DNA of 48,536 bases from an uncultured bacterium (GTDB lineage Bacteria; Hydrothermota; Tepidihabitantia; Tepidihabitantales; DTDR01): contig CALHQW010000021.1 in the NCBI GenBank assembly GCA_938040315.1, positions 1 to 48,536 on the forward strand, written 5' to 3'. Position 1 is the stretch's first letter. Every line of letters starts with the position of its first letter. The notes beneath the pieces are model-generated. The model was not told the origin of the DNA, searched no databases, and worked only from the letters and a program-made list of their open reading frames with translations. The translations under genes were made by a program, and so were the position numbers. This document shows, piece after piece, positions 1 through 48,536 of this stretch.

Positions 1-1569
1 ACACAGACGATTCAAACGAGAGGCGGTCTATTTTCTACCTTTTTAGGTAGTGTCAATCCGATTACTTCTTTACCAATTGATGGCAATTGTTATTTAGAGA
101 TGCAGGTTAATCCTTATCAACCGATGACACCGAGGATAAGAATTGTTAGTGTCGGTTATGCTTATATTGCCAAGAAGGCAGATACTGCCAATTATGCCCA
201 AAGTGCTCCTTTAACAAGACCAATTACTCCACCAATTGCTACTAATGAGATACAAGATAATGCAATAACAACTGTAAAGATTGCTGACACTAATGTAACG
301 ATGTCAAAGATTCAGCGGGCTGGTGCAACAATCGGTCAAGTCATAAAATGGAATGGCAGTCAATGGGTACCGGCAAATGATGAGGTCGGAGTAAGTGACA
401 ATGCCTGGGTAAGAGGAATACCTGATTCAGTGCTTTATACAATTAGACCACTGGGCATTTCCCGTGGTGGAGCGAACAATATGCTTTATGGTGATTATCG
501 CTATACCCATATAAATCTTGGAGAGGCTTGCACAACAGGCGCATCAGGGCAAAATTACCTCTACGCCACAGTTGCCGGCGGTTTGCGTAATAAGGCAAGC
601 AACTCGGCTGCCACAGTTGGTGGCGGCGTTTTAAATACGGCGAGCGGTGCTAATGCGACGGTTAGTGGTGGCACCCAGAACACAGCAAGCGGCTTCATGG
701 CCGCGGTTGCTGGTGGTTATATCAACGTGGCAAGCGGTCAATACGCTACGGTTGGCGGTGGCTATGTCAACACCGCAAGCGATGGGTATGCCACAGTTAG
801 CGGTGGTGGGTACAACACGGCGAGCGGCTTAGCTGCCACGGTTGCTGGTGGTGGGAACAACACAGCGAGCGGCTTAGTTGCTACGGTTGCCGGGGGCTAT
901 GCGGATACTTCTGCTGGCGAATATAGTTTTACCACCAATAACCATTCAGTAGTTCCTTCTTCTTATTCCAACTCGGCAGCGTTCAATGGTCAAGTCGCAA
1001 CCGCCTCTAATCAATTGCGTTGCGGAACACTCTCTAAAGCCGGTGGCTCTTTCACAATTGACCATCCGCTTGACCCATATAACAAAATTCTAAACCATTA
1101 CTTCATTGAAGGTCCAGAGATGCTCAATCTTTATCGCGGTAGTGTTATCCTTGACGCTTCTGGTAGAGCAGAAGTAAAATTACCTGATTACTTTTCAGCA
1201 CTCAACCGAAATCCCCATATCCAACTTACCGGAGTTGGAACATCCGATGTGTATGTGGCGGAAGATATTAAAGGTAATAGATTTGTCATTGGTGGTAAAC
1301 CAGGAATCAAAGTCTACTGGCTTGTAACTGGTGAGCGGCAGGATGTTTCTGCTGAGGTAATAAGAAGAATGATGCCGGTTGAACAATTAAAGACCGGCGA
1401 ACTTATGGGTAGAATGCTTGATGATGATTTCCTTGTTGGTTGTATGGAACAATTAGAACGAGAAGGCAAAGCAGATGGTATTAACTTCCGCACTCCAGAA
1501 GGTAGAAGACGCTATGAAGAAATGAAAAATCTACCAAAGAAATTAGAAATAAAAGAAATAGAAAGATAA
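1..1569 (+). CDS. Secreted beta-roll repeat protein, YadA-head-like (5' partial)
   Basis: The reading frame is open from base 1, so the true start lies outside the window; the first internal Met is at 100. Eight tandem 15-residue units (565-924) follow the pattern A-T-V-x-G-G-x-x-N-T-A-S-G-x-x. This resembles the left-handed parallel beta-roll head repeats of YadA-type trimeric adhesins. Before them lies a block with I-x-D-N-A-I-T-T-V-K-I-A, a motif type often seen in trimeric fibre proteins. After them comes a globular C-terminal part of about 190 residues. There is no YadA membrane-anchor barrel and no sorting tail, so it is not a classical trimeric autotransporter. The repeat region is clearly richer in G+C than the neighbouring genes. 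Function unknown; a surface or extracellular structural role is inferred from the repeat type only. Confidence 0.7.
   Translation, partial: TQTIQTRGGLFSTFLGSVNPITSLPIDGNCYLEMQVNPYQPMTPRIRIVSVGYAYIAKKADTANYAQSAPLTRPITPPIATNEIQDNAITTVKIADTNVTMSKIQRAGATIGQVIKWNGSQWVPANDEVGVSDNAWVRGIPDSVLYTIRPLGISRGGANNMLYGDYRYTHINLGEACTTGASGQNYLYATVAGGLRNKASNSAATVGGGVLNTASGANATVSGGTQNTASGFMAAVAGGYINVASGQYATVGGGYVNTASDGYATVSGGGYNTASGLAATVAGGGNNTASGLVATVAGGYADTSAGEYSFTTNNHSVVPSSYSNSAAFNGQVATASNQLRCGTLSKAGGSFTIDHPLDPYNKILNHYFIEGPEMLNLYRGSVILDASGRAEVKLPDYFSALNRNPHIQLTGVGTSDVYVAEDIKGNRFVIGGKPGIKVYWLVTGERQDVSAEVIRRMMPVEQLKTGELMGRMLDDDFLVGCMEQLEREGKADGINFRTPEGRRRYEEMKNLPKKLEIKEIER
565..924 (+). repeat. Eight tandem 45-bp coding repeats
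   Basis: Eight consecutive in-frame 45-bp units encode A-T-V-(A/S/G)-G-G-x-x-N-T-A-S-G-x-x. The first and last units are the most diverged (N-K-A-S-N and A-D-T-S-A). No unit is interrupted. The repeats vary at the DNA level in wobble positions and in the residues facing outward, so they are not freshly duplicated. Confidence 0.85.
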
Positions 1570-1578
1570 GGAGAAAAG

Positions 1579-2094
1579 ATGAGTAAGTTTAAAATTCCTT
1601 TATGTTTAATTATTTTAATTTCTTTTACTTATTCTCAATATCGTTGTGACTGGTGGGTAATAAGTGCTGGTGGCACAAGGATTGGTATTAATAATCTTTA
1701 TGTTTCTAGTTCAGTTGGTCAAGTTGCGATTGGTTTAATTAATATTCCTCTCTTATCTGCCCAGATTGGCTTTTGGGTTATTGATACTCCTTTTGTCGGA
1801 ATAAAAGAAAATCAATTTCAAAAATTTCCTTTAAAGACTGAACTACTACCAATTAAACCAAATCTAATTATTAAAAACACCCAAATCTATTATTCTTTAT
1901 CAAAAGAGTCTGATGTTTCTATCATTATTTATAATTTAAATGGCGAAGTGATAAATCGCCAATTTTTCCAAAGACAAAAACCCGGAATTTATTCCTTTAA
2001 TTTTCCGATAGATAAAATAGGAAAAGGAGTCTATTTCTTAAACTTTTCTGCCGGAGAATATAAAACAAAGCGAAAAATAATCCTTCTACATTAA
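1579..2094 (+). CDS. Small secreted protein with C-terminal sorting-like tail
   Basis: This 171-residue protein starts at an ATG preceded by AAGGAG, nine bases after the upstream gene, so the two are probably co-transcribed. The N-terminus is a signal peptide (KFKIPLCLIILISF, then a likely cleavage near residue 19). A small domain of about 60 residues follows (D-W-W-V-I-S-A-G-G ... V-G-Q-V-A-I-G), then a beta-rich C-terminus. That C-terminus carries Y-N-L-N-G-E-V and K-G-V-Y-F-L-N-F, the pattern of Por/type IX-like C-terminal sorting domains. Its specific function is not recognisable. It may be a partner or surface component of the preceding repeat protein. Confidence 0.65.
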   Translation: MSKFKIPLCLIILISFTYSQYRCDWWVISAGGTRIGINNLYVSSSVGQVAIGLINIPLLSAQIGFWVIDTPFVGIKENQFQKFPLKTELLPIKPNLIIKNTQIYYSLSKESDVSIIIYNLNGEVINRQFFQRQKPGIYSFNFPIDKIGKGVYFLNFSAGEYKTKRKIILLH

Positions 2095-2129
2095 AATAAC
2101 TTTTAACTTTAACCTAAACTAATTAGTAA

Positions 2130-2164
2130 GCCTTCCTTCATTACGAAGGGAGGCATTTTTTTAT
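2130..2164 (+). terminator. Intrinsic terminator after the 1579-2094 gene
   Basis: A 10-bp stem (arms 2130-2139 and 2145-2154, one G-U pair) with a 5-nt loop is followed by a run of seven or more T. It lies 36 bases after the stop codon and is the clearest intrinsic terminator in the window. Confidence 0.9.
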
Positions 2165-2215
2165 TTATAAGTGGATTTAGATAAATCATTTATTTCCAAT
2201 AACTTAAATTAATTT

Positions 2216-2338
2216 TTTTCCTATAAGGAAACTTTTTATTTTGATAAAATTTTATATAAATGATGTAAAATTAAATATTTAACTAATTTCAGGGTTATAG
2301 ATAGGGGGCTATCTACTATACTGCCTTGGATATGCCTT
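2216..2338 (+). repeat. Dispersed 124-bp repeat, copy A
   Basis: This intergenic segment matches the reverse complement of 36807-36930 over its whole length, with about 8 substitutions and one 1-nt gap by eye. It contains three symmetric elements: TTCCT-ATA-AGGAA at its left end, a perfect 12-bp palindrome TTAAATATTTAA at 2271-2282, and AGATAG-GGGG-CTATCT near 2299-2314. It sits between the terminator of the upstream gene and the stop codon of the convergent metalloprotease gene. No coding potential is apparent. Confidence 0.85.
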
Positions 2339-2343
2339 TATCT

Positions 2344-4422
2344 TTAATTAACTATTAATAATTTTCTAAAAATCTTTCTTTCTTTTATTAAAAGATAGTA
2401 AATGCCTTTCTTTAATTTTTTATTATTAACATTCTTTCCGGTAATATCAAATATTTCTACATCTTTGTTTTCTTTAATGATATCAGTAATAAATTCTTCT
2501 TTTTCTTCTATTGCTGGTAGAGTAACATAGAAGGTTTCTTCTTTTTTATCGTTATTTGGGTTCATATCGTTTGCTAAGAGGGTAGAGCATTGAGCAACAT
2601 ATTGACCGGTATCCGAAGCATACCAAGAGGAATCAAAGGTAACATCTATTTCATTATTGGCACTGATGGCTATTCTTTTCTCGGTTTGCCAGTTATCTAT
2701 CTTAAAGAGGATATTAAACTCCTCTCTTAAATTGCCAAAATTTTTTACCCTTACCTTTGGAAAAATATAACTACCTTGGCTAACATAGCCTCTTGGTTCA
2801 ATTATTCTCAATACCGAAACATCTCTAACCCTCACAAAGACTCTTCCTTCTTTGTAATTATTTTGTGGTCTTTCATCATTGGTAAGTAAAGTGGTGCATT
2901 TGTAATATTGATAGTTTCTTCCTTTTAAGGTGCAAGGGTTAAAATAGATGGTTTGGGTATCATTCGGATTTAAAGTAATTCTCTTTATATCCGTATAAAA
3001 ATCACCGCAGGTTAGTTTTATCTGGAAATTCTCTTGAAATTGACCATAATTTTTTATTAAGGCATTAGGATAGATAACGGAATTGGAATCGCCGATATTG
3101 GGAAATCCCGAAATCCTTTCAACACCAATATCATGTAAAATTCTTATATTTGCTTGGTAATTGAAATTTAGTTGATAGCCAATCCCAAATTCCCAATGGG
3201 CAACAATTGGTATTAAAGTAAAATTATTTTCAAATCGCCAATCAAAGGAATCATTTCCTTGTGCCTGATTATTTAAATTTATCTCGTAAATTCGTGGCTG
3301 GGAAGTTTGATAGCCAATAACGATTGCCTTCCAATTGAAACCATCATCACCATCAAAAGAGATAAAAAATTTACCACCACCATTAACAAATTGGATATAA
3401 TCACAACCACCCGGCACACAAGGTTCATAAGATATGGAATTTCCCGAAGCCGGATAGGAATTGTGGGTTCTCATTATTGAAACACTGGGCCATAAATTGC
3501 CTTCTTTAAAAAATCTTGTCGTATCGGCACGATTACCAGTAAAATATCGCCAAATTCCATACTCCTTTAAGGCATCATTCAAAGAAGAGTTATAGAAATT
3601 TCTTAAAACATAATCAAAACCTTCTAAGGTATTATTGCCAATAATCTCTCCTTGTCTTTGCCAAATTTTCCTTAAACAATCTCTATCATATCTATCTTCT
3701 AAAAACATTGCCCAAATTCCTCCGGCATATTGGAAAAGGCCACCTTGGATAAAAGTATTGATTGGATAATAGGGAGTTGTTAAAGGTCCCGGCGAACTTG
3801 ATAGGTAACCAAGATAACTATTGACATCTTCAAAACAGACATCTTCCATCCAGGTAGCAGTATTCTCATACCAGAAATTATCTTCCCGACTACTAAAACG
3901 AAATTGTAAAGCATGATTAAACTCATGGGCACAGACAATTTTTAAAAAACCATTAATACTTAAATTGTTAGCAATCGCAATATAAGAAGTCGCACCATTC
4001 GGGTAAGGATTGGGATAATTATATTCGGGCGCACAATAACCAGCAATTCCACTAGGCATCGCGTGGATATAGACATCAAACCGATCATCACCGCCTAAGC
4101 CATAATCAGGTGGTGGTGGCGGCCAATTTAAAGTATCAACCTGTTTTGCCCAAGAATAACTAATATAATTGGCAACCGATTCGGCATAAGTTCGACTAAC
4201 TGCGTGTTGACCAGTTCTCGTGTAATGAACCCGAAACCTTTCACGCTCAATAAACTCTTCATTGGGTAAACTTGGCCTTTGTAATTTTTCACCTTTTTGG
4301 AATTCTAATAATGCGGGAATGGTATAACACCAATCACCAGTAGGTCTCGCAATCTCCTTTGCTTTAATTTCTAAAATAAATAAAAAATTAAATAAAATTA
4401 TTAAAATAAAATTTTTCCTCAT
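2344..4422 (-). CDS. Secreted gluzincin-type zinc metalloprotease with sorting tail
   Basis: This 692-residue protein has a signal peptide (about 1-21) and a zinc-protease core with HEFNH at about residues 166-170. A downstream E-N-T-A-T-W-M-E-D helix could supply the third zinc ligand (gluzincin layout). The layout resembles the MXAN_6640-type putative metalloproteases. Residues of about 420-650 look like two CARDB/APHP-type beta-sandwich domains (D-I-G-V-E-R-I ... N-Y-G and D-V-S-V-L-R-I ... N-F-G). The end carries I-F-D-I-T-G-K ... K-G-I-Y-Y-L, a Por/type IX-like tail. It probably degrades extracellular protein. It has its own promoter (-10 at 4429-4434) 6 nt before the ATG, so its mRNA would be leaderless. 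Confidence 0.8.
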   Translation of the reverse strand: MRKNFILIILFNFLFILEIKAKEIARPTGDWCYTIPALLEFQKGEKLQRPSLPNEEFIERERFRVHYTRTGQHAVSRTYAESVANYISYSWAKQVDTLNWPPPPPDYGLGGDDRFDVYIHAMPSGIAGYCAPEYNYPNPYPNGATSYIAIANNLSINGFLKIVCAHEFNHALQFRFSSREDNFWYENTATWMEDVCFEDVNSYLGYLSSSPGPLTTPYYPINTFIQGGLFQYAGGIWAMFLEDRYDRDCLRKIWQRQGEIIGNNTLEGFDYVLRNFYNSSLNDALKEYGIWRYFTGNRADTTRFFKEGNLWPSVSIMRTHNSYPASGNSISYEPCVPGGCDYIQFVNGGGKFFISFDGDDGFNWKAIVIGYQTSQPRIYEINLNNQAQGNDSFDWRFENNFTLIPIVAHWEFGIGYQLNFNYQANIRILHDIGVERISGFPNIGDSNSVIYPNALIKNYGQFQENFQIKLTCGDFYTDIKRITLNPNDTQTIYFNPCTLKGRNYQYYKCTTLLTNDERPQNNYKEGRVFVRVRDVSVLRIIEPRGYVSQGSYIFPKVRVKNFGNLREEFNILFKIDNWQTEKRIAISANNEIDVTFDSSWYASDTGQYVAQCSTLLANDMNPNNDKKEETFYVTLPAIEEKEEFITDIIKENKDVEIFDITGKNVNNKKLKKGIYYLLIKERKIFRKLLIVN

Positions 4423-4428
4423 AAAGAT

Positions 4429-4456
4429 AGTATAATAAAAAAATTTGAAATTACAA
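4429..4456 (-). promoter_or_regulatory. Promoter of the metalloprotease gene
   Basis: On the minus strand TTGTAA (4451-4456), a 16-nt spacer and TATACT (4429-4434) precede the ATG by 6 nt. This predicts a transcript starting at or next to the start codon. Confidence 0.6.
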
Positions 4457-6247
4457 TTAAAATTTAATTAGCCAGTTTAACCTTTTTTCGTTATAAAATT
4501 CATCAAAAAATCTAATATTTAAAAGAAAACTCTCTTTTGTTATTTCTAAAAGGAATTCCTCTTCCTTATCATCAAAGATACCATCTAAAGGAAGGATTTT
4601 CTCCTCTTTTTCATTGTCAATAGAATAAAAAAATCCCTTAATTATTGATAAGGAATCGGTAATCTTTATTTTTATTTGGTAGCCCTCTTTTTTCTTATAT
4701 TTCTCAAAATAAACCAATTTTGGTGGTGTATTATCAATTAAAAACTCCTGGGAGATAATGGAATCTCTTAAAACCTCCTTTTCTGTTTGGGTTATTTCAT
4801 CACTCGTAATTAATTTTATTTTATAATAGCCATCGGGTAAGATTCTACTATCCAACCTATATTCATTCTCTTTTATCTCTTTTGCTAATAGAAACCAATT
4901 TTTATCATCTTTTATTTGGTAATATAAATTATGGATTAAGGAATCGTTATTTGGATCAGAAGCCTCATATTTTATTATTTTTATTTTTGGGTTTTCTGAA
5001 TCGGTTTCAATATTGATGGTTTTTATCTTTGGTGGTTGGTTAAGGTTTTTATAAAAATAGCGGATTTTTTTTAAAATTGGACTCTCTTTACCTTTCTCCC
5101 TTTTTAATTTTATTAAATATTGAAAATAACGGTTTTCTGGGCTTACTATTTTACCATTTTTTAATTTTTCCAATTTTGACCAACTTTCATCAATAAGGTT
5201 ATTACTGCCACTTCTCGTATAAACTTCGTAAGAAGTAAATAGTGGTAAGTAACTTATAATTTCCATTTTACCAAATTGGGAGATAAATTTTAAATCAATA
5301 ATTGGTGAAGAATAGTTTCCTTCTTTTGCCAATTCTTCTTTTAGTCTATATATTTTTGGCAAATAACCAGTGGCTAAATAAATCTCTTTTTCATAAAGTA
5401 AAATTTTTGTTATCGCCTCACTGTCAAAACCATAAATTAAATAGTAATTCTTTTCGGGAATAATTTTATAGAGAACTTCCTCACTACCAGAGACAAATAG
5501 GGTTTCCTTTTTTATTGCCAAAGAAAATAGTGTTGAGCAAGGAAAAGAAAAGATTTCCTTTAATTCCTTTTTTATTTTGTCAAAAGAATATAAAGAAGGC
5601 ATCTTTTTAGTAGAGTTGGTAATGAAATATAAAATCTTATCTTTTATCACAATATCTTTAATCTCCTCTTCTTCACACTTTAAAAGGAGTTTTAAATCCT
5701 TTGGGTTATTAATGGGCAGAGAATAAAGATAGCCTTTTGGTGAGGTGCCAATATATAAAGTCTCCCTTTCTAAATTTAAGGCAGAGATATTCTCGTCAGG
5801 AATTTCTTGCAATACTTTCTCTTCTTTGCCAATCTGATAGAGGATTGCTGGATAAGAAGTTCCGAGATAGATATTTTTATCATCAAAGACCATTTTTAAG
5901 ATATTACTTGCCGGAATCTTATATTTCTTTATTATTCTATTATCTTTCCATTGAAAAATTAAACTTTCTGGTGAGACACCAAAATAGAGATATTCACCAG
6001 CAGTAGTTAAAGCAAAGATACTTCCTTCTTTTTCTTCATAAATTATCTTCTCATTATGATAGACCTTATTGCCCGTCGTTAAAAAAATTCCTTTCTTAGT
6101 GACAGAAAAATCATAGATAAAATTTCCCTCTACTTCTAAAACCTCTTCAATTTCTGGTGAGAGATAAATCATTGAATCCTTATCAATCATTATTTGAAAA
6201 TTTTTTTCCTGATTTAAAAGAAATAATAGAAATATTAAAATTTTCAT
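4457..6247 (-). CDS. Secreted beta-propeller protein with C-terminal Ig-like region
   Basis: This 596-residue protein has a short hydrophobic N-terminus (signal peptide). Repeating propeller-like blades follow (patterns such as Y-L-Y-F-G-V-S-P, I-Y-L-G-T-S-Y-P, L-Y-I-G-T-S-P-K-G), up to about residue 330. The C-terminal half has beta-sandwich features (A-S-D-P-N-N-D-S, D-N-T-P-P-K-L), like fibronectin or Ig-type extracellular domains. A good Shine-Dalgarno (AAGGAGG) precedes the ATG. The start overlaps the stop of the S55 peptidase gene by 4 nt, indicating translational coupling. The exact function is unknown; it could be a substrate or partner of the upstream peptidase. Confidence 0.6.
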   Translation of the reverse strand: MKILIFLLFLLNQEKNFQIMIDKDSMIYLSPEIEEVLEVEGNFIYDFSVTKKGIFLTTGNKVYHNEKIIYEEKEGSIFALTTAGEYLYFGVSPESLIFQWKDNRIIKKYKIPASNILKMVFDDKNIYLGTSYPAILYQIGKEEKVLQEIPDENISALNLERETLYIGTSPKGYLYSLPINNPKDLKLLLKCEEEEIKDIVIKDKILYFITNSTKKMPSLYSFDKIKKELKEIFSFPCSTLFSLAIKKETLFVSGSEEVLYKIIPEKNYYLIYGFDSEAITKILLYEKEIYLATGYLPKIYRLKEELAKEGNYSSPIIDLKFISQFGKMEIISYLPLFTSYEVYTRSGSNNLIDESWSKLEKLKNGKIVSPENRYFQYLIKLKREKGKESPILKKIRYFYKNLNQPPKIKTINIETDSENPKIKIIKYEASDPNNDSLIHNLYYQIKDDKNWFLLAKEIKENEYRLDSRILPDGYYKIKLITSDEITQTEKEVLRDSIISQEFLIDNTPPKLVYFEKYKKKEGYQIKIKITDSLSIIKGFFYSIDNEKEEKILPLDGIFDDKEEEFLLEITKESFLLNIRFFDEFYNEKRLNWLIKF

Positions 6248-7875
6248 TTTTCCTCCTTAACTTCCAAAGTTAAAATTTTGGAATTGGTGATAAAATAATC
6301 AAAATCTTCTTCCTTTTCATAATGAATAGTAAAAGGAGAGGTTTCCGAAAAACTTCTTTTCTTTAATCTTCTTAAAGATAACGGTAGCGAATAGCCAAGG
6401 TCTTTTAAAAATATTCCTTCTCCTTGCGAGTAGATTGCTAATTTTAATAAATTTCCCCTTTTTCTTTTTTTAATATTTTCCAAAATTTTATTAAAAGATT
6501 TCTCCTCTTTTAGTGGAAAGAGATTATAAAATTCATCAGGATTACCAACAAAAAGAGAGTATTGAGCAGGTGAGAGATTAATTTTTAAAATAAAATCCTT
6601 ATCAAAGATTTTGCCTTGAAAATCTTGGAAGGTAATTTTGATTTTTAACTCATCCTTGGAGAGAAGAATTGTTTTGTTTAAAGTTATCTCGAAAATTTTT
6701 ACCGCCTTCTTTTCTTTTAAAATCTCACTTTCAATCTCACAATCCTTTATTTCTACTTTTTCTAAGGGGTTTTCTAAGATAGTTTTTAAATCGCTATAAA
6801 AATCATAAATTTCCCAACTTTTTGGTTCATCAGAGAGAGTTATTTTTTCATAGATAAATTCCTCTTCTCGATCTTTTAAAGAAAATCTCAACTTTATTCG
6901 ATTTTTGATGGTATAATTTAAAAGGGTTTGAGAAAGGAAAGAGGAATAGGAAGAAGATAAGCAGATGGGTAAGAAGAAAGGAATTAGTTTATAATGATAA
7001 CCAATCTCATAATTAAAGATTTCCTTTTTATTATTATCTCTTATTTTTATTCTTACTGGAATTTTCTTTCCTTTTTTATTTAAAACTCCTTTTATTCCTG
7101 TTTGGTAATCATAATTAATAAGGCCGATTTCTTTTATTGGTGAGAAGAGTTTAAAGGAATTATCGTAGGCGGGCATCACACAATGGATTTTTCCTAAGAC
7201 TAATGGCAGTTCTAATTCGCCAAAATTAAATAAGGGATGACCAAAAGCATAAATGGTATCTTGATTAATATAAGTTAAAGTGCCAATGGCGGCTGCTTTT
7301 AAATCACCATCAATAAAGGTGGCACCAATTGCATAACCCAAGGAAGGTTTTATTTCGGTATCTTTCTTTTCACTTTTTCCCATTGGTAAAAATAGGGGCT
7401 TAATATTTTCTGGAAAGATTTGTTTTAAAAGTTCAATTGCCTTTTTATCTAAGTTATTACTCAAAGCGATGGGAAGGGTGAAATTTTTTATTGGTAAATT
7501 TCTTCCTTTGGGAAAACTTTCCGGATAAAGCATTTCGTAGATGGGAGTGATACCGCAGATTGGTTCTTTTTGAAATTCCCAGGCATAGGCAACTGCTCCA
7601 ATTAACTTATTATTTATAAATACCGGACTTCCCGACATACCACTCACCACGCCACTATTTTCTAAATTCTGCTTTGATAGTCGGGCAATAATTAAATTTC
7701 TTTTTGGCTCAATATCTTTCATAATATCAATAATTTCACATTCAAAAGTATCGGGTAAAATTTCCGAAAAAGTAGAAAGGCCATAACCTTTCATTTTTGG
7801 TTTGATACTATCTAAATCCATTATTGAGATATTAAATATTAATAAAAATATTAAAACTGCCAATTTTTCCCCCAT
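6244..7875 (-). CDS. S55 (SpoIVB-like) serine peptidase
   Basis: This 543-residue protein starts with a hydrophobic signal or anchor (about 1-20) and then M-K-G-Y-G-L-S-T-F. The S55 signature G-M-S-G-S-P-V-F follows around residues 79-86, with the likely nucleophile Ser81, and then G-A-V-A-Y-A-W and G-I-T-P-I. SpoIVB itself cleaves a partner in the sporulation sigma-K pathway. Members in non-sporulating phyla have no assigned substrate, and nothing here suggests sporulation. Its start lies 25 nt inside the end of the nitroreductase gene, and its stop overlaps the next gene by 4 nt. The last 200 residues are not recognisable. Confidence 0.8.
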   Translation of the reverse strand: MGEKLAVLIFLLIFNISIMDLDSIKPKMKGYGLSTFSEILPDTFECEIIDIMKDIEPKRNLIIARLSKQNLENSGVVSGMSGSPVFINNKLIGAVAYAWEFQKEPICGITPIYEMLYPESFPKGRNLPIKNFTLPIALSNNLDKKAIELLKQIFPENIKPLFLPMGKSEKKDTEIKPSLGYAIGATFIDGDLKAAAIGTLTYINQDTIYAFGHPLFNFGELELPLVLGKIHCVMPAYDNSFKLFSPIKEIGLINYDYQTGIKGVLNKKGKKIPVRIKIRDNNKKEIFNYEIGYHYKLIPFFLPICLSSSYSSFLSQTLLNYTIKNRIKLRFSLKDREEEFIYEKITLSDEPKSWEIYDFYSDLKTILENPLEKVEIKDCEIESEILKEKKAVKIFEITLNKTILLSKDELKIKITFQDFQGKIFDKDFILKINLSPAQYSLFVGNPDEFYNLFPLKEEKSFNKILENIKKRKRGNLLKLAIYSQGEGIFLKDLGYSLPLSLRRLKKRSFSETSPFTIHYEKEEDFDYFITNSKILTLEVKEEK

Positions 7876-8420
7876 TCATTTAAGAAAACAAACTCTTTCA
7901 ACTCCTTTCTTTTTTTGCTTTGGGCAAAGGTTTTAATTGCTTTTCCGAAAATATTCTCTTCCTTGGGATAACCCAATGGTGTCAAGGCAATAATTCGCCA
8001 ATCCTTTGGAATTTTTAATAACTCTTTTAAATATTCTTCATCAAAGGCACCAATCCAGCAGGTGCCTAAACCTAAGGCAGTGGCCGCTAATATTAAATGT
8101 TCCATCGCAATGGCACAATCAACTAAAAAATAATCAAGACCCGCACGACTGCCCGATAGTTCTCTTTTAGAAACTAAAGCAATAATTACCGGCGCCTTTT
8201 TTAAAAAGATATTAATATTTAAAGTTAATGGTCGGAATTGGGAAATTTTTTTTATTAACTCTTTATCTTTGACGACAATAAAATACCAGGGTTGCCGATT
8301 TTGCCAAGAAGGTGCTTTTTGTGCTGCTTCTAAGATTTTATTTATCTTCTCATCTTCCACTTCTTTATCCGAAAAGTTTCTTACCGAATAGCGGGAATTG
8401 ATAACTTCAAAAAAGTCCAT
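7851..8420 (-). CDS. Nitroreductase-family FMN oxidoreductase
   Basis: This 189-residue protein has the nitroreductase N-terminus (S-R-Y-S-V-R-N-F and A-P-S-W-Q-N-R-Q-P-W) that contacts FMN. The later A-A-T-A-L-G-L-G-T-C-W-I-G segment is typical of the fold. These enzymes transfer hydride from NAD(P)H to varied acceptors, and the substrate cannot be told from sequence. The ATG overlaps the stop codon of lepB by one base (TAATG), so it is translated from the lepB transcript. Confidence 0.85.
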   Translation of the reverse strand: MDFFEVINSRYSVRNFSDKEVEDEKINKILEAAQKAPSWQNRQPWYFIVVKDKELIKKISQFRPLTLNINIFLKKAPVIIALVSKRELSGSRAGLDYFLVDCAIAMEHLILAATALGLGTCWIGAFDEEYLKELLKIPKDWRIIALTPLGYPKEENIFGKAIKTFAQSKKRKELKEFVFLNEWGKNWQF

Positions 8421-9214
8421 TATCTTAATATTTTTCCAATTCTTTCCCAGCGGATTTTAAAAGGTGAGAAGATAATTCTTAAAAGATTTGGACCGGCATC
8501 CGAAGAGAAATAGATAATCAAAGGTTTTCCTTTTAAATATTTAATATGTAAAGGTCCCCAAAATCTGGCATCTTCGGAATTATCCCGATTATCACCCAGC
8601 ACAAAGATACAACTTTCCGGAACAACAACCGGTCCAAAATTATCCCTTACTAATAGACCATAATTTCTATCTTTGATAAAAGTTAAATCTAACCACATTT
8701 TAGTAAACTCTTCAATACTTTTATTGCCAATTCCTTGGGTGATAAAATAATCTTTGTGGACTGCATAGGTATCGGGTTGTAAAACGCCATTCACATAAAG
8801 TCTTTTATTTCTAATTTCTACGGTATCACCACTTAAAGCCACACACCTCTTAATAAAATTTCTTGGCGCATAATAGACAAAAAAATTTTTCTCCTTTGAC
8901 CAGTAAAAGGGTAATAGGGGAAACCATTTAGGAAAAATCCTTACATATTTCTCTTCTGGTTGGGGCATATCCGGGTCAACAGGATAACGAAACACGACAA
9001 TATCACCCCTTTTGGGCTTACCCGTTTCAATAATTACTTTATTAGAAAAAGGTAATTTTATACCATAATCAAATTTAGTAACGAGCATAAAATCACCAAC
9101 AAAAATTGTATCTTCCATTGAGCCGGTCGGTACCATAAAGGCTTCTAAGAAGAAGGCCCGTAAAAATAAAACTACGCCAATTACCGGTCCCCAAGAAGAA
9201 AGAAATTTCTTCAT
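8420..9214 (-). CDS. lepB: Signal peptidase I
   Basis: This 264-residue protein has one N-terminal membrane segment (about 9-28), the catalytic serine box P-T-G-S-M (Ser32) and the lysine box F-I-K-R-C-V-A-L-S-G-D (Lys about 122). The C-terminal box G-D-N-R-D-N-S-E-D-A-R-F-W-G is also present. It removes signal peptides at the outer face of the inner membrane. It heads a minus-strand operon with the nitroreductase, the S55 peptidase and the propeller gene. The promoter has its -10 box 8 nt from the ATG and no Shine-Dalgarno is visible. Confidence 0.95.
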   Translation of the reverse strand: MKKFLSSWGPVIGVVLFLRAFFLEAFMVPTGSMEDTIFVGDFMLVTKFDYGIKLPFSNKVIIETGKPKRGDIVVFRYPVDPDMPQPEEKYVRIFPKWFPLLPFYWSKEKNFFVYYAPRNFIKRCVALSGDTVEIRNKRLYVNGVLQPDTYAVHKDYFITQGIGNKSIEEFTKMWLDLTFIKDRNYGLLVRDNFGPVVVPESCIFVLGDNRDNSEDARFWGPLHIKYLKGKPLIIYFSSDAGPNLLRIIFSPFKIRWERIGKILR

Positions 9215-9222
9215 ATTCCCAA

Positions 9223-9288
9223 ATTATAATTAATCAAGTTTAAAAGTCAAATCTCTTAAGTTGATAATTTAAATTTTTCAGTTATAAT
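9223..9288. promoter_or_regulatory. Back-to-back promoters for lepB and the 9294 gene
   Basis: Minus strand: TTGACT (9245-9250), 16 nt, TATAAT (9223-9228), then 8 nt to the lepB ATG. Plus strand: TTGATA (9261-9266), 16 nt, TATAAT (9283-9288), then 5 nt to the ATG at 9294. The two -35 boxes are 10 nt apart. Both predicted starts fall at or next to the start codon. Confidence 0.75.
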
Positions 9289-9293
9289 TTATT

Positions 9294-9683
9294 ATGTTTA
9301 GATTATTTAATTATAACAAAATTTGCGAGATTGAAAAGGTTGAGAACGGCTGGATTGTTAGGCTTCGTTATCCCCGATTCTCTTCTACTCCTTCTAACGA
9401 AGCCCAAAAACAACAATTAAAAGTGATGAGCCGAATCCTTGCTTTATTAAGTAGAATCTCTGCCCAAGAGCAGGTAAAGGGAGTGGATGAAGAATTGGAA
9501 CCTTGGAAGGCAGAAAGTGAAGAGAATTTTGAAGAGATGATGGAAGAGATTGATCGGATAATTGAAGCAACTTTTGATAAAGGAAAGATAGTTAAGGAAA
9601 AAGAAGTTAAAGACGAAGAAACCTATGTTTTTACCAATTTGGAAGAAGCCTTAAATTTTGTCCGTTCCTTCCTTTCTGAATAA
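9294..9683 (+). CDS. Hypothetical cytoplasmic protein
   Basis: This 129-residue protein has no signal peptide. The first 35 residues look like a short beta region (I-C-E-I-E-K-V-E-N-G-W-I-V-R-L-R-Y). A strongly acidic helical stretch (about 60-100, E-E-N-F-E-E-M-M-E-E-I-D-R-I-I-E) follows, then a C-terminal helix (N-L-E-E-A-L-N-F-V-R-S-F-L). I do not recognise the family. It has its own leaderless-type promoter (-10 at 9283-9288). It faces away from lepB and converges on the SdpI-like gene with a 7-nt gap. Confidence 0.6.
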   Translation: MFRLFNYNKICEIEKVENGWIVRLRYPRFSSTPSNEAQKQQLKVMSRILALLSRISAQEQVKGVDEELEPWKAESEENFEEMMEEIDRIIEATFDKGKIVKEKEVKDEETYVFTNLEEALNFVRSFLSE

Positions 9684-9690
9684 TTAATCT

Positions 9691-10326
9691 TTATTTACTT
9701 TCTTTTTGATAAAGAAAATAAGAGTAGATAATTAAAAAAATAGCGAAAGTAATAACCGGAATTAAAATAAATAAGTAAGAATATCTTAAAAATAGGAAGC
9801 CAAAAAAACTAATAATTCCGGCAAAAATGAAAAGTTTGCTTCCTAAGAGATGGGTTTTTTGCCAGACATTATCACTACTTAATGTCCAAGGAGTCCTTAT
9901 GCCAACAAACCAGTTTCTTTGAGCATGCTTTAACAAAAGACCGCTATAAATAAAAAGGATTCCAAAACCGATAGAAAAAAAGCGATTAGGATTAATTTTG
10001 ATATTCCTATTCCATAAAAGTATAAAAAGATAGACCGCAATTAAAAAGAGAAAGAAAATTAAAAAGAAGGCATCATAATAATTGATAAATTTTAAGATAT
10101 TATTTTTTAATGGATCAATTTTGGGAATAAGAAGATAAAAAAGAAATAGGAAAAGAAGGATAAAGGGAATAAGGAAACTTCCCCAAAATTTATTAGTATA
10201 GCCATCCACTTCACCATATTTATTCCAATGACTTGCCATTCTTTCTGGCATTTTGGGATAAAAAAAGATACCGATAAGAAAAGCAAGAAGTGTTAAAATC
10301 AAAATAAGAATAGATATTTTTCTCAT
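9691..10326 (-). CDS. SdpI/DUF1648-family membrane protein
   Basis: This 211-residue, strongly hydrophobic protein has about six membrane segments. Near the N-terminus P-K-M-P-E-R-M-A-S-H-W-N-K-Y-G-E-V-D-G-Y is the DUF1648 motif. Later N-W-F-V-G-I-R-T-P-W-T-L and W-Q-K-T-H match the SdpI segment. In Bacillus, SdpI confers immunity to a killing peptide and takes part in signalling. Most family members are uncharacterised, and no SdpC-like toxin gene is visible next to it. Confidence 0.8.
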   Translation of the reverse strand: MRKISILILILTLLAFLIGIFFYPKMPERMASHWNKYGEVDGYTNKFWGSFLIPFILLFLFLFYLLIPKIDPLKNNILKFINYYDAFFLIFFLFLIAVYLFILLWNRNIKINPNRFFSIGFGILFIYSGLLLKHAQRNWFVGIRTPWTLSSDNVWQKTHLLGSKLFIFAGIISFFGFLFLRYSYLFILIPVITFAIFLIIYSYFLYQKESK

Positions 10327-10432
10327 AGAAAATTATAGGATTTACTACTACTAAATTCAAGGTTGACTTTTTATTAATTTTGATTATAATTATTATAATC
10401 TCATTTCCCCTCCTCCTCTCTATCGCCTCCTT

Positions 10433-10458
10433 AGGGCAGGGTTTAAAAACCCTGCCCT
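10433..10458. other. Perfect 12-bp inverted repeat, possible terminator
   Basis: Arms at 10433-10444 and 10447-10458 (AGGGCAGGGTTT and its complement) enclose a 2-nt loop, with only three T following on the plus strand. It lies between the start of the SdpI-like gene and the end of etfA. The weak T-tract makes its terminator role uncertain. The rest of the 200-bp gap is AT-rich and holds only a 19-codon hydrophobic ORF (10468-10527) without a ribosome site. Confidence 0.5.
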
Positions 10459-10528
10459 TTAATTAATATGCGAATAACTCTGTTAATAGGGATAATTCTT
10501 TTAATTATTTATTTAGGGGAATTATAAA

Positions 10529-11494
10529 TTATAATTTCTTTAACAAGGTGGGAACAATTTTTGTCAAATCTTCAACAATTCCGTAATGACTAATAGAAAA
10601 GATGGGAGCATTCGGGTCTTTATTGATCGCAATAATTAAATCAGAATTTTTCATTCCCACAATATGTTGGAAGGCACCAGAAATTCCCAAGGCGAGATAT
10701 AATTTTGGTTTGACAGTCTTTCCCGATGAACCAATTTGTCTATCTTTTGATAACCAACCAGCATCAATTGCTGGTCTTGAGCCAGCCAAAACTCCTTTCA
10801 ATTTTTTTGCCAATTCTTCAACTATTGGTAAATTCTTTTTATCCCTTAATCCCCGACCAATACCAATAATAATTTCTGCCTTACTAATATCAACCTCACC
10901 AGTTTCTTCTTTTTTATATTCTAAAATCTCAATATTTTTCTCATTATCTAAATTTATCTCTTTTTCAATTATTTCTGAATTTATCTCTCTCTTTTCAAAT
11001 TGGAAGCTACCTGTTTGAATAGTGATAATTAAAGATTTTTTATCAATATCCGCAACCTCAACTTTTCCGCAGACCTTGCCACCATAAAAATAACGGATAA
11101 AGTTAATTTCGTTATCCGTTTTTTCAATACCATTAATATCAGTAAGAATAGGAAGCGAAAGTTCTGTTGCCAAAGAGGGTGCCAGTTCATAGGCATTACT
11201 GGTTTGCCCTAAAAGGAAAAGATAATTTTCTTTCTCTTTTAAGAAATCTTTAAGGGCTTTTAAATATAATTCCGGATGGTAATTTTCTAAAAACTTATTT
11301 TTGAGGAAATAGATTTTGTTTACGACATTTTTTAAATCACTAAAAATATCTTTTTTTTCTTCTGAGGTTAAAACCAAGCAAGATATTTCACCACCAAATA
11401 ATTTTTGCCATTCATAAGCAAAACCTAAGGCATCATAACTATTGCTTAAAATTTCAGAAAAACGGTGTTCAATAAAGACAATTATCTCTTTCAT
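10529..11494 (-). CDS. etfA: Electron transfer flavoprotein, alpha subunit
   Basis: This 321-residue protein has the EtfA/FixB layout: an N-terminal alpha/beta domain and a C-terminal FAD-binding domain. FAD motifs are visible: G-R-G-L-R-D, A-G-S-R-P-A-I-D-A-G-W, Q-I-G-S-S-G-K-T-V, G-I-S-G-A-F-Q-H and A-I-N-K-D-P-N-A-P-I. With EtfB it carries electrons from flavin dehydrogenases to the quinone pool or another acceptor. The ATG overlaps the etfB stop by 4 nt. No acyl-CoA dehydrogenase or ETF oxidoreductase is adjacent, so its donor lies elsewhere. Confidence 0.93.
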   Translation of the reverse strand: MKEIIVFIEHRFSEILSNSYDALGFAYEWQKLFGGEISCLVLTSEEKKDIFSDLKNVVNKIYFLKNKFLENYHPELYLKALKDFLKEKENYLFLLGQTSNAYELAPSLATELSLPILTDINGIEKTDNEINFIRYFYGGKVCGKVEVADIDKKSLIITIQTGSFQFEKREINSEIIEKEINLDNEKNIEILEYKKEETGEVDISKAEIIIGIGRGLRDKKNLPIVEELAKKLKGVLAGSRPAIDAGWLSKDRQIGSSGKTVKPKLYLALGISGAFQHIVGMKNSDLIIAINKDPNAPIFSISHYGIVEDLTKIVPTLLKKL

Positions 11495-12258
11495 AAAATC
11501 CCCTTTTCTTTTAATATTTTTATTAAACTATCAGCAATCTCATCCTCGCTTCCTTTAATAAATATTGTCTCTCTTTCACTTTTGGGAATAAAGTATTCTT
11601 TTAAAAAGATATTTTCTTTCCTTTCCAAATTTAATTCCTTTAATTTTATTAATTTAATTTCTTTACTTGTTGCCCTTTTGATTGCCAAAATAGAGGCATA
11701 TCTTAATGGATAAATACCTGTTTGGATTGTCAAAAGGCAAGGAATTTTTATTCTTCGCTTTTCTATTAAACCACCTTCTAATTCTCTTACCACTAATAAG
11801 AAATTATCCTCTTTTGTCACTTCTTTAACCAAGGTAGTAAAAGGAAGATTTAGATATCTTGCCAAAGCGATATTAGTAATTCCGTAATTATTATCACTGC
11901 TTGTGACACCAGTTAAAATCAAATCAAAACTAAGATTTTTAATTAGGGTTGCTAAAATTTTGGCGATTAATAAGGGATCTTTTATTTCCTTTTCTTCTTC
12001 AATTCTTATTCCATAATCGGCACCTTTGGCAAAGCCTATTCTTAATATTTCTTCACTCTTTTTATCTCCCAAAGTAATCAAAGTAATTTCTCCACCATAT
12101 TTCTCTTTTAAAACCAAAGCAGTTTCTAAGGCATAATTATCAGCCTCGTTTATTGTGTAGACTAATTTATCCCGGATAATATCTTTTTTATCCTCAGTTA
12201 ATTTAATCTCTGACTCGGCTGTTTCCGGACAACTTTTTAAACAAACAATAATTTTCAT
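11491..12258 (-). CDS. etfB: Electron transfer flavoprotein, beta subunit
   Basis: This 255-residue protein matches EtfB/FixA: M-K-I-I-V-C-L-K at the N-terminus, N-E-A-D-N-Y-A-L-E-T-A-L, then L-I-L-T-G-V-T-S-S-D-N-N-Y-G for nucleotide contact, and V-R-E-L-E-G-G. It is the first gene of the etfBA pair and is divergent from the SfsA-fusion gene 39 nt away. Its -10 box ends 7 nt before the ATG and no Shine-Dalgarno is seen, so its mRNA is probably leaderless. Whether this ETF is bifurcating cannot be decided from the window. Confidence 0.92.
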   Translation of the reverse strand: MKIIVCLKSCPETAESEIKLTEDKKDIIRDKLVYTINEADNYALETALVLKEKYGGEITLITLGDKKSEEILRIGFAKGADYGIRIEEEKEIKDPLLIAKILATLIKNLSFDLILTGVTSSDNNYGITNIALARYLNLPFTTLVKEVTKEDNFLLVVRELEGGLIEKRRIKIPCLLTIQTGIYPLRYASILAIKRATSKEIKLIKLKELNLERKENIFLKEYFIPKSERETIFIKGSEDEIADSLIKILKEKGIL

Positions 12259-12265
12259 GGATAAA

Positions 12266-12293
12266 AATATAATAAATTTTAATAAATTTTCAA
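12266..12293 (-). promoter_or_regulatory. Promoter of etfBA
   Basis: On the minus strand TTGAAA (12288-12293), a 16-nt spacer and TATATT (12266-12271) end 7 nt before the etfB ATG. Confidence 0.55.
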
Positions 12294-12297
12294 ATAG

Positions 12298-13434
12298 TTG
12301 AAAAGAAAAAAAGGAGGAATAAAATATCCTATGGGTTTTATTGTCGGCAGATTTCTGAGAAGATTAAATCGGTTTACCTGCGAATGTCTAATAGGTAATA
12401 AAAAAATGAAGGCTTATTTACCTAATCCGGGAAGACTTTGGGAACTTTTATTACCCAACCGGATTTTATATCTTAAAAAATCTGACGAAAAGAATAATTT
12501 ACCCTGGGTGATATATGGGGTTAAAAAGAATAACCAATTTGTTTTATTACATACCAGTTATACTAATAAAATTGTTGCGGAATTAATAAGAAAAAGAAAA
12601 ATAAGCCTTTTAGGGAATTTTAAGATAGTAAAAAGGGAAGTTAAAGTTGATAATCACCGAATTGATTTTCTTTTAAAAAGAAAGAATAAAAAAATCTTTT
12701 TAGAAGTGAAATCAGTAACTTTATTTAAAGATAGATTAGCAATGTTTCCTGATGCTCCAACCGAAAGGGGAAAGAAACATTTATATTTTTTAAGTAAAAA
12801 TAAAGGTATGATATTATTCGTTGTCTATTCACCAAAGGTTTTATATTTTCTACCCGATTTTCATACCGATTTCTCCTTTTCCCAAACTCTTTACCAATTG
12901 CGAAAGAAAATAAAAATTAAAGCAATTAGTTTAAAAGTAAAAGAAAATTTAAATTATCAATTTGTTAACGAATTAAAAATTCCTTGGAAAATATTTAAAA
13001 AGGAGGCAAAGGATAGGGGAGTATATTTAATTGTCGGTTACCTAAAAAGAGATAAAAAAATTTCTATTGGTAAATTAGCAAAGATAAAATTTAAAAAGGG
13101 ATTTTATATTTATGTTGGTAAGGCAATGAATAATTTAAGCAAGCGAATAGCAAGGCATTTAAGAAAAAATAAGAAGAGAAGGTGGCATATTGACTATTTA
13201 ATAGATTATTTAAATAATTTGAGACCGATACCAATCAGAACTTCCCAAAATTTAGAATGTCCTTTGGCAAAGGATATAAAAAAGATTGCTGATTCCTTTG
13301 TAAAAGATTTTGGTTGTAGCGATTGTCAATGTGGTAGCCATCTTTTTTATTTTCAAGAAAATCCTTTTTTAAAAGAAAGATTTGTGAATTTGGTTTTAAA
13401 ATATCGCCTTGGTCAACTAATATCAATAATTTGA
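12298..13434 (+). CDS. SfsA-like nuclease fused to a DUF123 GIY-YIG domain
   Basis: This 378-residue protein has two parts. Residues of about 8-235 match SfsA: L-P-N-P-G-R-L, then a PD-(D/E)xK-type core R-I-D-F-L-L ... F-L-E-V-K-S-V-T-L, and F-P-D-A-P-T-E-R-G-K-K-H. Residues of about 238-360 match the DUF123 form of the GIY-YIG fold: G-V-Y-L-I-V, G-F-Y-I-Y-V-G-K-A, R-H-L-R-K, W-H-I-D-Y-L-I and F-G-C-S-D-C-Q-C-G-S-H-L-F-Y. Both halves suggest nucleic-acid cleavage or binding. I use the TTG at 12298 because the SfsA family begins near I-K-Y-P. An ATG at 12331 is the alternative, with AAGGAGG 13 nt before it. Confidence 0.85.
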   Translation: MKRKKGGIKYPMGFIVGRFLRRLNRFTCECLIGNKKMKAYLPNPGRLWELLLPNRILYLKKSDEKNNLPWVIYGVKKNNQFVLLHTSYTNKIVAELIRKRKISLLGNFKIVKREVKVDNHRIDFLLKRKNKKIFLEVKSVTLFKDRLAMFPDAPTERGKKHLYFLSKNKGMILFVVYSPKVLYFLPDFHTDFSFSQTLYQLRKKIKIKAISLKVKENLNYQFVNELKIPWKIFKKEAKDRGVYLIVGYLKRDKKISIGKLAKIKFKKGFYIYVGKAMNNLSKRIARHLRKNKKRRWHIDYLIDYLNNLRPIPIRTSQNLECPLAKDIKKIADSFVKDFGCSDCQCGSHLFYFQENPFLKERFVNLVLKYRLGQLISII

Positions 13435-13463
13435 ACCTTTTGTTAGTTTTTATTATACTAACA
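13431..13463 (+). promoter_or_regulatory. TrmB-gene promoter with overlapping dyad operator
   Basis: TTGAAC (13431-13436), a 17-nt spacer and TATACT (13454-13459) end 6 nt before the ATG at 13466. A perfect inverted repeat TGTTAGT-N9-ACTAACA (13441-13463) covers the spacer and -10 box. That placement suits repression by a dimeric regulator, most simply the TrmB-family protein encoded next. Confidence 0.6.
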
Positions 13464-13465
13464 AT

Positions 13466-14263
13466 ATGGATAAAAAACTATTGGCGATATTAAAAAATTT
13501 TGGTCTAACAAATTACGAAGCGGAAGTTTATGGTGCTTTATTAAGCGTTGAGGAAGCCAAAGTTTCGGATTTGGCAGAAAGGGTGAAAGTTCCTCGTTCG
13601 CAGATTTATCTTATTTTGAAAAGATTGATTGATTTAGGATTATGCAGCGAAAAGAAGGGAAAGATAAAGTTCTATTCTTGTCTTCCGCCCAATATCGGCT
13701 TTCGTTATCTTTTAGAAAAAGAAGAGAAAGAATTAAAAAATAAATTCCTTTTGATAAAGGAATTGGAAAAGATTTATAAACAAAGGGAAAATAAAAGGAA
13801 ATTTTTTGAATTTATTGAAGTGATAAAGGGAGAATCGGGAAGGGAATATTTAACTTCTTTGTTAAAGGATGCACAAAAGGAGATTCTGATTTTTTGTAAA
13901 TATATTTTTAAAAAGACAAAAGAAAGGTTAGAAAAGTCATATAACATGGAAATGATTGCCTTAAAAAATAAGGTTAAAGTCCGTTGTCTTTATGAAAAGA
14001 ACATCTTTTATGATCCAGAAGTATTTCCTTATATTAAAAAGTTGATAAAAAATGGTGAAGAGGTAAGAGTTATTGATTATTTGCCGATAAATATGACGGT
14101 AATGGATGATAGAATGGCCACATTTTCTTTATTGGAAGAAAATGAAGAGGATGTGGTCATTTTTTGTGTTAATCACCCGGCTTTGGTAAAATTAATGAAA
14201 GCAGGATTTGAACATTATTGGTCAAGAGGTAAAGAAGTTAATAGCAAAAAGGAGGAAAAATGA
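13466..14263 (+). CDS. TrmB-family transcriptional regulator
   Basis: This 265-residue protein has the TrmB N-terminal winged helix: L-K-N-F-G-L-T-N-Y-E-A-E-V-Y and V-P-R-S-Q-I-Y-L-I-L-K-R-L-I-D-L-G-L. A helical linker (about 75-115) and a C-terminal phospholipase-D-like effector domain follow. TrmB proteins mostly control sugar transport and central metabolism genes and are commonest in archaea. It overlaps the next gene by 4 nt, so regulator and LVIVD protein are co-expressed. A dyad over its own promoter suggests autoregulation. The effector is unknown. Confidence 0.85.
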   Translation: MDKKLLAILKNFGLTNYEAEVYGALLSVEEAKVSDLAERVKVPRSQIYLILKRLIDLGLCSEKKGKIKFYSCLPPNIGFRYLLEKEEKELKNKFLLIKELEKIYKQRENKRKFFEFIEVIKGESGREYLTSLLKDAQKEILIFCKYIFKKTKERLEKSYNMEMIALKNKVKVRCLYEKNIFYDPEVFPYIKKLIKNGEEVRVIDYLPINMTVMDDRMATFSLLEENEEDVVIFCVNHPALVKLMKAGFEHYWSRGKEVNSKKEEK

Positions 14264-16596
14264 ATCTATTTTTAACTCTTTTATTTTTATTTAACTTAAA
14301 CATTGATTTTAATCAAGGTCTTCTAATGGAAAAGCCGGTTTCTTCTCAGTTAATAATGACTAATCCTTGTTTTTCCCCTTCTCCTTTATCAATTGTTGAT
14401 AAAGAATTCTTATCTAATTCTAAACAGGATTCTTTTAATTTATTCCTTCGTGGCGAATATAACCTGGCTGGTGGTTATTTAAATATGAGTGGTTGGCAGG
14501 TAAAACCTTATCAAAATTATACTCTTTACTCTTCGGGTGGTGGTTTTTATATCTTTTCTTGTCGAGCTTGCCAAGAGAGTTTAGTGAAAATTGGTGAGGT
14601 CTCAGGTCCCGGTTACATCTTTGATTTTGAAATTAAAGATACCTTAATCTATTCTGCCAGTGCGGATAAGGGTTTGGTAATTTTTAATTTTAGTACAATT
14701 GAGCAAGCCCGTTGGATAAAAACCCTTTATCTTCCTTTTATGCATCCTAATTATAATCCTATATTTGGTTGGGGAGCAACGGGAATTGCCTTAAAAGATA
14801 GTTTTGCCTTTATCACAACTCGAGTAGGAGGTCTTTATGTCGTTAATATTGCTAACCCATTAAATCCAAGAATTGTTGCCAATGAGACTTCCTTTACTTG
14901 GTTAATGGATATTCAGATTAAAGATACCCTTGCCTATGTTACTAACTATGATCCAGGAGATACTGCTGGTTTTATTATTTATAATATCAAAAATCCATTA
15001 AATCCAACAATTGTTTCTTATCTTGGTAGTGGTGTTCGCAGAGGAATGAGATTCTGTATCAAAGATAGTTTTGCTTATGTGGCAGCCCGATATTATGGCT
15101 TTTATATTATTAATATTGCTGAACCAACAAATCCCCAATTAATTAGTAATCCCAGTTTATTAGAAGCCCAAAATGTTAATGTTATTAATTTTGGCGATAC
15201 TCTTTATGCCTATGTGGGTGAAATTAGTGCTTTAAATGTTTACAATATAACTGATCCGACAAATCCTTCGTTAATAACAACTGTGAATGTTCGTTCTACG
15301 GCTACCTATATTGATACTTGGCAAAGAAAACTTTATAACCAAGCCTTAGCCGGCGCAACTCTTTATGATATTACCTATCCTTATAATCCACAACTTATTA
15401 ACTATTACCTTTATTTAGGAAATCCCTATCATTTAACAGTTCACAATAATCTCGCTTATCTTTATGATGGTTATGGTTGTTTAAGGATTTTAGATATCTC
15501 CCAACCGAATAAGATAAGGGAAATTGCTTGGTATGATAAATATTTAGAGTCAATACCTTCGGGAAGTTATGCTGCAGATATTGGTGGCATGTTCTATCAA
15601 AATAATTATATTTATCTAATTGTCCGTGGTTTTCCTTGGTTCTGTTATTTAGCAATTGTTGATGTTTCTAATCCCAATAGTCCCCAATGGGTGGGCACAA
15701 GGATGTGGCGAGGTTATGCTGGTGGTAATCAATTTTATGTAGAAGATACTTTGGCATTTGTTCCTTTAGCATTAAGTGGTCAAACCTCTTTAAAGATTAT
15801 AAATATTAGAGACCCAAGAAGAATCATCGAAGTTGGTTCTTATTATTGGGCAACCCATGCAGCCTTAGAAATCTCTAAACATGACTCATTATTATTAATG
15901 GCCGGTGGTTATGATCCTTATGGAGGAAGGCAACCAATACAGAGAGATTTAGGAATTTTAAATATCAGAGATTTACAAAACCCAATTTTGATAACCGAAT
16001 ATACCACACCTAATCAATGTCGGGGAGTTGATAAATTTGGTTATGTACCAATTATTGCTGTTGCTGATTGGGATGCCGGAGTTCATTTAATAAACATTGC
16101 TAATCCCTCTTCTCCCCAGATTATCGGTACTGTTGATTTTGAAGGACTTGTAGAGGATGTTCATATTGGAAGAGAAGCGGTCTTTTGCGGAAGTGATAAC
16201 CTTTTTAATGCCATAAAAACTGATGCTGGTCAAAATCCAAGATTGCATGGTTATTATGATTTAAAAGCCAAATTTGGTTATGGTGGAAGTATTACTGATG
16301 TTTGGTCAAAGATGGATGAATATGGTTATTGCACTACTTACGGAGGTTTCTTTATCTTTTATGCTGGCTTAGTTGGTATGGAAGAGAAAGTAGCAAGAGA
16401 TAATTCCTTGCGGATAAATAAACCGGGTGTTTATTTAGTTACGGTTTCTGATATTCTCGGTAGAATAGTATTGAAAGAGAAGAGGAATCTAAAAAGTGGC
16501 GAAATACTCTCAATTCCTAAACTAAAGAAAGGTGTTTATTTCTTGAAGATGGAAGGTAGCGAAACTGCTACTCAGAAGATAGTGATAATGAATTGA
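14260..16596 (+). CDS. Secreted LVIVD-repeat beta-propeller protein with sorting tail
   Basis: This 778-residue protein has a signal peptide (about 1-17) and many LVIVD-type blades. They recur as L-Y-V-V-N-I-A-N-P-L-N-P, F-I-I-Y-N-I-K-N-P-L-N-P, Y-I-I-N-I-A-E-P-T-N-P and I-V-D-V-S-N-P-N-S-P. Such repeats form propellers on secreted or cell-surface proteins. The end carries V-S-D-I-L-G-R ... K-K-G-V-Y-F-L-K-M, a Por/type IX-like tail. A strong AAAGGAGG precedes the ATG and the start overlaps the regulator gene by 4 nt. The ligand is unknown. Confidence 0.8.
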   Translation: MNLFLTLLFLFNLNIDFNQGLLMEKPVSSQLIMTNPCFSPSPLSIVDKEFLSNSKQDSFNLFLRGEYNLAGGYLNMSGWQVKPYQNYTLYSSGGGFYIFSCRACQESLVKIGEVSGPGYIFDFEIKDTLIYSASADKGLVIFNFSTIEQARWIKTLYLPFMHPNYNPIFGWGATGIALKDSFAFITTRVGGLYVVNIANPLNPRIVANETSFTWLMDIQIKDTLAYVTNYDPGDTAGFIIYNIKNPLNPTIVSYLGSGVRRGMRFCIKDSFAYVAARYYGFYIINIAEPTNPQLISNPSLLEAQNVNVINFGDTLYAYVGEISALNVYNITDPTNPSLITTVNVRSTATYIDTWQRKLYNQALAGATLYDITYPYNPQLINYYLYLGNPYHLTVHNNLAYLYDGYGCLRILDISQPNKIREIAWYDKYLESIPSGSYAADIGGMFYQNNYIYLIVRGFPWFCYLAIVDVSNPNSPQWVGTRMWRGYAGGNQFYVEDTLAFVPLALSGQTSLKIINIRDPRRIIEVGSYYWATHAALEISKHDSLLLMAGGYDPYGGRQPIQRDLGILNIRDLQNPILITEYTTPNQCRGVDKFGYVPIIAVADWDAGVHLINIANPSSPQIIGTVDFEGLVEDVHIGREAVFCGSDNLFNAIKTDAGQNPRLHGYYDLKAKFGYGGSITDVWSKMDEYGYCTTYGGFFIFYAGLVGMEEKVARDNSLRINKPGVYLVTVSDILGRIVLKEKRNLKSGEILSIPKLKKGVYFLKMEGSETATQKIVIMN

Positions 16597-16608
16597 GATT
16601 AAAAGTAA

Positions 16609-16631
16609 GCGGGAGGTGTTTTAACTCCCGC
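16609..16631. other. Short inverted repeat between the LVIVD and FG-GAP genes
   Basis: Arms GCGGGAG (16609-16615) and CTCCCGC (16625-16631) flank a 9-nt loop. The T-run lies in the loop rather than after the stem, so it is not a classical terminator. It could be a processing or weak pause site between two secreted-protein genes. Confidence 0.5.
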
Positions 16632-16650
16632 TAATTAACTTTTAAAGAGA

Positions 16651-18174
16651 ATGAAAAAGTTATTATATTTATTATTTCTCTTTTTAGTAATTTTTGCCCA
16701 AGAAATTAGATTTCAAGATGTCGCAAGGGAATTGGGAATAAATGTTCCTGGTGGATTAGGTGCCTGTTCTGCTTTTTTTGATTACAATAACGATGATTAT
16801 TTAGATATTATTTTCAATCCGGGAAATCGAATCTATCTATTTAAAAACAATTTTGGATTAAATTTTAATGATGTTACCGATTCTGCCGGTCTAAATAATT
16901 ATGAATTTGAGAATTTAGTTGTGGGTGATTATAATAATGATGGCTATTTAGATATTTTAGGTAATTCTCATGGAGGTGATTGTTATCTTTTTAGAAATAA
17001 TGGAAATGGTACTTTTACCGAAGTTGCCTCTTTGGTAGGTTTAACCACCCGTGGTTATCGTTCATTATTTTTAGATTACAATCGCGATGGTCTTTTAGAT
17101 GTGTTAATTATTGGTTTTCCAGTAAGTAATCTTTATCGTCAAGATAACAACAATACTTTTCAAATAGTTTACACCTTTCTTGGTGGTAATACTGGCGTCG
17201 CCTTTGATTATAATAACGATTTCTATTCCGATATCTATATTGGAAGAAATGGTGAGAATAAGTTATATAAAAATATTAATGGGGATACTTTTATTGATGT
17301 CACGACTGTTGCCGGTGTTGGTAATATTGGTAATACCCAAGGAGTAGTGAGTGGTGATTTTGATAACGATGGCGATTTAGATTTGTATTTAACCAATATT
17401 GGTGATGCTTTAAATGCTTTATATGTTAATCAAGGAAATGGTACTTTTATTAACCGAACCAGTTTTTACGGAGTTGGTGATGTTGGTGATGGCAGAACTT
17501 GTGATATTATTGATTTTAATAATGACCGATTGTTTGATATTTTTTCAACAAACCATGTTTATCCTAATCGTCTTTTTAGAAATATGGGTTATAATGCACC
17601 TTTTTATAATGTTGCTGGTTTAGTGAATATCGCTCAACCGCAAGATGTCTTTTCTGCTAGTTGGGGAGATTTTGATAATGATGGCGATTTAGATGCTTTT
17701 TTAACTGGTCATTTTGGAAGTGGCTATGCCTTAATGAGAAATAACGGTGGAAATTACTTCCATTATTTAAAAATAAAACTTATTGGCACCCAAAGTAATT
17801 GGGCAGGAATTGGTAGCAGAGTTTATCTATTTAAAAACGATACCTGTCAAATGATGGAAATTTCTGGTGGCAGTGGTCAAGATGGTCACAATTCATTAAT
17901 TGCCCATTTTGGATTAGGAAATAATAATTCAATTGATTCTTTAATTGTCCTTTGGCAAAGTGGTGAGAGAATTAGAATTTTATCTTTAGGAGTAGATACA
18001 ATGTTAAAAATTTTTGAACCTTTACCAGAAATAGAAGAAGAAATTAAATTAAAAAAAAGAAAGGAAAACTTGGGTATCTATGATGTTATTGGAAAGAAAA
18101 TAAATAATCTAAATAAAAAGGGTGTCTATTTTATCTTAAAAGAAAATTTGATTGAGAAGGTAGTAAGGAGGTGA
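16651..18174 (+). CDS. Secreted FG-GAP/VCBS propeller with ASPIC/UnbV domain
   Basis: This 507-residue protein has a signal peptide (about 1-16). Repeated D-x-(D/N)-x-D-G calcium-binding loops follow (Y-N-N-D-G-Y-L-D-I, F-D-N-D-G-D-L-D), typical of FG-GAP/VCBS integrin-like propellers. Residues of about 385-455 match the ASPIC/UnbV domain found in CRTAC1-like proteins: G-I-G-S-R-V-Y, G-G-S-G-Q-D-G-H-N-S and H-F-G-L-G. A sorting-like tail (Y-D-V-I-G-K-K ... K-G-V-Y-F-I-L) ends the protein. Its stop codon lies in the Shine-Dalgarno of the next gene. It is probably a cell-surface binding protein. Confidence 0.85.
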   Translation: MKKLLYLLFLFLVIFAQEIRFQDVARELGINVPGGLGACSAFFDYNNDDYLDIIFNPGNRIYLFKNNFGLNFNDVTDSAGLNNYEFENLVVGDYNNDGYLDILGNSHGGDCYLFRNNGNGTFTEVASLVGLTTRGYRSLFLDYNRDGLLDVLIIGFPVSNLYRQDNNNTFQIVYTFLGGNTGVAFDYNNDFYSDIYIGRNGENKLYKNINGDTFIDVTTVAGVGNIGNTQGVVSGDFDNDGDLDLYLTNIGDALNALYVNQGNGTFINRTSFYGVGDVGDGRTCDIIDFNNDRLFDIFSTNHVYPNRLFRNMGYNAPFYNVAGLVNIAQPQDVFSASWGDFDNDGDLDAFLTGHFGSGYALMRNNGGNYFHYLKIKLIGTQSNWAGIGSRVYLFKNDTCQMMEISGGSGQDGHNSLIAHFGLGNNNSIDSLIVLWQSGERIRILSLGVDTMLKIFEPLPEIEEEIKLKKRKENLGIYDVIGKKINNLNKKGVYFILKENLIEKVVRR

Positions 18175-18177
18175 ATA

Positions 18178-18738
18178 ATGAAAAAATTTTTAATATTTCT
18201 TTTATTATTTTTTGCTTGTTTCTATTTGGATTCTGTCAATCAGCCAAATTCAGTTTCTTTGGGTGAGCATTTTACCATTCTCATTCAAGGAACTTTTGAT
18301 AATAGTAGTGTTTCTGCCCGAGCCTGGTTGGCAATGATGTTACCCGCAGGAATAAGAGTAGATAGTATTAGATACAATACCAGTAATGGTTATACCGAAC
18401 TTCTCAGAGAAATTAGCGATACCGTAGTAAAAGTTGCTAATAATACCTTTCCTCCGCAACTAAATATGGTTTGGTATGGTTACGAAACAAGAGAATATAG
18501 TGGAATTGGTAGCGGAAGTTATGAAGCAAGGGTCTATCTTTATGTTACCAATTCGGCAATTCCTAATAATTATCTAATTGATTACCGCACAGGAAGTTCT
18601 TATCATAATCATTTATTATTGGATAGTATTTTAGATCAACCTTTAAGAATAATGAGCGTAGGAATAAAAGAAAAAAAGATAAACCTAAAAAGAATTATAA
18701 AATTTGATATTGTTGGAAGAAGAATATTGAGAAAATAA
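18178..18738 (+). CDS. Secreted protein of unknown function with truncated tail
   Basis: This 186-residue protein has a signal peptide (about 1-18). One beta-rich domain with no recognised family follows (F-T-I-L-I-Q-G-T-F, A-R-A-W-L-A-M-M-L-P-A-G-I-R-V-D, E-A-R-V-Y-L-Y-V). It stops at K-F-D-I-V-G-R-R-I-L-R-K, which looks like the first half of the sorting tail found in its neighbours, without the K-G-x-Y-x-L half. AGGAGGTGA overlaps the upstream stop codon and sits 4 nt before the ATG, so translation is coupled. Confidence 0.6.
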   Translation: MKKFLIFLLLFFACFYLDSVNQPNSVSLGEHFTILIQGTFDNSSVSARAWLAMMLPAGIRVDSIRYNTSNGYTELLREISDTVVKVANNTFPPQLNMVWYGYETREYSGIGSGSYEARVYLYVTNSAIPNNYLIDYRTGSSYHNHLLLDSILDQPLRIMSVGIKEKKINLKRIIKFDIVGRRILRK

Positions 18739-18754
18739 ATAATTTTGTTATAAT
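18727..18754 (+). promoter_or_regulatory. Promoter of the M28 peptidase gene
   Basis: TTGAGA (18727-18732), a 16-nt spacer and TATAAT (18749-18754) precede a leader with AAAGGAG before the ATG at 18777. This is a leadered promoter, unlike many others in the window. Confidence 0.6.
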
Positions 18755-18776
18755 TTTTATTTAAAAAGGAGAAAAG

Positions 18777-20321
18777 ATGAAAAAGTTTATTATTTTATTT
18801 AGTTTATTTCTTACCTTTGCTTTAAATAAAGAACTATTACTCGTTGTAAATCTTTCTTCACCGATAGTTTATGATAAATTGAGTGAGATTAAAGATTTTA
18901 CTCCAATTGCTTTGTTGGAAAATTCGGTAATTGGCAGAATGGAAGAAGAAAATTTATTTAAACTTATTGATTTTTCTTATCAAACTCTTGGTGAAACCAA
19001 ATTGAATAAAGACGAAGCCTTTTATCTTTTATATTATCCTAAAGAAGAGGAGGATTTATCTTTGATAAATGAAAAATTAGAAAATTATTGTGAAGTTCTT
19101 TATAAGGAAGGACAAACTTTCTTAGTGAAGATTGATTTAGCGAAACTCAATTATTTAAAAGAGTTTGAATTATGCTATTTATCTTTGAAACCGATTATTT
19201 TGCCAAAATCAAATGAGATAATCTGGGAAAGTAAAAAGAGGGATATTTTAGATTTAAATTCTCTTCAACCAAATCCAATAATTCAAGAGATAATTAATAG
19301 AATAACACCAAGTGAACTGGCAGAGTTAGTTAGGCAGTTAAGTGGTGAAAAGAAGAGTTTTGTTTTAGGAGATTCTGATTCAATCTATACGAGGCATGCA
19401 ACAACCCAAAAGAATTCGAGGGCGCTCTTTTGGTTTTATGAAAATCTTTTATCTTTTAATTTGGATTCAGTGCTTTTTGACCCTTTTAGCCATTCCCAAG
19501 GAAATGATAGCAATGTTATTGGTGTAAAGAAAGGTCGGGTTTATCCTGATATCTATTTTATTGTTGGTGGTCATATTGACGATATGTCTGAATCACCATC
19601 TATTTATGCGCCAGGTGCTGATGATAATGCTAGTGGTGTTTTAACTGCTTTAATCGCGGCTAAATATTTAAAAGATATTCCCTTTAAATACACAATAAAA
19701 TTTATTGCTTGGAATGCCGAAGAACTTGGTCTTTATGGAAGTCAAGCCCATGCCCAGAGAGTAAGATCACAGGGTGATTCAATTTTAGGAGTTTTAAATT
19801 CTGATATGATTGCCTGCGAAGTTTCTAATTTAGATTCGGTAAGGATTTATACTGGTCAGAGAATAACATCGCGAGCAATTGGTGAGACCGCTTTTATTGT
19901 TAATCAAAGATATAATATTGGTTTAAATATTAGAAGAAGCACTGAAATGCGGCCATATTCTGACCACTATCCTTATTATCAGCAAGGATATAATGCGGTC
20001 CATTTCTTTGAGGATGACTTCTGTCCCGATTATCATACCACGAGAGATAGAATTACGCGTTATTGGTTTGATACTCTCTATTACTGTAAAGTTGTAAAAT
20101 TAGTGGTTGCTACCTTAGCGACTTTGGCAATTCCTGATACCCAAATTAGTTATCTGAGCGAAAAAAGAGTTATAAATAATAAAAAATTAACTAAAAACTT
20201 AAAAATCAATAATATTTATAATATTTTTGGTCAGAGAATAAATAGGGATAAGATAGGAAAAGGGATATATTATCTAAAAGAAGAGGGAGTTGATTTTAGG
20301 AAGGTTGTTATTTTAAAATAA
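18777..20321 (+). CDS. Secreted M28-family zinc aminopeptidase with sorting tail
   Basis: This 514-residue protein has a signal peptide (about 1-17) and a propeptide-like N-terminal region (about 18-175). An M28 catalytic domain follows: G-G-H-I-D-D, A-P-G-A-D-D-N-A-S-G, W-N-A-E-E-L-G-L-Y-G, L-N-S-D-M-I and a C-terminal D-Y-H-T-T-R-D. These supply the two-zinc ligands and the general base Glu. The end is I-Y-N-I-F-G-Q-R ... K-G-I-Y-Y-L-K-E, the local sorting-like tail. It should release N-terminal residues from peptides outside the cytoplasm. Its TAA is immediately followed by the first base of tRNA-Leu. Confidence 0.88.
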   Translation: MKKFIILFSLFLTFALNKELLLVVNLSSPIVYDKLSEIKDFTPIALLENSVIGRMEEENLFKLIDFSYQTLGETKLNKDEAFYLLYYPKEEEDLSLINEKLENYCEVLYKEGQTFLVKIDLAKLNYLKEFELCYLSLKPIILPKSNEIIWESKKRDILDLNSLQPNPIIQEIINRITPSELAELVRQLSGEKKSFVLGDSDSIYTRHATTQKNSRALFWFYENLLSFNLDSVLFDPFSHSQGNDSNVIGVKKGRVYPDIYFIVGGHIDDMSESPSIYAPGADDNASGVLTALIAAKYLKDIPFKYTIKFIAWNAEELGLYGSQAHAQRVRSQGDSILGVLNSDMIACEVSNLDSVRIYTGQRITSRAIGETAFIVNQRYNIGLNIRRSTEMRPYSDHYPYYQQGYNAVHFFEDDFCPDYHTTRDRITRYWFDTLYYCKVVKLVVATLATLAIPDTQISYLSEKRVINNKKLTKNLKINNIYNIFGQRINRDKIGKGIYYLKEEGVDFRKVVILK

Positions 20322-20405
20322 GCCGAGGTGGCGGAACTTGGCAGACGCAGTAGGTTCAGAACCTACCGGCTTAAAGCCGTAGGGGTTCGAATCCCCTCCT
20401 CGGCA
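20322..20405 (+). tRNA. tRNA-Leu (anticodon CAG)
   Basis: The 7-bp acceptor stem is GCCGAGG with CCTCGGC plus discriminator A. The anticodon stem GTAGG/CCTAC holds the loop TTCAGAA, with anticodon CAG at 20357-20359. A long variable arm (CGGC-TTAAA-GCCG) and the T-arm AGGGG-TTCGAAT-CCCCT complete a class II leucine tRNA. The 3' CCA is not encoded. It begins at the base after the stop codon of the M28 gene, with no room for a separate promoter. Confidence 0.97.
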
Positions 20406-20427
20406 TTTATTTTTATAAGAAAAAAGT

Positions 20428-20472
20428 ATCAGTAAGTACTATATAGTAGACTATTCTCCCAACGGGTTATAT
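20428..20472. other. Dyad-rich spacer after tRNA-Leu
   Basis: The 73-bp gap between the tRNA and comF contains TACTATATAGTA, a perfect 12-bp palindrome. It also holds a short stretch resembling part of the dispersed repeat (ATAGTAGA ... CCC ... TTAT). The similarity is too weak to call a third copy. Confidence 0.25.
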
Positions 20473-20478
20473 TAATTC

Positions 20479-21114
20479 TTAACCAATAGCAATTACTAAA
20501 CCAAAAACTTCTTTTGCCTTATTTTCTATTAATACTTCAGCGCAACTAATTAAAGTCGCACCGGTTGTCATCACATCGTCAATTAATATAAGGTTCTTAT
20601 TTTCAATATTATAGTGATTATCAAAAATAAAAGCATCTTTCACATTTTCTATCCTCTCTTTTTCTTTTAATTTTGTTTGGCTTTTGGTATTTTTCTTTCT
20701 AATAAGACAAGTAAGGACTTGTTTGTCTGTTATTTTGCCAATTTCTTTTGCTAAGATTTCACTTTGGTTATATCCCCTTTCTCTTAACCTTGCTTTATGT
20801 AAGGGAACCGGAATTAAGTAATCACAATTTTTTAAATAATAGTCATTAATTATAATTTTACTTAATGCCTTGCCAAAGATTTCTTTTAAAAATAATCGGT
20901 GATGATATTTGAATTCATGAATGAGATTATTAAAAGGAATGTTGAAATAACCCAATGCATAAATTCTTATTTTTTTATTTACAATTATTGGAGAAGAAAA
21001 GATTTTTTGATAACAAGAAGGGCAAATTTTTTCACCTTTAGTAATTTTTAAACAGCCAAAACAGAGAGGCGGAAAGAAAAAATCATAAAAGGATTTTAAA
21101 ATTTTTAAAATCAT
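20479..21114 (-). CDS. comF: ComF-family phosphoribosyltransferase-like protein
   Basis: This 211-residue protein has a four-cysteine zinc motif (C-F-G-C ... C-P-S-C) in residues 18-35. The conserved P-V-P-L-H ... R-x-R-G-Y-N-Q-S-E box and the PRPP-binding loop I-L-I-D-D-V-M-T-T-G-A-T follow. ComF/GntX-type proteins support DNA uptake in competent bacteria, and the biochemical role is still unclear. The start overlaps the lgt stop by 4 nt. Confidence 0.88.
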   Translation of the reverse strand: MILKILKSFYDFFFPPLCFGCLKITKGEKICPSCYQKIFSSPIIVNKKIRIYALGYFNIPFNNLIHEFKYHHRLFLKEIFGKALSKIIINDYYLKNCDYLIPVPLHKARLRERGYNQSEILAKEIGKITDKQVLTCLIRKKNTKSQTKLKEKERIENVKDAFIFDNHYNIENKNLILIDDVMTTGATLISCAEVLIENKAKEVFGLVIAIG

Positions 21115-21869
21115 TTTTTAAGGCGGGAAAGAAAAATAATAAGAGCAATTAGCATTAGAAAAAGAGAAATTATTTGATTTGTTAAAAAATTTAATCTATC
21201 CTCATAATATCTTAAAAAATCAATAAGGAATCTAAAAAGACCATATAAAAATAGAAAGATAGAAAAAAGCAATCCTTCTTTTTTAATTATTTTTGTTTTC
21301 TCTAATTGGAGAATAATAAAAAAGAGTAGAAAGCCAAAAAGACTAGAATATAATTGGGTAGGGTGGATTTTGATATTTAAAAAGGTTGAACCAGCAGGTG
21401 AATTTGCTGGAAAAATAAGTCCGTATTCCGAAGGTTTGCCAAAGCAACAACCATTTAAAAAACAACCAATTCTTGTAATACCTTCGCCCAAAGCAATTGC
21501 TGGTGAGATACTATCAAGCATTTTTAAGATCGGCATTTTATTTTTCTTAGCGTAAATCATACCAAAAAGAAACCCACCAATAAAACCACCAAAAAACATT
21601 AAACCACCAAGTCCACCACGCCAAAAAGCAATAATTCCAACTAAATCATTCTTAAATTCATCCCAATGATTTAATACGTATAAAGCCCTCGCACCAATTA
21701 CCACACCAATAAGAATATAAATTGCCAGATTAATAATCATTTCTTCTTTTATACCAAATTTTTTTGCTCTTTCTTGGGTTAATTTTATTCCCAAGATAAA
21801 AGCGATAAAAAGCATCAAGCCATAAGAATATAAAGAAAAATTACCAATTTTTAAAAGGACTGGATACAT
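21111..21869 (-). CDS. lgt: Prolipoprotein diacylglyceryl transferase
   Basis: This 252-residue protein has about seven membrane segments. It carries the Lgt motifs R-G-G-L-G-G-L-M-F-F-G-G-F, G-R-I-G-C-F-L-N-G-C-C-F-G and H-P-T-Q-L-Y. It attaches diacylglycerol from phosphatidylglycerol to the lipobox cysteine of prolipoproteins in the inner membrane. The central signature uses the cysteine-rich G-C-F-L-N-G-C-C variant rather than G-N-F-x-N. Its promoter has a -10 box 6 nt from the ATG (leaderless layout). Confidence 0.93.
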   Translation of the reverse strand: MYPVLLKIGNFSLYSYGLMLFIAFILGIKLTQERAKKFGIKEEMIINLAIYILIGVVIGARALYVLNHWDEFKNDLVGIIAFWRGGLGGLMFFGGFIGGFLFGMIYAKKNKMPILKMLDSISPAIALGEGITRIGCFLNGCCFGKPSEYGLIFPANSPAGSTFLNIKIHPTQLYSSLFGFLLFFIILQLEKTKIIKKEGLLFSIFLFLYGLFRFLIDFLRYYEDRLNFLTNQIISLFLMLIALIIFLSRLKK

Positions 21870-21875
21870 GGATAA

Positions 21876-21903
21876 ATTATAATAAATTTTTAAGGAATAT
21901 CAA
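21876..21903 (-). promoter_or_regulatory. Promoter of lgt-comF
   Basis: On the minus strand TTGATA (21898-21903), a 16-nt spacer and TATAAT (21876-21881) end 6 nt before the lgt ATG. Confidence 0.65.
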
Positions 21904-21911
21904 AAATTTAA

Positions 21912-22955
21912 TCAAAGAATTTTAGGCAAATTCTTATAAAAAGGAGGATAGATTATTCCTTTTTCCGTAATTATTGCACTAATCAATCTGTTTTCCGTAA
22001 TATCAAAGGCCGGATTATAACATTCAATTTTTTTTGGTGCTAAATAATAATTATTAATTTTTATTATCTCTTCTTTTTTTCTTTCTTCAATTATTATTTC
22101 CTTACCAATTTTTATATTTTTATCAATTGTTGATGTCGGACAGGCAACATAGAAGGGTTTTTTATAATATTGGGCGCAGATTGCTAATGTCTTTGTACCA
22201 ATCTTATTAGCAGTATCACCATTTAAAGCAACCCGGTCAGCACCAACCAAAACCAAATCGACATCTTTCATTACAACTCCAACCATATTGTCAGTAATCA
22301 AAATTGGTTTAATACTTTGGAAAGGAGAATTTAAAATTTCAAAAGTAGTTAGTCTCGCTCCCTGTAATAAGGGCCTGGTTTCACAAATATAACAAATAAT
22401 TTCTTTTCTCCTTTTTGCTGAATAGAAAATTATTCCCAAAGCAGTTCCAATTCCACCGGTTGCTAAATGACCAGTATTACAAATTGTCAAAATCTTTGCC
22501 TTTTGGGGAATTAATTTATCGCCATATTGAGCGATCTTTAAACAGTTAACTATCTCTTTTTTATGAAAATAAAGAACTTTCCTTTTAATTTCTTTTTTGA
22601 TTATTTTTGGATTATCCTCTTTTCTAATAATTTCTTCCAGAGAATCTAAAACATAAAAAAGATTTTTTGCGGTCGGTCGGGTATTTCTTAATTGAGAAAT
22701 TGATAAAAGAAGATTTTCTTTTAAATTATCTTTAATTTTTTGGGATAAAAGATAAATTCCATAACCAGCCACGACGCCAATTAAAGGGGCTCCTCTCACC
22801 TTTAACTCTTTTATTGCTTTGATTAAATCTTTCAACTCTTTTATTTCTATATAAACAATCTTCCTTGGTAATTTTGTTTGGTCTAAAAGAAAAAGGGAAT
22901 TATTTTTAAAATAAAAAGCCGGATAAGGGAATTTAATATTAATTTTTTCCCTCAT
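21912..22955 (-). CDS. mtnA: Methylthioribose-1-phosphate isomerase (MtnA/eIF2B-like)
   Basis: This 347-residue protein has the MtnA landmarks: N-S-L-F-L-L-D-Q-T-K-L-P, V-R-G-A-P-L-I-G-V, T-I-C-N-T-G-H-L-A-T-G-G (catalytic Cys) and G-A-D-R-V-A-L-N-G-D-T-A-N-K-I-G-T (catalytic Asp). A-C-P-T-S-T-I-D is also present. The enzyme turns 5-methylthioribose-1-phosphate into the ribulose form in methionine salvage. Related proteins act as ribose-1,5-bisphosphate isomerases, which I consider less likely. No other salvage gene is nearby. The start codon lies inside a strong hairpin (22914-22964) in the mRNA, 15 nt after hup. Confidence 0.88.
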   Translation of the reverse strand: MREKINIKFPYPAFYFKNNSLFLLDQTKLPRKIVYIEIKELKDLIKAIKELKVRGAPLIGVVAGYGIYLLSQKIKDNLKENLLLSISQLRNTRPTAKNLFYVLDSLEEIIRKEDNPKIIKKEIKRKVLYFHKKEIVNCLKIAQYGDKLIPQKAKILTICNTGHLATGGIGTALGIIFYSAKRRKEIICYICETRPLLQGARLTTFEILNSPFQSIKPILITDNMVGVVMKDVDLVLVGADRVALNGDTANKIGTKTLAICAQYYKKPFYVACPTSTIDKNIKIGKEIIIEERKKEEIIKINNYYLAPKKIECYNPAFDITENRLISAIITEKGIIYPPFYKNLPKIL

Positions 22956-22964
22956 CCGGCTTTT
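22911..22964 (-). terminator. Terminator-like hairpin enclosing the mtnA start codon
   Basis: On the minus strand, arms 22964-22949 and 22929-22914 (AAAAGCCGGATGAGGG with CCCTTATCCGGCTTTT) form a 16-bp stem with one G-U pair and a 19-nt loop. The right arm runs into TTTTTATTTT. The ATG of mtnA (22955-22953) is inside the left arm. It lies just after the hup stop codon and could both end hup transcription and hide the mtnA start. Confidence 0.7.
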
Positions 22965-22969
22965 CCTAA

Positions 22970-23242
22970 TTACTTCAAAAGCTCCTTTAATTGTTTGGCA
23001 GCCCGGAAATATACCTTTTTCTTGGCAGGAATATCAATAATTTCACCAGTTTTTGGATTTCTTCCTTTTCTTGCTTTTGTTTTCCTGACACCAAATATTC
23101 CTAAACCAGGAATTGCCAATTTATCCATTTTTTTAACAACCGTTTTTACCGCATCAATAAAAGAATCTAAGCAGGCACCTGCCTGTTTTTTCGTTAAGCC
23201 CACATCCTTTGCGATTTTGTCAATTAATTCGGCTTTTTTCAT
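22970..23242 (-). CDS. hup: HU-family DNA-binding protein
   Basis: This 90-residue protein is a full-length HU/IHF-fold subunit: K-A-E-L-I-D-K-I-A, a central P-G-L-G-I-F-G-V-R, and the DNA-binding arm R-K-G-R-N-P-K-T-G-E-I-I-D-I-P. The end is V-Y-F-R-A-A-K-Q-L-K. It bends and compacts DNA as a dimer. Its promoter has a symmetric site exactly at the expected transcription start, and a strong AAAGGAGG precedes the ATG. Confidence 0.95.
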   Translation of the reverse strand: MKKAELIDKIAKDVGLTKKQAGACLDSFIDAVKTVVKKMDKLAIPGLGIFGVRKTKARKGRNPKTGEIIDIPAKKKVYFRAAKQLKELLK

Positions 23243-23261
23243 AATTCCTCCTTTTTAATAA

Positions 23262-23304
23262 ATTACCATTGGTAATATTTTAAAAAAAATATCTTTTCTG
23301 TCAA
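23262..23304 (-). promoter_or_regulatory. hup promoter with palindrome at +1
   Basis: On the minus strand TTGACA (23299-23304), a 16-nt spacer and TAAAAT (23277-23282) are followed at once by ATTACCAATGGTAAT (23276-23262), a perfect 15-bp inverted repeat. An operator at this place would block initiation. Confidence 0.6.
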
Positions 23305-23382
23305 TAAGAAAAAATATAGATTTTTAAAGTAAAATTTGCTATTTATTTAAATATTGACATTATATTTTTATAATAAATTGAT

Positions 23383-23410
23383 TTGACTTTAAGAAATATT
23401 TTATTAAAAT
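23383..23410 (+). promoter_or_regulatory. Promoter of the acyl-CoA synthetase operon
   Basis: TTGACT (23383-23388), a 16-nt spacer and TAAAAT (23405-23410) end 7 nt before the ATG at 23418. No Shine-Dalgarno is present, consistent with a leaderless start. Confidence 0.6.
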
Positions 23411-23417
23411 TTTCTTT

Positions 23418-25517
23418 ATGAAAAACTTAATCCCTTTATTATCACCCCAAACAGTAGCAGTTATTGGTGCTTCAACAAAGAGAGGAAGTATTGGCAATCG
23501 GATTTTTTCTAATATTTTACTTTCTGGTTATACTGGTGTTGTCTATCCGGTAAATCCTAATGCGAAAAGTGTTTTAGGAGTGAAAGCCTACCCTTCTGTT
23601 TTAGAAATTCCTGACGAGATTGATTTGGGGATAATTATTGTTCCGGCAGCAATTGTAAAAGATGTTTTAATAGAATGTGGTAAAAAAGGAGTAAAAAGTG
23701 TTATAATTATTTCTGCTGGTTTTCGGGAAATTGGTGAAAAGGGCGCCCTTTTGGAGAAAGAAGTAAAGGAAATTGCTCAGGAATATAATATTCCTTTATT
23801 AGGTCCAAATTGTTTTGGAATTATTAATGCTTCGCCTAAGATAAGATTGAATACTACTTTTGGAAGAGTAATGCCCCATTTTGGAAATATTAGTTTTTTA
23901 ACCCAAAGTGGTGCGGTTGGGGCGACTGCTTTAGAATTATCTTCTGTTTATGAAGTTGGTTTTTCGCTCTTTGTTTCTTTTGGTAATAAAGCCGATGTAA
24001 ACGAAAACGATCTCCTTAGGTATTTAAAAGAAGATGAAGAAACAAAAGTTATTTTATTATATTTAGAGGATTTGACTTCACCTAAAGAATTTTTAGAAAT
24101 TACGAGGGATATAACTACCAATTATAAAAAACCAATTTTAGCAATAAAGGCAGGAAGAACCGAGGCTGGTCAAAAGGCGGCCTCTTCGCATACTGGTGCT
24201 TTAGCAGGAAGTGATGAAATTTATAATGCCTTTTTAGAGCAGTGTGGAATTTTAAGAGTTGATAAAATAGAAGATTTATTTAATTATGCTAAGGCTTTTG
24301 CTTATCAACCATTGCCAAAAGGTAGAAGAGTAGGAATTATTACTAATGCTGGTGGAATTGGTGTAATGGCAGCGGATGCAGCGGCTCTTAAAGGTTTAGA
24401 AGTACCAGAATTTACAAAAGATACCAAAGAGAAATTAAAAAAGATTTTGCCACCCCAGGTAAATATTAGTAATCCTTTAGATGTTATTGGTGATGCTGAT
24501 GAGGAGCGTTATATTCAATCTTTAAAGGCAATTTTACAAGATGAAAATATTGATGCAGTAGTGGCTAACTGGACACCAAGTATTATGGCGGAGACAAGAA
24601 GCATTGCGAAAAGGATTAGTGAGATAGCGCTACATTATAATAAACCAATATTTGCTTCTCTTCTAACATTGGAAAATCCCAAAGAAATTATTGAAATTCT
24701 TTGGGAAGCAAAAGTTCCTTATTATTCTTTTCCGGAAGAAGGTTGTGATGCCTTAAGTTTAATGGTAAAATTTAAGGAATGGACAGAGAGAAAATTAACC
24801 GAAATAAAAAATTTTGAAGATGTAGAGAAGGAAAAAGTAGAAGAGATTTTAGCAAAATATAAAGATAAAAAATTTATTTTGGAGCCGGATGGCTACGAAA
24901 TTTTAAAAGCCTATAATATTCCCGTAATGCCTTATTTTATGGTAAATTCTTTAGAAGAATGTATAGAAAAAGCAAAAATTTTAAACTATCCGGTAGTTAT
25001 AAAGGTAGTCTCTTTTGATGTTCTTCATAAAACTGAAGTAGGTGGAATTTTTGTTGATATTGAGAATGAAGAGGAATTGAAAGAGAAATATCAAGTACTA
25101 ATAAATAATATGAAAGAGAAAAACTTTAAAATTGAAGGAATTTTGTGTCAAAAAATGGCTGAGGAGGGATTAGAAACAATTATCGGTGCTAAAAAGGATA
25201 AAGTATTTGGCAATGTGATAATGTTTGGTATGGGTGGAATTTATGTAGAAGTTTTTAAAGATGTTACTTTTCGGGTATGTCCAATACGAGAACTTTCGGC
25301 TTATCATATGATTAAAGAGACAAAAGGCTATCAAATATTAAAAGGTGCTCGAAAAGGTAAAGTCTATTCAATAGATAAAATTGCTGAAGTATTAATGAGA
25401 CTTTCTCAGTTGGTCTGTGAGTATAATAATTTTTTGGAGATAGATATTAATCCTTTCATTGTTTATGAGAAAAATAAAGGAGGTTATGCCTGTGATGCCC
25501 GATTTATCTTATGTTAA
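23418..25517 (+). CDS. ADP-forming acyl-CoA (acetyl-CoA) synthetase, one-chain form
   Basis: This 699-residue protein joins both subunits of the NDP-forming family. The alpha-like part (about 1-460) has a CoA-binding Rossmann domain (V-A-V-I-G-A-S), a ligase-CoA domain (G-P-N-C-F-G-I) and A-S-S-H-T-G-A-L-A-G, which carries the phosphorylated His. The beta-like part (about 475-699) is an ATP-grasp domain (Y-P-V-V-I-K-V, E-I-D-I-N-P-F). It converts acyl-CoA, ADP and phosphate into acid, CoA and ATP, giving substrate-level ATP in anaerobes. The exact acyl group cannot be read from sequence. It is followed by tldD, whose ribosome site lies inside its 3' end. Confidence 0.9.
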   Translation: MKNLIPLLSPQTVAVIGASTKRGSIGNRIFSNILLSGYTGVVYPVNPNAKSVLGVKAYPSVLEIPDEIDLGIIIVPAAIVKDVLIECGKKGVKSVIIISAGFREIGEKGALLEKEVKEIAQEYNIPLLGPNCFGIINASPKIRLNTTFGRVMPHFGNISFLTQSGAVGATALELSSVYEVGFSLFVSFGNKADVNENDLLRYLKEDEETKVILLYLEDLTSPKEFLEITRDITTNYKKPILAIKAGRTEAGQKAASSHTGALAGSDEIYNAFLEQCGILRVDKIEDLFNYAKAFAYQPLPKGRRVGIITNAGGIGVMAADAAALKGLEVPEFTKDTKEKLKKILPPQVNISNPLDVIGDADEERYIQSLKAILQDENIDAVVANWTPSIMAETRSIAKRISEIALHYNKPIFASLLTLENPKEIIEILWEAKVPYYSFPEEGCDALSLMVKFKEWTERKLTEIKNFEDVEKEKVEEILAKYKDKKFILEPDGYEILKAYNIPVMPYFMVNSLEECIEKAKILNYPVVIKVVSFDVLHKTEVGGIFVDIENEEELKEKYQVLINNMKEKNFKIEGILCQKMAEEGLETIIGAKKDKVFGNVIMFGMGGIYVEVFKDVTFRVCPIRELSAYHMIKETKGYQILKGARKGKVYSIDKIAEVLMRLSQLVCEYNNFLEIDINPFIVYEKNKGGYACDARFILC

Positions 25518-26862
25518 AGATTATTTTGATTTAAGAATTGAAGAAATCGAAACAACCTTTCTCCATTTTCGAGGTAAAGAGTTAGAGGCTATTCAAAGAA
25601 ATTTTGAACGTGGCGGTTTCTTCCGAATTTTCCAAAAAGGCAACTGGCTTTCAACATCTTTTAACGATGTGGAAAGCCAAATTAATAGAGAAAATATTGA
25701 TAATCTTTTAAAAAATGCTCTTTTATTAAAACCAAAAGAAGGTAGTTTAACTTTTCTGTTTCCTAAGGAAGATAAAAGAAATTACAAAATAATTGACCAA
25801 GAAGAGTTATTAAATTATAAATTTGACTTATTAAGGAAGTATAATAATATTTTACTTTCCCATCCTAAGATCGTTACCACTAATGCAATTTATAATGACC
25901 GATTGGTTAAAAAGATTTTCTATTCTAAAGATGGTCGTGAAATAGATTTCACAATTTTTTATTATACTATTTATTTAGTAGCAGTAAGTCGTGATGGAAA
26001 TAATATTTGTGATTATGGATTGGGGATAGGTCGCTCAAAAATTTTGGAAGGGGAGGTATCAATAAAGGAGTTGTTAAAGGATTTAGATAATAAAGAAAGT
26101 GAAATTGAGAAAATAGTAAAAATTGCTGTTGATTTACTATCTGCGGAATCAGTGGTCGGTGGCACTTATGATGTGGTAATTGACCAACGATTAGCAGGTG
26201 TGTTTGCTCACGAAGCCTTTGGTCATTTATCAGAAGCCGATCATATTTATACTAACGAGAAGTTAAAGAAATTGATGGCTATTGGTAGTCAATATGGGAT
26301 TGAAGAGTTAACAATTGTTGATGATCCTTTATTGATTGGTGAAAGAGGAAGCTATCTTTATGATGATGAAGGGACGGAGGCAAAGAAGACTTATCTTTTA
26401 AAAGAAGGAAAAATTGCTGGTCATCTCCATTCCAAAGAGACAGCTGCAAGAATGGGCGAAGAACTTACGGGCAATGCTCGAAGTATTTCTTATCGTTATC
26501 CACCAATTGTGCGCATGTCCAATACCTATATTGAACCTCGGGATAAAAGTTTTGAAGAATTACTTTCTCTTTTAGATAATGGTTTATATATTTGCGGAGC
26601 ACGAGGTGGACAAACAGAATTAGAGAATTTTTCCTTTGCTTCTCAATATGCTTACGAAGTAAAAAAAGGTAAATTGGGAAAGATGATAAAGGATGTAACA
26701 ATTTGTGGTAATGTCTTTGAAACATTAAAAAATATTAAAGGAATTGGTAATGATTTAAAAATTTTTGGTGGCAGTTGTGGTAAAGGAAATCAATATCCAT
26801 TACCGGTAGGAGATGGCGGACCGCACATATTAATTAAAAATGTGATAATTGGAGGTAGATAA
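25492..26862 (+). CDS. tldD: TldD-type metalloprotease subunit
   Basis: The protein is about 456 residues. It has the TldD zinc motif H-E-A-F-G-H (HExxxH) within G-V-F-A-H-E-A-F-G-H-L-S-E-A-D and an R-M-S-N-T-Y-I-E-P segment. TldD and TldE form a hexameric protease that degrades unfolded or modified peptides, and some act on RiPP leaders. The frame opens upstream (TTG 25459). AAAGGAGG at 25476-25483 points to GTG 25492 (8-nt spacer) or ATG 25495 as the real start. The gene overlaps the synthetase gene by 26 nt and shares one base with tldE. Confidence 0.88.
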   Translation: MMPDLSYVKDYFDLRIEEIETTFLHFRGKELEAIQRNFERGGFFRIFQKGNWLSTSFNDVESQINRENIDNLLKNALLLKPKEGSLTFLFPKEDKRNYKIIDQEELLNYKFDLLRKYNNILLSHPKIVTTNAIYNDRLVKKIFYSKDGREIDFTIFYYTIYLVAVSRDGNNICDYGLGIGRSKILEGEVSIKELLKDLDNKESEIEKIVKIAVDLLSAESVVGGTYDVVIDQRLAGVFAHEAFGHLSEADHIYTNEKLKKLMAIGSQYGIEELTIVDDPLLIGERGSYLYDDEGTEAKKTYLLKEGKIAGHLHSKETAARMGEELTGNARSISYRYPPIVRMSNTYIEPRDKSFEELLSLLDNGLYICGARGGQTELENFSFASQYAYEVKKGKLGKMIKDVTICGNVFETLKNIKGIGNDLKIFGGSCGKGNQYPLPVGDGGPHILIKNVIIGGR

Positions 26863-28172
26863 TGATAATAGAAGATTTAAAAGAACTCTTGAAAGATAAA
26901 AAGGTTATTTATGATATATTTTATGAAGAAGGACATTCAGAAATTCTTCAATTTCGTGGTGACGAACCTTATTCTTGCGAAAAGAAGGAAAAGAAAGGAG
27001 TTGGTTTAAGAGTTATAAAAGAGGGCAGGATAGGCTTTTCTTCTACTTCCGATTTTTCTAAATTAAAGGAGTTAGTAAATACTGCTTTAGCCCTTTCTTT
27101 TTATGGTGAAAAAATAGATATAAAATTACCATTAGAAAAAACACTGCCCGAAGTAAAGACAGTATCTAATAGTGCCAGTTTGGTAAAAAGTGAAAAACTT
27201 TTTTCAATGGGTGAAGAACTTATTTCTTTAATCAAAGAGAAAGAGCCAGAGGTTAAAATTGACCTTTCTATAGAAAAGGAATACCAATATGTTCGGTTAG
27301 CAAATAGTGAAGGTTTTGATTCTTCTTATGAGAAAATAATTTTAGGATTTAGTTTCGATGGGCTATTAGTATTAGAAGATGGTATTACTTGGGTTTCTGA
27401 CTTTTATAATCTTTCGGAGAATCCTTTTTTAGATTTAAAAAAAGTGAGTGAAGATTTTTTAGAGATAATAAAGATTAGTAAAAAAAAGATAAAGATAAAT
27501 ACCGATAAATATAAAGTGATTTTAATGCCCCTGCCGGCTGCCCATTTTTTCTCCATTCTTTTTGTTGGTGCCAATGGCAAACAATTAGAGAAGAAAGCCA
27601 CACCATTAAGTGATAAAGAAGGCAAACAGATTGCACCATCTTTTTTAAATATTACTGATGATGGTATTTATCCTTTTGGATATAATACTTCGCCTTTTGA
27701 TGGCGACGGAATAAAAAGAAGAAGAACAAAGGTAGTTGAAAATGGAATATTCTGTAATTTTCTATTTGATTTAATAACCGCCAAAAAGTTAAATAGAGAA
27801 TCAACCGGTAATAGTGATCGTAGTTATGAAAGTCTGCCAAGAATTCAGGCAAGCAATATCTATATTGAACCATCAAAAGATTATCCATTATCAAGGATAA
27901 TAAAAGAGTTAAAAGAAGGAATAATTATTTATCATCTCCTTGGCGGTGGTCAATCAAATGTTTTGGCTGGAGAGTTTAATTGGGTAATTAATTTGGGATT
28001 TAAAATTGAAAATGGCGAAATTATTGGTCGGATAAAGGATTGTATGTTTGCTGGCAATCTATATGAATATTTAAATAAAATTATTTTAATTGGTAGCGAA
28101 ATTAAAGATTTAGGTAATTATTATGTTCCGCCAATTGTGTTAGATGATTGTAAGATAGTTGCCAAAATTTGA
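26862..28172 (+). CDS. TldE/PmbA-type partner subunit
   Basis: This 436-residue protein belongs to the TldE/PmbA family. Supporting segments are G-V-G-L-R-V-I-K-E-G-R-I-G-F, N-S-E-G-F-D-S-S-Y, R-R-R-T-K-V-V-E-N-G-I-F and L-L-G-G-G-Q-S-N-V-L-A-G-E-F-N. As expected for TldE it lacks the HExxxH motif, and it pairs with the catalytic TldD encoded just upstream (TAATG overlap). Its stop codon overlaps the -35 box of the next promoter. No RiPP precursor-like ORF is seen nearby, so a general peptide-degrading role is more likely. Confidence 0.87.
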   Translation: MIIEDLKELLKDKKVIYDIFYEEGHSEILQFRGDEPYSCEKKEKKGVGLRVIKEGRIGFSSTSDFSKLKELVNTALALSFYGEKIDIKLPLEKTLPEVKTVSNSASLVKSEKLFSMGEELISLIKEKEPEVKIDLSIEKEYQYVRLANSEGFDSSYEKIILGFSFDGLLVLEDGITWVSDFYNLSENPFLDLKKVSEDFLEIIKISKKKIKINTDKYKVILMPLPAAHFFSILFVGANGKQLEKKATPLSDKEGKQIAPSFLNITDDGIYPFGYNTSPFDGDGIKRRRTKVVENGIFCNFLFDLITAKKLNRESTGNSDRSYESLPRIQASNIYIEPSKDYPLSRIIKELKEGIIIYHLLGGGQSNVLAGEFNWVINLGFKIENGEIIGRIKDCMFAGNLYEYLNKIILIGSEIKDLGNYYVPPIVLDDCKIVAKI

Positions 28173-28196
28173 CATTTAACAATTTTTTATTATAAT
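28169..28196 (+). promoter_or_regulatory. Promoter of the TPR gene
   Basis: TTGACA (28169-28174), a 16-nt spacer and TATAAT (28191-28196) end 7 nt before the ATG at 28204. The -35 box covers the tldE stop codon. Confidence 0.75.
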
Positions 28197-28203
28197 CTTT
28201 CTT

Positions 28204-29613
28204 ATGAAGAAAATAATTTTATTAATATTTTTGTTTACTTTTTGTTTTAAACCTTCAATTTTAGCGGGACAGAATAAGCCTTATGATGTTTTAATGCGGA
28301 GTGGCAAAATTTATCTTCAAAATCGGCAATATGAAAAAGCAAAGGAAATGTTTGAACAAGCAGTTTCCCAAAGACCCGATGATCCCGATGGAAATTTTTA
28401 TTTGGCAATAACTTTAATTTCTTTGGGTGATTATCAAAGCGCAGCAAAATATCTTTTAGTGTCAGTTAATGATAATAATTATTTAAAGAAAATCCAAAAA
28501 GATGAAAACTATAAATTAACCTGTTGGTCTTCTTTAATTGAAGCATCACAAAATTATTTAGTAAATAATAAATCTGATTCAGCCTTAATTTATGCGAAAG
28601 GTGCTTTAATCCTTGATCCCGAAAGACCTTTTAACTATACCTTGCTTTCTCAAATCTATGCCAATTTAAAAATGTATGATTCGCTTTATTTACTTGCTGA
28701 AAATATGAGAAGTAAAGACCCTAATTCACCACAGGCTTACTCTTTATTCGGTAGTTATTATTTGGCAAAAGAGGATTATGATAATGCTTTAAATTCTTTT
28801 GAGACTTCTATCAGAAATTATGAAAAAAGAATTGAGGAAGAAAAAGATAAGTTAGCGGAACTTTTAAGATTAAAAGAAAATAAAGAAAAGGTGATAAAGA
28901 AATTACTTAATTATCAAAGTGAGAAGAAAATAAAAGAATTTGAGAGTTATTTAAAGGATACTTTAAAATTTAGAAGTGGAATTGAAAAGGTTGCTCAATT
29001 GGTTTTGGAACTCAGTAGTTTAAATCAAGAATATACTCAAAATCTTTTAAGGGTTGGTCTAATCCAGATGCAGAAAAAGAAGGAAAAAGAAGCGGTAAAT
29101 ACTTTTAAGAAACTGGTTGAAATTGATGAAAAAAATTATGATGCCCTTTTCTATTTAGGAGTGAATTATTATAATCTCTCTTTATATGATAGTTGTCGGA
29201 TAACTTTGGAAAATTTAATTTCTTTAGTTGTTCGCCAACCAACGGAAGAAGAAAAAGCAAAGATTAAAGAATTAATCACTGATACTTCCTTAAATTATAT
29301 AGAACTTCCTTCTCAATTTTTACCTTATTCTTATTATTTAATAAAAGATAATTCTCTTTCTATTTTGGCACCCGAAAGATTGGAAAATATTTATATGATT
29401 CTTGGTGGTTCTTATGCCCAATTGGCAAAATTGGAAACTAGGCCTCTTTATTATGATTCATCTATCAAATATTTTGAAAAGATTATTTTAATAAATCCTA
29501 AAAATTTGGATGCCTATCAAAACTTAGCAGTAGTTTATCGTGATAAAGGAGATAAAGAAACTGCCAAGAAATATTTAGAAAAGAAAATGAAATTGGAGAA
29601 GGAGTTAAAATGA
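28204..29613 (+). CDS. Exported TPR-repeat protein
   Basis: This 469-residue protein has a signal peptide or anchor (about 1-21). TPR helices lie at about 25-85 (A-K-E-M-F-E-Q-A-V-S-Q-R-P-D-D-P-D-G-N-F-Y), 140-200 and 290-330, with a final set at 400-465 (A-Y-Q-N-L-A-V-V-Y-R-D-K-G). A charged coiled coil (about 200-240) separates the sets. TPRs hold protein partners; the partner is unknown. Its stop overlaps the start of the binding-protein gene by 4 nt, so the two products are made together. Confidence 0.75.
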   Translation: MKKIILLIFLFTFCFKPSILAGQNKPYDVLMRSGKIYLQNRQYEKAKEMFEQAVSQRPDDPDGNFYLAITLISLGDYQSAAKYLLVSVNDNNYLKKIQKDENYKLTCWSSLIEASQNYLVNNKSDSALIYAKGALILDPERPFNYTLLSQIYANLKMYDSLYLLAENMRSKDPNSPQAYSLFGSYYLAKEDYDNALNSFETSIRNYEKRIEEEKDKLAELLRLKENKEKVIKKLLNYQSEKKIKEFESYLKDTLKFRSGIEKVAQLVLELSSLNQEYTQNLLRVGLIQMQKKKEKEAVNTFKKLVEIDEKNYDALFYLGVNYYNLSLYDSCRITLENLISLVVRQPTEEEKAKIKELITDTSLNYIELPSQFLPYSYYLIKDNSLSILAPERLENIYMILGGSYAQLAKLETRPLYYDSSIKYFEKIILINPKNLDAYQNLAVVYRDKGDKETAKKYLEKKMKLEKELK

Positions 29614-30563
29614 AAATAATATTAAATATTCTGATTGTTATTTTATTGGCTTTGCTTTTATATGTATTAATTTATCCCCAATATGAAGACAGTAAAATTC
29701 AAAAAGTAAAAATTGCTTGTGATTCCAGTATTGCTTCAGTTGTCTATTTGGTTGCTTCTGATACGGGATTTTTCAGAAAAGAAAAGATTGAGCCAGTTTT
29801 TATTTTTTATCAAAATCCAAACGAAGGGATTGAAAAACTTGTGAGAAAAGAATGTGACATGGGAATTTTTTCCTGGCTCACAATCTTTGATTATATGAAA
29901 AATAAAAAAGAAACTTTAATGGTTTTTACCTCTTTTGAATTTCAATCAGGAATTACGGTGGATGCAATAATTATAAATCAAGAGAAATTAAAATTAAAAG
30001 ATAAAATAACTTATTTAGTTTTGAATAATAAAAAATTTGGGGTTCCTTTTGGTTATTTAGCAATAACGAGAGAAATTTTAGAAAGATTGGGAGTAAATTT
30101 GAAAACAGTTAGTTTTATTGAAGGAAGTTTTGGTGAAGTTTACGACAAGTTTTTAAAAGGCGAAATTGATGCTGGATTATTTATTGAACCTTATCGTTCA
30201 TTATTAATAAATCAAGGTTATTATTCCCTATTAGAAGGTCCGCTGCCAAAAATTTATGTACCTGCTTATCCGGGTTATGCTATCGGATTTTCTAAGGATT
30301 TCTTTAATAAAAAAAGAAGGGTATGTGCTAAAATAAAAAAAATTACCGATGCGGCAATTGCGATAGTTAATAAAGATGCTAAATATGCGCGCGAAGTATA
30401 TCAAAAATATTTCCAATTTGCTAGTGAAAATGTAAAATTGCCCGACATTCAGAAAACCAGTGCAATGAATAAGGGAGCGATTATTTCTTTATTTAGAAAA
30501 CTTTATAATGAAGAAGTAGATACTACCCTTTTGTTTGCTAAACCTTATCAATTACAATTATAG
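29610..30563 (+). CDS. Membrane-anchored NMT1/SsuA-like substrate-binding protein
   Basis: This 317-residue protein has an uncleaved-looking N-terminal membrane helix (about 5-23). A periplasmic-binding fold of the NMT1/THI5-SsuA type follows: V-K-I-A-C-D-S-S-I-A-S, G-F-F-R-K-E-K-I, E-C-D-M-G-I-F-S-W, K-G-E-I-D-A-G-L-F-I-E-P-Y. Family members bind small ligands such as sulfonates, nitrate or thiamine precursors for ABC import. No lipobox cysteine is present, and no ABC permease or ATPase gene lies nearby. The pairing with the TPR gene suggests a sensor or scaffold role (inference). Ligand unknown. Confidence 0.75.
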   Translation: MKIILNILIVILLALLLYVLIYPQYEDSKIQKVKIACDSSIASVVYLVASDTGFFRKEKIEPVFIFYQNPNEGIEKLVRKECDMGIFSWLTIFDYMKNKKETLMVFTSFEFQSGITVDAIIINQEKLKLKDKITYLVLNNKKFGVPFGYLAITREILERLGVNLKTVSFIEGSFGEVYDKFLKGEIDAGLFIEPYRSLLINQGYYSLLEGPLPKIYVPAYPGYAIGFSKDFFNKKRRVCAKIKKITDAAIAIVNKDAKYAREVYQKYFQFASENVKLPDIQKTSAMNKGAIISLFRKLYNEEVDTTLLFAKPYQLQL

Positions 30564-30571
30564 AAGGAATT

Positions 30572-30847
30572 GGGGTTGTGCTAAAGTGGGGGGCTGGCGG
30601 TCCCCTGTAACCTGAAACCCGCCTTAGGCAGGGCTGACAAGACAAATTGAGGGAAAAAATAATGGGTGTCTTTAATAAAAAGGAGGCGATGAAGACTGGG
30701 TCTGACAAAGGTATAACCTACAAACCCCGCCAGGGCCGGAAGGCAGCAACGGTAAGTAGGAATTATGCCGGTTGTCAGGGTGCCTGGTTGGAGCCTTCCT
30801 TTTTATTGAAGCCCCATTATTTTTTCTCGAATTTGTCGCACAACCCC
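30572..30847 (+). ncRNA. ffs: Signal recognition particle RNA, large bacterial type
   Basis: The 5' and 3' ends pair over 10 bp (GGGGTTGTGC with GCACAACCCC). The hallmark of helix 8 is present: CCAGGGCCGGAAGGCAGCAA with a GGAA tetraloop at 30738-30741. A 5' Alu-type domain (GTGCTAAAG, TGTAACC ... CCCGCC) and a long helix 5 (AAAAAATAATGGG pairing with CCCATTATTTTTT, and AATAAAAAGGAGGC with GCCTTCCTTTTTATT) make it the long form, about 276 nt. With Ffh it targets nascent membrane and secreted proteins. Placement directly upstream of dnaX matches the arrangement known in Bacillus. No clear promoter was found within the 3' end of the preceding gene. Confidence 0.93.
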
Positions 30848-30855
30848 AAATAAGT

Positions 30856-30883
30856 TTGACTTTAAGAACTGGTTTTTTATAAT
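30856..30883 (+). promoter_or_regulatory. Promoter of dnaX
   Basis: TTGACT (30856-30861), a 16-nt spacer and TATAAT (30878-30883) end 6 nt before the dnaX ATG. It begins 9 nt after the SRP RNA. The transcript would start at the initiation codon. Confidence 0.75.
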
Positions 30884-30889
30884 TTACAA

Positions 30890-32275
30890 ATGGAAAGAAA
30901 GGTTTTTTCTTTAAAATACCGACCAAAAACTTTCGATGAAATTTGTGTTCAGGAAGTTGTTGTGAGAACTTTGAAGAACGCTATTTTGAATAATAAAATC
31001 CATAATGCCTATTTATTTTCCGGTCCCCGCGGAACCGGTAAAACCACAACGGCAAGAATTTTTGCTAAGGCGTTGAATTGTGAAAAAGGGATGACAATAA
31101 ATCCTTGTAATCAATGCGAAATCTGTAAAGAAATTGATAATTCTAATTCTTTAGATGTAATCGAAATTGATGGTGCTTCTAATCGGGGAATTGATGAAAT
31201 AAGAGAATTAAGAGAAAAGGCAAGGTTTAATCCAATTAAAGGAAGATTTAAAGTTTATATCATTGACGAAGTTCATATGTTAACTACCGAAGCCTTTAAT
31301 GCTTTATTAAAAATTTTGGAAGAACCACCACCTTATGTAAAATTTATTTTTGCGACCACTAATCCTTCAAAGGTACCAAAAACGATTATTTCCCGCTGTC
31401 AAAGATTTGATTTTCGAAAAGCCACTTGCGAGGAGATTGTTTCCCGTTTAAAAGAGATTGCCAAAAAGGAAGACCTTATCTTAGAGGAGGATGCCTATTA
31501 TCAGATTGCCAAAAGGGCGGACGGAGCAATAAGGGATGCAGAAGTAATATTGGAACAAGTCTCAGTTTTTGCTTCTTTACCAATTAAAAGTGAAGATGTC
31601 GAAAAACTTTTAGGAGTAGTTCCCGAAAGAATAATTTTTGAATATTTTAGTGAGTTAAAAAAAGGTGATATCAAAGAGGTTTTAAAATTTTTAGTTAGAA
31701 TTGAGCAAGAAGGAAGAGACCCTTTTGAATTTTATAAAAGTATTCTCCAATCCTTTCGGACAATTTTATTAGTGAAAAATGGCTTGCCCAAAAAGGCATT
31801 GGGAATCACTGAGGAGGAATATCAAGAATTTAATGAAATTGGCAACCTCTTTTCTGACCAGGAGATATATGAGATGATGAATATTTTAATTAACTATGAA
31901 AGATTATTGAAATATACTTCTTTTCCTGAGATTGCTTTGGAGAGTTTGAGTTTATCCTTGTTGAAATATTTTAGATTGAAAAAGGAAATGGGAATAATTT
32001 CTCTTGGTAAGATTTATAGCGTCTCACCGAAAATTGCGGGAATTTTAGAAGACACAATCATTAAGGAAGTTGATAATATAGTTAATATCTATTACCAACC
32101 AATAAAAGGGAAATTAATAATTCTACAAGAACACGAAGAAGAAATAAGAGAGGTCTTAAAAAAGATTTTAAACAAAGAGATTAAAATAAAATTTATTCAA
32201 AGAGAAATGAAAGAAGAGAAGAAGATTTCTGAAATCTTTGATAAGACCTTTGAAGGGTTTGAAGAATTGAAATAA
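30890..32275 (+). CDS. dnaX: DNA polymerase III clamp-loader subunit gamma/tau
   Basis: This 461-residue protein has the full DnaX AAA+ core. Walker A is G-P-R-G-T-G-K-T-T, four zinc cysteines follow (C-E-K ... C-N-Q-C-E-I-C), then Walker B I-I-D-E-V-H, sensor S-R-C-Q-R-F-D-F and R-A-D-G-A-I-R-D-A. It drives loading of the sliding clamp. At 461 residues it is close to gamma size and has only a short region after the collar, so a tau-like helicase-binding tail is reduced or absent. Confidence 0.95.
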   Translation: MERKVFSLKYRPKTFDEICVQEVVVRTLKNAILNNKIHNAYLFSGPRGTGKTTTARIFAKALNCEKGMTINPCNQCEICKEIDNSNSLDVIEIDGASNRGIDEIRELREKARFNPIKGRFKVYIIDEVHMLTTEAFNALLKILEEPPPYVKFIFATTNPSKVPKTIISRCQRFDFRKATCEEIVSRLKEIAKKEDLILEEDAYYQIAKRADGAIRDAEVILEQVSVFASLPIKSEDVEKLLGVVPERIIFEYFSELKKGDIKEVLKFLVRIEQEGRDPFEFYKSILQSFRTILLVKNGLPKKALGITEEEYQEFNEIGNLFSDQEIYEMMNILINYERLLKYTSFPEIALESLSLSLLKYFRLKKEMGIISLGKIYSVSPKIAGILEDTIIKEVDNIVNIYYQPIKGKLIILQEHEEEIREVLKKILNKEIKIKFIQREMKEEKKISEIFDKTFEGFEELK

Positions 32276-32296
32276 GATTTTAAAAAGGAGAGATTT

Positions 32297-32950
32297 ATGA
32301 TTTTTGATATTTTTTTCAATCCAAGAAATTATTTTTTAAAATTAAAAGAAAAGCCTTTCTTTATCATCCCTTTAATTATTATTCTTCTTTTTACTTTGCT
32401 TCAATCTTATGTGGCAACTCGTTATACCAAAGTTTCGGAAATTATTAAAAGGATGGAAGAAAGAGGTGCATCAAAAGAACAGATTGAAAGGGTAGAAGAG
32501 TTTATGAGAAGACCGGCAAGAATTATTATTGGCTTAGTAACTACCTTAATATTTACCCTTCTCTTTCTTTTGATAATTTCTTTAATTTTTAATTTCTCCC
32601 TTCCTTTAATAGGTAGGGAGGGTAATTTTATGAAAACTTTTGCAATTGTTTGTGGCGCTGGTTTAGTAAGTGCTTTAGGTTCATTAATTAGAAGTGTAAT
32701 TATCCTTCTTCGTCAATCACCCTTTGTGACCACCAGTTTGGCACTATTTTTACCCCAAGAAAAAGGATTTTTATTTCCCTTTCTCTCCCGTTTTGACTTT
32801 TTTGCAATTTGGCAGATAATTTTAATTGCCTTTGGTTTAAAAATTGTTTTCGATTTGAAAGGTAAAAAATCTTATTATTTAGTAATTGGGATTTGGCTTT
32901 TATGGATTATTATTTCTACCTTTCTTTTTCAGAGACCAATGAGAACCTAA
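32297..32950 (+). CDS. Yip1-domain membrane protein
   Basis: This 217-residue protein has about five membrane segments. It starts with F-F-N-P-R-N-Y-F-L-K-L-K-E-K-P, the usual entry to bacterial Yip1-domain proteins. A helix with charged residues (about 46-70) sits between the first two membrane spans. Function in bacteria is unknown. AAAGGAG precedes the ATG and it follows dnaX by 21 nt. The stop codon abuts the end of the convergent nfo gene with no gap. Confidence 0.75.
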   Translation: MIFDIFFNPRNYFLKLKEKPFFIIPLIIILLFTLLQSYVATRYTKVSEIIKRMEERGASKEQIERVEEFMRRPARIIIGLVTTLIFTLLFLLIISLIFNFSLPLIGREGNFMKTFAIVCGAGLVSALGSLIRSVIILLRQSPFVTTSLALFLPQEKGFLFPFLSRFDFFAIWQIILIAFGLKIVFDLKGKKSYYLVIGIWLLWIIISTFLFQRPMRT

Positions 32951-33790
32951 TCATTCCATTAAACTTCTCACCATTTTTAAATTCATCAAATCCCATTTAG
33001 TATCATTTTTTGGTGTTTCTAAAATTGCTGGTAGGTGTTTTAATAAGGGATGGTTGAGAATAATCTTAAATCCTTCTTTACCAATCTTTCCTTTACCAAT
33101 ATGCCAATGTCTATCTACCCGACTTCCCAAATCAGTTTTGGAATCGTTGAGATGTAAAAGGTGTAATTTTCTTAAGCCGATTAACTCATCAAGTTTTCTC
33201 AATGTTTCATCTAACCCATCTTTTGTCGCAATATTATAACCGGCTTCAAAAATATGGGCAGTGTCAATGACAAGACCGACTCTTTCTTTATCTTCCACTT
33301 GTTCAATTATTTTTTTAATACTTTCCAAATTATAGCCGATCTCGGTTCCCATTCCGGCGGTATTTTCCAAAAGAAGCATTACATCATTTTTCACCTTAGA
33401 AAAGGCTTCATTTATTCCAACAGCGACATTTTTTAAAGCACTCTCTTCATCGGTTGCCATTCTTTTGCCAATATGCATAACCACATAATTAGAACCTAAA
33501 ATTTCTGCCCTTTCCAATTCACAAATTAAGGCTTTAAGAGATTTTTTAAAAATTATCTTTTTACCAGAGGCTAAATTGGGCAGATAGGGCATATGGACAA
33601 AAATCGGATAAATTTTATTTTCCTCGATCTCTTTTTTAAATATTTCAACCTCTTTTAAATTTAATTTAGAAATCTGCCAACCCCTGGGATTTGTTGAAAA
33701 GATTTGGATAGTTTCACATCCCCTTTTCTTTGCTCTTTCCACAACTTTTTTAAATCCACCAGTAATGGCAATATGAAAACCAATCCGCAT
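32951..33790 (-). CDS. nfo: Endonuclease IV (AP endonuclease)
   Basis: This 279-residue protein has the TIM-barrel landmarks of endonuclease IV: G-F-H-I-A, Q-I-F-S-T-N-P-R-G-W, H-M-P-Y, V-M-H-I-G, L-L-E-N-T-A-G-M-G-T-E, V-I-D-T-A-H, H-L-N-D-S-K and G-S-R-V-D-R-H-W-H-I-G-K-G. The His/Glu/Asp residues bind three zinc ions and the enzyme cuts 5' to abasic sites. It is the last gene of a four-gene minus-strand operon, 9 nt after hisC. Confidence 0.93.
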   Translation of the reverse strand: MRIGFHIAITGGFKKVVERAKKRGCETIQIFSTNPRGWQISKLNLKEVEIFKKEIEENKIYPIFVHMPYLPNLASGKKIIFKKSLKALICELERAEILGSNYVVMHIGKRMATDEESALKNVAVGINEAFSKVKNDVMLLLENTAGMGTEIGYNLESIKKIIEQVEDKERVGLVIDTAHIFEAGYNIATKDGLDETLRKLDELIGLRKLHLLHLNDSKTDLGSRVDRHWHIGKGKIGKEGFKIILNHPLLKHLPAILETPKNDTKWDLMNLKMVRSLME

Positions 33791-33799
33791 AATTTCCTC

Positions 33800-34900
33800 C
33801 TAACCAATTTCTTCCAAAACTTTATTAAGACACTTGATAAAATATTCATTTTCGGTTGGTGTGCCAATCGTAACCCTTAAAGCATTAGGAAAATCATATT
33901 CTTTTAAAGTCCTCGTAATAACTCCTAATCTTAATAACTTTTCAAAAATAATTTGAGAATCAATAGGAAAATTAAGGAAAATAAAATTGGCATAGGTTTC
34001 TAAGAAAAAGACCTTTTTCATCTTTTGTAATTCTTTATAAAGATACTTCTTTCCCTTTTCATTATTCTTGATGCTTTTCTTTACAAAGGCTTGGTCATCC
34101 AAAGCGGCAATTGCCGCAATTTGGGCAACCCGGTTGACATGAAAAGGATAACGGACCTTATTTAACGCCTGAATTACCTCGGGTTTAGAAAAACCATAGC
34201 CAACTCTTAAACCAGCAAGTCCATAAATCTTAGAAAAACTTCTTAATATTAAAACATTTTTCCCTCTTCTTAAATAACGAAAAGAATCGGGATATTTCTT
34301 CTCAACAATATATTCATAATAGGCTTCATCCAAAATCACTAAGATATTATCCGGCACTTTCTCCATAAATTCATCCAGTTCCTTTTTGTAGATGATTGTT
34401 CCTAATGGATTTATTGGATTATCAAGATAAATAATTTTCGTATTATTAGTAATTGATGATAGGATTCTTTCTAAATCATGGCGATAATCCTTTAAGGGAA
34501 TTTCTACACATCTTGCTCCGGCGACTTGGGAACCAATCTTTGCTAAAACAAAACTTCCCTTAGAAACTAAAAGTTCATCATTCGGTGGTTGGAGATAGGC
34601 AAGACAGGCGAGATAAATAATTTCCACCGAACCATTACCAGTGATAATACAATCTTTTTCAATTTGGAATTTTTCGCTCAATTTCTTTCTTAAATAATAA
34701 ACAGTATCATCCGGATAAAGCGAACTTTCCTTGATTGCCTTTCTAAGGGCTTTAATTGCCTTTGGTGATGTTCCTAATGGATTTTCATTAGATGCCAATT
34801 TAATTACCTTCTTTAACCCCAATTCCCGACAAACCTCTTCAATTGGTTTGCCAGGACGATAGGGTTGAATCCTTTCTAAATCAACTCTTGGTTGAACCAT
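33800..34900 (-). CDS. hisC: Histidinol-phosphate aminotransferase family protein
   Basis: This 366-residue protein has the class I/II aminotransferase fold in its HisC form: Y-R-P-G-K-P, K-L-A-S-N-E-N-P-L-G, G-N-G-S-V-E-I-I, L-D-N-P-I-N-P-L-G, D-E-A-Y-Y-E-Y and the PLP lysine in S-F-S-K-I-Y-G-L-A-G-L-R-V-G-Y. It transfers an amino group to imidazole-acetol phosphate in histidine synthesis, or serves aromatic amino acids in organisms lacking other his genes. None of those are in this window. Its start lies 20 nt inside the UPF0104 gene. Confidence 0.88.
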   Translation of the reverse strand: MVQPRVDLERIQPYRPGKPIEEVCRELGLKKVIKLASNENPLGTSPKAIKALRKAIKESSLYPDDTVYYLRKKLSEKFQIEKDCIITGNGSVEIIYLACLAYLQPPNDELLVSKGSFVLAKIGSQVAGARCVEIPLKDYRHDLERILSSITNNTKIIYLDNPINPLGTIIYKKELDEFMEKVPDNILVILDEAYYEYIVEKKYPDSFRYLRRGKNVLILRSFSKIYGLAGLRVGYGFSKPEVIQALNKVRYPFHVNRVAQIAAIAALDDQAFVKKSIKNNEKGKKYLYKELQKMKKVFFLETYANFIFLNFPIDSQIIFEKLLRLGVITRTLKEYDFPNALRVTIGTPTENEYFIKCLNKVLEEIG

Positions 34901-35834
34901 TTTTATCCTCCCTTTTTAAAAATAAGAATATTATTCCACCAATTAAGGAAAATAAAAAATTTATTAATAAAAATATTAAACTTGCTAAACGGGCATTATT
35001 CTCTCCTAAATCATTTTTAAAAAATATTGTAAAACTATTTTCTCTAATTCCTAAACCACCAATCGTAATTGGCAACATGGTAATAATTCCAATCAAAGGA
35101 ATATAAAGAAAATAAGGAAGTAATTGGGGGTTGGTATTTAATGACTTTGAGCCAAAATACCAAACTAATGAAAGAAAAAATTGGATAATTAGAGAAAAAC
35201 AAAAGTTATAAAATAAAGTTAATTTATGATTTTTAAAAAGAATAATTGATTGATGAAGTTTTTCCATTCGCTCACCAATTTTTAATATCTTTATTTTATA
35301 ATAGATTTTTTTAAATAATAGATAAATTTTTTCCGAAAATAAAAGTAAAAGAATGAGAAATAAGATTACTGTTCCTGAAATATTGAGCCAAATATAATTA
35401 AGATTTTTATTTTCTAAAAATATAAAAAAAGAGGCAATGAGGGCAAAGAAAAAAAGTCCGATAAAACCAATTGCCCGATCAACAAATACCGAAGAGAAAG
35501 CCCTTGATAACCCTTTCTCTTTGGTTGTATAGGCAATCCTAATCACATCACCACCAATTGTTGTTGGCAAGATATTATTAAAAAAGAGCGAGGCAAAATA
35601 GACTTTTAATAAATAGAAAAAAGAAGAATTAATTCCAACATTCTCACAGAGCATCTTCCATCTTATATTAGAGATAATAAGGAAAAAGAAAAAGAATAAA
35701 CCTGCTAAAAAGAGGTAATAAAAATTTATTGTTCTTAATATCTTTAAACTCTCTTGAATATCAATCTTTTTTAAAAGATAATAAAGTAAAATTAAGGCAA
35801 TAAATATTCTTAAATAATTAAAAATTCTTTTCAT
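34881..35834 (-). CDS. UPF0104/AglD-like membrane flippase-family protein
   Basis: This 317-residue protein has about eight membrane segments. It contains the UPF0104 motif L-F-F-N-N-I-L-P-T-T-I-G-G-D-V-I-R-I-A-Y and a matching C-terminal L-P-I-T-I-G-G-L-G-I-R-E-N-S-F. The family includes the transmembrane part of lysyl-phosphatidylglycerol synthases and proteins linked to polyprenyl-sugar lipids. A 4-nt overlap with the upstream polyprenyl-type glycosyltransferase supports a shared job in lipid-linked sugar handling (inference). Confidence 0.82.
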   Translation of the reverse strand: MKRIFNYLRIFIALILLYYLLKKIDIQESLKILRTINFYYLFLAGLFFFFFLIISNIRWKMLCENVGINSSFFYLLKVYFASLFFNNILPTTIGGDVIRIAYTTKEKGLSRAFSSVFVDRAIGFIGLFFFALIASFFIFLENKNLNYIWLNISGTVILFLILLLLFSEKIYLLFKKIYYKIKILKIGERMEKLHQSIILFKNHKLTLFYNFCFSLIIQFFLSLVWYFGSKSLNTNPQLLPYFLYIPLIGIITMLPITIGGLGIRENSFTIFFKNDLGENNARLASLIFLLINFLFSLIGGIIFLFLKREDKNGSTKS

Positions 35835-36730
35835 TTTATTTTCTTTTCAATATCTTCTAATCGCTCAATAATGCTTGCCTGAACTTCGCCAATTAAACCT
35901 AAACTAAAAAATAAAATACCACTTAAAATTAATAATATCACTAAATATAAAAGCGGTCGATAACCATGACCTAATAACCTTAAAATTATTGAAATCAATC
36001 CAACTATAAAACCAAAGAATAAAGAAAAAAGTCCAATTGTGCCAAAATAAAGCATCGGTTTTTTTAAAAAGGTGAGTTGGAAAGCAACCGCCAATAAATC
36101 AAAAAAGCCAATTATTATCCTTTTTTTAGAAGAATATTTAGAAATACCAAACATCCTTTTTCTTAATTTTACTGGAATTTCACCAATTTTATAACCAAGA
36201 GAATGAGCCAAAGGAATTATATAACGATGCCAATCTTTCCTTAATTTCATATTTAATAAAACCTCCTTCTTCATCGCCTTTAAAGCATTTATATCCCTTA
36301 CCGGTAATTTAAATAATAACCTCGCTAAGAAATTATAAGTTTTTGATACAAACTTCTTTTCATATTCACCTATTTTATAACCACAAACTAAATCATAGCC
36401 TTCCTCGATCTTTTTAACTAAATTGATGATATCCTCTGCCAAAAATTGCAAATCGGCATCATAGATACAAATAATCTCTCCCGCTGATGCCTTTAAACCA
36501 GTAATAATCGCTTCGGTTTTTCCTTGATTCTTTAAATGTCTTAAAATTTTTATATCTTCATATTTTTTTGCCTCCTCAACCGCCAATTCATAAGTGCCAT
36601 CATCACTACCATCATCAACCAAAATTATTTCATATTCCTTTGGCAATTTCTCTTTTAATTCCTTAAATAAAAAAGGAATATTATCTTTTTCATTATAGGC
36701 AGGTACAATGACCGATACTTTAAATTCCAA
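35831..36730 (-). CDS. GT2 glycosyltransferase, DPM1/polyisoprenyl-phosphate type
   Basis: This 299-residue protein has a GT-A domain: V-S-V-I-V-P-A-Y-N-E, L-V-D-D-G-S-D-D-G-T, R-H-L-K-N-Q-G-K-T-E-A, the metal-binding D-A-D-L-Q, and K-K-R-I-I-I-G-F-F-D-L. Two C-terminal membrane helices (about 225-285) follow. Such enzymes move a sugar from a nucleotide to a polyprenyl phosphate. The start is a TTG (36730) with a -10 box 9 nt upstream and no Shine-Dalgarno. It heads the operon with UPF0104, hisC and nfo. Confidence 0.88.
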   Translation of the reverse strand: MEFKVSVIVPAYNEKDNIPFLFKELKEKLPKEYEIILVDDGSDDGTYELAVEEAKKYEDIKILRHLKNQGKTEAIITGLKASAGEIICIYDADLQFLAEDIINLVKKIEEGYDLVCGYKIGEYEKKFVSKTYNFLARLLFKLPVRDINALKAMKKEVLLNMKLRKDWHRYIIPLAHSLGYKIGEIPVKLRKRMFGISKYSSKKRIIIGFFDLLAVAFQLTFLKKPMLYFGTIGLFSLFFGFIVGLISIILRLLGHGYRPLLYLVILLILSGILFFSLGLIGEVQASIIERLEDIEKKIK

Positions 36731-36739
36731 CTTATATAA

Positions 36740-36767
36740 AGTATAACCAAAAAATTAATTCTGTCAA
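36740..36767 (-). promoter_or_regulatory. Promoter of the GT2-UPF0104-hisC-nfo operon
   Basis: On the minus strand TTGACA (36762-36767), a 16-nt spacer and TATACT (36740-36745) end 9 nt before the TTG start. Confidence 0.7.
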
Positions 36768-36806
36768 GAGAAAATTTTATAGTAAATCAACCTAAAAATC
36801 TTTTCT

Positions 36807-36930
36807 AAGGCAATCTCCAAGGCGGTATAGGAGATAGCCCCCTATCTATAACCCTGAAATTAGTTAAGTACTTAATTTTACATCATTTATATAAAAATTT
36901 ATCAAAGTAAAAAGTTTCCTTATAGGAAAA
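36807..36930 (-). repeat. Dispersed 124-bp repeat, copy B
   Basis: This is the inverted partner of 2216-2338, about 93% identical by eye. The central palindrome reads TTAAGTACTTAA (36864-36875) where copy A reads TTAAATATTTAA, so both mutated positions keep the symmetry. The left-end dyad TTCCT-ATA-AGGAA and the AGATAG-GGGG-CTATCT hairpin are unchanged. It fills most of the gap between the end of the P5C dehydrogenase gene and the GT2 promoter. Confidence 0.85.
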
Positions 36931-36971
36931 TTTTGGTGGTATAAATTTATAAGTTATTTAATTTTAATATG

Positions 36972-38531
36972 TTATAATTTCTCGCTAATTGCTTTTGCTT
37001 GTAAAAAAAGTAATAGATAGTCAAAACCGCCGGCTTTGGAGTCGGTTCCGGACATATTGAAACCGCCGAAGGGATGGACGCCGACCAAGGCGCCGGTGCA
37101 TTTTCTATTAATATATAAATTACCGACAAAGAATTTATCTTTACCTTCTTTAATCTTAAATCGGTTCTTGGTATAGATTGAGCCGGTAAGTCCGTATTCG
37201 GTTGCATTAGCAAAATATATTGCCTCTTCAAAGTCCTTTGCTTTTATTACGCTTAAAACTGGTCCAAATATTTCTTCTTGGGCGATTCTCGCATCGTAAG
37301 GAACATCAATGAAGATGGTTGGTTCAATAAAAAAGCCACCCATTTCCTCTTTTAGGCCATTACCACCGTAAAAGAGTTTTCCCTCTTTTTTACCAATTTC
37401 AATATAACCTAAGATTTTATTATAGGCATTTTCATTTATTACTGGTCCTAAATAATTTTCATATTTTTCTGGGTTGCCAATTTTTATATTCTTTACTTTT
37501 TCTTTAAAATCTTCTAAGAATTTTTCGTAGATATCTTTATGGAGAATTAATCTTGAGCAGGCTGAACATTTTTGTCCTTGAAATCCGTAGGCGGAGGAGA
37601 GAACACCATTTAAAGCATCTTCCCATAATTCTTCAATCTCATTATCAATAATAATTGCATCTTTTCCGCCCATTTCGGCAATTACCCTTTTTATCCAAAT
37701 CTGACCTTTATTAATCTTGCTTGCCAGTTCATTAATTCTTAAACCAATTTCTTTTGAACCGGTAAAAGCAATAAATCTAATTTTTGGATGGGAGACTAAA
37801 TAATCGCCAATTTCTCCGCCGCTACCAGTAATAAAATTTAAAACACCCTCGGGCAAACCGGCTTCCATCATTATCTCACAGAATTTATAACCAATTAATG
37901 GTGAATCAGAGGCTGGTTTTAAAATAACCGGATTACCGCAGACAATTGCTGCGCTTGTCATTCCAGTTAAAATTGCTAAGGGAAAATTCCAAGGTGGAAT
38001 TATGGCACCAACTCCCAAAGGAAGATAACGGATTTCGTTCATTTCACCAGGTAGAGGAGTTAATTCCTGTTCTTTTTGGTATCTTAAAATCTCTCTTGCA
38101 TAAAATTCTAAGAAATCAATCGCTTCACAAACATCGGCATCGGCTTCCAGCCAATTTTTACCAACTTCATAAATAATTGTTGCTATTAATTCTTTTCTTT
38201 TTCTTCTCATTATATTTGCTGCTCTTAATAAGATACTTGCTCGCTCTTCTTTTGGTAAAGAAGAGAAAATGGGAAAAACCTGCCAACCAACTTCAATTGC
38301 CTTATCAATATCCTCTTTCTCGGCCTTGGAGAAATAACCCAAAACTTCTTTTGGATTAGAAGGATTTATTGATTTAAACTTCTTTTCTTTAAAAACTTTT
38401 TTACCATTGATAATTAAAGGATATTCCTTTTCAAAATCCTCTTTTACTTTTCTTAAAGTTTCTTCCATTTCCTTTCTATTTTTCTCAAGAGAAAAATCTA
38501 AATAGGGTTCATTTTTGAAAGGTATCAACAT
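36972..38531 (-). CDS. rocA: 1-pyrroline-5-carboxylate dehydrogenase
   Basis: This 519-residue protein is an aldehyde dehydrogenase of the P5CDH type. It has the diagnostic [10 protein letters not shown] near the N-terminus, [15 protein letters not shown], general-base E-M-G-G-K-D and catalytic Cys in Q-K-C-S-A-C-S-R. The end is [16 protein letters not shown]. It oxidises glutamate semialdehyde to glutamate with NAD+. With the ornithine aminotransferase at 43557-44744 it completes ornithine to glutamate. AGGAGG precedes the ATG. Confidence 0.9.
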
Positions 38532-38583
38532 AAGACCTCCTTTAAAATAAAAAAGATAACAAATTTTAAGAAAAATTCAAATA

Positions 38584-38611
38584 TTGATTTTTTAATAGAT
38601 TAGTTTATTAT
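38584..38611 (+). promoter_or_regulatory. Promoter of the 38636 secreted-protein gene
   Basis: TTGATT (38584-38589), a 16-nt spacer and TATTAT (38606-38611) precede a leader with the long Shine-Dalgarno AAAGGAGGTGA before the ATG at 38636. Confidence 0.5.
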
Positions 38612-38635
38612 AAGGAAAAGGAAAGGAGGTGAAAG

Positions 38636-39904
38636 ATGAGAAATTTTTTATTTCTCTTATTCTTTTCTTTAATTTTTTCTCAAAGTTTTGAACGTTGGTA
38701 TGGCTATCAAGGAGATGAACAAGGTTATTTTGCCTTTGATCCAACTGGTGAAGGTCATTATTTTATTATTTGTGGCTATACCAACTCTTTTACTGTTGGT
38801 AGGATAACTCCTAAGCCTTATCTTTTAAAAATTGATGGTTATGGCAATCTTTTAAGGGAAGAGACTTTATCTTTTTTTGGTGAAGCCTATTGTATTAATC
38901 CAACAAGGGATGGCGGTTATATTATTACGGGCAAATATACTGAAAATTTTGACCTTTTTCTTGCTAAAGTAGATAGTAACTTTCGATTACAATGGTTAAG
39001 GACTTATGGATATAATTATGAAGATTGGGGAAAATATGTTGTTCAGACTAATGATGGCGGTTATTTAGTAACTGGTTCAACAAGAAATTATGGCGGAAAT
39101 TACATTTATGATATCTATGTGATAAAAACTGATTCTTTGGGAAATCGGCAATGGGAAAGGATAATTGGCTCTTCCCAGCCGACTTATGATGATCACGGAA
39201 AATATTGTTGTGAGACTAATGATAATAATTTTTTAATAATTGGGGTTTATGGTGGTAGTGCTACTACCAATTTTTACGCAGTTTTTATTAAATTAGATAG
39301 AAATGGAAATACAATTTGGCAGACTATTTCTTCTCAACCCCAACTTACCCAAGGAGGTACAAAAACTTCAGATAATTGTTTTGTGAGTGTTGGTGGCGGT
39401 GGTGTGGGTTATTTTAATATTGTGAAAATTGATAATAATGGAAATATTATTTTCCAAAATAATATTTATTATACAAGTGGTGTGCGTGCCATTACCGAAG
39501 AGAATAATAAATTTATTGTCACTGGCTCTAATACCAATTTAGATTTATTTGTTTTAAAAACAAGGGAGAATGCTATTGATACTGAATGGGTAAGAGTATT
39601 TTCCTCCACCAACTATGATTTTCATCAAGGAAATAGTATTCAAAAAACAAAAGATGGCTATATTATTTGCGGTTATTCTTGGAATTATAATGGACCGTCT
39701 CCTGACACTGGCGATATCTATGTAATCCGGACCGATACCTTTGGGCGGGTTAATTTATATGAGAATAAAAAAGATGTAAAGATTAATAAATCAAAAAGAG
39801 AAATCTACAATATCTTTGGACAAAAAGTAAATTTAAAGAAAATAAGAAAAGGGATTTATTATTTAAAAGAAAGTCTTTATTTCAAAAAGATAATAATCTT
39901 ATAA
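38636..39904 (+). CDS. Secreted repeat (propeller-like) protein with sorting tail
   Basis: This 422-residue protein has a signal peptide (about 1-15). Repeats of about 50 residues follow the pattern D-G-G-Y-(I/L)-(I/V)-T-G-x-T ... D-(I/L)-(Y/F)-(V/L)-x-K-(T/V)-D-S-x-G-x-x-x-W, a beta-propeller type common in secreted proteins of FCB-group bacteria. The tail I-Y-N-I-F-G-Q-K ... K-G-I-Y-Y-L-K-E is nearly the same as that of the M28 peptidase. Function unknown. Its last 6 bases overlap the end of the convergent thioredoxin-like gene. Confidence 0.78.
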   Translation: MRNFLFLLFFSLIFSQSFERWYGYQGDEQGYFAFDPTGEGHYFIICGYTNSFTVGRITPKPYLLKIDGYGNLLREETLSFFGEAYCINPTRDGGYIITGKYTENFDLFLAKVDSNFRLQWLRTYGYNYEDWGKYVVQTNDGGYLVTGSTRNYGGNYIYDIYVIKTDSLGNRQWERIIGSSQPTYDDHGKYCCETNDNNFLIIGVYGGSATTNFYAVFIKLDRNGNTIWQTISSQPQLTQGGTKTSDNCFVSVGGGGVGYFNIVKIDNNGNIIFQNNIYYTSGVRAITEENNKFIVTGSNTNLDLFVLKTRENAIDTEWVRVFSSTNYDFHQGNSIQKTKDGYIICGYSWNYNGPSPDTGDIYVIRTDTFGRVNLYENKKDVKINKSKREIYNIFGQKVNLKKIRKGIYYLKESLYFKKIIIL

Positions 39905-40135
39905 ATTTTTTAAAATCTCTTTAATCTCCTCTTTTGTTGGTACTTTTCCGGAGACGACAACTTTATCATTCACAATTACTGCTGGTGTAAATATTATACC
40001 AAATTTGGCATATTCTCTAATATCGGAGAGATGGGTAATTTCAGCAGCAATTCCTAATTCAGCGCTGGCATCTCTTACATTCTTTTCGGTTTCGAGACAT
40101 TTTGGGCAACCAGGTCCAGCAATAATTATTTTCAT
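39899..40135 (-). CDS. Small thioredoxin-fold disulfide protein
   Basis: This 78-residue protein matches the TM0996/MTH895 family: a C-P-K-C active site at about residues 9-12 and the thioredoxin-type cis-proline segment F-T-P-A-V-I-V-N-D. It lies 12 nt after the YraQ-type permease with AAAGGAGG before the ATG. Small redox proteins of this kind often sit beside such permeases. A shared role in handling metal or thiol-reactive compounds is a guess. Confidence 0.88.
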   Translation of the reverse strand: MKIIIAGPGCPKCLETEKNVRDASAELGIAAEITHLSDIREYAKFGIIFTPAVIVNDKVVVSGKVPTKEEIKEILKNL

Positions 40136-40147
40136 AATTACCTCCTT

Positions 40148-41194
40148 TTAAAAAATAAATTTTCCAAAAATAAAACCGATTATTGTTCCTAAGATTACTA
40201 TTGTTGGCACATAAACCAAAGTTTTCTTAAAACCAAAAACCCTACCGATTGCCAGCCAATTGGGTAAACTTAAACCCGGACCAGTTAAAAGTAAAGCGAG
40301 TGCTGGTCCTTTTTTCATTCCTAATTTCATTAAAGTATGAACAAAAGGTGCTTCGGTCATCGTGGCAAAATAACTTATTGCACCAATTAAAGTGGCAAGA
40401 AAAGAAGAAAAAATTCCTTTTGAGCCAAGATAATTTCTAACAAAATTTTCTGGAATAATTTTGCCAACAATACCAACAATAAAAACTCCTAAAAGTAATA
40501 AAGGCAAAATAATTTTTACAAACCACCAACTTTCATAAAGCCATTCCTTTATTCTTTCTTTCTCAATAAAAATAAGAGTATAAACAACCATTATAATTGT
40601 AAAGACAAGCCAGATAATAACTTTTTTAATGTAAGGGCTATTTCTTCCTAAATAATTAGGTGCCAGTAAAGAAAGTAAAATTAGAATAAGAAGTATTAAA
40701 TCTTTTCTTTTTAAAAAAGAAATACTCTCTTCTTTTTTAATAAAGCCCAACTCTTCTTTTTCTTTACCAAAAAATAGGGTCATGACAAAACCAACAACGA
40801 AAGCCATTAAGATTGCTGAGATAATTCTCCAGAAGACCATTTGGCTTCCCAAAATACTACCGGTATAAATTAAAGAAAGGATATTACTTGCTGGTGCTAC
40901 CCAGAGGATAATAAAGGCAACACCAATTGTCGCTCCACTATAATAAAGACCGCTACTTACTGGAATTACCGTGCAAGAGCAAGCGGCTAAGAAAAAACTG
41001 AAAATACTTGCTAAAGAGAAAGATTTTAGTTTATTTGCTTTTTCACCAAGTAAAGAGATAATTGCCTGGCGATTAATAAAAGTAACCATTGCGCCCGCAA
41101 GCAAAAAGGCCGGTATAAGACAAGTTAAAATATGATAAAAGATATAATCCTTTAAAGAATATAGACCACCCACAATTAATTGCTTAATTATCAT
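40148..41194 (-). CDS. YraQ/DUF318-family permease
   Basis: This 348-residue protein has about ten membrane segments in two related halves. It contains A-A-C-S-C-T-V-I-P-V-S-S-G-L-Y in the first half and M-T-E-A-P-F-V-H-T-L ... A-L-L-L-T-G-P-G-L-S-L-P-N in the second, typical of the SO_0444/YraQ family. ArsP, a trivalent organoarsenical exporter, is a relative. The actual substrate is unknown. It is transcribed divergently from the EIIA-fusion gene and with the thioredoxin-like gene. Confidence 0.85.
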   Translation of the reverse strand: MIIKQLIVGGLYSLKDYIFYHILTCLIPAFLLAGAMVTFINRQAIISLLGEKANKLKSFSLASIFSFFLAACSCTVIPVSSGLYYSGATIGVAFIILWVAPASNILSLIYTGSILGSQMVFWRIISAILMAFVVGFVMTLFFGKEKEELGFIKKEESISFLKRKDLILLILILLSLLAPNYLGRNSPYIKKVIIWLVFTIIMVVYTLIFIEKERIKEWLYESWWFVKIILPLLLLGVFIVGIVGKIIPENFVRNYLGSKGIFSSFLATLIGAISYFATMTEAPFVHTLMKLGMKKGPALALLLTGPGLSLPNWLAIGRVFGFKKTLVYVPTIVILGTIIGFIFGKFIF

Positions 41195-41220
41195 TTTTAA
41201 TCTTCCTTTTTAAGTATATT

Positions 41221-41280
41221 ATTATACCAAAATATTTAAAGAAAATCAAGTTTGATTTTTAATTGGTTAAATACTATAAT
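41221..41280. promoter_or_regulatory. Divergent promoters for the permease and the EIIA fusion
   Basis: Minus strand: TTGATT (41244-41249), 17 nt, TATAAT (41221-41226), then a leader with AAGGAAG. Plus strand: TTGATT (41252-41257), 17 nt, TATAAT (41275-41280), then 8 nt to the ATG at 41289. The -35 boxes are 2 nt apart. Confidence 0.7.
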
Positions 41281-41288
41281 AATATCTT

Positions 41289-43208
41289 ATGGAAAGAAAT
41301 AATTTCCAAAAAATTTTTAAGCCGGAATTTATTTTTTTGGATTTAGAATTTAATAGTAAAGAAGAACTTTTTTCTTTTGTTAAAAAACTTTTAGAAGAGA
41401 AAAAGATTATTAAAAAAGAAGAGGGTGAGAAACTGGTTAGTTTACTAAAAGAGAGAGAAGCCCTTGGTTCTACTGGTGTTGGTTTAGGAATAGCGCTTCC
41501 CCATTTAATTTTAAAGACAATCAAAGAGAGTTTTGTTGTATTTTTTCGTCTTAAAAGACCAATTGATTGGCAATCTTTAGACGAGAAACCAGTAAATTTA
41601 GTAGTCTTTCTTTTTTCCAAAGAAGAGGAGCATGATTTTTATCTTCAATCCCTTTCTTACATTGCCCAAATTTTACATAATAAAAGAATCCTTTCGGAAC
41701 TTTTAAAAGCCAAAACTAAAAAAGAAGTTTATGAATATTTAGTTTATAAGAGAGGGTTAAGTTTCTTTAAAAGATACAAAAAGGTTTTTTATTATCTTTT
41801 GGGAATAGTTTTGATATTTTTGGCTGCTAAATTTTTATTTACCAAAATAAAACTTCCCTATGCTTCCGATTTTAATTCACCTTTTTGGATAAAAAAAGAG
41901 ATTATTGCGGTGGTTTTATTTTTTTCCATGGTTTTGGGAACTTTGTTTTTCTTTTCTCATCGGGTTGCTTTTGGTGCTTTTGCCTTAATTTTCCTTTTGT
42001 TAACTGGGGTAGTTAATATTGAGACCGTAATAGAATTTATGTCTATTCCAACTATTCTTTTTATTATTATGGTGATGATAATGGTGAAATGGTTTAGTGA
42101 AAAAGGGGTTTTTAGATATTTAGTTATCAAAGCGATTCACTATTTTGGCAAATCGCCCCTTTTTCTTTTTGGTTCATTAATGTTTTTTTCGGCTATTCTT
42201 GGTGGTCTAATTGATGAGGTTTCAGCAATTTTGATTACTTTTGGTATTGCTATTGAAATTGTTAGATATACCAAAGGAAATATTATTCCTTATTTAATTG
42301 GTTTGGTATTAGCAACCAATATCGGAAGTGCCTTAACTTTGATTGGTAATCCGATCGGCATTTACTTAGCCTTTTCAGCAAAGTTTACTTTTTTAGACTT
42401 CCTAAAAAATTCTACTCCCCTTTCTTTACTTTCTTTATTTCTCACCATATTTATTATTCTTTTCCTTTATCAGAAAAAGATTAAATTAGAAAATAAAATT
42501 GAACTTAAAAAATTGGCAGAGGAGATTGATAAAAAAGAAATAAGGGTTGCGGTTTTAATTTTTTTAGTTTTTGTTTTTTTGGTGATTACCCATTCCTTAT
42601 TGGAACATTTATTAAAAATTGAAGAACGGTCAATGTTATTGGGTGCGGGACTTTTAGTTGTTGGTTTTATTATTTTTTATGAAAAAGAACATTCTCGCTT
42701 TTTTGTTGAAAGGGGCCCTGATTGGTGGACGATTTTATATTTTATGTTTCTCTTCGCTAATGCGGGTTGTTTAGAATATACCGGCGTGACTAATAAATTA
42801 GCCTATCTTTTAAGTGAAGGTGCTAAAAAATTTCCTTTTTTTAGAGAAGATTTAAAGGAGACCTTCGGTGCTTTGACAATGCTTTTATGGGGAAGTGGTC
42901 TATTATCTGGTTTCGTTGATAATTTACCGATTGTTGCCGCTTTGGTTCCGGTGGTAAAGAATTTAATTTTAAAAGGTATTCCCTTAGGTAATCAGTTATA
43001 TTGGTCCTTATTAATTGGTGGCTGTTTTGGTGGTAATTTAACAATGATTGGTTCAACTGCCAATTTAGTTGCTATTGGTTTATATGAGAGAACTTTTCGA
43101 AAGACCTTTCGTTTTGCTGATTGGTTAAAAGCGGGAATCATTGTTACCTTTTTAACCCTTTTATTTGCAAATTTATTATTTTTAATTAAAATTTTAATCT
43201 TAAAATAA
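41289..43208 (+). CDS. PTS EIIA-type domain fused to an ArsB/NhaD-superfamily transporter
   Basis: This 639-residue protein has two parts. Residues 1-155 match fructose-type EIIA: T-G-V-G-L-G-I-A-L-P-H with the phospho-His at about 72, then R-P-I-D-W-Q-S-L-D-E-K-P-V-N-L-V. The usual Gly after that His is Leu here. Residues of about 165-639 form some twelve membrane helices of the ion-transporter superfamily: T-N-I-G-S-A-L-T-L-I-G-N-P-I and G-G-N-L-T-M-I-G-S-T-A-N-L-V. Likely substrates are anions or Na+/H+. It is the first gene of an operon with the USP-like gene and rocD. Confidence 0.85.
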   Translation: MERNNFQKIFKPEFIFLDLEFNSKEELFSFVKKLLEEKKIIKKEEGEKLVSLLKEREALGSTGVGLGIALPHLILKTIKESFVVFFRLKRPIDWQSLDEKPVNLVVFLFSKEEEHDFYLQSLSYIAQILHNKRILSELLKAKTKKEVYEYLVYKRGLSFFKRYKKVFYYLLGIVLIFLAAKFLFTKIKLPYASDFNSPFWIKKEIIAVVLFFSMVLGTLFFFSHRVAFGAFALIFLLLTGVVNIETVIEFMSIPTILFIIMVMIMVKWFSEKGVFRYLVIKAIHYFGKSPLFLFGSLMFFSAILGGLIDEVSAILITFGIAIEIVRYTKGNIIPYLIGLVLATNIGSALTLIGNPIGIYLAFSAKFTFLDFLKNSTPLSLLSLFLTIFIILFLYQKKIKLENKIELKKLAEEIDKKEIRVAVLIFLVFVFLVITHSLLEHLLKIEERSMLLGAGLLVVGFIIFYEKEHSRFFVERGPDWWTILYFMFLFANAGCLEYTGVTNKLAYLLSEGAKKFPFFREDLKETFGALTMLLWGSGLLSGFVDNLPIVAALVPVVKNLILKGIPLGNQLYWSLLIGGCFGGNLTMIGSTANLVAIGLYERTFRKTFRFADWLKAGIIVTFLTLLFANLLFLIKILILK

Positions 43209-43552
43209 TGGAGAATATCATTTTCGTAATTGATAAAGAGAAAAATTTCTATCTAAAAATTTTAAATTATTTAAAAGAAAATAAAAAAAAGGTAATTCTT
43301 TTAGGCTTTCCAAAAAAGGGTGAAGAGGAGCGGGAATATTGGCATTTACTATTTTCTTTATGTGAGAAATTGGAATGTGAAAAAATTCCTTTTTCTTTCG
43401 GAATGGAAAAAGGTTCCTTGTTTAATATTTTAGAGTTGGCAAAAGCCGTTTCTGCTGAATTAATTATCTTACCAAAAAGTAAATTTTTGCTTTTGGGTGA
43501 AGAATATGAAGATTTTTTAAAGGAATTAGAAATACCAATTTTGATTTATTAA
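43208..43552 (+). CDS. Small USP-like alpha/beta protein
   Basis: This 114-residue protein begins I-I-F-V-I-D and has alternating strands and helices. A late segment, A-E-L-I-I-L-P-K-S, suggests a universal-stress-protein-like Rossmann fold. The ATP-binding G-x2-G-x9-G-S motif of classical UspA is not seen, so nucleotide binding is doubtful. Its ATG overlaps the transporter stop (TAATG). USP domains are often attached to ion transporters as regulators, and a similar role here is inferred from position. Confidence 0.5.
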   Translation: MENIIFVIDKEKNFYLKILNYLKENKKKVILLGFPKKGEEEREYWHLLFSLCEKLECEKIPFSFGMEKGSLFNILELAKAVSAELIILPKSKFLLLGEEYEDFLKELEIPILIY

Positions 43553-43556
43553 GATT

Positions 43557-44744
43557 ATGAGAAAAGAAGAGTATATTGATTTGACTTTTAAATATAGTGC
43601 CAAAAATTATTATCCTTTGCCAGTTGTTTTATCTTATGGTGAAGGTGTTTATGTTTATGATGTGGAAGGAAAAAAATATTTAGATATGCTTTCTTCTTAT
43701 TCCGCCTTAAATCAAGGTCATCGCCATCCCAAAATTATTCAAACTTTAAAAGAACAAGTTGATAAATTGACTTTAACCTCTCGGGCTTTTCACAATGATA
43801 AATTTCCAATTTTTTGTAAATATCTTTGCGAAATTACTAAGAAAGATAAAGTTCTCTTGATGAATACTGGTGCCGAAGCAGTAGAAACCGCAATTAAAGC
43901 AGCAAGAAAATGGGGATATTTAAAAAAGAAAGTAAAGGAAAATCAAGCCGAAATTATTGTTTGTGAAAATAACTTTCACGGCAGGACAACCACCATTATC
44001 AGTTTTTCAACAGAAGAACAATATAAATTTGGTTTTGGTCCTTTTACCCCTGGTTTTAAAATCATTCCTTATGATGATTTAGAAAGTTTAGAAAAGGCAA
44101 TAAACGAAAATACAGTTGGTTTTTTAGTTGAACCGATTCAGGGAGAAGGTGGAGTAATCGTTCCTAAAGAGGGTTATTTAAAAAAGGCAAAAGAAATATG
44201 TGAAAAAAATAATGTCTTATTTATCTTAGATGAAATTCAAACTGGTTTAGGAAGGACGGGAAAACTTTTCTGTTACGAATATGAAGAGGCAGAGCCAGAT
44301 ATATTGATTTTAGGAAAAGCCTTGGGAGGCGGTGTCTATCCAGTTTCAGCAATCTGTGCTAATGATAATATTATGGATGTATTTACTCCCGGTGACCATG
44401 GTTCTACTTTTGGTGGCAATCCTTTGGCTTGTGCTGTTGGGATTGCTTCTTTAAAGGTAATTATTGAAGAAAATTTAGTAGCGAATGCCAAGATAATGGG
44501 CGAATATTTTATTAATCGATTAAAGGAGATAAGCTCACCAATTATTAAAGAAATTAGGGGCAAAGGTTTATTAATTGGTGTGGAACTAAAAGAAAAGGCA
44601 AGACCTTATTGTGAGAGATTAATGGAAAAGGGGATTTTAGTAAAGGATACGCGAGAGGATGTGATAAGATTTGCGCCTCCTTTAATTATCAAAAAAGAAG
44701 AGATTGATTGGGCAATAGAGAAAATAAAAGAGGTCTTTCAATAA
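43557..44744 (+). CDS. rocD: Ornithine aminotransferase
   Basis: This 395-residue protein is a class III aminotransferase of the ornithine-oxo-acid type: L-D-M-L-S-S-Y-S-A-L-N-Q-G-H-R-H-P, N-T-G-A-E-A-V-E-T-A-I, F-H-G-R-T-T-T, D-E-I-Q-T-G-L-G-R-T-G and the PLP lysine in L-G-K-A-L-G-G-G. S-A-L-N-Q-G-H distinguishes it from the acetylornithine enzymes. It makes glutamate semialdehyde, the substrate of the P5C dehydrogenase encoded at 36972-38531. It starts 4 nt after the USP-like gene. Confidence 0.9.
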   Translation: MRKEEYIDLTFKYSAKNYYPLPVVLSYGEGVYVYDVEGKKYLDMLSSYSALNQGHRHPKIIQTLKEQVDKLTLTSRAFHNDKFPIFCKYLCEITKKDKVLLMNTGAEAVETAIKAARKWGYLKKKVKENQAEIIVCENNFHGRTTTIISFSTEEQYKFGFGPFTPGFKIIPYDDLESLEKAINENTVGFLVEPIQGEGGVIVPKEGYLKKAKEICEKNNVLFILDEIQTGLGRTGKLFCYEYEEAEPDILILGKALGGGVYPVSAICANDNIMDVFTPGDHGSTFGGNPLACAVGIASLKVIIEENLVANAKIMGEYFINRLKEISSPIIKEIRGKGLLIGVELKEKARPYCERLMEKGILVKDTREDVIRFAPPLIIKKEEIDWAIEKIKEVFQ

Positions 44745-44757
44745 TTATCTTTAATTA

Positions 44758-44786
44758 TTGACTTTTCAAAATTTTTTCTTTATATT
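44758..44786 (+). promoter_or_regulatory. Promoter upstream of the GC-rich hairpin element
   Basis: TTGACT (44758-44763), a 17-nt spacer and TATATT (44781-44786) would start transcription near 44793, just before the folded element at 44811-44890. Confidence 0.5.
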
Positions 44787-44810
44787 TTTGACAATGGGAG
44801 TTAGAAGGGA

Positions 44811-44890
44811 TGCCGCCCTTCCGCAAGTCCATCATTCTGTTGTTCCTACCCACCGTAGAAACACACACCTCCTGCTTGCGAAGGGCGGCA
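44811..44890 (+). ncRNA. Candidate structured RNA or folded DNA element before hsdM
   Basis: Arms 44811-44827 and 44875-44890 pair over 16 bp with one bulged C (TGCCGCCCTTCCGCAAG with CTTGCGAAGGGCGGCA). Inside, TGTTCCTAC (44841-44849) pairs with GTAGAAACA (44855-44863) across a 5-nt loop with one mismatch. The 80 bases are far richer in G+C than their surroundings, as are the tRNA and SRP RNA. No T-run follows, so it is not an ordinary terminator. It could be a small RNA, a leader of the hsd operon or the mark of an insertion. Confidence 0.45.
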
Positions 44891-44894
44891 AGAA

Positions 44895-44922
44895 TTGACA
44901 AAATTCAAAGTGCAGGTATAAT
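44895..44922 (+). promoter_or_regulatory. Promoter of the hsd operon
   Basis: TTGACA (44895-44900), a 16-nt spacer and TATAAT (44917-44922) precede a leader with AGGAGG (44936-44941) before the hsdM ATG at 44949. Confidence 0.75.
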
Positions 44923-44948
44923 ATAATATTTTAAAAGGAGGATAAAAC

Positions 44949-46496
44949 ATGGAAGAAAGAGAGATAAACTTTGAAGATAAATTGTGGAAGGCTGCTGATA
45001 AATTGAGAAAGAAAATTGAGGTTCATGAATATAAATATGTGTGTTTGGGTCTAATATTTTTAAGATATATTTCCTATGCTTTTGAAGAAAGGCAGAAAGA
45101 ATTAGAGAAAAAATTTTGCGATCCCCGGGATGATGAGTATATTCCTGATGAAAAGATGAGGATAGAGGCTGAAAAAGACAAAGACAGATATCTTTGCGAA
45201 GGCGTTTTATATGTTCCGGAGGAGGCAAGATGGGATTATCTTGTTAAGAACGCAAACCAACCAGATATTGGTAAAATTATTGACAGAGCAATTGAATTGC
45301 TGGAAAAAGAATATCCGAGGCAATTAAAGGATGTAATTCCAAAGATATATACAAGCATAAATCTTGATTCTTTTGACCTTGCTTATTTAATAAATACTTT
45401 TACTCAAATAGATTTTGGGTATGATCACAAAGGAAAGGATATATTTGGCAGGATTTATGAGTATTTTCTTGGTAAATTTACAGAGGCAGAAGGTAAAAGG
45501 GGAGGAGAGTTTTACACTCCTCGCTCGGTAACAGAACTTATAGTTAAAGTGCTGGATGTTAAGGGTGGAAGGATTTTTGACCCGGCTTGTGGTTCAGGAG
45601 GTTTCTTTGTTTCCGCTTTGAAAAAGATGGAAAAAGAAGGTTTAGATAAAAACACCCTCTCAATTTATGGACAGGATTCAAAACCTATGTGTTGGAAGAT
45701 ATGCAAAATGAATCTTGTCATAAGAGGTGCCGAAGGCGACATAAGGATTGGTGATTCCTATCATCAAGATCAATTCTTTGATTTACGGGCAGAATATGTT
45801 GTTTCTAATCCACCTTTTAATGATAGTGGATGGGGAGCGGATAGAGTAAAATATGATGATCCGAGATTCAAATATGGAATTCCACCAGATAATAATGGCA
45901 ATTATGCATGGATACAGCATTATATTTATCACCTTGCACCTAATGGAAAGGCAGGTTTTGTTATGGCAAATGGTGCCCTCTCGGTTGGTGGCTTAGAAGG
46001 AGAGATAAGAAAAAAGATAATTCAAGATGATTTAGTTTGGGGGATAGTTGCCTGTCCAGCAAAACTATTTTACAATGTCTCTTTACCGGTTTCTTTATGG
46101 TTTTTAAGAAAATCAAAACCAGAATATATGAAAGGAAAAGTTCTATTTATTTATGCCAAGAAATTATTTAAACCGATTTCAAGAAGACAGGTTATTTTTA
46201 CTGAAGAGCACATAGAAAAAATTGTGGAAAAATTCAGGATGTTTGAAAAAGGAGAGGACGAGGAAAAAATTAACGAAATTGGCTTTGCTAAGGTTGCTGA
46301 TTTAAAAGAGATTGAAAAGAATGGATTTGTTTTAACACCGGGTAGATATGTCGGCATAAAACTGGAAGAGGATGAAATTCCTTTTGAGGAGAAGATGAAA
46401 ACTTATTCGGAGGAATTTTCAAAATTGCTTGCAGAGGAGGCTCAACTTACCAAAAAGATAAAAGAAGTTTTTAAATCTTTGAAATTTGAGGTGTAA
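44949..46496 (+). CDS. hsdM: Type I restriction-modification DNA methyltransferase subunit
   Basis: This 515-residue protein has an HsdM N-terminal helical domain (about 5-150). An N6-adenine methylase domain follows: SAM motif I in F-D-P-A-C-G-S-G-G-F-F and motif IV V-S-N-P-P-F, preceded by G-G-E-F-Y-T-P-R. It methylates adenine in the sequence chosen by HsdS and forms M2S with it. A clean promoter and Shine-Dalgarno precede it. hsdS follows after a small MNT/HEPN pair. Confidence 0.95.
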   Translation: MEEREINFEDKLWKAADKLRKKIEVHEYKYVCLGLIFLRYISYAFEERQKELEKKFCDPRDDEYIPDEKMRIEAEKDKDRYLCEGVLYVPEEARWDYLVKNANQPDIGKIIDRAIELLEKEYPRQLKDVIPKIYTSINLDSFDLAYLINTFTQIDFGYDHKGKDIFGRIYEYFLGKFTEAEGKRGGEFYTPRSVTELIVKVLDVKGGRIFDPACGSGGFFVSALKKMEKEGLDKNTLSIYGQDSKPMCWKICKMNLVIRGAEGDIRIGDSYHQDQFFDLRAEYVVSNPPFNDSGWGADRVKYDDPRFKYGIPPDNNGNYAWIQHYIYHLAPNGKAGFVMANGALSVGGLEGEIRKKIIQDDLVWGIVACPAKLFYNVSLPVSLWFLRKSKPEYMKGKVLFIYAKKLFKPISRRQVIFTEEHIEKIVEKFRMFEKGEDEEKINEIGFAKVADLKEIEKNGFVLTPGRYVGIKLEEDEIPFEEKMKTYSEEFSKLLAEEAQLTKKIKEVFKSLKFEV

Positions 46497-46548
46497 ATTA
46501 ATTATAAAAGAAGTGATATCGTAATGTAAAATCAGGAGGTGGATAAGA

Positions 46549-46842
46549 ATGAGCATAGAAAAAATTAAAAACAAAATTAAAGAGAAAAAAGACTTTTTGA
46601 GGGAGAAATATAAAATAGAGCAGATAGCGATATTTGGTTCGATAGCAAGGAAAGAAGAGAGAGAAAGTAGCGATGTTGATATTATCCTTGAATTTTCAGA
46701 GCCAATTGGGTGGGAAATTGTTGAGATAAAGGATTATTTTGAATCACTTCTTGGTTTAAAAGTAGATATTTTAACTTACCAAGCGGTTTTGAGAAAGTCT
46801 TCATTAGGGAATTCCATAAAAAGGGATTTAATCTATGTCTAA
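46549..46842 (+). CDS. MNT-type minimal nucleotidyltransferase (MntA-like)
   Basis: This 97-residue protein has the minimal nucleotidyltransferase core F-G-S-I-A-R-K-E ... S-S-D-V-D-I-I-L with a third acidic residue in V-D-I-L-T. In characterised MntA/HepT pairs the MNT protein adds AMP to a tyrosine of the HEPN RNase and silences it. GGAGG precedes the ATG, and its end overlaps the HEPN gene by 8 nt. It sits within the hsd locus, a common place for such pairs. Confidence 0.88.
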   Translation: MSIEKIKNKIKEKKDFLREKYKIEQIAIFGSIARKEERESSDVDIILEFSEPIGWEIVEIKDYFESLLGLKVDILTYQAVLRKSSLGNSIKRDLIYV

Positions 46843-47116
46843 AAGGGGACCAAAGCTTTTAATAGAAGACATGCTTAATGCAATTGAAAAGATAGAAAGA
46901 TATCCCCAAAACATAAAATCAGTTGAGCAGTTTATGGAAAATGATATTATTTCGGATGGAGTAATTAGAAATTTAGAAATCATCGGAGAAGCGGCAAGGA
47001 GTCTTCCGATAGAAATATATCAAAAATATTCAGATATTTCTTGGAAAGTCATTAAAGACCAAATTTCTCCATTAAAGGAGAAGTTAAAAATAATTTGGGA
47101 GGAGATAAAATGCTAA
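46835..47116 (+). CDS. HEPN (HepT/DUF86-like) protein lacking the RNase motif
   Basis: This 93-residue protein matches HepT up to I-I-G-E-A-A-R-S-L-P and I-S-W-K-V-I-K. It then jumps to D-Q-I-S-P-L-K-E-K-L, which in full-length relatives lies some 22 residues further on. The missing segment is the one that normally holds R-x4-6-H-x-Y, the RNase active site and AMP-accepting tyrosine. The frame is intact, so this looks like an in-frame deletion between similar W-K-x-I-K stretches. The product is probably not toxic. It overlaps MNT by 8 nt and hsdS by 7 nt. Confidence 0.8.
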   Translation: MSKRGPKLLIEDMLNAIEKIERYPQNIKSVEQFMENDIISDGVIRNLEIIGEAARSLPIEIYQKYSDISWKVIKDQISPLKEKLKIIWEEIKC

Positions 47117-48438
47117 AATTCCGCTGGGAAACAGAATTTAAAGAGACAGAAATTGGAGAGATACCGAAAGATTGGGAGATAGAAAATCTAGGTTGGGCAG
47201 TTAAAAGTTTGGAAAGTGGAAGTAGACCAAAGGGAGGGTTATTAAAGCACGATCCCAATGGAATTTTGAGTATAGGTGGAGAAAACATAACATGGCAAGG
47301 AGATCTGACATTAGATAACTGTTTGAGGTTTAAAGAAGAATTTTACGAATCTTTGAAGAAAGGAAAAATAGAAAAAGAAGATATTTTGCTTGTTAAAGAT
47401 GGAGCTACTATTGGTAAATTGGCGTATGTTAAAGAGGTTCCTGAAGGCAGAGCAATGGTGAATGAACATGTTTTTTTAATAAGAACTGATAAAGAGAAAT
47501 ACAATCCGAGATATCTCTTCTATTATTTATTTTCAGATGCAGGGCAAAGGTTAATAGAGAGTGCAATTGGTGGAAGTGCTCAAGGTGGGATCAAAAGAGA
47601 TATAACTGAAATAGTGAAAATTCCTATTTTTCCCTTTGAAGAGCAATCCCGCATTGCTACTGTCTTATCCTATTTTGATGATTTGATAGAGAATAAGAAA
47701 AGACAGAATGAGATTTTAGAAAAAACGGCAATAGCAATTTTTAAGAACTGGTTTGTTGACTTTGAACCGTTTAAGAATGAAGAATTTGTGGATAGCGAAT
47801 TGGGAAAGATACCAAAGGGGTGGGAGGTTAAAAAGATAACAGAAGTGGTAAAAATTTTGAGGGGAATTTCTTTTGATTCAAAAGATGCCTCATTTGAATA
47901 TTTTGAAGATGCAATACCCATTTTACGAGCTAATAACATTAAGCCAAATAGAACAATAGACTTAACTGATTTAATGTTTATCCCTAAGTCTAAAGTGTCA
48001 GAAGAAAAGAAATTAAAGGAGTTGGATATAGTAATTGTTGGCTCTAATGGAAATCCAGAATTAGTTGGAAATTTTGCTTGTTTCATTGAAATTTTACCTC
48101 CAAAAGATTTTTCTTTTGGCTCGTTTATGTATTGTTTAAGAACAAATAGTAAAATTTTTTTCCCATTTATTTATTGCATTCTTAATTCAAATTATTTTAG
48201 TGAATATCTTGCTTCCGTAGTTACAGGTACTAACATTTCAAATCTAAAAAAATCAGATTTAGAAAACTTCCAAATTGTTATCCCTCCCCCTCCCATTCTC
48301 CAAAAATTTCACTCCCTCGTTGAACCCTTATTTCAAAAAATCATAAACAATCAAAAACAGATTATGGTTTTAAGGAAAATCAGGGATACCCTTTTACCTT
48401 TACTTGTCTTTGGAAAATTGAGAGTAGAGGAAATATAA
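47110..48438 (+). CDS. hsdS: Type I restriction-modification specificity subunit
   Basis: The protein has 442 residues from ATG 47110, chosen because GGAGG lies 7 nt upstream; the frame opens at TTG 47095. Two target-recognition domains start at E-I-G-E-I-P-K-D-W-E and L-G-K-I-P-K-G-W-E. Each is followed by a conserved helix: E-E-Q-S-R-I-A-T-V-L-S-Y-F-D-D-L-I-E-N-K in the middle and L-V-E-P-L-F-Q-K-I at the end. The two domains read the two halves of a split target. The first domain begins with the S-G-S-R-P-K-G-G type motif. The target is not predictable by eye. Confidence 0.93.
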   Translation: MLKFRWETEFKETEIGEIPKDWEIENLGWAVKSLESGSRPKGGLLKHDPNGILSIGGENITWQGDLTLDNCLRFKEEFYESLKKGKIEKEDILLVKDGATIGKLAYVKEVPEGRAMVNEHVFLIRTDKEKYNPRYLFYYLFSDAGQRLIESAIGGSAQGGIKRDITEIVKIPIFPFEEQSRIATVLSYFDDLIENKKRQNEILEKTAIAIFKNWFVDFEPFKNEEFVDSELGKIPKGWEVKKITEVVKILRGISFDSKDASFEYFEDAIPILRANNIKPNRTIDLTDLMFIPKSKVSEEKKLKELDIVIVGSNGNPELVGNFACFIEILPPKDFSFGSFMYCLRTNSKIFFPFIYCILNSNYFSEYLASVVTGTNISNLKKSDLENFQIVIPPPPILQKFHSLVEPLFQKIINNQKQIMVLRKIRDTLLPLLVFGKLRVEEI

Positions 48439-48439
48439 A

Positions 48440-48536
48440 ATGACACAGCTCACTGAAGAATATATGGTTGAACAACCAGTTATAAATTGGCTTATAAGTT
48501 TGGGTTATTCCTATGTTCATGGGTCAGAATTATCTC
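48440..48536 (+). CDS. hsdR: Type I restriction endonuclease subunit R (3' partial)
   Basis: Only the first 32 codons are in the window, starting at ATG 48440 one base after the hsdS stop. The sequence M-T-Q-L-T-E-E-Y-M-V-E-Q-P and L-G-Y-S-Y-V-H-G-S-E-L is typical of the HsdR N-terminus. The nuclease and helicase parts lie outside, so completeness cannot be judged. Confidence 0.8.
   Translation, partial: MTQLTEEYMVEQPVINWLISLGYSYVHGSELS

Follow-up and report, generated by a model that had tools for sequence, protein, structure and literature searches.

Short Interspersed Repeats with a Common Hairpin–Dyad Geometry, Possibly of Mobile Origin, in WOR-3 Bacteria

The window analysed here, a stretch of 48,536 nucleotides, carries two copies of a repeat (2216–2338 on the + strand and 36807–36930 on the − strand) belonging to family A, which is multicopy, intergenic, modular and restricted to one genus, and to which two further families, C and E, are related by an equal geometry. 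The sequence-only reading that singled out this repeat had proposed a small mobile element, a dimer-binding site or an RNA; the right candidates were thus named, and we judge the balance to be about even for the first of them, namely that family A belongs to a superfamily of mobile origin in bacteria of the candidate division WOR-3, made up of short interspersed repeats that are non-coding and non-autonomous. The best reading of the copies is that they are old and now mostly inherited and constrained.

With these repeats, an uncultured phylum gains a superfamily of interspersed repeats. Their layout departs from the usual inverted-repeat plan: the sequence of a 5′ hairpin (H) is free but self-pairing, that of a 25-bp dyad (P) is fixed, the spacings are exact, and the tail has a period of 12 or 24 nt. 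Such an unusual layout makes a trans-acting partner predictable and testable.

Copies, Range and Anatomy of Family A

The two window copies, first estimated to be about 93% alike, align over their full length at 93.5% identity, with 10 substitutions and two differing end columns, and the BLAST E-value of the second copy (4.6e-48) excludes chance similarity. Both are intergenic and each lies 3′ of a gene on the same strand, at 1579–2094 (+) for the first copy and 36972–38531 (−) for the second. This position downstream of a co-oriented gene, pointed out from the window, is correct for the pair but does not hold for family A overall, where 14 of 22 copies have a co-oriented gene upstream (p = 0.29, no orientation bias); among the copies, no shared function or orientation of neighbour genes was found. 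Elsewhere in the window, at 30574–30845 (+), lies an SRP RNA; Rfam scores it with the archaeal SRP model, in a genome that is bacterial.

BLAST gave 11 matches to the element in its own genome (G000; 1.49 Mb, 40 contigs). A sequence profile built from 24 copies (R1) gave 19 matches there, 17 in the congener G001 and 28 in the congener G002, all in one genus; one has to keep in mind that these totals also count decayed copies, members of related families and echoes of the palindromes on the reverse strand, and that good family A copies, judged by score, number about 12, 5 (plus decayed ones) and about 16, respectively. The element had been called dispersed, and a search of the whole genome and relatives had been advised; once run, it returned these many further copies in all three genomes and confirmed the dispersion. 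A plain DNA search for the element found nothing in 58 other genomes, and Rfam had no match at the element.

The element is small (<200 bp), mainly intergenic, A+T-rich and non-coding, and the alignment gives its layout as an optional P1, H, a T-tract, P2, a loosely conserved spacer and a 3′ module. In the first window copy, P1 (TAAATCATTTATTTCCAATAACTTA; 2182–2206, +) is the optional upstream copy of the 25-bp dyad, present in about two-thirds of family A copies and pairing without covariation. H (TTTCCT-ATA-AGGAAA; 2217–2231, +) is a hairpin or dyad, followed by the T-tract TTTTTATTT (2233–2241, +), kept in almost all family A copies, and by P2 (2257–2281, +). The 3′ module opens with the G-rich AGATAG-GGGG-CTATCT (2299–2314, +), whose ATAGG at 2301 stands exactly 19 nt past P2, runs through the near-palindrome GGCTATCTACTATACTGCC (2307–2325, +) and ends, according to the alignment, with two degenerate 12-bp units (2317–2338, +); related tails have 12- and 24-nt periods. 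The second copy, on the − strand, has the same H at 36915–36929, P2 (TAAATGATGTAAAATTAAGTACTTA) at 36865–36889 and its 3′ module at 36807–36846, with ATAGG starting at 36845; it is preceded by a P1-like sequence (36950–36974, −) that overlaps the stop codon of an aldehyde dehydrogenase gene and that G002 retains.

Across family A, the consensus of H is AGTTTCC-n5-GGAAACT, with a loop that varies by genome (TGTAT in G002, TATAT in G001, TATAA or TTATA in G000), and that of the 3′ module is GATAGGGGGCTATCTmCTATACnGCC followed by the two 12-bp units. An alternative 3′ module, GGGGAGCGTTCCCCCAATAGTATAGGATATGGTA, occurs at L010, L150 and L166, and at the L018/L166 locus two species carry different 3′ modules; there are also decayed copies from which H or the 3′ module has been lost. 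Two dyads had been described as unchanged between the window copies: one of them, H, keeps its arms (TTTCCT/AGGAAA) in nearly all family A copies, whereas the other, AGATAG/CTATCT, is complete in only 7 of 24. We rejected the frame of the 3′ module (I-G-G-Y-L-L-Y-x-L-G) as coding; it is open to the end but has no start codon, and stops lie immediately upstream in about one-third of copies.

A separate repeat, family B, has about 35 copies in G001 (L114–L133, also L084–L113 and L134–L148). It opens with CTATACCATATACTATACTGCCCC and shares a 17-mer, found at its start, with the near-palindrome of the family A 3′ module. Stretches of 120 bases or more are identical between some copies at different loci, and about half of the copies contain a small basic ORF on the opposite strand (MANKIRKY...KLLRKMRVLDLKNLIKKKEVLGKLYIPLLKNK) with no Pfam match.

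A Replaceable Hairpin at a Fixed Distance from the Dyad

Family C (G000, G001 and G002) surfaced through weak profile matches, and family E through a search of the order, in G006, a genome of another family of the same order. All three families have the geometry H–25 nt–P–19 nt–ATAGG: the end of H lies about 25 nt from the start of P in each of them, and the distance from the end of P to ATAGG is 18–19 nt in 21 of 22 family A copies (19 in most) and 19 nt in nearly all C and nearly all E copies. Among 147 genomes of the phylum, the pattern P–19 nt–ATAGG is found only in G000, G001, G002 and G006, with zero control matches anywhere.

At this same distance from P, the stem of H differs from family to family: GTTTCC/GGAAAC in A; TGTCCT/AGGACA (G001), TTGCAT/ATGCAA (G002) and TGGCAT/ATGCCA (G000) in C; TTATCT/AGATAA in E. 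The arms of these five stems pair at 6/6 positions with their own partners and at a mean of 2.6 when swapped, a comparison that is not an unbiased test, the stems having been picked by eye as hairpins. In terms of predicted pairing, it shows that H can be replaced while its arms always stay complementary, and it is in this 5′ hairpin that the covariation of the element, as read from the aligned families, probably resides. In several copies that are decayed or rich in AT, H escaped the automatic hairpin finder.

T5 comes after H in each of the three families, and in E the hairpin also has A5 ahead of it, as in bidirectional terminators; an intrinsic terminator or transcriptional insulator, in which H and the T-tract halt transcription between genes, would account for this. 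Such a function is nevertheless unlikely. H has only two or three G-C pairs, too few for H and the T-tract of the first copy to be scored as a terminator, and P and the 3′ module are left unexplained. Moreover, a terminator role alone is unlikely because the upstream genes are not preferentially co-oriented (the 14 of 22 given above) and because the first copy lies beyond a better, stronger terminator-like hairpin (2130–2154) that already belongs to its upstream gene and precedes the element.

The tails have a strong 24-nt period in family C and periods of 12, 24 and 36 nt in family E, where the tail is about 41% C and 5% G, and family E copies look near-identical across the core at different places in G006. 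For about 250 nt at their ends, family E elements (G006, L211–L222) repeat with a 12-nt period and are rich in C and T but poor in G, which in composition recalls Rho-utilisation sites. The tail of family C was considered as a hydrophobic protein and rejected: the 24-nt period accounts for its open frames, the longest of about 80 residues, and Pfam has no match to them.

The P Dyad and Its Occurrence in Viral Contigs

The sequence-only reading had attributed to selection the preserved symmetry of a 12-bp palindrome that differs between the two window copies. The 12-mers, TTAAATATTTAA / TTAAGTACTTAA and TTCCTATAAGGAA / AGATAGGGGGCTATCT, are present in the window copies as first described, with TTAAATATTTAA contained in P2, a 25-bp dyad of consensus TAAGTnnTTn7AAnnACTTA of which the 12-mer is the right half. 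The 12-mer is perfectly palindromic in 2 of 24 copies, both in the window; copies have proved many and the palindrome rarely intact, the very outcome that the reading had set against itself. The enclosing dyad pairs no better than permuted sequences, with Watson–Crick pairing in 158 of 230 cells for the dyad that holds the 12-mer (at or below the permutation mean of 163) and, at inner positions, in 398 of 550 cells when the P1, P2 and family C dyads are pooled (permutation mean 401). A covarying 12-bp palindrome is therefore rejected, its apparent covariation being a coincidence between two close copies.

The element does hold at least one dyad under selection, as had been claimed. In the dyads of P1, P2 and family C, the letters TAA, T and TT are invariant together with their mirror partners, and the two inner positions vary freely; this symmetric conservation without inner covariation fits the DNA site of a putative protein dimer rather than a selected stem or hairpin. 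The P pattern occurs above control level in G002 and G006. Two further repeat families, D and F (G002 L231–L237, G001 L243; G006 L224–L228, L246, L247) carry the same P dyad with other G-rich flanks.

P also recurs outside these repeats: of 120 viral contigs that contain it (L270–L389), 36 have two or more sites, and of 120 control contigs with the reversed pattern, none do. Its recurrence at several sites in many unrelated viral contigs points to a widespread putative DNA-binding protein; a sigma-like gene, the candidate for a common protein, is present in one phage group (17/120) and was rejected as a general partner. In the same assembly as the window, a phage-like contig with terminase genes (L251, G000:C12:1–7000) has, at 2000–2800, several P-like dyads in one intergenic region, where GCGTAACCA and GTCAAATAACC are repeated as well; this region may serve the phage as origin or operator. 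From these observations one could derive the element from a phage, P being an operator or origin site carried into the chromosome, but we hold this to be very unlikely: H and the 3′ module are missing from those phages, phage and plasmid records contain nothing that matches positions 2200–2350 of the window, viral contigs nothing that matches the family A 3′ module, and four viral matches to P–19 nt–ATAGG come without the other modules.

Orthologous Sites, Constraint and Origin

Comparison between species was possible for ten sites, and at each of these, two species or more have the element or what remains of it. Counterparts are L001/L027, L004/L026, L006/L016, L008/L030, L012–L022/L013, L019/L028 and L018/L166; L005 has its counterpart at the end of G002:C16 and L002, probably, at the end of G002:C43, the GT side of the locus being on another contig, while the counterparts of L009 are remnants in G001 and G002 that were read by eye and that escape the profile. 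Among comparable loci there was no clean empty site. The sites of L003, L005 and L002 are rearranged or replaced in a relative, that of L002 being occupied in G001 by a family B repeat.

In six ortholog pairs, differences affect 9.6% of family-conserved against 39% of family-variable columns (p = 4e-22, indicative only, as related copies are not independent), and conservation is strongly uneven along the element (dispersion 5.3; 45 invariant columns against 3 expected). Differences that avoid conserved columns argue against a dead, neutrally decaying insert, unless copies were homogenised. In the tree, orthologs pair only for L008/L030 (99/94). L001 and L002, one of the within-genome pairs that are 87–92% alike, group together with support of 97/95 although L001, and probably L002 too, has a counterpart in G002, which makes copying between loci inside a genome likely from the sequences.

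The main rival is a host-functional DNA or RNA element, each copy being kept because it works in place, either as a DNA site where two hairpins stand beside a putative dimer-bound P, or as a small RNA that is structured and has a tail of 12/24-nt period. We consider it possible, if the less probable course. The constraint at orthologous copies speaks for it, as do the uneven conservation of columns, the spacings fixed across taxonomic families, the compensated H stems and the single-copy RNA folds (z from −0.9 to −3.1, with three stems in E and C copies). Gene conversion could, however, mimic such constraint; neighbour genes and their orientation are not common to the copies, no promoter-like site was found in the region of the first copy, RNAalifold on family A alone returned five pairs, none of them compensated, P lacks covariation, and there is clear loss in G001. 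A bolder version, which we think rather unlikely, would see in the whole H–P–hairpin–periodic-tail arrangement no relic but a device still at work, either an RNA or a nucleoprotein site. A protein that binds RNA, ring-shaped or multimeric, would read its G-poor tail of 12-nt period (Rho-like spacing), and P would be read by a regulator that many phages use as well.

For a mobile origin, we counted the dispersion without common gene function or orientation, the unlike H stems at the same spacing, the restriction of P–19 nt–ATAGG to 4 of 147 genomes, the lineage variants, the copying inside a genome, the near-identical look of the family E cores, the alternative 3′ modules and the decayed copies. 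Against it, terminal inverted repeats are absent (the ends, TTATAAG... / ...GCCTT, are not complementary in aligned copies), no target-site duplication was seen by eye, clean empty sites are lacking, all ten sites are shared by at least two species, and Y1 transposase (PF01797), the one transposase family searched, had 0 matches in G000 with positive controls, on which ground an IS200/IS605 or REP-RAYT origin was rejected. Under a mobile origin, a trans-acting enzyme or complex would have recognised H, as a hairpin, and P, bound by a protein dimer, at their fixed spacing, and would have spread the elements in an ancestor, each lineage then amplifying or homogenising its own variant. Most of the family A copies seen here would predate the split of the species of the genus and have been inherited vertically, some being partly overwritten from within the same genome and others decaying in some lineages.

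Comparison with Known Small Repeats

Literature searches on WOR-3 repeats and on P-like letters returned nothing relevant, and no description of the superfamily was found in them. BOX elements of pneumococcus have a modular build. BOX and RUP, like the WOR-3 element, are small interspersed repeats (PMC3049150), but RUP is thought to move via an IS630 transposase acting on its terminal repeats (PMC2229807), and such ends are absent from the WOR-3 element. REP/REPIN sequences with their RAYT are hairpin-based extragenic repeats in lineage-specific families (PMC3733652); REPs are units of 20–40 bp with a different geometry, and we do not place the element with REP/RAYT because its own genome lacks the Y1 transposase. 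With bacterial MITEs of the ERIC/Correia/RUP type it has in common that it is small, multicopy, mainly intergenic, A+T-rich and non-coding, but we do not place it in the MITE class either, since it lacks terminal repeats and no target duplication was seen.

The element is probably of the same kind as two other small interspersed repeats, by analogy of build. ERIC/IRU of enterobacteria (RU-1, 127 bp) is likewise small, intergenic, multicopy and palindromic, of similar size, with no protein and no known transposase; its TA termini, 7-bp terminal inverted repeats and target-site duplications (PMC2229807) were not found in the WOR-3 element, and the two are compared by kind and not by sequence, no sequence relation having been seen. 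CIR of Caulobacter and Brucella is also intergenic and without terminal inverted repeats, with 5′ and 3′ parts that form separate stem-loops and a site of DNA–protein interaction (PMC2229807); its motif is a putative methyltransferase site, whereas the WOR-3 element has a 25-bp dyad held at a fixed distance between two hairpins.
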